Shown one piece after another: positions 1 through 32,551 of a stretch of DNA of 32,551 bases. The notes beneath the pieces were generated by a model. It was not told the DNA's origin. It ran no database searches and saw nothing but the letters and a program-made list of their open reading frames with translations. The translations under genes were made by a program, and so were the position numbers. Position 1 is the stretch's first letter, and each line of letters starts with the position of its first letter. Source of the DNA: Anaerolineae bacterium (GTDB lineage: Bacteria; Chloroflexota; Anaerolineae; Aggregatilineales; Phototrophicaceae); NCBI GenBank assembly GCA_030950085.1, contig JAUZRW010000051.1, positions 1 through 32,551 of the forward strand. The letters run 5' to 3'.

Positions 1-84
1 CTCAATCTGCCCACGCATCTCCAAGATGATGTCAATCAGTTGTTCTTTATTCAGTTGTCTCAATTGCTCGCGTATCTCATTCAT
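1..84 (-). CDS. Partial CDS: N-terminus of a possible transposase (28 codons visible)
   Basis: An open frame starts at ATG (positions 84-82, minus strand) and runs off the left edge. The 28 visible residues begin MNEIREQLRQLNKEQLIDII, an amphipathic, Leu/Gln/Glu-rich helix of the kind that opens IS66-type transposases and other coiled-coil N-termini. It lies 23 bp downstream of the membrane-protein gene on the same strand. No strong Shine-Dalgarno is visible. The transposase assignment is a guess from a short, low-complexity helix; the existence of an open frame is all that is directly seen. Confidence 0.35.
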   Translation of the reverse strand, partial: MNEIREQLRQLNKEQLIDIILEMRGQIE

Positions 85-107
85 GTTTCAGATTGTACCG
101 TCTTTTC

Positions 108-1124
108 TCAATTTCCGTTACAATACCCCTGAGCAGTTACGTTCAAACTACGATTAGCCTGTGCATAAAGTGTGATATCGACTATTGCGCCGGGTTGAAT
201 CTCATCTGTAGATACTGTGTAGCCTGTGACTGTGATATCGTCATAGGCAATCCGTAAAGGTCGCGCCATCTGATTTTCGATGAGTGGGAAGAGCCATAGC
301 CAGCCGATAATCACAAATGCCCATAAGCCAACGATAAGTTTTAGGGTACGTTTTGTGATAGCCTGCTCTTGCCAATGTCTGGCGACACTCAAGAGACTCA
401 GCCACATCACACAAGCACCGACTAATTCCCACAATTCTTCCGTTTGGGCATAATCGCGGCAATTGACCCCTAAGAACGTATTGTGGCACGAAAATAGTGT
501 CAGGTTGAATGAGCCAATGTCGATGATATTCTGGTTCGAGAAAGCATCTATTATCACACCTGCGAATCCTAGTGAAGCGAGTCCGACAATGAACAGGGCT
601 ATATAAGGGCGCAAGACATTTTCGCGGGCAGCAGTCACCAAACTCAATAAGGCAATACTACCCCCTAGCGCGAGATACCCTTGTCGCCAAAGATGAAATT
701 GCTCATGAATCGACGCATATTCATCCACTGCAAGAAAGAAGAACATGATTGCCAATAACAACCAATAGAGTCGAAGTGTCAGAGTATGGTTTACTCTGGT
801 ATGTTCGCTTTGTTGGCGAGTCGTTTTCCAGAATAAGACCGCCGCCGTGACACCGATTAAAGCCAGCATAATAGACGTTGCCATCGCTGAGAAATTCCTC
901 TCGGCGGATGGGTCGAGAAACCAACTCAGAAAGCCTGTATCACGTTGATTGAAATCAATCATTGCTGCCAACGACCACACCCAACCGGCACTTGCCAGTC
1001 CAATCAAGATAGTGCGATAAGGTCTTGCGAGTAAGACCCATCCCATAGCCGCTATCAGAATAATATAGAAGAAATGCAAGCTGGCAAGAATCGCAACTTG
1101 ACTCGTTGTAATCACATCTGGCAT
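108..1124 (-). CDS. Polytopic membrane protein of unknown function (338 aa)
   Basis: Family not recognised. Hydropathy by eye gives about eight membrane segments, roughly at residues 10-33, 38-57, 77-99, 117-137, 150-168, 175-195, 232-250 and 265-285. The fourth carries the polar motif DEYASIHEQ, an acidic/His cluster inside or beside the membrane that could be functional. The last 50 residues after the final helix are beta-rich and probably extracytoplasmic. The open frame extends one codon upstream (TTG at 1127), but the ATG at 1124 is preceded by GAGG with 5-nt spacing and is the better start. It stands alone on the minus strand, with a repeat-filled 346-bp gap upstream. Confidence 0.7.
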   Translation of the reverse strand: MPDVITTSQVAILASLHFFYIILIAAMGWVLLARPYRTILIGLASAGWVWSLAAMIDFNQRDTGFLSWFLDPSAERNFSAMATSIMLALIGVTAAVLFWKTTRQQSEHTRVNHTLTLRLYWLLLAIMFFFLAVDEYASIHEQFHLWRQGYLALGGSIALLSLVTAARENVLRPYIALFIVGLASLGFAGVIIDAFSNQNIIDIGSFNLTLFSCHNTFLGVNCRDYAQTEELWELVGACVMWLSLLSVARHWQEQAITKRTLKLIVGLWAFVIIGWLWLFPLIENQMARPLRIAYDDITVTGYTVSTDEIQPGAIVDITLYAQANRSLNVTAQGYCNGN

Positions 1125-1169
1125 CAAAACCTCGCTTTTTGAAATCCAAGCATCAAGTCATTATTATAA

Positions 1170-1195
1170 GCCTCACACTTGCATTGTGTAGAGGC
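1170..1195. other. Imperfect hairpin in the leader of the membrane-protein gene
   Basis: GCCTCACAC and GTGTAGAGGC form a 9-bp stem with one bulged base and a 7-nt loop, about 46 bp upstream of the ATG at 1124. It could be an attenuator or simply another repeat relic; no T-run follows on either strand. Confidence 0.3.
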
Positions 1196-1280
1196 ACAGC
1201 ATGGACAATATGTACTCACTGATGGAGCAATGGTTTTCATGGTTGTGGGTTTTTGTGAGTCAATAGACTCACATTACAAA

Positions 1281-1330
1281 TAAGCCCCTTTCGGGGTTTC
1301 ACCACGCCTCACACAAAATTGCAATGTGAG
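1281..1330 (-). repeat. Two-stem motif, copy 1 (CTCACA...TGTGAG + CCCCGAAAGGGG)
   Basis: Read on the minus strand: a CTCACA/TGTGAG stem, a purine-rich linker containing GGTGAAA, then CCCC-GAAA-GGGG with a GNRA-type loop, followed by CTTATT. The same arrangement recurs at 22045-22095 and 30112-30164. Confidence 0.55.
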
Positions 1331-1376
1331 CGAGTGTTTACAGGCTCAATATAGTAACTTTGTTAAACAAGAACAG

Positions 1377-1468
1377 GTAAATAATTAAAAATAAAATCTC
1401 AGTTTTGTAGGGGCGCAGCGCGCTGCGCCAGTATGACGGAATTCTAAAAACTTACCGAAGGTTACTAC
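1377..1468 (-). repeat. GTAGGGGC-palindrome repeat element, copy 1
   Basis: On the minus strand this reads GTAGTAACC...AAGTTTTTAGAATTCCG, then a perfect palindrome GGCGCAGCGCGCTGCGCC, CCCTACAAAA and GAGATTTTATTTTTAATTA. The same order of blocks is seen at 2963-3055, 5167-5265 (opposite orientation) and 30003-30096. Its end lies 2 bp from the znuA stop codon. The whole 1125-1470 gap holds this element and the two-stem motif; no gene is seen in it. Confidence 0.7.
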
Positions 1469-1470
1469 AG

Positions 1471-2391
1471 TCAATCGAAGGTTGCAGCAATAGCCTCTGC
1501 ATTAAAGCGCATATAGTCAAGGTAAGTTGACGCAAGCCCATCGGCTTCGCTCAAACTTGCGCTATAGAGTTCAACAATTTGTATGTCGCTGCCAATTTCG
1601 CGTGCTAAAGTATCCGATAAGCCTTCAACGCTGCCAAATTCAATAAAAATCACCCGTACTTCCAAATCCCGAACTTGTTGAATAAGGGCGGCTAATTCTC
1701 GCGGATTGGGTTGAGATAACGTGGAAACACTGCGAATCACTGTCCCAACAACCGTAAAATCATAGCGGTCTGCAAAATAAGCGAGAAATTCATGATTGGT
1801 CACGAGTAAACGGTCTGCTACGGGAATGTCGTTAAATAGCATTTCGATTTCGGCATCCAATATTTCGATTTCGGATTTATAAGATTCTGCATTTGCCAAG
1901 TACGCATCGGCATTATCGGGGTCACGGTCTGCAAAAATAGTCGCTATGTTATCAACTATGACCAACACATTTTGCGGATTAGTCCACACATGAGGGTCAT
2001 ATTCGCCTTGTGCATCTTCTTGTGATTGATTATCTTGGGCGTTATCTGCGCCATAAACTAACGGCACAATCCCCTCACTGACAATTGCAGGAGTTACATT
2101 GACAGATTCGAGTAAATTATCGAGAAAGCCTTCTAATCCAAGACCATTTGCCAGCACAATATCGGCTTCTGATAGCATGACGATATCCGATGGGCGCGGT
2201 TGAAAAGCATGGGCATCGGATTCTGGCGGGACGAGTGAGACCACTTGCACCAAGTCACCACCGACATTTGCTGCGATATCTGCAATAATGGTGGTGGTAG
2301 TGACAACTGTTAGCGGCGAGTCTTGCGCGAAAGTTGGGAAAACGAACCTGATAGCAAAGCAAAATATAGCGAAGCAACGAATGGCTTGCAT
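1471..2391 (-). CDS. znuA: ZnuA/TroA-type metal ABC transporter substrate-binding protein (306 aa)
   Basis: Extracytoplasmic cluster A-I metal-binding protein that would hand Zn(II) or Mn(II) to an ABC permease. A signal peptide occupies residues 1 to about 23 (ends TFAQ). Ligand candidates are H61 (DAHAFQPRPSD), H134 (DPHVWTNP) and H200 (TNHEFLAYF). A His as third ligand favours zinc over manganese. The usual fourth ligand in the YxDSLS segment is absent: it reads YSASLS, with Ala278. The charged loop before H134 has Asp/Glu/Gln rather than a His-rich stretch. An ATG at 2424 lies inside an operator-like box; the ATG at 2391 has GGGAGAAAG upstream and gives a normal signal peptide, so it is chosen. 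No permease or ATPase gene is in the window. Divergent from the Fur-family gene and probably repressed by it. Confidence 0.85.
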   Translation of the reverse strand: MQAIRCFAIFCFAIRFVFPTFAQDSPLTVVTTTTIIADIAANVGGDLVQVVSLVPPESDAHAFQPRPSDIVMLSEADIVLANGLGLEGFLDNLLESVNVTPAIVSEGIVPLVYGADNAQDNQSQEDAQGEYDPHVWTNPQNVLVIVDNIATIFADRDPDNADAYLANAESYKSEIEILDAEIEMLFNDIPVADRLLVTNHEFLAYFADRYDFTVVGTVIRSVSTLSQPNPRELAALIQQVRDLEVRVIFIEFGSVEGLSDTLAREIGSDIQIVELYSASLSEADGLASTYLDYMRFNAEAIAATFD

Positions 2392-2406
2392 CGTCTTTCT
2401 CCCGTT

Positions 2407-2426
2407 AATGATACTGAGTCTCATTT
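2407..2426. promoter_or_regulatory. Putative Zur/Fur box 1
   Basis: AATGATACTGAGTCTCATTT contains the near-palindrome ATGAxACT-g-AGTxTCAT, centred at 2416. It lies 16-35 bp upstream of the chosen znuA start. Eighteen of its 20 bases recur in box 2. Position between a metal-binding protein and a Fur-family regulator is the main support. A TATAAT hexamer on the plus strand (2426-2431) starts at the box's last base and could be the -10 of the regulator gene. Confidence 0.7.
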
Positions 2427-2471
2427 ATAATGAATCGAGACTCTAAATGAATGACAGAAGATTGTCAAGGT

Positions 2472-2491
2472 AATGATACTATGTCTCATTT
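2472..2491. promoter_or_regulatory. Putative Zur/Fur box 2, overlapping the regulator start codon
   Basis: AATGATACTATGTCTCATTT, with the half-sites ATGA-AC and GT-TCAT, differs from box 1 at two central bases. It covers the ATG at 2481 of the Fur-family gene, so binding there would autoregulate the regulator. Centre-to-centre distance to box 1 is about 65 bp. Confidence 0.65.
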
Positions 2492-2930
2492 AGAAAATTC
2501 GCTAGAGCATCACAAAGCCCGTCTCCGTAAGGCAGGGTATAAGCTGACCAATGCCCGAATCACAATGTTAGAGGTGCTTCAAGATTTGGGCGGACATATT
2601 ACATCGGCGGATGTGTTGGATGCTGTTGCAAAAGTTGATGAAACAATTGGTCGTGCTAGTGTCTTTCGTACTCTGGATTTACTAACACAACTAGGTATCA
2701 TTCGCCCGACATATATTGGAACGAGCCAAACGCCCACCTATGTGATGTTACCAAATGGTCATCATCATCATGTGATTTGTACCCATTGCAATCGTGTGAT
2801 TGAATTTGAAGATTGTGGCTTAGGCGAGTTGGAAAAAAAATTGGAGACAGCATTGGGCGTAAGCATTACGGGGCATTTGTTAGAATTTTATGGCTTGTGT
2901 CAACAATGCACGGGGCTATCGGCAACATAA
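2481..2930 (+). CDS. zur: Fur-family metal-dependent repressor, probably Zur (149 aa)
   Basis: DNA-binding repressor of the Fur family. The winged helix is about residues 8-80; the recognition region contains GRASVFRTLDLLTQLG. A regulatory His cluster (H94-H97, NGHHHHVIC) is followed by two CxxC pairs, C100/C103 and C140/C143, the structural zinc site of the family. Length is typical. An ATG at 2451 is in frame but has no ribosome binding site; ATG 2481 has CAAGG 10 nt upstream and gives the usual N-terminus, so it is preferred. It is divergent from the znuA-like gene, with two shared palindromes, which argues for zinc rather than iron or peroxide sensing. The metal specificity is inferred from context. 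Confidence 0.85.
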   Translation: MSHLENSLEHHKARLRKAGYKLTNARITMLEVLQDLGGHITSADVLDAVAKVDETIGRASVFRTLDLLTQLGIIRPTYIGTSQTPTYVMLPNGHHHHVICTHCNRVIEFEDCGLGELEKKLETALGVSITGHLLEFYGLCQQCTGLSAT

Positions 2931-2962
2931 GATTTAGCCCGACATACAAGATACGTTTTGCT

Positions 2963-3055
2963 GTGGAGTCCGAAAAGTTTTTAGAATTCTGGCGTAAGGG
3001 CATAGCGCGCTATGCCCCTACAAAACCGAGATTTTATTTTTAATTATTTACCTGC
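2963..3055 (+). repeat. GTAGGGGC-palindrome repeat element, copy 2
   Basis: Starts GTGGAGTCCGAAAAGT, then TTTTAGAATTC, the palindrome GGGCATAGCGCGCTATGCCC, CTACAAAA and GAGATTTTATTTTTAATTA. The palindrome sequence differs from copy 1 but remains self-complementary (compensatory change). The right end diverges from the other copies. Confidence 0.65.
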
Positions 3056-3063
3056 TCTTACTT

Positions 3064-3155
3064 GTACATCACCAAAAAAGTTTTTATGTAGGGGCGCAAG
3101 GCATTGCGCCCGAAAAACACAAATCTAATCGTCAAGAATTAAATTGGTCAAGTAC
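3064..3155 (-). mobile_element. MITE-like element with TACATGACCAA-type termini, copy 1
   Basis: A 92-bp element whose ends are GTACATCACCAA and TTGGTCAAGTAC (10 of 12 inverted matches). The interior holds AAAAAAGTTTTTATGTAGGG, the hairpin GGGCGCAAGGCATTGCGCCC and AATTAAATTGG. It is an inverted copy of the pair at 26858-27029. Together with the adjacent repeat it fills most of the 2931-3330 gap. No gene is seen there. Confidence 0.7.
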
Positions 3156-3214
3156 TTGCTTAAGGTCTGGAAAGAAATTCAAAAAAGATGAACTATAGAG
3201 ATTCAAGTTAAAAT

Positions 3215-3256
3215 TTTTCTTTTACCCTTTGCCTCTTTGCGTTAAGCATTTTATAA
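3215..3256 (-). repeat. CACAGAG-type repeat, fragment
   Basis: CTTTTACCCTTTGCCTCTTTG followed by CGTTAAGC is the reverse complement of the GCATAACGCAAAG... block of the longer repeats at 11785, 13300, 26745 and 29888. Only one arm is present. Confidence 0.45.
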
Positions 3257-3330
3257 AGACTCACCATAGGCTATATTTTTATTACAAATGTCATTTTTAA
3301 TTTTTGTCCAATAAGGAGTCTATTCCTGTT

Positions 3331-4293
3331 ATGCCTCATGTACTCATCCCTGATAATGTGCATCAAAAAGCCATTGATATGGTAACGAACGCTAATGGCT
3401 TAATTGTCAGTGCGCCCGGTAAACTCTCGCAAGCAGACTTAATCGCCCAAGTCGGTGCTGCCAACGCGCTCATCATCCGCAGTGGTGTCAAAATCACACC
3501 GGATGTCTTCGCAGCCGCCCCGAATTTAAGCATTGTGGCGCGTGCCGGTGTCGGTGTTGATAATATTGACCTTGAGTCGGCGACTGAACATGGTGTCGTC
3601 GTCGTCAATACACCGGGCGGCAATACGATTTCGACTGCCGAGCATACTTTTGGTCTGATGCTGGCACTCGCCCGTCACATTCCACAGGGACACGCTTCGC
3701 TGAAAGCCGGACGTTGGGATAGAAAATTATTCTCTGGTGTGGAATTACGCGGAAAAACACTCGGTTTGGTCGGCTTCGGACGCATCGGCAAAGCGGTTGC
3801 GGTGCGTGCCAAAGCATTTGATATGACCGTTATCGCCTATGACCCAGAAGATAGTGCTTTCGATGATTTTGACATTGAACGGGTTGATTTGGATACCCTA
3901 TATGCTGAAGCAGATTTTATCAGTTTACACGCGCCGATTATAGATAGTACACACGGCATGATTAACGCCGAGTCGCTTGCTAAAATGAAGGACGGCGTTC
4001 GGATTGTCAATGCAGCACGCGGCGGCTTAATTAACGATGCTGACTTAGCAGAGGGTATCCAATCGGGCAAAGTAATCGGGGCAGCACTAGATGTTTTTGA
4101 CCCTGAACCCCCTGCGGACGATAACCCACTCATTAATTTAGAAGGCGTGATTCATACACCGCACCTTGCCGCCAGCACATCCGATGCACAAATCACGGTA
4201 GCCGTTGAAGCCGCACAACTGATTATTGACGCATTGCTGCATGGCTCGTTTGAGAATGTGGTCAATCCGGCTGTTTTAGAAACTATCGGCTAA
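3331..4293 (+). CDS. serA: D-3-phosphoglycerate dehydrogenase-like 2-hydroxyacid dehydrogenase (320 aa)
   Basis: NAD-dependent D-2-hydroxyacid dehydrogenase, most like the short phosphoglycerate dehydrogenases that start serine synthesis. Substrate domain residues 1-95 and about 290-320; Rossmann domain about 100-285. The nucleotide motif is G148-F-G-R-I-G153 with D171 ending strand beta2 (NAD preference). The catalytic triad R230 (NAARGG), E259 (DPEPP) and H278 (TPHLAAST) is intact. The C-terminal ACT regulatory domain of the long form is absent. An upstream in-frame TTG (3304) exists, but AAGGAG at 3313-3318 precedes the ATG at 3331. The class V aminotransferase at 14884 could act on its product; the two are not adjacent. 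Other 2-hydroxyacid substrates remain possible. Confidence 0.85.
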   Translation: MPHVLIPDNVHQKAIDMVTNANGLIVSAPGKLSQADLIAQVGAANALIIRSGVKITPDVFAAAPNLSIVARAGVGVDNIDLESATEHGVVVVNTPGGNTISTAEHTFGLMLALARHIPQGHASLKAGRWDRKLFSGVELRGKTLGLVGFGRIGKAVAVRAKAFDMTVIAYDPEDSAFDDFDIERVDLDTLYAEADFISLHAPIIDSTHGMINAESLAKMKDGVRIVNAARGGLINDADLAEGIQSGKVIGAALDVFDPEPPADDNPLINLEGVIHTPHLAASTSDAQITVAVEAAQLIIDALLHGSFENVVNPAVLETIG

Positions 4294-4303
4294 CATTTTT
4301 CAT

Positions 4304-4327
4304 GGGGGCGATAGCTGCCTCGCCCCG
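4304..4327 (+). terminator. Hairpin downstream of serA
   Basis: GGGGCGA (4305-4311) and TCGCCCC (4320-4326) form a 7-bp GC-rich stem with an 8-nt loop, 11 bp after the stop codon. There is no following T-run, so termination is uncertain. It resembles the GTAGGGGC hairpin family. Confidence 0.4.
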
Positions 4328-4466
4328 ACTCTGTTTCGCGTGCAAAAATCGGCAAAGTCATTTCGTTGCGAATTTCCATAGAATGGAATATAGTCATATT
4401 GTAATGAGTACCATCACCATTTCATGGTCATTTATGGATAATTATGTTAGGCGTAGGACGTAAGCA

Positions 4467-4931
4467 ATGGAACTAACGGGTAAGTATACATTTGAAGCTG
4501 ACCAGCAAAGCACTTGGGATTTGTTGATGAATACAAAGGCAATTGCTGCTGCGATGCCCGGTGTTGAAGAATTGATTCCAGTAGAAGGCGCAGAAAACCA
4601 ATGGCGTGCCGAAGCCTCATTGAAAATTGGCGCGATTGGCGGCACTTATACAGGTGTCATTAGCATGAGTGAACACGATGAACCGAGCAAATATCGTCTC
4701 ACAGTGGAAGGTGAAGGTCAGGCGAGTATTATTAATGGTACAGCCGTGATTGAACTCCTACCAAATAGCGATGATAGCAATAAAACAACTATCCAATGGG
4801 TAGCCGAGGCGAATATTTCTGGCAAATTAGCGCGTGTCGGGCAGCGTTTGATTAAGGCAACTGCCAATATGATGAGCAAACGCTTTTTTAGCGCCTTGGC
4901 AAAAATGCTCGAAAGTGACAGCACCGAATAA
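4467..4931 (+). CDS. coxG: CoxG-like SRPBCC protein (154 aa)
   Basis: SRPBCC (START-like) fold protein of the CoxG family, found with molybdenum hydroxylases and thought to help anchor or mature the enzyme at the membrane. Features seen: the opening MELTGKYTFEADQQSTWDLL, the loop AAAMPGVEELIPV typical of CoxG, alternating beta strands through residue 115, and a C-terminal helix (about 122-150) rich in Lys/Met/Phe. Length fits the family. AGGA lies 8 nt before the ATG. It precedes coxSLM on the same strand but is separated by a 471-bp repeat-bearing gap, so it may be transcribed independently. Confidence 0.85.
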   Translation: MELTGKYTFEADQQSTWDLLMNTKAIAAAMPGVEELIPVEGAENQWRAEASLKIGAIGGTYTGVISMSEHDEPSKYRLTVEGEGQASIINGTAVIELLPNSDDSNKTTIQWVAEANISGKLARVGQRLIKATANMMSKRFFSALAKMLESDSTE

Positions 4932-5010
4932 TGGCATTTAGTGTAGTTTGGATGATACAGAAACTTTGGCAAGGCACAATAATGTTCTTTAAGAAAATAA
5001 TATGGGTATT

Positions 5011-5077
5011 GTAGGGGCGTACCCGTGTGTGCGCCCGTTGCCGATTCTCGCGGGATGACACATGGGGCATCCCCTAC
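5011..5077. repeat. Repeat bounded by GTAGGGG and CCCCTAC
   Basis: A 67-bp segment with GTAGGGGCG at the left and GGGGCATCCCCTAC at the right, and inner complementary blocks GGGCG/CGCCC. It is a variant of the intergenic palindrome family and lies between coxG and coxS. Similar boundaries are at 21941-21995. Confidence 0.5.
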
Positions 5078-5166
5078 ATTTGACTAGGTGTATTTAATAA
5101 CTGTCGAATCTTATATCTGTGTTTAATTCTTCATCATTGAACCTGCTATCACTTGTATCTCCAAGT

Positions 5167-5265
5167 GTAGAATCTGGAAAGTAATTAGAAATAAAATTTT
5201 GTATTCGTACTGGCGCAGCGCGCTGCGCCCCTACAACCAATTTCCAGAAACTTTCGGGACTCTAC
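5167..5265 (-). repeat. GTAGGGGC-palindrome repeat element, copy 3, with clear terminal inverted repeats
   Basis: Left end GTAGAATCTGGAAAGT and right end, read inward on the other strand, GTAGAGTCCCGAAAGT: 13 of 16 match. The centre is the palindrome GGCGCAGCGCGCTGCGCC followed by CCTAC. At 99 bp with inverted ends it has the form of a small MITE. It occupies the middle of the coxG-coxS gap. Confidence 0.65.
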
Positions 5266-5284
5266 AAAAACATCTTATTTTGAA

Positions 5285-5305
5285 TTATCCCCATTTTTGG
5301 GATAA
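5285..5305. promoter_or_regulatory. Perfect inverted repeat upstream of coxS
   Basis: Arms TTATCCC and GGGATAA are perfect, with a 7-nt spacer CATTTTT, about 100 bp before the coxS start. It could be an operator for a cox-cluster regulator. No T-run follows, so a terminator is less likely. Confidence 0.4.
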
Positions 5306-5333
5306 GATTTATCGACTCAAGCGAAAGGAGACA

Positions 5334-5366
5334 ATGGACGACAAAATATCAAACAAAGAATACTAA
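5334..5366 (+). CDS. Possible 10-codon leader ORF before coxS
   Basis: ATG...TAA encoding MDDKISNKEY, preceded by AAAGGAG with only 3 nt of spacing. It ends 36 bp before coxS. The Shine-Dalgarno is stronger than that of coxS, but such a short frame can be chance. Confidence 0.2.
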   Translation: MDDKISNKEY

Positions 5367-5402
5367 TTCGTTCAGCTAATTTGATGGAGTGTTTTTTTAA
5401 TT

Positions 5403-5870
5403 ATGAAAGTTTCAATGACTGTTAATGGAAAAGGTGTCGAGCGCGATGTCGAGCCGCGGATGCTGCTTGTCCACTTCCTGCGCGAAGAACTCGATATGAC
5501 CGGCACGAAAATTGGCTGTGATACCAGTCAATGTGGCGCGTGTACGGTGCATCTGGATGGCAAGGCGCTCAAATCTTGTACGATGCTGGCGGTTCAAGCC
5601 GATGGCGCAGACATCACGACTATCGAAGGCTTGGCAAATGGCGACCTTCATGTCATGCAAGAATCCTTCTGGGAAAATCACGGTCTGCAATGTGGTTACT
5701 GCACACCGGGTATGATTATGTCTACTACTGCTCTGGTACAAGACAACCCCAATATGTCCGAAGGCGAGATTCGCCATCAGCTAGAAGGCAATCTGTGTCG
5801 TTGCACAGGTTATCACAACATCGTGAAGGCAGTTCAGCAAGCGTCCGAAAAAATGGGAGGGGGTGACTAA
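5403..5870 (+). CDS. coxS: Molybdenum hydroxylase small (2Fe-2S) subunit, CoxS (155 aa)
   Basis: Iron-sulfur subunit that passes electrons between the Mo site of CoxL and the FAD of CoxM. The N-terminal ferredoxin-like [2Fe-2S] cluster is held by C39, C44, C47 and C59 ([10 protein letters not shown]...SC). The C-terminal helical [2Fe-2S] domain has C97/C100 ([10 protein letters not shown]) and C132/C134 ([11 protein letters not shown]). All eight cysteines are present and the length is typical. The stop overlaps the coxL start (TAATG), giving translational coupling. A weak GGAG lies 13 nt before the ATG. The S-L-M gene order is that of form II (BMS) clusters. Confidence 0.95.
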
Positions 5871-8233
5871 TGAGTACCCGCATGTTTGGTTCGGGTATTA
5901 AACGTCGTGAAGACCCGCGCCTCATCACAGGTAAGGCAAAGTACACCGATGATATCAAGCTGCCCGGAACACTTCATATGGCAGTTGTTCGCAGTCCCCA
6001 TGCTCATGCTAATATCAAAGGCATTGATACTTCAGCAGCCGAGGCAATGCCCGGTGTTGTCGCTGTCTATACGGGCGAGGCAATGAATTTGCCGATTCCC
6101 ACAGGCGCTCTGATTCCGGATTGTAATCTCATCACACCAGAACATCCCTCATTGGCGAAAGAAAAAGTGCGCTATGTCGGTGACGGTGTGGCGATTGTGC
6201 TGGCAGAAAATCGCTATCAAGCACAAGATGCCGCCGATGTGGTCAAAGTCGATTATGAAGTGCTAGGCGCTATCATCAATCCGGAAGATGCCACAAAAGA
6301 TGGTGCGCCGCAACTCTTTGATGACGTGCCGAATAATGTTGCTTTCCGTTGGCTTATGGGCGGTGCAGAAAATCAGGAAGCCAGTAACAAAGTGTTTGAA
6401 GCGGCAGATGTGGTTGTTAAAGAACGCATCGTCCAACAACGTTTACAACCCACCACGATGGAACCCCGTGCGGCTCTTGCACAATGGAATGCCGCAACAG
6501 AAGAAATGACCCTCTGGGTGACAACGCAAAATCCGCATATTCATCGTGTGCTATTAAGCGGCATCATCGGTGTACCAGAACACAAATTGCGTATCATTGC
6601 CCCCGAAGTCGGTGGTGGTTTTGGCGCAAAAATTGACCTCTACCCCGATGAAGCGCTCGCTTGTTGGGCTTCGCTACAAACAGGTCGTCCGGTGAAGTGG
6701 ACAGAAACGCGCAGTGAAAATTATGTTGCCATGACTCATGGGCGCGACCATGTGGAATACGTGGAACTTGCCGCGACTAAAGATGGCAAAGTCACGGGAA
6801 TTCGTAGCACGGTTTATGCCGGAATGGGTGCTTACCTGACGACATTTGGTGCGGGTATCCCGACGATTTTACACGCCCTGATTTATTGTGGTGTTTATGC
6901 CTTCGAGAATGCCTTCGCAGATGTCATTGGTGCATTTACCAGTGCAACGCCTGTCGAAGCCTATCGCGGTGCAGGTCGCCCCGAAGCGACATTCCTCGTT
7001 GAACGCCTGATGGATAAGATGGCAAATGCCCTTGATATGGATCCAACAGAATTGCGGCGCAAGAATCTGATTCCAAAATTTGAAGATGGCTATGCAGCCC
7101 CAACCGGAGTCACCTACGATAGCGGCGATTATGAGCCAGCACTCGATAAAGTTCTCGAAATGGCAGGTTATAGCGACTTCCGTAAAGAGCAAGAAGAAGC
7201 GCGCAAAAATGGCAAATATCTCGGTATTGGTGTCACAACTTATACAGAAATTTGTGGTCTTGGTCCCTCAGAGGTCAATGGCGCAATTGGTTTCCAAGCT
7301 GGCGGATGGGAAAGTTCAATTATCCGCATGTCCCCAACTGGTAAGGCACAAGTCTTAATTGGTGTATCGCCACATGGTCAAGGCGGAGCGACATCATTTG
7401 CCCAAATCTTCAGTGATGGCACAGGCATCCCGATGGACGACATCGAAGTCGTACATGGCGATACCAATACTACACCGATGGGCTGGGGGACGTATGGTAG
7501 CCGAAATGCGGCGGTAGGTGGCGCAGCACTGGCTGGCGCGATTACCAAATTCAAAGATAAAGCAAAGGTCATGGCAGCGCACATGCTAGAAGCGGCTGTC
7601 GAAGATATTGAATATGAAGACGGACAGTTATATGTCAAAGGGTCGCCGGACAATGCCAAGGCTATCCAAGAGATTGTCTTGATGAGCCATCTGGGGTGGG
7701 ATATGCCAGCCGGAGCAGAACCTAGCTTTGAAGTCTCAAACTTCTATAATCCGCCCAACTTCGTTTATCCCTTCGGCGCACATATCGCCATCGTAGAAAT
7801 TGACGCAGAAACAGGCACTGTTGAACTCAAACGTTATCTCGCTGTTGATGACTGTGGGCATCAAATTAACCCGATGATTGTTGCCGGGCAGATTCATGGC
7901 GGTCTTGCCCAAGGTATCGGACAAGCATTGTGCGAAGGCTCTATCTATGATGATAACGGGCAATTACTCACTGGCTCAATGATGGATTATGCCGTGCCGC
8001 GTGCCGATATGTTCCCGAACTTTGAACTTGACCATACTGTGACACCCTCGCCACATCAACCGTTGGGTATCAAGGGCGTTGGTGAAACAGGAACAATTGC
8101 TAGTACACCCACAGTTTACAATGCCGTTATGGATGCCTTGAAGCCTTTGAGTGTCGAGTCCGTTGATATGCCACTGACACCTTATCGTGTCTGGGAAGCG
8201 ATTCAAAATGCAAGTAATGGAGGAAGTGCCTAA
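5870..8233 (+). CDS. coxL: Molybdenum hydroxylase large subunit, form II CoxL-like (787 aa)
   Basis: Catalytic Mo-pterin (MCD) subunit of a xanthine-oxidase-family hydroxylase. The N-terminal a/b hammerhead domain spans about 20-135; Mo-cofactor-binding domains follow. The active-site loop reads A364-Y-R-G-A-G-R370. True aerobic CO dehydrogenases (form I) have AYxCSFR with the Cu-binding Cys; that Cys is absent here, so this is form II and CO need not be the substrate. The general-base Glu is E739 in GIKGVGETG. Other family motifs: EVGGGFGAK near 245 and GGLAQGIGQAL near 680. Length is normal. One-base overlaps with coxS and coxM indicate one operon. The true substrate (purine, nicotinate-like, aldehyde or CO) is not determined by sequence. 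Confidence 0.93.
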   Translation: MSTRMFGSGIKRREDPRLITGKAKYTDDIKLPGTLHMAVVRSPHAHANIKGIDTSAAEAMPGVVAVYTGEAMNLPIPTGALIPDCNLITPEHPSLAKEKVRYVGDGVAIVLAENRYQAQDAADVVKVDYEVLGAIINPEDATKDGAPQLFDDVPNNVAFRWLMGGAENQEASNKVFEAADVVVKERIVQQRLQPTTMEPRAALAQWNAATEEMTLWVTTQNPHIHRVLLSGIIGVPEHKLRIIAPEVGGGFGAKIDLYPDEALACWASLQTGRPVKWTETRSENYVAMTHGRDHVEYVELAATKDGKVTGIRSTVYAGMGAYLTTFGAGIPTILHALIYCGVYAFENAFADVIGAFTSATPVEAYRGAGRPEATFLVERLMDKMANALDMDPTELRRKNLIPKFEDGYAAPTGVTYDSGDYEPALDKVLEMAGYSDFRKEQEEARKNGKYLGIGVTTYTEICGLGPSEVNGAIGFQAGGWESSIIRMSPTGKAQVLIGVSPHGQGGATSFAQIFSDGTGIPMDDIEVVHGDTNTTPMGWGTYGSRNAAVGGAALAGAITKFKDKAKVMAAHMLEAAVEDIEYEDGQLYVKGSPDNAKAIQEIVLMSHLGWDMPAGAEPSFEVSNFYNPPNFVYPFGAHIAIVEIDAETGTVELKRYLAVDDCGHQINPMIVAGQIHGGLAQGIGQALCEGSIYDDNGQLLTGSMMDYAVPRADMFPNFELDHTVTPSPHQPLGIKGVGETGTIASTPTVYNAVMDALKPLSVESVDMPLTPYRVWEAIQNASNGGSA

Positions 8234-9084
8234 TGTGGCCCAAAGAATTTGATTATGTACGCGCTTCGTCTGTCGATGATGCGATTCAGCAAACAAGCGA
8301 TAACACGGATGCCAAGATTCTCGCCGGAGGGCATAGCTTGCTCCCCGCGATGAAATTGCGCTTGTCGGAACCGGGCAAATTGGTCGATATTAGCCGTCTG
8401 GCTGACCTCAAAGGCATCAGTGCCAACGGAACACTCTCCATTGGTGCGATGTCTACCCATGCCGAAATCGCTGCATCCGCCGATGTGCAACAGTATTGTG
8501 CGTCCTTGGCGACTGCCTGCGGTATGGTGGGCGACCATCAAGTCCGCAACTTTGGGACATTAGGCGGCAATATCGCTCATGCTGACCCTGCCTCTGACCC
8601 CCCGACAGTTCTTGTAGCTGCCGGGGCAACGATTCATATCAAACGCTCTAGAGGTGAGCGTTCCGTCAGCGCAGAAGACTTCTTCATTGATTTGTTCACG
8701 ACTGATTTGGAAGACGGCGAAGTCATTACCCGTATTGAAGTTCCTAATCTCAGTGGTCACAAAGCGGCTTATGTGAAGATGCCGCATCCAGCCTCTCGTT
8801 ATGCGATTGTCGGTGTCGCGGTTATCCTCGAAATGGATGGCGATACGTGCAAGAGTGCGCGAGTCGCTGTCGGTGGGGCGACTGTGAGTGCTATGCGTGC
8901 ATCGGGCGCGGAAAGTGCCTTGTCAGGCTCGTCACTTGATGATGCGGCGCTCAATGCTGCGGCTTCGGCTGTTCAGTCTGATATTAGCGATGCGCTCATG
9001 GGCGATGTCAGTTACCCCGAAAGTTATCGTCAAGCGATGTCCGGTGTTTATCTCAAACGGGCTGTTAAAGCAGCACTCGGATAA
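8233..9084 (+). CDS. coxM: Molybdenum hydroxylase FAD subunit, CoxM (283 aa)
   Basis: FAD-binding medium subunit that passes electrons from CoxS on to an acceptor. Flavin motifs are A31-G-G-H-S35 (LAGGHSLLPAMK) and T109-L-G-G-N113 (NFGTLGGNIAHADPASDPP), both as in CoxM. The C-terminal CO-dehydrogenase-flavoprotein domain spans about 175-280 (SRYAIVGVAV...). Length is typical. The start overlaps the coxL stop by one base (TAATG). The gene ends in a terminator-like hairpin at 9118, suggesting that coxSLM forms a unit separate from coxD. Confidence 0.93.
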   Translation: MWPKEFDYVRASSVDDAIQQTSDNTDAKILAGGHSLLPAMKLRLSEPGKLVDISRLADLKGISANGTLSIGAMSTHAEIAASADVQQYCASLATACGMVGDHQVRNFGTLGGNIAHADPASDPPTVLVAAGATIHIKRSRGERSVSAEDFFIDLFTTDLEDGEVITRIEVPNLSGHKAAYVKMPHPASRYAIVGVAVILEMDGDTCKSARVAVGGATVSAMRASGAESALSGSSLDDAALNAAASAVQSDISDALMGDVSYPESYRQAMSGVYLKRAVKAALG

Positions 9085-9117
9085 TCACGCGCAGGCACGT
9101 ATGTAAAGACCTTAATG

Positions 9118-9147
9118 GGGGCGTGGCATTGTCGCACGTCCCTTTTG
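9118..9147 (+). terminator. Terminator-like hairpin after coxM
   Basis: GGGGCGTG (9118-9125) and CACGTCCC (9135-9142) pair as 8 bp including one G-U, with a 9-nt loop, followed directly by TTTTGT. It lies 34 bp after the coxM stop. Confidence 0.55.
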
Positions 9148-9208
9148 TATGATTAAGATAAGAGCAAGGCATATCTTGGGTACGACCTGCAAATGGTTTT
9201 TGACCAGC

Positions 9209-9272
9209 GGACGGCATGTATGCCGTCCCTACAGGTCATAATGGTTATGTAGGGACGAGATATATCTCGTCC
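9209..9272. repeat. Double-hairpin repeat between coxM and coxD
   Basis: Two perfect or near-perfect 20-bp hairpins, GGACGGCATGTATGCCGTCC and GGACGAGATATATCTCGTCC, face each other across an inverted CCCTACA/TGTAGGG pair. It has the same architecture as the core of the MITEs at 14745 and 25663 but lacks their outer ends. The 275-bp coxM-coxD gap holds no gene. Confidence 0.65.
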
Positions 9273-9359
9273 GTCATGAATATTTCAAGTACTTGCGATG
9301 CTATTATGTCTTGCCCTGACACGTATAAACAGTCAATGATGGTATTGGTGAAAAAATAA

Positions 9360-10271
9360 ATGATGTTTGATAGTGTGGATTCCGTACAAGAGGCTCTCGC
9401 AAAGCATGATTATATTGCCGAACGGGGCTTATCAACCTCGATTTTTTTAGCTCTAAAGACTGGCAAACCCCTCTTTTTAGAAGGTGATGCCGGAGTGGGC
9501 AAAACAGAAATTGCCAAAGTGCTTTCTGCCATGTTGGATACCGACTTAATTCGCTTGCAATGTTATGAAGGCTTGGATACTAGCACCGCCCTCTATGAAT
9601 GGGATTATGCCTCACAAATGCTGCATCTGCGCCTCATGGAAGCGAGTGGCAGCAACCGTACCGCTATGGAAGGCGAATTGTTCTCGCGGCGCTTTTTGCA
9701 GGCACGCCCTCTGTTGCAGGCGGTTGAAGCAAGCAAAAATGGTCATGTACCTGTGCTGCTGATTGATGAACTAGACCGCAGCGATGAAGAGTTTGAGGCT
9801 TTTTTGCTCGAAATTTTGTCAGATTTTCAGGTGACGATTCCTGAAATTGGTACGATTAAAGCCGAACAACCGCCTGTCGTGATTGTGACTTCTAACCGTA
9901 CCCGCGAGATTCATGATGCCCTCAAACGGCGTTGTCTCTATTACTGGATTGATTATCCGACTTTCCAAAAAGAGTTAGAGATTGTGCGTCGTAAAGCACC
10001 GGAAGTCGAAGAAATTCTCGCACGTCAAATCACGGCTTTTATCCAAGAAATGCGGCGTATGGAATTGTTCAAGCGACCCGGTGTGGCGGAAACGCTGGAT
10101 TGGACGGCGGCGCTGATTGCACTTGACCAAAGCGCCCTCGATTTAGAAATTGTTGAAGATACGCTGGGCGTAATTTTGAAGTATCAAGACGATATCAATA
10201 TGATGGACAAAGAAACATTACAAAACCTACTCGATAGGGCAAAAGTAGAAGCGACTAGAGTGCAAGGATAG
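9360..10271 (+). CDS. coxD: MoxR-type AAA+ ATPase, CoxD (303 aa)
   Basis: AAA+ ATPase of the MoxR/CoxD group. In Oligotropha, CoxD is needed to mature the Mo active site; here it would act with CoxE on the CoxL-type subunit. Walker A is G42-D-A-G-V-G-K-T49; Walker B is LLIDELDR with D136 and E137. A sensor-1-like segment is VVIVTSNRTREI near 180, and KRRCLYYWIDYPT follows, as usual for MoxR. Two consecutive ATGs (9360, 9363) are possible starts; the ribosome binding site is weak. The downstream amidase begins 7 bp after the stop, so the two are cotranscribed. Confidence 0.92.
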   Translation: MMFDSVDSVQEALAKHDYIAERGLSTSIFLALKTGKPLFLEGDAGVGKTEIAKVLSAMLDTDLIRLQCYEGLDTSTALYEWDYASQMLHLRLMEASGSNRTAMEGELFSRRFLQARPLLQAVEASKNGHVPVLLIDELDRSDEEFEAFLLEILSDFQVTIPEIGTIKAEQPPVVIVTSNRTREIHDALKRRCLYYWIDYPTFQKELEIVRRKAPEVEEILARQITAFIQEMRRMELFKRPGVAETLDWTAALIALDQSALDLEIVEDTLGVILKYQDDINMMDKETLQNLLDRAKVEATRVQG

Positions 10272-10278
10272 TGTCATT

Positions 10279-11775
10279 ATGACCTTTGCAGAATATACAC
10301 AATACGATGGATTGGGTTTGGCTGAACTCGTGAAAAAAGGCGAGGTTTCGGCATTGGAATTAGTCGAAACAGCGATTGAGCGCATTGAAACGCATAATCC
10401 GAAAATAAATGCTGTTATTCACAAAATGTACGATGTAGCACGCGAAGCTGCACAGGGCGATTTGCCCGATGGGGCGTTTAAGGGCGTGCCATTTTTGCTC
10501 AAAGACTTGCTCGGAAACTATGCCGGTGAGCCAATTGCTTCAGGCAGCCGCTTCATGAAAGATTATCGCCCGACAGTGCATAGTGAATTGGTCAAACGCT
10601 ATCTGGCAACAGGCGTTGTCGTTGTCGGCAAAACCAATACACCTGAATTAGGACTCGTGCCATTCACTGAACCGGAGGCGTTTGGTGCAACGCGCAATCC
10701 ATGGGATACGAATCACTCGCCCGGCGGCTCTAGTGGTGGTAGTGGAGCGGCTGTTGCGGCTGGATTTGTTCCACTCGCATCAGGGGGCGATGGCGGCGGT
10801 TCAATACGCATTCCGTCTTCTGCTTGTGCCTTATTTGGCATGAAACCCACTCGCGCCCGTACTCCATCGGGTCCCAGTCCAGATGATAATTGGGCAGGAT
10901 TGACTGTCCAACATGTCTTGACACGTTCAGTACGCGATAGTGCCGCGATGTTGGATGCCACAATGGGCGCGGATATCGGCGCACCGTATTATGCACCGCC
11001 ACCACAACGCCCGTATCTTGAAGACGTAAGAACACCGCCTGATAAACTGAAAATTGCCTTCACATCGCTACCTTTTATGGGCAAAACAGTCGATAGTGAT
11101 TGCAAAAAAGCACTGACAACAGCCGTTGCTCTACTGCGTGAATTGGGGCATGAAGTCGTTGAAGCAGCACCGCAAATTGACGGTAAGGCGCTGTCTATTG
11201 CCATGCTGACGATGTTGGCAGGCAAAACGTCGGCGAATATTGATGAAATGGCAGCCTTAGTGGGGCGCAAACCTAAGCGCAATCAATTTGAAGTCATGAC
11301 ATGGGCGCTCTATGTCTACGGCAAGTCTATCAGTGCCAATCAATATGCTAAAGCGATAACGATTCTCAATGCGGCTGGGCGCACAATTGCGCCATTTTTT
11401 GAAACTTACGATGTCTTATTGACACCCACATTGGCAACTCCTCCGGCTGTAATCGGCTCTCTGCAACCCACCGATGCCGAAAAAAGACAGCTTGAACTTT
11501 TAGGGCGCTTACGGGCGGGTTGGGCAATGAAAGCTGCCAAAATGATTGAGCAATTTGCCGAAACATCGTTTGAGTATATCCCGTACCTGCCCGTATTTAA
11601 TATCACCGGACAGCCGGCAATGTCTGTTCCTTTGCATTGGAATGATGTCGGATTACCGATTGGCGTGCAGTTTGTCGGACGCTATGCTGATGAGGCAACA
11701 TTATTTCGTCTAGCAGGTCAATTAGAGCAAGCAAAACCATGGTTTGACCATCGCCCATCAGGATATTGCATCTGA
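10279..11775 (+). CDS. Amidase-signature family amidase (498 aa)
   Basis: Hydrolase of the amidase-signature superfamily, which cleaves carboxamides through a Ser-cisSer-Lys triad. The triad is visible: K75 (PFLLKDLLG), S151 ([10 protein letters not shown]) and S175 ([10 protein letters not shown]). The 24-residue spacing between the serines is canonical. The Gly/Ser-rich signature and KTNTPELG are intact, and length is typical. It is embedded between coxD and coxE, with 7 bp to coxD. AAGGA lies 10 nt before the ATG. Its position suggests it acts on the same substrate chain as the Mo hydroxylase, for example opening an amide produced after ring hydroxylation. That link is inference; specificity cannot be read from sequence. 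Confidence 0.9.
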
Positions 11776-11784
11776 AAAACAGAA

Positions 11785-11862
11785 TGAAGCACATAGAGAA
11801 TCTTAATTCAAAACCATGCTCTGATTCTCTGTGTCTTTGCGTTATGCTTTTTCTAAAAATAA
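11785..11862 (-). repeat. CACAGAG-type imperfect hairpin repeat
   Basis: On the minus strand: AAAAAGCATAACGCAAAG, ACACAGAGAATCAGAG, then TTTTGAATTAAGATTCTCTATGTG. The two arms (AAAGACACAGAGAATC and GATTCTCTATGTGCTTC) are imperfectly complementary. It lies 10 bp after the amidase stop. Confidence 0.55.
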
Positions 11863-11925
11863 CCTGAGTTTTGGATAAACACAGAAAATGTGTTTTTTCG
11901 GCAAATTATGGATTTTCGGGTGTAA

Positions 11926-11945
11926 GGGCGCAATCCATTGCGCCC
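11926..11945. repeat. Perfect palindromic hairpin GGGCGCAAT-CC-ATTGCGCCC
   Basis: A 9-bp perfect stem around CC, followed by CCTACAAC, in the amidase-coxE gap. It is a single-hairpin member of the GTAGGGGC palindrome family. Confidence 0.55.
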
Positions 11946-12032
11946 CTACAACGGACTGTGACCTTTTATGACCTCACATTTTCGATGAAACTCTTAAACA
12001 AAATTCACGTTAAAAATACAATGAAATGACCT

Positions 12033-13289
12033 ATGACTCATAACGATAACAATAAAAAAAGCCAAGTCAAAGGCGTTTATCTCGGTTCGCAAGACAACGA
12101 TACCCACTACGAAGGCGGACAACTCCTGCATAATCTCCTGCTCTTCGGGCGTGTCTGCCGTGCTTTGGGCATGAATGTGACACCGAATCGCATGATGGAA
12201 GTCGCACGGGCATTAGAGCATATTGAACTCGGCAATAAGATAGATTTCTATCATACGCTGCGAACCTTCATGGTGACACATCCCAAAGAATTTGATTATT
12301 ACGATGAGGCGTTCGATATTTTTTGGCGGCGACCCACTGATGAGTGGACAACGCTTGATTTGCGCCCCTTCGAGTCCGAACGTCTCCAGAAGAAAAAGAA
12401 ATTTGTTCCACCGTCTAATTCTAGCCCAAGCGATGATGACACACAGCCGCAAGATGTTGACCCGATGCTAACTGCTGTGGTAGCAACCTATAGTCAACAA
12501 GAATCATTGCGCTATCGAGATTTTGCCGAGATGACCGTACAAGAATTGGAGATGGCAAAGCGCATCATGGAACGTTTGCCCGAATCATTGGGAACACGCA
12601 AAACACGGCGCTACAAACGCGGCAAAGGGCGACAAATAGACTTACGGCGGACATTGCGTGAGAGTATGCGGCGCGGCGGTGATGTCTTGCACTTGCCGAC
12701 TCGTACTCCGAACGAAAAACCGCGCCCTGTTGTGCTGATTTGTGATATTAGCGGCAGCATGGAGCGTTATACCCGTGTGCTACTTCATTTTCTGCACACC
12801 ATGGCTGTCGGGATGACTCAAGTCGAATCATTCGTTTTCAGCACACAATTGACTCGTATCACCCGTCAGATTCGGCAAAAATCAGTCGATGAAGCACTCG
12901 CCGAAGTGGGACGCACGGTGAAGCAATGGGGCGGTGGCACAAACACAGGCGAGTCACTGCATAGCTTCAATTATGATTGGTCGCGGCGTGTCTTAGGGCG
13001 TGGCGCGATTGTCATGATGATTACCGATGGTTGGGATAGGGGCGATAGGGAATTATTAGAGCATGAGGTAGCGCGTTTAGGTCGCTCCTGTGAACGCCTC
13101 ATCTGGCTTAATCCGTTGCTCGATTCGCCGGATTACGAACCGTTGACTCGTGGCGCACAAGCGATTTTACCCTACATTGATGACTTCTTGCCGATTCGCA
13201 ACCTCGCCAACTTAGAAGCGATTATCAAAGCCTTGCAAGGTCTCAATATGCGAACCGCTCTCCCCTATCAGAAGAAATATGCGCGTTAG
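12033..13289 (+). CDS. coxE: CoxE-like VWA-domain protein (418 aa)
   Basis: VWA-domain protein of the CoxE family, the partner of CoxD in maturing Mo hydroxylases. The VWA domain begins near residue 230 with the MIDAS motif D238-I-S240-G-S242 (LICDISGSM). A later metal-site Thr is in the GGGTNTGESL segment near 310, and MITDGWDRGD near 330 completes the fold. The N-terminal part (50-110) is helical and resembles CoxE N-termini; residues 115-145 are a Ser/Asp/Gln linker, and a basic patch RKTRRYKRGKGR lies near 190. No clear Shine-Dalgarno is seen before the ATG. It is separated from the amidase by a 257-bp gap with two repeat hairpins. No coxF/xdhC homologue follows. Confidence 0.9.
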   Translation: MTHNDNNKKSQVKGVYLGSQDNDTHYEGGQLLHNLLLFGRVCRALGMNVTPNRMMEVARALEHIELGNKIDFYHTLRTFMVTHPKEFDYYDEAFDIFWRRPTDEWTTLDLRPFESERLQKKKKFVPPSNSSPSDDDTQPQDVDPMLTAVVATYSQQESLRYRDFAEMTVQELEMAKRIMERLPESLGTRKTRRYKRGKGRQIDLRRTLRESMRRGGDVLHLPTRTPNEKPRPVVLICDISGSMERYTRVLLHFLHTMAVGMTQVESFVFSTQLTRITRQIRQKSVDEALAEVGRTVKQWGGGTNTGESLHSFNYDWSRRVLGRGAIVMMITDGWDRGDRELLEHEVARLGRSCERLIWLNPLLDSPDYEPLTRGAQAILPYIDDFLPIRNLANLEAIIKALQGLNMRTALPYQKKYAR

Positions 13290-13304
13290 ATGATGGGTTA
13301 CGAA

Positions 13305-13395
13305 AAAATGTAACGCAAAGAAACGGAGAATCAGAGGCGCAGAGTATACTTTTTTGAATAAGATTCTTTGTGTACTTTGTGGTTCATTTCTTCAA
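13305..13395 (+). repeat. CACAGAG-type imperfect hairpin repeat
   Basis: AACGCAAAGAAACGGAGAATC ... TTTTTTGAATAAGATTC followed by TTTGTGTACTTTGTGGTTC: the right part is an imperfect reverse complement of the left. It lies between the convergent coxE and TolB-like genes and could act as a bidirectional terminator. Confidence 0.55.
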
Positions 13396-13416
13396 CTTAT
13401 TTCCCAGATTCTGTAC

Positions 13417-14607
13417 CTATTGCGATTCTATCCAACGCGGATGAAATGCTTGCTCGGAAATCAGGGTGACTGCGCCTGTTTCAGCATCTAGTACCCAAAT
13501 TTGCGGGCTTGTCTGATTGTTTGCTGTGCCATCATCGTTTAATAGTGGGATGCGCTGCACAACAAGACTATCTCCTGTGCGATTCCACGCGAAGTAATGA
13601 TGACTATAGTTTTCATCAACCAGCAAGGGAGTTATTTCCTGTGTGCTAACATCAATATTGTAAAGTTGGAAACCGCGAGTATAGCGTTCATCCATGTAAC
13701 GCCGTTCAATCGTGACGAATTGCCCGCTCGGATGCCAATCAATAGCCGAATCATCTATCGCGGCTTGTGGGTCAGTGAAGTTTCTAATGACAGGTGGGTC
13801 TTGTGTGAAATCGACAATTTTCATATAGGCGAAGAAAGCCCCTTGCCGCGCAATCATATCAGGGAAAATCAGTTTGCGTCCATCAGGCGATAGTGCGCCG
13901 ACACTGCCTTGTGAACTCGGCACAAAATTGAGCGAGGGTCGGTTATCGCTATCTTGCGTTGTGAAGTTATAGACGAGGATGCCGGGCTGATGAGCTTCCC
14001 CACTAAAAAAAACAATCGTATTGCCATCATCCGCCCATTGTGGTGAATAGCCTGATGTTTGTGAATCGACTGAAAGGGACTGCGTTTGTCCTGTTGCAAT
14101 ATCTAATACCCAAATATCTGGCGCACCATCACTATGACCCTCAGAATCGAGATTAGGTGCTTGGCGCATATAGACGATGGCATTATCTGATGGATGAAAA
14201 ATAGGCGTATAACATTCCGCGCCTTGCGAACCACAATCTGTCAATTGTTCAACCGCGCCCGTTTGCAAATCCAGCAAATAAATATCAAGTGTGCGCGTTG
14301 CGGCATGGCGTTCACTATAAGCGATAAAACGCCCATCAGGACTCACGCCAAAATCGAAAATACCCATTTCGCTATCAGTGACTGCCCGTGCCTGTGACGG
14401 GTCATCCACAGGGGCAATCCACACATTTTGAATGGGTGCATCTAAGGGATAGAGATAAGCGACCTGCGCCTCTTTGCCTGCCAAATCGCTGAAATAATTG
14501 ACCCCACTAGCAATCACTAGCAGCAGAATCACAAGCACAGCAATGGTCACATCAGAAAATAAAATATCGAATATTTGGCGAGATGCTTTTGTCTTGTTGT
14601 CGCCCAT
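13417..14607 (-). CDS. Membrane-anchored TolB/WD40-like beta-propeller protein (396 aa)
   Basis: One N-terminal membrane segment (about residues 21-41, VTIAVLVILLLVIASGV) is followed by an extracytoplasmic beta-propeller. TolB-type PD40 blades recur: SPDGRFIAYSERH, HPSDNAIVYMRQ, WADDGNTIVFFSG, SPDGRKLIFPD, HPSGQFVTIERR and WNRTGDSLVVQR, each followed by an LLDLQTGAV- or VLDAETGAV-type strand. That is about six blades. An ATG at 14634 is in frame, but ATG 14607 has GAGGA with 7-nt spacing and is chosen. Such proteins are common exported sensors or scaffolds in Chloroflexota; no specific role can be assigned. Confidence 0.82.
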   Translation of the reverse strand: MGDNKTKASRQIFDILFSDVTIAVLVILLLVIASGVNYFSDLAGKEAQVAYLYPLDAPIQNVWIAPVDDPSQARAVTDSEMGIFDFGVSPDGRFIAYSERHAATRTLDIYLLDLQTGAVEQLTDCGSQGAECYTPIFHPSDNAIVYMRQAPNLDSEGHSDGAPDIWVLDIATGQTQSLSVDSQTSGYSPQWADDGNTIVFFSGEAHQPGILVYNFTTQDSDNRPSLNFVPSSQGSVGALSPDGRKLIFPDMIARQGAFFAYMKIVDFTQDPPVIRNFTDPQAAIDDSAIDWHPSGQFVTIERRYMDERYTRGFQLYNIDVSTQEITPLLVDENYSHHYFAWNRTGDSLVVQRIPLLNDDGTANNQTSPQIWVLDAETGAVTLISEQAFHPRWIESQ

Positions 14608-14744
14608 CGCACTATCCTCAAGACTCGCGTACACCTCTATGATAGCGAATCATGGCAAATTGTCTATCCTGCGCGGCATAGCGTCGGGGTGATTGTATCA
14701 AATCCAATATGCTACGCTTTTTCTTGAATGGCGAATAAATACCC

Positions 14745-14883
14745 AAATTCAATAAATCACAGATTCACGGTAGAGGTCATAGCGGACGTGATATATCACG
14801 TCCCTACAGGTTATAAAGGGTCATTTGTAGGACAGCATACATGCTGTCCGCCGAGAAAAACCAAATCATGATTCACTGAAATT
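14745..14883 (-). mobile_element. Double-hairpin MITE, copy A
   Basis: Ends AAATTCAATAAATCACAGAT and, on the other strand, AATTTCAGTGAATCATGAT are imperfect terminal inverted repeats. The core has GGACGTGATATATCACGTCC and GGACAGCATACATGCTGTCC, flanking CCTACAGG and TTTGTAGG. Nearly the whole sequence recurs in inverted orientation at 25663-25814. Its right end touches the stop codon of the aminotransferase (14884). No coding capacity. Confidence 0.8.
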
Positions 14884-16002
14884 CTATTTCATCAGACGCT
14901 CTATGGCAGCCAATAGCAAAACGACATTTTCTTTGCGTGACCCGTAGCCCATTAAGCCGATGCGCCAGACCCGCCCTTTGAGTTCGCCCAAACCGCCGCC
15001 AATTTCTATGTTGTAATCGTGCAACAGTGCTTGACGAATCACCGCCTCATCAATGCTAGATGGAATACGAACGGTGGTCAATGTCGGCAAGCGATAATCC
15101 GCTTCGACATGCAGCGACATATCGAGTGCTTCCAGACCATCCCACAGCAATGCGGCAGTTTCACGGTGACGTTGCCAACGCGCCTCCAAACCCTCTTCCA
15201 GAATCACGCGCAAAGTCTCATATAGGGCATAATTCATAGAAATCGGTGCGGTATGATGATAACTGCGCTCACTGCCCCAATAATTGCCGAGCATTGTGGC
15301 ATCTAAATACCAATTGGCAACTTTCGTTTTACGACTTTTGATGTGTTCAACAGCGCGGTCACTGAACGTAATCGGGCTAATCCCCGGTGGGCAACTGAGG
15401 GCTTTTTGTGCGCCACTATAACAGACATCAATGCCAACTTCATCGACACGCACAGGCACACCACCCAGCGACGTAACCGCATCTACAATCAGATAAGCAT
15501 CATGAGCATGAACGACTTTGGCAATCTCATCTAGCGGCTGCATCGCCCCTGTCGAGGTTTCGGCATGGACAATAGCGACAACTTTGGCAGGATTAGCCTT
15601 GAGCGCCGATTCAACTTCTTCTGCTGTGAAGACTTGCCCCCATGGGCGCGAAATCGTGTGAATTTTTGCTCCATAACGTTCTGCCATATCAACCATACGA
15701 TGCCCAAAATAGCCATTAATACAAATCAGAATCGAATCGTCAGGTTCAAGCATATTGGCAAATGAGGCTTCCATAGATGCTGACCCTGTTCCGGCAACAG
15801 CAAATGTCAGTTGATTGTCGGTCTGCATGACGCGACGCAACATCTCTTGCATTTTATTCATCAAATCAAGGAATTGTGGGTCAAGATGCCCGATAAGCGG
15901 AGTTGCCATCGCTTTCAGCACACGCGGGTCAACGAGGCTGGGTCCGGGTCCTAATAAGACACGCGGCGCAACATCAATACTCGGATAATTGGATTTCACC
16001 AT
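14884..16002 (-). CDS. Class V PLP aminotransferase, serine/alanine-glyoxylate type (372 aa)
   Basis: Fold-type I, class V aminotransferase of the serine-pyruvate/alanine-glyoxylate group. The N-terminus LLGPGPSLVDPRVLKAM is diagnostic. PLP contacts are in GTGSASMEAS, and the ring-stacking Asp region is YLIVDAVTSLGG. The Schiff-base lysine is K200 in SGAQKALSCPPG. The C-terminal carboxylate-binding Arg is probably in RVWRIGLMGYGS. Length is normal. Homologues act as phosphoserine or serine-glyoxylate aminotransferases next to short phosphoglycerate dehydrogenases, so it may complete serine synthesis with the gene at 3331; the 10.6-kb distance weakens this. The ribosome binding site is GTGAG, about 8 nt before the ATG. 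Confidence 0.88.
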   Translation of the reverse strand: MVKSNYPSIDVAPRVLLGPGPSLVDPRVLKAMATPLIGHLDPQFLDLMNKMQEMLRRVMQTDNQLTFAVAGTGSASMEASFANMLEPDDSILICINGYFGHRMVDMAERYGAKIHTISRPWGQVFTAEEVESALKANPAKVVAIVHAETSTGAMQPLDEIAKVVHAHDAYLIVDAVTSLGGVPVRVDEVGIDVCYSGAQKALSCPPGISPITFSDRAVEHIKSRKTKVANWYLDATMLGNYWGSERSYHHTAPISMNYALYETLRVILEEGLEARWQRHRETAALLWDGLEALDMSLHVEADYRLPTLTTVRIPSSIDEAVIRQALLHDYNIEIGGGLGELKGRVWRIGLMGYGSRKENVVLLLAAIERLMK

Positions 16003-16124
16003 GAAAAAATCTCACTTTCTCAATCAATTATTTAAGCAGGTAGTCAATAAATTGAAATGGATAGGGGCGGAATCTACTAAGGGAAAACAGGGCGAAATCG
16101 TGTCTTCGCCCTGCTTGTGATTTG

Positions 16125-19100
16125 CTAAGGTGCGACAGTTGCCGTCGGCGTTGACCCAAAGGGTAGGGGCGTGAAGCCATCCTGCCCAAAAATAGTCGGT
16201 GTGGGTGGGATAGTGGTCGGTATCGGTGTGGGTGTCGGCAAGATATTTTGTACCTGTACCGTCGCCTCACGGAAGATTGTACCTCCCGATTGCGAGTAGG
16301 CGGCAAGCCGCAAACGATAAGTATTGTTGCTGACAAGGGTTGTATCCCATTCGCCTAGAACTGCGCCGCGCTGTATCTGCTGGGTTGATGGCTGAATGAT
16401 GGGTGTCCATGATTCCGAGCCGACAGGGGCATATTCCAACTCCCAACGTAGCAAGTCAGAGGCGCTAATTTGCCCTGTGATAGTAAACATCTCCACTGCT
16501 TGAACAGTTGAGCCGACAGGTGGCGAAATCATATCAATTGAGGGTATCGTTTGCCCTTGCTGACATTCCCCGACAGGTGGCACAGTTAAACCATCGGTCA
16601 AGCCTAGCACATTCAAAATTTGTTGCCCTGCGGATGTGGTATTGAGCCAATTTGTCGCAAAGGGGTCATTGATATTGGAAAATGTCTGGGCAACGCGATA
16701 ATCTGGACACCATTGATTCGCCCGTAAACCTGTCCAACTATCAATTTCTAGCGTTTGGACAAAACCGACTTGGGGTGGCGGTTGTGTTTCAGCAAAACGT
16801 TCTGCGACACGTTCCGTCGGACAATCGGCTGGATTAGGTGCTAATGACCCAGTGAGAAGACAGACTGTTGCTTCACGAACGCCCGACGGTGGGTCAAATG
16901 CACCGGGGTTATTGCCACTGATTCTGAGGGCTTCGCGCATGACGAAGTTCCAAACAGGAGCAGCCGCCCGACTACCCGTGAGACTGCCTGTTGTGGGACT
17001 ATTATCAACTGTTCCCATCCAGACACCGACAACCCAATTATTGGTAAAGCCGACAGTCCACATATCACGGGCATCATTGCTTGTCCCCGTCTTTGCGGCG
17101 AGATAATTTTGATTGGGTAAGCCGAGTGATGCACCAGAAAGGGGACCATTTGCGCCAAATTGGGCAGCACGGGCATTATCATCGCTGAGAATATTCTGCA
17201 TGAGATAGGCGACCTGCGGTGTTATCGTCTGTTGCGGTGCTTGACGACCTAAACTCGTCCCCTCTAGCGACACATCGACATCTTCTCCGTTGATATTTTC
17301 GGTAATTCGTTCAATCACATAGGCTTGATGGAAGATGCCATCAGATGCTAGTGTCCCAAAAGCCTCTGCCATATCTAAGAGGCGAACTTCGTTTGCACCC
17401 AATGCTGTGGGCAGACCAAAAGTTGAATCATCAAGGAAACCCAAGCCCATCGCCCGTCCTGTATTCAAGAAAGCATCCACGCCAATGAATTCAAAGGCTT
17501 TCACGGCAGGAATATTGAGGCTTTGTGCGAGGGCATTTCGTACTGAGACGGGTCCACGGAAACGACCATCAAAATTAACCGGACGATAGACACCGCCACC
17601 CGCAACGGCATATTCTGAGGGGACATCCCACAAAATACTTGCAGGTGTGAGATAACCATTGGGTCCACCAGTCAGGGCGGCTGTATAAACTATTGGCTTA
17701 ATGGCAGAACCGGGTTGTTGCCATGTGCGCGTATTATCCGCCTGACCATCAATGCTGTCATCGTTAAAATCGGGGCTACCGACTAATGCTCGTATTGCGC
17801 CGGATGTGGGGTCCAGCACAATAACTGCTCCGGTATTCACGCCATTGAGACTGAGACCATCGACACCATTTTCAAGTTGTGTCTCTGCCGCTTCTTGCAA
17901 GGTTGGAATCAACGTCGTATAAATCGTGAAACCGCGTTGATAGAGGGCGTTGCTGCCGAATTCGGCTTCGATGCGTTCTACAACATAATTACGGAAATGG
18001 GGATAGATAAATTCAGCATCACGCGAGCGATAATTACGGGTTTCAACTTGTGCAATTTGTAAGGCTAATAAACCACCGATGACACCACTTGAGTCTTGTT
18101 GGAATAGACGATTGCCATCCACAAGGGTATTTTCGTTCACACAGAACGAAGTTCCATTTGCCCATTCACCATGTTGGAAATTGAGACAATCTGTGCGAAT
18201 CATGCGCTCAATGATGACATTCATAGCATCAAAAGCTGCCTCACGGTCACGCACCGGATTGGATGATTCGGGTGCTGGCAACAAACCAGCTAATAGTGCA
18301 GACTGCGCCATATCCAAATCAGATGCTGGAATACGGAAGTACAATTGCGAAGCCGCCTCGACACCAAAGGTTTGATTGCCAAAGGGGAATTCGTTGATAT
18401 AAATATCTAAGACTTCATTTTTGCTATAGGTATTGGCGATTTCTAGGGCGATAGCAATTTCTGTCGCCTTGCGCTCGGCTGTTTGTGACCTATCCTCCAG
18501 CACGAGGCTACTGGCGATTTGTTGTGTAATCGTACTCGCCCCCGATTGGATTTCGCCGGCTGTTAAGTTCTGCCAGAAGGCACGCCCAATCGAGAGGACA
18601 TTCAAACCCGGATTTTCATAATAGGTCGGGTCTTCTGATGAGACGACAGCATGAACGAAGAAGGGTGACACGCCTCCGCCTTCAATGCGAATAGGTTCGC
18701 GTGCGCCGTCTTGACTGGTGAGGGTCATAATTTCTGTGCCAGTGGCATCCATCACCCGTGCAATCTGGAAATCGGGCTGATAATTGGCAAGGGCAAGAAT
18801 TTGACTGCGATAGGGGTCAACAGTTTGATTATACCAATTATAGGCGAGTCCGATGAAGGTAATGCCAGAAACTAGCGCACAGGCGAATAAGCCAAATACC
18901 CCAAAGACAAGAACCGTCATCAGTCGCCGTTTACCTCGGGCTGCTTCCCGTTCATAAATTTCGGGGACTTCATCTTCATCGTCGTAAGTGGGCGCATCGT
19001 CATAATATTGCGGCTGATACTGCGCTCCCTCGTCATATGTTGCCGCACTAGCCGCTTGCTCATCATAAACACTGGCAGATGGCATGGTTTGTTGGGGGTC

Positions 19101-20477
19101 ATAGCCCTCAACGATATTGAGATTCTGTACTGTCGGTTGTGCGCCCTGTAGATTCTCTGTATAGGCACTGGGACCAACCATCGTTAGATTGGGGTCATTA
19201 GCAGGCTCATCAGGGTTCGGTATCGGCGTATGCCCAGCTTCAAAACCATGTTGTTGATTGTATTGCTGTTGAGACGCGGCGTATTGTGCGGAGTCTTCTT
19301 CGGTATATTCCCCAATATCAATCGTGCCACCATCTTCAGGGATATAGGGCAGCGAACCGCCCGGTAATACCGGTGGCATTTCGCCTGTTCCGGTTTGAGT
19401 TACCGGAGACCGACTATCAAGTGGCACAGGCGGTTCAGCAGCATCCCATTGATTAGTGGCATTATTAAAGCGAAACCATTGGTCACTTTCATAACCGAGC
19501 ATCCACCAATTGCCATCGGGGTCAAGGATACTGTTGCTTTGTAATTCTGTTTGCAACTGTTGATTGTCAATTTGTCCTTGCTCATACCTCTGACGCAAGA
19601 CACCCACTTGTCGCCGTGTTTCACGGAATTTGGCAGCGAGTTCTTCCTCTTGTGGAGAAAGAGCAGGTTCTTGTGGCGGCGCTTGTTGCGCTTGCTGACT
19701 GTACCCTGTGCCATAATCCGGCTGTGAGACCTGTCGCGCCATTTCTGCGGCAATTTCAGCAGCACTCTTACCAACTTCAGCTTGTGTGGGAGTCTGTTGG
19801 CTGGTATCGCCTAATGTTTGTGTCGCGTCAATTTCAGACGGCAATTCTTGTGCAGCTTCGGCAGCTTTATTGAACAAGACCCTCTCAGCAGGCGATAAAT
19901 CTTCTGCGTTGATATATTCTGCGTTGATTTCGCCAGTATCCATGTCTGCAAGGCTGGCTAAGGCGACTAACTCACTCATCGAGATAGCTTCATCGTCATC
20001 ATCTAATGCGCCAAGTGCCTCTAAATTGCTCATGCCTGTTTTTTCATCAACGATGATAGTGGCATCTTCTTCGATGGCATCAGCCTGCACGGTATCTTTA
20101 TCATCCGCGTCAACTTCGTAGGCGAATTCAAAATCTTCGGGGCGAGCAGCTTCTGTGGCTTGTTCCTGACCGATACGCTGCCCCGTAATTTCTGCGATTA
20201 AATCTTCGGGGCGCAAGATAGCAGAGCTTGTACTCGCTGCTGAGATTGCTTGGACTTCTATTTTGTCGCCGAGATTGAAGACCGTATCTTCGGGACGCGG
20301 CAAATGCCAACTACCCCTGCTAGTCGGCTCTTGCGACATCTCTTTGGGCAGGGCTTCAACCATGCGTGAGACTACTTTTGGCACTTGCTTCGGAGCTTGC
20401 CAAAGGTTGGATGCGTCAGGCGCGTGCCAACCCTCTTGTGCTTGTGAATCACTGGTTTTTTCTGGGCGTTCGGTCAT
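16125..20477 (-). CDS. Class A penicillin-binding protein (PBP1) with a ~515-residue cytosolic extension (1450 aa)
   Basis: Bifunctional peptidoglycan synthase. The membrane helix is at about 519-545. GT51 glycosyltransferase: catalytic E615 in SSEDPTYYENPG (the usual His of EDxxFxxHxG is Asn), GASTITQQIASS (the usual KN after QQ is altered) and ERKATEIAIALEIANTYSKN. Transpeptidase: S924-A-I-K927, S986-L-N988 and K1129-T-G. A beta-rich C-terminal domain about 1290-1400 and a Pro/Thr tail follow. Residues 1-515 are acidic, low complexity and rich in Gln/Thr. Within them, about 275-310 is a charged helix pair resembling a SHOCT module, and 312-345 is a Trp-rich segment (NWWMLGYESDQWFRF). Ordinary PBP1 proteins are 600-900 aa, so the extension is exceptional. 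Downstream of PP2C on the same strand (166-bp gap). Confidence 0.93.
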   Translation of the reverse strand: MTERPEKTSDSQAQEGWHAPDASNLWQAPKQVPKVVSRMVEALPKEMSQEPTSRGSWHLPRPEDTVFNLGDKIEVQAISAASTSSAILRPEDLIAEITGQRIGQEQATEAARPEDFEFAYEVDADDKDTVQADAIEEDATIIVDEKTGMSNLEALGALDDDDEAISMSELVALASLADMDTGEINAEYINAEDLSPAERVLFNKAAEAAQELPSEIDATQTLGDTSQQTPTQAEVGKSAAEIAAEMARQVSQPDYGTGYSQQAQQAPPQEPALSPQEEELAAKFRETRRQVGVLRQRYEQGQIDNQQLQTELQSNSILDPDGNWWMLGYESDQWFRFNNATNQWDAAEPPVPLDSRSPVTQTGTGEMPPVLPGGSLPYIPEDGGTIDIGEYTEEDSAQYAASQQQYNQQHGFEAGHTPIPNPDEPANDPNLTMVGPSAYTENLQGAQPTVQNLNIVEGYDPQQTMPSASVYDEQAASAATYDEGAQYQPQYYDDAPTYDDEDEVPEIYEREAARGKRRLMTVLVFGVFGLFACALVSGITFIGLAYNWYNQTVDPYRSQILALANYQPDFQIARVMDATGTEIMTLTSQDGAREPIRIEGGGVSPFFVHAVVSSEDPTYYENPGLNVLSIGRAFWQNLTAGEIQSGASTITQQIASSLVLEDRSQTAERKATEIAIALEIANTYSKNEVLDIYINEFPFGNQTFGVEAASQLYFRIPASDLDMAQSALLAGLLPAPESSNPVRDREAAFDAMNVIIERMIRTDCLNFQHGEWANGTSFCVNENTLVDGNRLFQQDSSGVIGGLLALQIAQVETRNYRSRDAEFIYPHFRNYVVERIEAEFGSNALYQRGFTIYTTLIPTLQEAAETQLENGVDGLSLNGVNTGAVIVLDPTSGAIRALVGSPDFNDDSIDGQADNTRTWQQPGSAIKPIVYTAALTGGPNGYLTPASILWDVPSEYAVAGGGVYRPVNFDGRFRGPVSVRNALAQSLNIPAVKAFEFIGVDAFLNTGRAMGLGFLDDSTFGLPTALGANEVRLLDMAEAFGTLASDGIFHQAYVIERITENINGEDVDVSLEGTSLGRQAPQQTITPQVAYLMQNILSDDNARAAQFGANGPLSGASLGLPNQNYLAAKTGTSNDARDMWTVGFTNNWVVGVWMGTVDNSPTTGSLTGSRAAAPVWNFVMREALRISGNNPGAFDPPSGVREATVCLLTGSLAPNPADCPTERVAERFAETQPPPQVGFVQTLEIDSWTGLRANQWCPDYRVAQTFSNINDPFATNWLNTTSAGQQILNVLGLTDGLTVPPVGECQQGQTIPSIDMISPPVGSTVQAVEMFTITGQISASDLLRWELEYAPVGSESWTPIIQPSTQQIQRGAVLGEWDTTLVSNNTYRLRLAAYSQSGGTIFREATVQVQNILPTPTPIPTTIPPTPTIFGQDGFTPLPFGSTPTATVAP

Positions 20478-20643
20478 GAAATCTCATCCCACAGGCTTGT
20501 CATTAAAGAATGATTTTGTATTGTAGCGCATTTATTACAGAAATGGCTAATTATCCAACGCAAAAAAGGCGAATATTATCTATCCACCATTATCGTTTAT
20601 TTTGGGTAATGTTGCAAATCTGTCTGACAGGACTAGCGCAATG

Positions 20644-21645
20644 TTAACCGGAAGGTTCTAACGTATTATCTTTACCCTCGCCATAAGCACTAGACAGTGG
20701 CTTGTCTGGCGGTTTATCGCTTGATTCTAACGTTTTGTCCATCTGTGATATTTTTAGAAAGTCGGGATTCATCGGTACAGTCGGGACTTCATCTTTTTTG
20801 TCTTTTTTATATTGTTGACTTGCAAGGGTATCTGTCGTCTCAACTTGTACTGTCTCATCGGCTTCAGCAATAATGACAATCACGCTAATATTGTCTTTGC
20901 CACCTCGCGAATTAGCAAGGGCGATGAGTTTGTCTCCGATTTCGTTGGGGTCATCACTGTCGAGGGAAATATCAGAAATTTCGTCAGGTTCTACGTGGCG
21001 CGTGAGACCATCACTACAGAGTACGAGGCGGTCTCCGGAATGGATAGTGAAGTCCGGGATAATGTCTACATCCAAATCATCTTGCTGACCAAGCGCCCGA
21101 TATAAGACATTTTCCATCGGGTGACCTTTGGCATCTTCGGGTAAAAGGTGTCCGGCATCAACCAATGCCTGTACAAAGCTGTGGTCAGTGGTAATTTGCT
21201 CAATATCATGGGTATCACCATCCACATAATAGGCGCGACTATCGCCGACATGCGCCAAAATGACTTCATTACCGCGTGCAAAAGCCAGCGTGACGGTTGT
21301 TCCCATCCCCTTAAGTTCCGGTGAAGCAATCGCACGCGCCATAATATTATGATTAGCTTTTTTAACGGTTTCGCGCAGTAGCTCGCCTAAAGCCTGAGAA
21401 TCGAAATCTCGATAATCCGCAGGTTGACGATATTCCCCCGCTTTGAGCTTTTCTTGGATAGTTTCTACCGTGATACGACTCGCCTCTTCACCCGCCACAG
21501 CGCCGCCCATGCCATCAGCAACAACGGCTAAGACATCATAGTCATCCGGCCAGAGATGGATATTATCTTCATTATTTTGGCGCACACGCCCTCTATCACT
21601 ACGGGCGCTGCTACGTAATCGGATACCATGCCCCGGACGATACAT
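20644..21645 (-). CDS. PP2C-family Ser/Thr protein phosphatase (333 aa)
   Basis: Mn/Mg-dependent PPM phosphatase of the bacterial PstP/Stp type, cytosolic. Motifs: S16-D17-R-G with NNED (25-27), A43-D44-G-M-G-G48 for metal binding, VILAHVGDSRAYY, TTDHSFVQALVDAG, VLCSDGLTRHVEPDEI and GGKDNISVIVI. These fill residues 1-255. The remaining 75 residues are a charged, probably disordered tail with Lys/Asp runs and no membrane helix, unlike PstP. AGGAG with 6-nt spacing marks the start. It precedes the PBP on the same strand and is divergent from the kinase-like gene, the usual setting for phosphorylation control of wall synthesis. Confidence 0.93.
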   Translation of the reverse strand: MYRPGHGIRLRSSARSDRGRVRQNNEDNIHLWPDDYDVLAVVADGMGGAVAGEEASRITVETIQEKLKAGEYRQPADYRDFDSQALGELLRETVKKANHNIMARAIASPELKGMGTTVTLAFARGNEVILAHVGDSRAYYVDGDTHDIEQITTDHSFVQALVDAGHLLPEDAKGHPMENVLYRALGQQDDLDVDIIPDFTIHSGDRLVLCSDGLTRHVEPDEISDISLDSDDPNEIGDKLIALANSRGGKDNISVIVIIAEADETVQVETTDTLASQQYKKDKKDEVPTVPMNPDFLKISQMDKTLESSDKPPDKPLSSAYGEGKDNTLEPSG

Positions 21646-21694
21646 GCCGGACTCCTCAAAAGTTTTATCTTTATTCTATTGAAGGTGGCGTTCA

Positions 21695-21726
21695 TTGCAA
21701 CTTATGTTGCAAAACTGGAACGTTCC
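21695..21726. promoter_or_regulatory. Two palindromes in the PP2C leader
   Basis: TTGCAACTTATGTTGCAA (21695-21712; 7-bp perfect arms, 4-nt spacer) and GGAACGTTCC (21717-21726; perfect) lie 50-80 bp upstream of the PP2C start. Their spacing suits repressor sites in a promoter. No known regulator matches by eye. Confidence 0.4.
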
Positions 21727-21940
21727 TACACACCCATAGTATAGTATAGCTTATTGGCTTTTGGGGCGATAATCTGTGGTAATACTGGGTGATATTGGGC
21801 TAAATTTTTACAAGTTTTTACACTTCTAAGCGTCTCCCCTAAACAAAATCTGTCACTTATGGCATCATGAGGGTCTATTTTACCAATGATGACGAGGCAA
21901 CCTAATCGAATAGGATGTATTTTTCGCTTTTGCACTTAAC

Positions 21941-21995
21941 GTAGGGGAGTGCTTGCGTGCGCTCCCGATGCAATCCACACCGGTTTCGCCCCTAC
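21941..21995. repeat. Repeat bounded by GTAGGGG and CCCCTAC
   Basis: GTAGGGGAGTGCTTGCGTGC plus GCTCCC forms an internal hairpin (GGGAG/CTCCC region), and the right boundary is CGCCCCTAC. Same boundaries as 5011-5077. It lies in the PP2C-kinase divergent gap (21646-22138), which has no gene. Confidence 0.5.
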
Positions 21996-22044
21996 ACATT
22001 TCAAACACTTGTTTAACAAAGTAGCTCTGGTGAACTTATAGACT

Positions 22045-22095
22045 CGCTCTCACTTGACCATATTGTATGAGACGCAATGAAAGCCCGAAAGGGGC
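22045..22095 (+). repeat. Two-stem motif, copy 2
   Basis: TCTCA ... TGAGA stem, GACGCAATGAAA linker, then GCCC-GAAA-GGGGC. Relative to copies 1 and 3 the first stem carries changed bases on both arms (TCTCA/TGAGA against CTCAC/GTGAG), so pairing is kept. It overlaps the spurious upstream extension of the kinase-like frame. Confidence 0.55.
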
Positions 22096-22138
22096 ATTCG
22101 ACCATTTGCTGAAAATCCAAATCAATCGGAAAGTATTT

Positions 22139-23260
22139 ATGACGCAGTTATCTGACCTTTACCACATCGAAAGTTATATAGATACCTTTGCACTAGGGCA
22201 TTATGCGCGAGTCTTAGCCGCTAGAGACCAGCAAAACGGGCAAACTGTGGCGTTTAAGGTGATGCGCCCAGAACATATTGGTACGGATGGCGATGCCCGT
22301 TGGGAATTCCGTGCTTTTGGTAATGAGGTGGAAATTCTACAAGCGATGCAAGCGAGTCCTCATGTGGTTAATCTGAGGGATTGTGGTTATGTATCGACCA
22401 TTGCCGAAGCCCCTGCCGATGGTGAAATCGCTTCTTATGGCACAGATATTGCCAGCTTCACTGGCAGTATGACGACCTTTGCCCAACGCGGCTGGCGACC
22501 TTATATCACGATGGATTATTTGCCGCGTAGTGAGAATCTGTTCTATTTGATGAAACCCACACAACCCGGTTCACGACGGCGCTTGCCCACAGAAGAAGGC
22601 ATCACACTGGCACTGCAATTCGCCAATGTATTGGCAATGGCGCATAGCAAAAATATCGCCTACCTTGACCATAAGTTAGAACATGTCTATTGGGATGGAG
22701 TCAAGCTACAAGTGATAGATTTTAATAGTAGCAAACAACTCCATAGCGACACAAACAATCGCCAAGAATACATCAAAGACTTGCATAATATGTGTGTCGG
22801 TATTCTCTACCCCATTTTTACAGGCATGTCGCCCCAAAAAACAGCTTTGCGTCCACTAGCAGGGGGACTCGATGTGGTGAATCAACGCTATATGGATATT
22901 ACCGAACTCGATTTTCTCATGGAACCTAGTCTGAGTCCGGCATTACAAGACTTCCTCAATCGTGGGGCAGCACAGCAAATTGAAACGACCATCGACTTTA
23001 CACGCCAATTGCAAAAAGTTGCCGCACAATTAGGGCGTGATTTTCCGGATACCTATACCAGCCCTGCCAGCCGCCAAGCCCGTGATAATATGCACAAAGG
23101 CTTACGGAAACTGCGCCAAGGCGGAAAACTGCTGCGTGAATCGCGTGATTTATTCCGTGAGGCACTGGTATTAGAGGGTATTACCGAAGATATTGAAGAT
23201 GAATTGCGCCGTCTCGTTAAAGCAGTCAACGATATGCTCAATGAGCGCGTGATTCCCTAA
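22139..23260 (+). CDS. Divergent Ser/Thr protein-kinase-like protein (373 aa)
   Basis: Kinase fold is visible but altered. The Gly-rich loop is reduced to TFALGHYARV (G20). The ATP lysine is K40 (VAFKVM) with a helix-C Glu near 63-65. The catalytic loop HRDxKxxN reads YLD177-HK179-LEH182: Asp and Lys are kept, Asn is His. DFG reads D194-F-N196. It may be a weak kinase or a pseudokinase. The catalytic domain ends near 310; 320-373 is a charged helical tail. The longest frame begins at 22067 inside a repeat, so ATG 22139 (GGAAAG upstream) is chosen. No membrane segment or PASTA domain. Divergent from the PP2C gene, suggesting a functional pair. Confidence 0.8.
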   Translation: MTQLSDLYHIESYIDTFALGHYARVLAARDQQNGQTVAFKVMRPEHIGTDGDARWEFRAFGNEVEILQAMQASPHVVNLRDCGYVSTIAEAPADGEIASYGTDIASFTGSMTTFAQRGWRPYITMDYLPRSENLFYLMKPTQPGSRRRLPTEEGITLALQFANVLAMAHSKNIAYLDHKLEHVYWDGVKLQVIDFNSSKQLHSDTNNRQEYIKDLHNMCVGILYPIFTGMSPQKTALRPLAGGLDVVNQRYMDITELDFLMEPSLSPALQDFLNRGAAQQIETTIDFTRQLQKVAAQLGRDFPDTYTSPASRQARDNMHKGLRKLRQGGKLLRESRDLFREALVLEGITEDIEDELRRLVKAVNDMLNERVIP

Positions 23261-23309
23261 ATGAATCTGAGTAACTGACGTTATGCACTGAACCCAATTA
23301 TCATGCGTA

Positions 23310-23332
23310 GGGGAAGGTTTCAAACCCTCCCC
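23310..23332. terminator. Hairpin between convergent kinase-like and MFS-remnant genes
   Basis: GGGGAAGGTTT and AAACCCTCCCC pair at 10 of 11 positions around a single C. It starts 50 bp after the kinase-like stop and faces the minus-strand gene ending at 23391, so it could stop transcription from both sides. It belongs to the GTAGGGG family. Confidence 0.4.
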
Positions 23333-23390
23333 CGTCGGTTCAAATTGGCTCTATAGCTAAGGATGATTCAGCACGACCCATAGATAATCG

Positions 23391-23612
23391 TTACGCGGAT
23401 TTCTGTGTGCGAGTCGTCAACAGATAAATGGCAAGTCCTCCAGCGATGATGTGCATAACGATACGAATGATTCGTGGTGTCATTGTCACAGTCACTGTTG
23501 CAATTTGCATAGTCAAATATAGGCCAATTGCAACGGTTGTTAGGGTAAAAATTTGATTTGTAATGGCAAAGACTCGCCCTTGCATATCAGTTAAAATGAT
23601 GTGGATTTTTGA
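23391..23612 (-). pseudogene. Probable C-terminal remnant of an MFS transporter
   Basis: An open frame encodes 64 residues from ATG 23585 and can be read back nine more codons to the stop codon of the upstream gene. It opens with (LTD)MQGRVFAITNQ, which matches the D/P-x-x-x-GRVF motif found in the last third of DHA3-type major facilitator transporters. Two hydrophobic helices follow, then a short basic tail (TRTQKSA). No upstream transporter body exists; the frame abuts the propeller-SH3b gene. Either a truncated gene or, less likely, a real two-helix miniprotein. Confidence 0.45.
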
Positions 23613-25160
23613 TTATCCGGCTGGAATTAATGTGCGGACACCATCGGCACTTTCAACGACCCAACCTGTGAGACCCGTGTTGAGGCGTACTTGCCACCAT
23701 GTAAAGCCATCACCGGCGACGGGACCATCAAGCAAAACTACTTGTGTTCCATTATCGAGACGGGCAGCAATCGTAGCAGACAGTCGCGGCTGATTCCGCA
23801 TATTGAGTCTGTCGCCTTCGGTGGTCGAGATAATCGCAACGCCATTCACAGTCAAGATACCGCGCCCTGACGGGCTTGTCGTAGAAACCTCGCTGGCTGT
23901 CACACCACTACTGCTATCTGGTACGATAATAATCTGTGCTGTAAATACAGGTGGCGCGAGTTGCACCCATGGACTCCGCGCTGTTTCGCGGTCTGGAGCA
24001 GTTGACCACACCGGAACAACATGTGCATCTGTCGGGGCAACCCATAATGGCGTTTGGTCATTTTGTGCTGTTGTGGTATCGGTCAAAATGGCAATTGGCG
24101 GCGTGCCTGTCAAAATATAGACAAAGCCATTCCTTGTACCGATGATTTCGTTCTCGATAGCATTGATAGTCGGTATCACCCGTGAAACACCCAAACGGTC
24201 AACAAGCAACCAAACAAAAGAGGCATCGGCTAATGATTGTGCTTGTACGATGAGCCGATTTCCATTTTCGACAAAATCAGCCCGTAATAAGTCCAGCGTT
24301 GCACTGCCAAAAAATGGCGAACGTGCGCCAACATCAGGGCGATAAACGTGCAAGGCATTGGCATAAGGTGCATAAACGGCATCGTAGGCGATGCGCTCAT
24401 CCACAATCGGAATCACACTCTCACCAATACGCGGTAAATAGTCGCCGCCGAATGTCGAAAATTGATTGGTTTGCACGACACGCCCCGTAATGGCATCCCA
24501 AGCAAAGTTCGCAAATTGCTGATTGACAGCCATATTCCCGAATGCGACTAAGGCAAAATTCACAGTCGCGCCTTCATAATAGTAAATTTGGGGTACAACG
24601 AAAGGCGCAATTGTAGTATCAAGATTTTGTGCTTGTAGTGCCGAATGGGTATTGCTAAGTTCAGCAAGGGTTGTCCCTGTCAGAAGGTCAATAACGACAA
24701 TCTGCCAGACCTGTGTTTCAGCCGTTTCGCCAGCCGCATAACTATACGCGACTGCTCCTCCTGTGAGGTTAAATAAATTTGCCTGACGCGCCAGACTCAA
24801 TGCGTCTGCGGTAGGAGTCATCGGCGGTTCATAAGTGATAAGCACTCTTCCTGTTGGCACATCATAGACTGTAAAAGTTGTCATGGATGAGCCGACTGCA
24901 TCTTGTCCGGTGATGCTATACGCAAGGCGCGTTCCATCATGGGAAACTGCTAATCCGCGTGAAAATGCAAAGCTATTCGGGGCATAAATAGCGAGTGCGC
25001 GTAATTGTACATCATGAAGGACAATGCCATTATTATCGACTTGCCATGCTCGCCCAGCATCAGAATCATAAAACCATGCCGACCAACTATTATCTTGTGC
25101 CGAAACTTGCCCCATCAGCACAATCATGCTTGTGATTAATAATGCGAAGCAACGTCGCAT
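23613..25160 (-). CDS. Secreted beta-propeller-like protein with C-terminal SH3b domain (515 aa)
   Basis: Signal peptide at residues 1-19 (RRCFALLITSMIVLMGQVSA). Residues 25-400 are repeated beta strands with motifs such as WQVDNNGIVLH, VSHDGTRLAYSI and YDVPTGRVLITY, consistent with a propeller. A bacterial SH3 (SH3b) domain fills about 430-510: GDRLNMRNQPRLSATIAARL, LLDGPVAGDGFTWWQVRL and GLTGWVVES. SH3b domains often bind cell-wall peptides. Two ATGs are possible; the one at 25160 has GGAG 8 nt upstream, whereas 25166 is too close to it. Similar in plan to the gene at 30185. Exact function unknown. Confidence 0.8.
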   Translation of the reverse strand: MRRCFALLITSMIVLMGQVSAQDNSWSAWFYDSDAGRAWQVDNNGIVLHDVQLRALAIYAPNSFAFSRGLAVSHDGTRLAYSITGQDAVGSSMTTFTVYDVPTGRVLITYEPPMTPTADALSLARQANLFNLTGGAVAYSYAAGETAETQVWQIVVIDLLTGTTLAELSNTHSALQAQNLDTTIAPFVVPQIYYYEGATVNFALVAFGNMAVNQQFANFAWDAITGRVVQTNQFSTFGGDYLPRIGESVIPIVDERIAYDAVYAPYANALHVYRPDVGARSPFFGSATLDLLRADFVENGNRLIVQAQSLADASFVWLLVDRLGVSRVIPTINAIENEIIGTRNGFVYILTGTPPIAILTDTTTAQNDQTPLWVAPTDAHVVPVWSTAPDRETARSPWVQLAPPVFTAQIIIVPDSSSGVTASEVSTTSPSGRGILTVNGVAIISTTEGDRLNMRNQPRLSATIAARLDNGTQVVLLDGPVAGDGFTWWQVRLNTGLTGWVVESADGVRTLIPAG

Positions 25161-25194
25161 AGGCATCTCTCCTAAGCAATTATCAAGCGAGTCT

Positions 25195-25644
25195 CTAGTC
25201 GCTCTCGCGGCGCAATGTCGTATGGTAAATCGAAAATCCCAGTTTGAGCCAAAATGCCTTACCTTCGGAGTTACTTTCTAGCACATCAAGCATAATAGCA
25301 CTGCCTTTGGGGAAAAATTCAGCCACAATTTGCTCAAAGACACTCTGACCGATACCACGTCGCCGATAACTCGGTTGAATAAAAAACTGCCGCACATAAA
25401 TACTAGCTTGGCTGGGATAATAGCTTTCTTGATGCTCCCGATACAGTAAGTAACCAATCATCTCACCCGCACGCTCAACAACAACAGCCTCGCGGTTAGC
25501 AGTCAGCCAAGCACGCATCCGTTCTGCCAACTCAGCGAGAGTCATATTATTCTTGCTGCCTTCGTCTAAGATGAGTTGTCGATTCATTTCTGCTAACGCG
25601 GCTACATCATTCAGTGTGGCACGGCGCAGGTCAATATCTGTCAT
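25195..25644 (-). CDS. GNAT-family N-acetyltransferase (149 aa)
   Basis: Acetyl-CoA-dependent acyltransferase of the GNAT fold. The N-terminal strand-helix DIDLRRATLNDVAALAEMNR is typical. The acetyl-CoA pyrophosphate loop is RRRGIGQSV (94-102, the Q/RxxGxG/A motif), preceded by the beta-4 strand YVRQFFIQPSY. Motif B is near FWLKLGFSIY. A single complete domain with normal length. The frame extends to 25680, but GGAGG with 7-nt spacing fixes the start at 25644, just outside the adjacent MITE. Substrate unknown; it sits 34 bp upstream of the propeller-SH3b gene, same strand, probably cotranscribed. Confidence 0.88.
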   Translation of the reverse strand: MTDIDLRRATLNDVAALAEMNRQLILDEGSKNNMTLAELAERMRAWLTANREAVVVERAGEMIGYLLYREHQESYYPSQASIYVRQFFIQPSYRRRGIGQSVFEQIVAEFFPKGSAIMLDVLESNSEGKAFWLKLGFSIYHTTLRRESD

Positions 25645-25662
25645 TAGTGAGCCTCCTAATGT

Positions 25663-25814
25663 AATTTCAGTGAACCACAATTTGGTATTTTTCGGCGGAC
25701 AGCAAGTATGCTGTCCCTACAAATGACCTTTTCTAATCTGTAGGGACGTGATATATCACGTCCGCTGTGACCCCCAAATAATGATAAGCTGCGAATCTGT
25801 GATTTACTGAATTT
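25663..25814 (+). mobile_element. Double-hairpin MITE, copy B (inverted relative to copy A)
   Basis: Ends AATTTCAGTGAACCACA and, on the other strand, AAATTCAGTAAATCACA are terminal inverted repeats (14 of 17 match). The core has GGACAGCAAGTATGCTGTCC and GGACGTGATATATCACGTCC. It aligns end to end with the reverse complement of 14745-14883 apart from about a dozen extra bases near 25770-25785. It ends 9 bp from the stop codon of the TIR-FHA gene. Confidence 0.8.
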
Positions 25815-25823
25815 GAGTTGCAC

Positions 25824-26636
25824 TTAGCCACTAACAGCCTCATACGAGAGAATAATCGCATCCCCTAGCATCAATGCCTGACCGGGCTGCAACTTGACTG
25901 TACTTTGTATGCGTGCGCCACTATTGATGCGTGTGCCGTTTGTACTGCCTAAATCTTCGACAGTATAACCGTCACCTTGCCATTTTAGACGCAAATGATA
26001 GCGACTGACTTCGGGGTCTTCAATCGAAATATCATTCGTGGCATCGCGTCCAAGACTGAGGGTATCGCCTACTAATTTGTACATTTTATTGAGTTGCGGT
26101 CCCCGTCGTACCACAATATAAAAACCGGATTCCGTTGGCATGACAGTTCGCGTATAAGCAGCTTGTGGTGGATTATTGGGTTCTGCTTCTTCAACGGACG
26201 CTGTATGGGTTGGGTCAGGGCGCTTGATTTGTGCTTGTGGAACAGGGGCAATCTCTAGCAAGCGCGGCAATTCCCGTCCGAAGTAATCCCAGAAGTGACC
26301 GCGAGTCGTGAAGCTATTGACATCGAATTGTTCTAATGTATTGAGGCGTGGGTGCATTTTCCCCGGTGCGAATTTGACTGGAATAACCGCAATACCAAAC
26401 CCTAATGCCAAAGCCCACTCATACGTCACAAAAGTAGAATCGACGGATGCCGGTGTCACAATGACAATCAGGGCATCCGAAGCCCGAATCGCATCATCAA
26501 TATCAAAGCGCCAATCTTGACCGGGACGTGGATTGGGGTCAATCCACGGTTTATAACCGATTCGCAGTAATTGGTCTTGCATATTTGCCATATGGCGACT
26601 GTCTTTGGGCGAGTAGGAAATGAAGATGTGTTTCAT
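25824..26636 (-). CDS. TIR-FHA two-domain protein (270 aa)
   Basis: N-terminal TIR domain (1-130): FISYSPKDSRHMANMQDQL, then PWIDPNPRPGQDW and ALIVIVTPASVDSTFVTYEW. The Glu of the NADase-type position is E73. A Pro/Thr/Glu linker (132-170) leads to an FHA domain (172-265) with G196-R197, S211-R-Y-H214 and G230-S-T-N-G-T235, all the phosphothreonine-binding residues. No membrane segment. The chosen ATG 26636 has GAGAAAG just upstream and begins directly with the TIR strand; the longer frame to 26717 adds an unrelated tail. Role: phosphopeptide-controlled TIR effector or adaptor in the same signalling set as the PP2C and kinase-like genes nearby; enzymatic activity is inference. Confidence 0.88.
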   Translation of the reverse strand: MKHIFISYSPKDSRHMANMQDQLLRIGYKPWIDPNPRPGQDWRFDIDDAIRASDALIVIVTPASVDSTFVTYEWALALGFGIAVIPVKFAPGKMHPRLNTLEQFDVNSFTTRGHFWDYFGRELPRLLEIAPVPQAQIKRPDPTHTASVEEAEPNNPPQAAYTRTVMPTESGFYIVVRRGPQLNKMYKLVGDTLSLGRDATNDISIEDPEVSRYHLRLKWQGDGYTVEDLGSTNGTRINSGARIQSTVKLQPGQALMLGDAIILSYEAVSG

Positions 26637-26737
26637 AAAACTTTCTCTCGATGATAAGCAGTGAGCCTTTATTCTATAGGATAACGCCAAATAGCAAAAA
26701 ATACCGTATTGATTCATCTTGATTGTTTAACTATAAA

Positions 26738-26838
26738 TCGCCAAAACGCCAAGAAAAAGCATAACGCAGAGACATAGAGGCTCAGAGGGATTTTTTGAAC
26801 TTAACGCTTTGTGTTCTTTGTGGCTTTGTGGTTCAAAT
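26738..26838 (+). repeat. CACAGAG-type imperfect hairpin repeat
   Basis: AAAAAGCATAACGCAGAG, ACATAGAGGCTCAGAGG, TTTTTTGAACTTAACGC then TTTGTGTTCTTTGTGGC and TTTGTGGTTC. Same block order as 13305 and 29888. It lies in the 552-bp gap between the TIR-FHA gene and the dehydratase; that gap holds only repeats and the fragment at 27030-27182. Confidence 0.55.
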
Positions 26839-26857
26839 TATCCTGATATCATAGATA

Positions 26858-26949
26858 GTACATGACCAATTTAATCTTTGAAAATTAGATGATGTGTTTT
26901 TTGGGCGCAATGCCTTGCGCCCCTACATAAAAACTTTTTTGGTCATGTA
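26858..26949 (+). mobile_element. MITE-like element with TACATGACCAA termini, copy 2 (first of a tandem pair)
   Basis: GTACATGACCAA at the left and TTGGTCATGTA at the right form an 11-bp perfect inverted repeat. The interior has a GGGCGCAATGCCTTGCGCCC hairpin, CTACATAAAAACTTTTTT and an A/T-rich left half. TAG precedes it and TAG lies between it and copy 3. Confidence 0.75.
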
Positions 26950-26952
26950 ATA

Positions 26953-27029
26953 GTACATGACCAATTTAATTCTTGAAGATTGGGCGCAGCACGCTGTCGC
27001 CCCTACATAAAAACTTTTTTGGTCATGTA
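26953..27029 (+). mobile_element. MITE-like element, copy 3 (second of the tandem pair)
   Basis: Same 11-bp termini and right half as copy 2, but about 15 bp shorter inside: the left spacer is reduced and the hairpin reads GGGCGCAGCACGCTGTCGCCC with one bulge. It is followed again by ATAG, so the order is TAG-element-TAG-element-TAG. Confidence 0.75.
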
Positions 27030-27182
27030 ATAGGTGAAGTGTTACCTGTCATCGTTAAAAACAGTCTTATTGGATTTGGTACAATCGCCCTAGAATTATC
27101 GGGCGGTTATAGTGCGGATAAAGCTATTCGCGTTACACTATCATCAACAATCAGTTTCGCATATTTAGGTTTCAAAGAGTAG
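27030..27182 (+). pseudogene. C-terminal gene fragment cut by the MITE pair
   Basis: The open frame ends in about 50 residues with protein-like composition (GEVLPVIVKNSLIGFGTIAL, then ELSGGYSADKAIRVTLSSTI) and a stop 4 bp before the dehydratase start region. Upstream, the frame runs into MITE copy 3, so any original 5' part is missing or replaced. Family not recognised. It may be a short membrane protein or the tail of a lost gene. Confidence 0.3.
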
Positions 27183-27188
27183 CAGGTT

Positions 27189-29840
27189 ATGACGATTGCA
27201 TTAGACACTATCGGGCGGCTTCCTGTTGAGGGAGATAATGCTGCCATTGCCACACAAACCCTTAACATCGGCACAGTGATTCAATACGGTCAAACGACAT
27301 TTGAGATTTCGCACGCCATTTTAGAAGGACACCGTTTCGCTATTGAACCGATTATGGCGGGTGATGATATCATGTCTTGGGGATTGCCCTTTGGCAAGGC
27401 AATAAAAGATATTCAGCAAGGTGAGTATCTGGTGAATCAAGGCGTAATTACTGAATTAGGGCGACGTTCGATTGATTTTGAACTGCCCACAGAAGCCAAC
27501 TTCACCGATACGATAGCACCCTTTGTCTTTGACACAGATACTTTCGTAGCGGCTGAACAAGTAGCACGCTATGACACCATGCGGACATTCATGGGCTATC
27601 AACGGTCTGGCAAGCGCGGTGTCGGGACGCGCAATATGATTGTCTTACTTGGCACATCCTCACTAACGGCTGGCTTTGTCCGCACACTAGAAACGTATTT
27701 CAAAACACGGTTAGCAGATTACCCTCATATTGACGGAATCGTCGCTGTTGCCCATACCGAAGGCGAACATCCTAATCCCAATAATCGAGATATGTTGCTG
27801 CGAACCCTTGCCGGATTTATGGTGCATCCTAATGTGGCGGCAGTCTTGGCTGTTGATTATGGGACAGAGGCTATCAATAACGAGGCAGTACAAGCCTATA
27901 TTGCAGAAAACAAGTATCCGATAGATGACGTGCCGCATCACTTCATGTCACTATCAAAGTCATTCAAGGCGAGTATGGAAGCCGCAACTGAAAAAGTTAA
28001 CGCATGGTTGCCGATAGTGAATACCATGCAGCGTACAGAACAACCCTTGAGCGAACTTAAGATTGCATTGCAATGTGGCGGCTCGGATGCCTTCTCTGGT
28101 GTGAGTGGTAATCCGCTTGCGGCATGGGTCGCCCACGAGCTTATCCGCTATGGTGGCTCGGCTAACCTTGCCGAAACCGATGAACTGATTGGAGCCGAGT
28201 CTTATATTCTCGATAAAGTGAAAGATATTGAAACATCGCAAAAATTCTTGCGAACGGTGGCGCGTTTTGTGGAACGCACAGAACGACATGGACACTCCGC
28301 AGAAGGTAATCCATCAGGCGGCAATAAATATCGTGGTCTCTATAATATCTACCTAAAATCACTGGGCGCGGCGGCAAAACGGCATCCCGATGTGCGCCTA
28401 GATGCAGTCATTGATTATGGTGAAGCGATGACCGACGCTGGCTATTATTTCATGGATAGTCCCGGCAATGATTTAGAGAGCATCGCCGGACAAGTGGCTG
28501 CCGGCTGCAATATGATTTATTTCGTGACAGGCAACGGCTCAATTACCAATTTCCCCTTTGTGCCGACGATTAAAATTGTGACTACCACACGCCGTTACGA
28601 ATTGCTTGCTGACGATATGGATGTTAATGCTGGAGTCTATCTTGACGGCACACCAATAGATGAAGTCGGCGCACAAACCCTTGACCTGACAGTCAATATT
28701 GCATCGGGGCAAAAATCTGCTGGCGAAAAAGCGCATCATGCCCAAGTACAAATTTGGCGCAATTGGCAACAGACGGAAAATATCGTCAGCAGCATCAAGC
28801 AGGTCGAACGCAGTGGACACCCTCTATCTATCGAAAAAACAGACATACCAGATATCTCGTTTGAAGCCTATCAAACAAAGAACGGTATCGCCTCTGACCA
28901 AATTGCTTTAATTTTGCCGACAAGTCTCTGTAGCGGACACATTGCACGCATGGCAACCGAGCATCTCAATACACAAGAGTTAGGGCGCGATAAAGGCATT
29001 TCGCGCTTTGTCACACTGGTACATACAGAAGGCTGTGGTGTATCGACTGAACGTGAATTTGAAGCGACGATACTCGGCTATCTGACACACCCTCTGGTAC
29101 GTTTTTGTGTACTGCTAGAGCATGGTTGCGAGAAAACCCACAATGGCTATATGCGCCAATTGATGGCAAAAGCAGATGTGGATATTGCGCCGTTTGGTTG
29201 GGCAAGTGTGCAAATGGATGGTGGTATTCAGGCGGTGCTGCACAAGATGGAAAACTGGTTTCATCATCAGGTCACACAGGCTGAGTCATTGCCACAAAAA
29301 ATTGTTGGACTTGAGGCTGTGCGTGTCGGATTGTTGACTCGCAGTGCTATCGACACAAATTTAGCGCACGAGTTGACACAACTCACACGGCAGATTGTCA
29401 GCGCAGGCGGCACAGTGGTTATCCCCGAAAACGATAATCTGATACAGCACAGTGATTTTCTACCAGAATTAGGCTCTGAGTGGGAGTCATCGCTTGCTTA
29501 TGCCCAACAAGCTCTGACAAGTGGTCTGCATATGATGGATATGCCGACTGAACATTGGGGCGAAACCCTCACGGGACTAGGGGCGGCAGGTGTCGAAGTG
29601 ATGTTGGCATTAACGGATGGTTTGCCATTAGCGAGTCACCCTATGATTCCGGTTTTGCAAGTGGCGGCTGATAGAAGTTTAGCATCAGATTTTGATATGC
29701 TCTCAGATGCCGAGTCATGGTCGGTGCGCTTGCGTGAGATGTTAATCGCTGTCTTATCGCGCCAATATACGCCGCAACAAAATAAGTATGCCAATGTCAA
29801 TTTCCAGATTACACGCGGTAGGTTAGGCGTTTCGTTGTAA
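27189..29840 (+). CDS. UxaA/GarD-type sugar-acid dehydratase with an internal duplication (883 aa)
   Basis: Related to altronate/galactarate dehydratases, which remove water from aldonic or aldaric acids. Order: SAF domain (1-95); UxaA copy 1 (about 125-500); UxaA copy 2 (about 560-850). Copy 1 N-lobe has lost all three family cysteines: L159, E193 (HTEGEH) and T226 (YGTE). Its C-lobe is normal: Q295-C-G-G-S-D, AETDELIGAES, MDSPGND and GQVAAGCN, though MDxNCG reads MDVNAG. Copy 2 N-lobe keeps C581 (TSLCSG), C616 (HTEGCG) and C647 (HGCE), while its C-lobe lacks QCGGSD but keeps MDMPTEHWGETLTGLGAAG. Usual UxaA is about 500 aa. The two halves are thus complementary. A short AGG precedes the ATG. 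It is alone on its strand; sugar-catabolic neighbours are absent. Confidence 0.85.
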   Translation: MTIALDTIGRLPVEGDNAAIATQTLNIGTVIQYGQTTFEISHAILEGHRFAIEPIMAGDDIMSWGLPFGKAIKDIQQGEYLVNQGVITELGRRSIDFELPTEANFTDTIAPFVFDTDTFVAAEQVARYDTMRTFMGYQRSGKRGVGTRNMIVLLGTSSLTAGFVRTLETYFKTRLADYPHIDGIVAVAHTEGEHPNPNNRDMLLRTLAGFMVHPNVAAVLAVDYGTEAINNEAVQAYIAENKYPIDDVPHHFMSLSKSFKASMEAATEKVNAWLPIVNTMQRTEQPLSELKIALQCGGSDAFSGVSGNPLAAWVAHELIRYGGSANLAETDELIGAESYILDKVKDIETSQKFLRTVARFVERTERHGHSAEGNPSGGNKYRGLYNIYLKSLGAAAKRHPDVRLDAVIDYGEAMTDAGYYFMDSPGNDLESIAGQVAAGCNMIYFVTGNGSITNFPFVPTIKIVTTTRRYELLADDMDVNAGVYLDGTPIDEVGAQTLDLTVNIASGQKSAGEKAHHAQVQIWRNWQQTENIVSSIKQVERSGHPLSIEKTDIPDISFEAYQTKNGIASDQIALILPTSLCSGHIARMATEHLNTQELGRDKGISRFVTLVHTEGCGVSTEREFEATILGYLTHPLVRFCVLLEHGCEKTHNGYMRQLMAKADVDIAPFGWASVQMDGGIQAVLHKMENWFHHQVTQAESLPQKIVGLEAVRVGLLTRSAIDTNLAHELTQLTRQIVSAGGTVVIPENDNLIQHSDFLPELGSEWESSLAYAQQALTSGLHMMDMPTEHWGETLTGLGAAGVEVMLALTDGLPLASHPMIPVLQVAADRSLASDFDMLSDAESWSVRLREMLIAVLSRQYTPQQNKYANVNFQITRGRLGVSL

Positions 29841-29887
29841 ATGATAGTGATTCTGTGTACGGAAGTAACCTTCGGTCTATTTTTACA

Positions 29888-29978
29888 AAATGCATAACGC
29901 AGAGGCACAGAGAATCAGAGATGCAGAGCATTATTTTGAATAGAAATCTTGGCGCTTTGGCGGTTCATCTTTTTTTGA
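29888..29978 (+). repeat. CACAGAG-type imperfect hairpin repeat
   Basis: AAAATGCATAACGCAGAGGC, ACAGAGAATCAGAGATGCAG, TTTTGAATAGAAATC and GGCGCTTTGGCGGTTC. It follows the dehydratase stop by about 48 bp. A GTAACCTTCGGT piece of the GTAGGGGC family precedes it (29870-29882), so the 29841-30184 gap is a mosaic of repeats with no gene. Confidence 0.55.
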
Positions 29979-30002
29979 AGTTCTTTCCAGACATTACTTT
30001 TT

Positions 30003-30096
30003 GTGGAATCCGATAAGTTTTTAGAATTCCGTCGTAGAGGCATAGCACGCTATGCCCCTACTGAGATTTTATTTCCAATTACTTTCCAGATTCTAC
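30003..30096 (+). repeat. GTAGGGGC-palindrome repeat element, copy 4
   Basis: GTGGAATCCGATAAGT ... ACTTTCCAGATTCTAC are inverted ends (12 of 16 match). Inside: TTTTAGAATTCCG, the hairpin GGCATAGCACGCTATGCC, CCTACTGAGATTTTATTTC. The palindrome differs from copies 1 and 3 but still pairs. Confidence 0.65.
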
Positions 30097-30111
30097 ATTT
30101 TATAAACACTA

Positions 30112-30164
30112 TCTCACCATATTATTTTGTGTGAGGCGCGATGGAAACCCCGAAAGGGGCTTTT
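30112..30164 (+). repeat. Two-stem motif, copy 3
   Basis: CTCAC ... GTGAG stem, GCGCGATGGAAA linker, CCCC-GAAA-GGGG followed by CTTTT. This is the copy most like a rho-independent terminator; it lies directly downstream of repeat copy 4 and 20 bp before the stop of the minus-strand gene at 30185. Confidence 0.55.
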
Positions 30165-30184
30165 AGGAGTGTCTCTGATTATCG

Positions 30185-31516
30185 TTACTCTATTTCTGGG
30201 ATATTGCTACAATCGCCCGTAATTATGATGACATCTTCGCGCACCCAAGATTCATCTTCTAATTGCCACCACCGAAAATCATCGACAGCAACCGTTTGTC
30301 CAATCACTGCCAGCATGTCGTCAGCCTCTAATGTACCGGAGCGATTAAAATTGGTACCGGGTCCCGTTCGCTTGTTGATAGTGCCATTGGCACTGGCGAT
30401 ACAAGCCTCAAGGCGCTCTGAGGTAAATTCGTAAACCCAAATATTGCGCCCTTCGCACCGCGAATCAGAATCGCGTCCTAAGAGGGCAATGCCATATGTT
30501 CCCTCTCTTTCGACATTGATTTCTACTTGGTCAAAGACCCGTTCCCCATCAATATAGACGGTTAAAAATTCATCTGCCACAATGAATAACAGATGATGGG
30601 CTACAGACAAATCAAGACGCAAGGGTAAGCGTTGATAAATGGTTGTCTCTTCTGTGCCTTCGGAATCGTAATAAAAAATATCGCTTGAATTATCCAAGCC
30701 CACCTGCAAATAAGTCGAAACTGTCTCGCTACTGCCCCCGACAACCCGTGCGAGTAATGAACAATCTTCATACTCACTCGCACTGTCGCTTGTAAATTCA
30801 ATTTCTGCCGCCATCACGATATCAGTATGGGGCGCACGTCGTCCAAGTGGGGTAAAAACAAAGCCTTGCCCATTAAAGAACGCTCTATCTTCTTCAAATA
30901 CGAGACTCCCCCCTTCTTGTGCAACGAGTCCTAAATCTTGCAATTCCGCAATCGCCGCCTCCCAATCGTCCGCATAATTCGTCAGTTCGGCACCGCGAAT
31001 AATGAAATTGGGCGCATCATAAGATTCTATCATCTTCAATACTAATTCTCGATTGACCTCCAACGCCGACTTGGAACCGACAACAATCACCATGCCATAC
31101 GTGCCATTTTCCATTTCGATAACAAAGACAACGCCATCTAAATTATCAATCGTAATCGAGGCGACGGCTGCATCGCGCCGACCAATGAGTAAGGGCGCAG
31201 CATCCGCTTCAATATTGGGTTCAGCCGCGAGGTTTTGCGCGACATCAAAGGCTGATGATGCCCCTACTGCGTATGAAATAACCAGTTGAGTCGAAAACGC
31301 GGTAATCGACATTTGATAGCCACTTGCGAAGCCCGATAAGGTGACAAATGCAGGGTCACTAGCGTCGCCACGCCACGATGACGGATAATTAATCTTAAAG
31401 GTACTATCTTCAGCAACAAAGGTTGCATCCAACTCAGTTTGAGCAGCAATCGGAAGTAAGTCAAGTATGAAGAGTATTGCTGGCAGCAAAAGTATGTACA
31501 GGGTCTTACGTTTCAT
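30185..31516 (-). CDS. Secreted protein with concanavalin-like and SH3b domains (443 aa)
   Basis: Signal peptide at residues 1-25 (MKRKTLYILLLPAILFILDL ... AAQ). Residues 30-160 resemble a PsbP-like fold (FVAEDSTFKINYPSSWRG opening). Residues 200-360 look like a concanavalin/LamG-type beta-sandwich (FNGQGFVFTPLG, LTVYIDGERVFDQVEI, EGTYGIALLGRDSDSRCEG). Residues 370-435 are an SH3b domain (NKRTGPGTNFNRSGTLEADD, RWWQLEDESWVREDV). Probably binds a wall or surface polymer. Domain calls are by eye. ATG 31516 has GAGGA 4 nt upstream; the frame extends to 31537 without a ribosome binding site. It lies 39 bp after the small gene at 31556 and is likely cotranscribed. Confidence 0.75.
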   Translation of the reverse strand: MKRKTLYILLLPAILFILDLLPIAAQTELDATFVAEDSTFKINYPSSWRGDASDPAFVTLSGFASGYQMSITAFSTQLVISYAVGASSAFDVAQNLAAEPNIEADAAPLLIGRRDAAVASITIDNLDGVVFVIEMENGTYGMVIVVGSKSALEVNRELVLKMIESYDAPNFIIRGAELTNYADDWEAAIAELQDLGLVAQEGGSLVFEEDRAFFNGQGFVFTPLGRRAPHTDIVMAAEIEFTSDSASEYEDCSLLARVVGGSSETVSTYLQVGLDNSSDIFYYDSEGTEETTIYQRLPLRLDLSVAHHLLFIVADEFLTVYIDGERVFDQVEINVEREGTYGIALLGRDSDSRCEGRNIWVYEFTSERLEACIASANGTINKRTGPGTNFNRSGTLEADDMLAVIGQTVAVDDFRWWQLEDESWVREDVIIITGDCSNIPEIE

Positions 31517-31555
31517 CGTGTCCTCTATATCCAACAATGTGACTTCGCAGACACG

Positions 31556-31759
31556 CTATTCGGCAGGTTGGTCTTCATCCCCGACAGCACTCTCATCGAC
31601 AGGTTCTCGATAAATCGGCATCATGCCCGTCTTGGATGCAGCATCTTCCGCAATTTCTGGCTTCATTTTGCGGCGATTACATTCCGCTTTTAGGCGAGGT
31701 TCTAGTTCCGCTTTTGGGAAATTGCCAGTCTGTGAATTATCGTATACTCCGTCCGGCAT
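31556..31759 (-). CDS. Small hydrophilic protein of unknown function (67 aa)
   Basis: Not recognised. Highly charged with no signal or membrane segment; a basic middle (RLKAECNRRKMKPE, one Cys) is flanked by an acidic C-terminus (DESAVGDEDQPAE). A good Shine-Dalgarno, GGAGA with 7-nt spacing, supports translation. It lies 39 bp upstream of the SH3b protein gene on the same strand. Confidence 0.55.
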   Translation of the reverse strand: MPDGVYDNSQTGNFPKAELEPRLKAECNRRKMKPEIAEDAASKTGMMPIYREPVDESAVGDEDQPAE

Positions 31760-31863
31760 CAGAGAATCTCCTGTATCATCATTATTATGAAGTTACTACA
31801 TAGAAAATGTTAAAATAGCATCGGAAAAATGGCAATGTTGGTCTAATTCAAGCACCCTATAAA

Positions 31864-31887
31864 TCAAGTATAATGATAGCTACTTGA
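31864..31887. promoter_or_regulatory. ridA promoter region with inverted repeat over the -10
   Basis: TATAAT at 31869-31874 is a good -10 hexamer for ridA. It lies within an inverted repeat, TCAAGTA (31864-31870) and TACTTGA (31881-31887), with a 10-nt spacer. No convincing -35 is seen. A repressor bound there would block the promoter. Confidence 0.45.
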
Positions 31888-31912
31888 ATTATCTATACAA
31901 TAAAGGATTATT

Positions 31913-32299
31913 ATGGGAAAGAAAATAGTAGAAACTGATAAAGCGCCCGGTGCTGTTGGTCCCTACTCACAAGCGACTATCGTTAATGGCTTTGTCTATA
32001 CGGCTGGTCAAATTCCACTTATTCCGGGAACGAAGACTATCGTTGAGGGCGATATTCAAGCACAGGCACGTCAAGCCCTCGAAAATGTAAAAGGGGTTGT
32101 TGAAGCGGCAGGTTCAACCCTCGCTCATGTGGTGAAGACGACGGTATTTCTCAAAGATATGGATGATTTTGCCCGTATGAATGAGGTCTATGCAGAGTTT
32201 TTCACTGAAAACCCACCGGCACGCTCGGCTGTTGAGGTGGCTCGCTTGCCGCTAGATGTGATGATTGAAATTGAGGCGATTGCTGTCTTGAAAGATTAG
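31913..32299 (+). CDS. ridA: RidA-family enamine/imine deaminase (128 aa)
   Basis: Cytosolic trimeric enzyme that hydrolyses reactive 2-aminoacrylate and related imines released by PLP enzymes, protecting metabolism. Family features: GAVGPYSQA near the N-terminus, [45 protein letters not shown] and the signature [21 protein letters not shown]. The substrate-carboxylate Arg is R104. Full length. AAGGA is 6 nt before the ATG. It is monocistronic, with its own promoter. Confidence 0.95.
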
Positions 32300-32332
32300 T
32301 ATCTTGCATAATGCGACCTGAGAATTACAACG

Positions 32333-32352
32333 GGACGGCATGTAGCCGTCCC
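32333..32352. repeat. GGACGGCATGTAGCCGTCC hairpin
   Basis: A GGACGGC/GCCGTCC stem with a short loop, about 34 bp after the ridA stop. Almost the same hairpin opens the element at 9209. It could end ridA transcription, though TCTAG rather than a T-run follows. Confidence 0.45.
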
Positions 32353-32440
32353 TCTAGACTTTGGCTGTATTTGCAAAAAGAGAAGACTCTCGTTAAAAAG
32401 CTGAGTTAGTAAATAACAGCGATTAGAAAGTCTAACTCTA

Positions 32441-32551
32441 ATGTCAACTATCCCTCAAAACGAAGAACTTCTCAAGCATCTATTTGAGATATTAGAAGCC
32501 CATCGGCGTATTTTTACCCAAACTCGTGTTTATAATCGGGCAGTCGCGCTG
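32441..32551 (+). CDS. Partial CDS: N-terminus of a possible transposase (37 codons visible)
   Basis: An open frame from ATG 32441 runs off the right edge. It starts MSTIPQNEELLKHLFEILEA and continues HRRIFTQTRVYNRAVAL. The helix with Arg/Gln/Tyr pattern resembles the N-termini of transposases common in Chloroflexota, but only 37 residues are seen and the match is from memory. No strong ribosome binding site. Confidence 0.35.
   Translation, partial: MSTIPQNEELLKHLFEILEAHRRIFTQTRVYNRAVAL

Follow-up and report, generated by a model that had tools for sequence, protein, structure and literature searches.

A fused UxaA/GarD-type protein of two complementary, half-degenerate copies: a probable covalent pseudo-dimer

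GarD forms a dimer via its second domain and harbors a Ca2+ site in its C-terminal domain. For the D-arabinonate dehydratase C785_RS13685, cysteines 134, 173, 208 and 276 have been proposed to bind one iron, and the four cysteines are conserved throughout the superfamily, sulfolactate sulfo-lyase excepted (PMC6336799, accessible text). This enzyme uses D-arabinonate and, more weakly, D-altronate, L-fuconate and L-galactonate, with D-altronate and L-galactonate sharing the C2-C4 configuration of D-arabinonate (PMC6336799, accessible text). Heteromeric members have been reported as well: a 'heteromeric structure' is mentioned for the L-fuconate dehydratase of Paraburkholderia mimosarum, and SuyAB, the sulfolactate sulfo-lyase, is a heteromeric member devoid of the conserved cysteines (PMC6336799, accessible text). 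In the accessible parts of the literature consulted, the iron site of the family rests on conserved cysteines, mutants and EPR, not on an iron-bound structure. No fused or split UxaA protein was found in the literature searched, which comprised work outside paywalls; among the matches listed, only PMC12370193 contained a UxaA-type term in its accessible text, and this in a cited title. Outside the family, the monomeric herpesvirus dUTPase is a chain of about double size that reportedly originated from gene duplication, with the motifs of the homotrimeric enzyme rearranged into one site per chain (PMC8961515, accessible text).

Domain layout of the fused chain

By its sequence, the 883-aa protein encoded in the window (the whole 32,551-nt stretch of DNA analyzed here) consists of a chain of UxaA/GarD type (copy 1) and, appended to it, another UxaA copy that lacks the SAF domain (copy 2; Table 1). 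Copy 1 is like other members of the UxaA/GarD family (COG2721) in its layout of SAF-like, second and C-terminal domains, with Pfam matches to GD_AH_second (1.9e-27 at residues 136-277) and GD_AH_C (1.1e-79 at 287-526). Its SAF-like domain was matched by phmmer to altronate hydrolase 3k3s (4e-7) and superposed on 3k3s_A with a VIA-align Z of 13.8. Ordinary family members carry their motifs in one copy, in frames of about 390-640 aa, whereas in the fused proteins they are distributed over two copies in about 880-900 aa. The D-arabinonate dehydratase C785_RS13685, which likewise has four conserved cysteines, is not described as double in the accessible text of PMC6336799. Judged by spacing, three of its cysteines would correspond to those of the N-lobe and the fourth to that of the QCGGSD motif. 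With 198.5 bits versus a curated cut-off of 730.85 for TIGR03248, the protein is not a member of galactarate dehydratase proper.

Table 1. Features of the fused gene, in coordinates of the window
Feature	Coordinates	Strand	Remarks
CDS, fused double UxaA-type dehydratase, 883 aa	27189..29840	+	ATG start
SAF-like domain, residues 16-81, copy 1 only	27234..27431	+	Pfam SAF E 0.15, sub-cut-off
Copy 1 N-lobe (GD_AH_second), residues 136-277	27594..28019	+	GxxGxRN and H189 present; three Cys absent
L159 codon, family Cys slot (UxaA C132), lost	27663..27665	+	
E193 codon, family Cys slot (UxaA C166), lost	27765..27767	+	
T226 codon, family Cys slot (UxaA C199), lost	27864..27866	+	
Copy 1 C-lobe (GD_AH_C), residues 287-526, intact	28047..28766	+	Pfam 1.1e-79 in the 1-529 piece
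QCGGSD, residues 295-300; C296 as putative fourth iron ligand	28071..28088	+	no variation among 45 aligned sequences
Copy 2 N-lobe (GD_AH_second), residues 574-688	28908..29252	+	three Cys, H612, E648, Q675 present; GxxGxRN gone
C581 codon, putative iron ligand	28929..28931	+	
C616 codon, putative iron ligand	29034..29036	+	
C647 codon, putative iron ligand	29127..29129	+	
Copy 2 C-lobe, residues ~704-876	29298..29816	+	QCGGSD and NPxPGN...GG segment gone; some scaffold positions remain

The initial annotation had claimed that the second half of the protein aligns with the first across both lobes and had suggested comparing the halves with family profiles separately, and this view was borne out. 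Residues 530-883 alone matched GD_AH_second at 1.4e-10, better than the curated cut-off, and GD_AH_C at 5.6e-4, which falls short of it; a SAF match was not found by Pfam in these residues. In profile-profile comparisons (the E-values are those of single comparisons), hhalign aligned copy 2 (548-883) with copy 1 (99.6%, E 7.5e-24) and, across both lobes, with the ordinary family (99.7%, E 3.7e-27).

AlphaFold2 modeled the whole chain with a pLDDT of 83.6 and a pTM of 0.86. Residues 6-528 of this model superposed on GarD 6u7l_D (VIA-align Z 42.5, 439 aligned residues, rmsd 3.5), the copy 1 part thus having the fold of GarD 6u7l. Loops 299-304, 366-388 and 615-620, where conserved motif residues of both copies reside, belong to the stretches with pLDDT below 50. 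When residues 285-703 (copy 1 C-lobe, linker and copy 2 N-lobe) were modeled on their own, AlphaFold2 returned a pLDDT of 71.5 and a pTM of 0.53 with unconfident packing; the C-lobe, less confident without its own N-lobe, was placed on 6u7l by VIA-align over model residues 1-239 (Z 23.0).

Complementary losses in fused homologues

A search for other homologues of about 880 aa, as proposed initially, was successful. One scan of genome contigs yielded 45 relatives, 44 of which read as proteins of 886-904 aa, the remaining one (L045) having a broken frame. By record title they belong to Paenibacillus (33), Halalkalibacter (2), Aquibacillus (2), Chloroflexota-type MAGs (4), Poribacteria (2), Deinococcales (1) and Acidobacteria (1). 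The fused gene is also present on plasmids of Rubrobacter and Pantoea, two plasmid copies being publicly annotated as 'UxaA family hydrolase', and record titles place the homologues in at least six phyla. In the window's class, the fused form, as read from match length and open frame, occurs in 11 of 199 genomes at 13 places, with an incomplete frame in genome G136. The window's own genome (97% complete) gave one protein match and one GD_AH_C match, and no second UxaA copy able to act as partner was found in it; in Paenibacillus pectinilyticus, a fused and an ordinary gene (frames of 902 and 501 aa) occur together.

Site conservation was assessed in 55 non-redundant fused proteins, i.e. the window's protein plus 54 others after dropping identical and >97%-identical rows, and in 41 canonical rows that remained of 80 once rows of ≥80% identity had been dropped. 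The canonical rows leave aside the broken-frame fused gene L045, L083 with its lobes in different frames, and the contig-edge fragments L110, L111 and L057. Residues conserved in ≥90% of the 41 rows defined 17 canonical sites in the N-lobe and 60 in the C-lobe, and a site was regarded as kept in the fused proteins if present in ≥90% of the 55.

UxaA residues C132, C166, C199 and C264 align with L159, E193, T226 and C296 in copy 1 and with C581, C616, C647 and position 717 in copy 2, the last being mostly Ser or Thr among homologues. A cysteine at 159, 193 or 226 is present in none of the 55 fused proteins, whereas C296, C581, C616 and C647 as well as the QCGGSD residues 296-300 of copy 1 are present in all of them; the two plasmid copies repeat this pattern. 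The three N-lobe cysteines are thus found solely in copy 2 and QCGGSD solely in copy 1. Of the four cysteines, copy 2 thus supplies the first three and copy 1 the last. Neither copy alone has the full site, but the chain as a whole holds the four-cysteine set of the family and most of its C-lobe sites, and a site spanning both copies would be complete.

The N-lobe is itself divided between the copies. Within it, six of the 17 sites are kept in copy 1 only (G136, R139, G146, R148, N149, N215), six in copy 2 only (C581, C616, G646, C647, E648, Q675), three in both and two in neither; the sites of G646 and E648 are partly conserved in copy 1 too (78% and 85%). For the 60 C-lobe sites the corresponding numbers are 33, one, nine and 17, copy 1 thus keeping 42 of 60 at the ≥90% level. 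The NPxPGN...GG segment is entirely absent from copy 2 in the aligned C-lobe, while its copy 1 counterpart NPSGGN appears in all 45 sequences of an alignment of 45, and H612, E648 and Q675 of copy 2 are invariant. Copy 1 also carries substitutions that are invariant in 55 of 55 proteins: UxaA G350 to R382, T354 to N386, R416 to N449, G421 to N454 and N432 to T466.

The initial annotation had described, from the one sequence, a copy 1 that lost the family cysteines (L159, E193, T226) while keeping QCGGSD, a copy 2 N-lobe that kept C581, C616 and C647, and a copy 2 C-lobe that lost QCGGSD yet preserved the fold pattern MDMP...TGLGAAG. The first two features recur in all 55 fused proteins, and the QCGGSD loss from the copy 2 C-lobe is evident from the aligned conserved-site counts. 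The complementary half-degeneration of the copies, constant among fused homologues of at least six phyla, is hence confirmed at the sequence level as a widespread trait. The proposed division into N-lobe and C-lobe tasks holds insofar as the losses are complementary, but the actual partition is finer, as the copy 1 N-lobe still has its GxxGxRN motif.

A two-gene counterpart and the origin of both forms

Similar losses are found in separate genes of a Chloroflexota order, that of genomes G331 and G437. (The terms A and B genes, SuyB-like, NPxPGN and site A/B are labels used in this analysis.) The 11 genomes covered from this order comprise seven with genes A and B (85-96% complete) and four with a single gene (77-89% complete), namely three with A only and one with B only. 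Gene A combines an N-lobe that has the three cysteines with a degraded C-lobe; gene B has none of these cysteines, with an intact ECGGSD or QCGGSD and NPTPGN. The two genes are adjacent in G437 and G476, where A has the cysteine triad and ECGGYD and lacks NPxPGN. All ten A genes have 17 of 17 N-lobe sites, and eight of them 40-46 of the 60 C-lobe sites. The A genes of G679 and G680 (332-aa frames) match the C-lobe profile in its second half only and are devoid of QCGGSD and NPxPGN, thereby resembling copy 2. B genes have 53-56 of 60 C-lobe and 8-13 of 17 N-lobe sites without the triad. The eight longer A genes retain the fourth cysteine (UxaA C264) and so have all four in one chain; their losses affect the substrate loops, which counts against a clean division of the four cysteines.

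We also inspected 115 single-chain rows, a set thinned of exact duplicates only that includes L045 (in two pieces) and the L131 fragment. CGGSD and NPxPGN were found together in 91 of them, 84 with and seven without the cysteine triad, and the latter seven consist of L045, the fused gene with the broken frame, and six B genes of the above order. An ordinary homodimer with shared active sites would be the simplest explanation for complementary losses in separately encoded proteins. Natural two-gene pairs with comparable losses strongly support the composite active site envisaged initially, while its trans geometry would still be a deduction.

In a careful C-lobe tree with 21 fused rows, copy 1 formed one group (100/100), which a starred branch (99/97) set apart from the group of the A and B proteins (95/88); copy 1 was located outside the SuyB-like rows. 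A quick N-lobe tree, again comprising 21 fused rows, joined the two copies with an SH-aLRT of 80 on long branches, and A with B with 99. These groupings speak for a tandem duplication behind the fused form and for another, separate one behind the A/B pair; independent origins of the fused and the two-gene forms are favored by the C-lobe tree with its starred branch. The initially proposed tandem duplication, as opposed to fusion of two paralogues, is supported by the joint N-lobe group, but to a modest degree only, given the long branches and the quick tree. An origin of the fused form by joining of an existing A/B pair is disfavored by their separation in the C-lobe tree, yet not rejected: AU tests on quick trees left a common clade of copy 1 and B (p 0.071) and of copy 1, A and B (p 0.209) unrejected.

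A probable shared site, its alternatives and the likely substrate

On the basis of these conservation patterns, we consider the fused protein likely to be an iron-dependent sugar-acid dehydratase of UxaA/GarD type, built as a covalent pseudo-dimer with a single active site in trans. The two subunits of the ancestral homodimer would probably have formed each active site jointly, one contributing three cysteines, Glu and Gln from its N-lobe, the other the QCGGSD cysteine, the NPxPGN loop and substrate residues of the C-lobe plus the N-lobe GxxGxRN. Once two copies had been brought into one chain, one site would have been retained and the other would have decayed. The retained site A would comprise GxxGxRN and the C-lobe of copy 1 (with C296) together with C581, C616, C647, E648 and Q675 of copy 2, and the lost site B the Cys-less copy 1 N-lobe and the copy 2 C-lobe without QCGGSD and NPxPGN. 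The four remaining cysteines may bind an iron that facilitates departure of the C3 hydroxyl from an aldonate, giving a 2-keto-3-deoxy acid. Homology of the copies, their constant complementary losses, the two-gene counterpart and the gene context of some relatives are observed, whereas the trans geometry, iron binding by the four cysteines, dehydratase activity and, for this organism, the substrate are inferred.

It is improbable, in our estimation, that copy 1 represents a complete, Cys-independent enzyme operating in the manner of SuyB-like chains and copy 2 a non-catalytic structural or regulatory iron-binding module. Cys-less single chains without known partner (KCGxSD types) do occur in our set, and sulfolactate sulfo-lyase is an exception to cysteine conservation (PMC6336799, accessible text). 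SuyB-like chains lack the triad as copy 1 does, but have KCGxSD/NPVPxN instead of QCGGSD/NPSGGN; by these motifs and its position outside them in the C-lobe tree, copy 1 is not a member of this Cys-independent branch. The other Cys-less stand-alone rows likewise have KCGxSD and/or NPVPxN (L209 has CGGSD, but NPVPAN), in contrast to copy 1 with CGGSD in 55 of 55 and NPSGGN in 45 of 45 sequences. Among the 115 rows plus L214, an intact CGGSD/NPxPGN C-lobe in a Cys-less chain occurred exclusively in B genes or fused proteins. The invariance of E648, Q675 and H612 in copy 2 also speaks against this reading.

Slightly less credible still is the notion that ordinary members have a cis site and that a new trans site arose in the fused protein alone, by domain swapping after duplication. 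Copy 1 alone does superpose on a single GarD chain, but similar complementary losses in separately encoded pairs of another lineage argue against an event confined to the fused form.

Returning to the covalent pseudo-dimer, clues to its substrate come from gene neighborhoods, although pathway genes are nearby in a minority of lineages only. At one locus (L003), the gene order glucuronate isomerase, tagaturonate reductase, fused gene corresponds to the D-altronate route, and a second fused copy in the same genome (L173) follows a gene whose N-terminus is near-identical to that tagaturonate reductase. Among the 33 Paenibacillus loci, with neighbor families named from one representative each, an aldo/keto reductase whose PDB relatives are L-galactose dehydrogenases is near in 23, a fuconolactonase-like protein in seven, an SDR in five, an FAH hydrolase in five, and LutA-like, LutB and LutC-like proteins in nine, nine and six, respectively. 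The FAH hydrolase is close to L-2,4-diketo-3-deoxyrhamnonate hydrolase, and both lactonase and FAH hydrolase have NCBIfam scores below the equivalog cut-offs. We read these neighbors as a putative oxidative route of the L-fucose type that ends in pyruvate and lactate, with the fused protein as its sole recognized dehydratase. In Pantoea soli, the fused gene is followed by an FAH hydrolase and a 2-keto-3-deoxygluconate permease. At most loci outside Paenibacillus, pathway neighbors were not recognized from the translation starts, with L003/L173, Pantoea and perhaps Rubrobacter as exceptions.

In the window's genome, the fused gene is situated amid unrelated genes without pathway neighbors, and no match to tagaturonate reductase was found. 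Elsewhere, this genome encodes a lactonase 64% identical to the Paenibacillus one and an FAH hydrolase 56% identical to its Paenibacillus relative over residues 76-302; its aldo/keto reductases are distant ones only (best E 2e-15). The enzyme is probably an L-fuconate/D-altronate-type dehydratase, substrates of L-fuconate/D-altronate configuration being most likely. For the window's organism, an L-fuconate-like substrate appears the better guess in view of the lactonase and FAH relatives and the lack of a tagaturonate reductase match. That the fused protein has abandoned dehydration for another, e.g. binding or regulatory, role is very unlikely: copy 1 does carry different, invariant residues at several canonical C-lobe positions (55 of 55), but these would fit a shifted substrate, the motifs of one site are strongly conserved, and the gene is linked to uxaC-uxaB-type genes (L003), to the Pantoea operon and to a putative L-fucose-type oxidative pathway in Paenibacillus with no other recognized dehydratase.

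Like the herpesvirus dUTPase, the fused protein would have inter-subunit motifs gathered into one chain (PMC8961515, accessible text). The two differ in that dUTPase is an unrelated enzyme with unrelated chemistry that went from trimer to monomer, as opposed to the presumed transition from dimer to pseudo-dimer here. The UxaA/GarD proteins would provide a bacterial example in which fusion or pairing has locked a dimer into an asymmetric form with one site. The natural complementary losses point to the subunit of origin of each residue and predict a trans site, and some proteins annotated just as 'UxaA family hydrolase' may need a partner or second half to work. On balance, we lean towards the view that a shared active site has decayed in complementary fashion on at least two occasions among UxaA/GarD proteins, once in a fused chain found in many phyla and once in separate genes of a Chloroflexota order. 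If so, the iron-dependent dehydratases of this family would use an inter-subunit iron/substrate site, and each pair would be an obligate heterodimer with one of two sites working.

Complementary losses in separately encoded UxaA pairs

Losses that complement one another were also found in UxaA pairs encoded by two genes, one retaining the Cys triad with a degraded C-lobe and the other lacking the triad with an intact C-lobe, in seven genomes of a single Chloroflexota order. The two genes lie side by side in G437 and G476 and are split between contigs in the remaining five genomes.

Two-gene UxaA pairs, by locus or contig of the relatives (L numbers)
Feature	Location
Two-gene UxaA pair	L185:3197-4360 + L185:4507-5670
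Two-gene UxaA pair	L186
Two-gene UxaA pair	L198 + L135
Two-gene UxaA pair	L199 + L138
Two-gene UxaA pair	L200 + L137
Two-gene UxaA pair	L202 + L127
Two-gene UxaA pair	L224 + L214

Genome G282, with seven GD_AH_C matches, carries tandem genes of the Cys-less type that we term SuyB-like (L187:4225-5415 and L187:5502-6695), both devoid of the Cys triad and bearing the motifs KCGHSD and KCGYSD.

Gene surroundings

On a Pantoea soli plasmid (L241), genes for a GntR regulator, the fused UxaA, an FAH hydrolase and a 2-keto-3-deoxygluconate permease stand consecutively in this order. The window itself harbors a molybdenum hydroxylase cluster (4467-13289; CoxG, three xanthine-dehydrogenase/CO-dehydrogenase-type subunits, an AAA ATPase, an amidase and a CoxE-like protein) and a protein joining a TIR and an FHA domain (25824-26717).

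Invariant residues in the two C-lobes

Across 45 aligned sequences, the copy 2 C-lobe (window 29298-29840) shows a distinct set of invariant residues (H817, Q824, F872, Q873, R876, G877, G880 and S882), which argues that this lobe is under constraint, beyond mere decay. In the copy 1 C-lobe (28047-28766), canonical residues are invariantly replaced (R382, N386, N449, N454 and T466); these replacements may signify a changed substrate.
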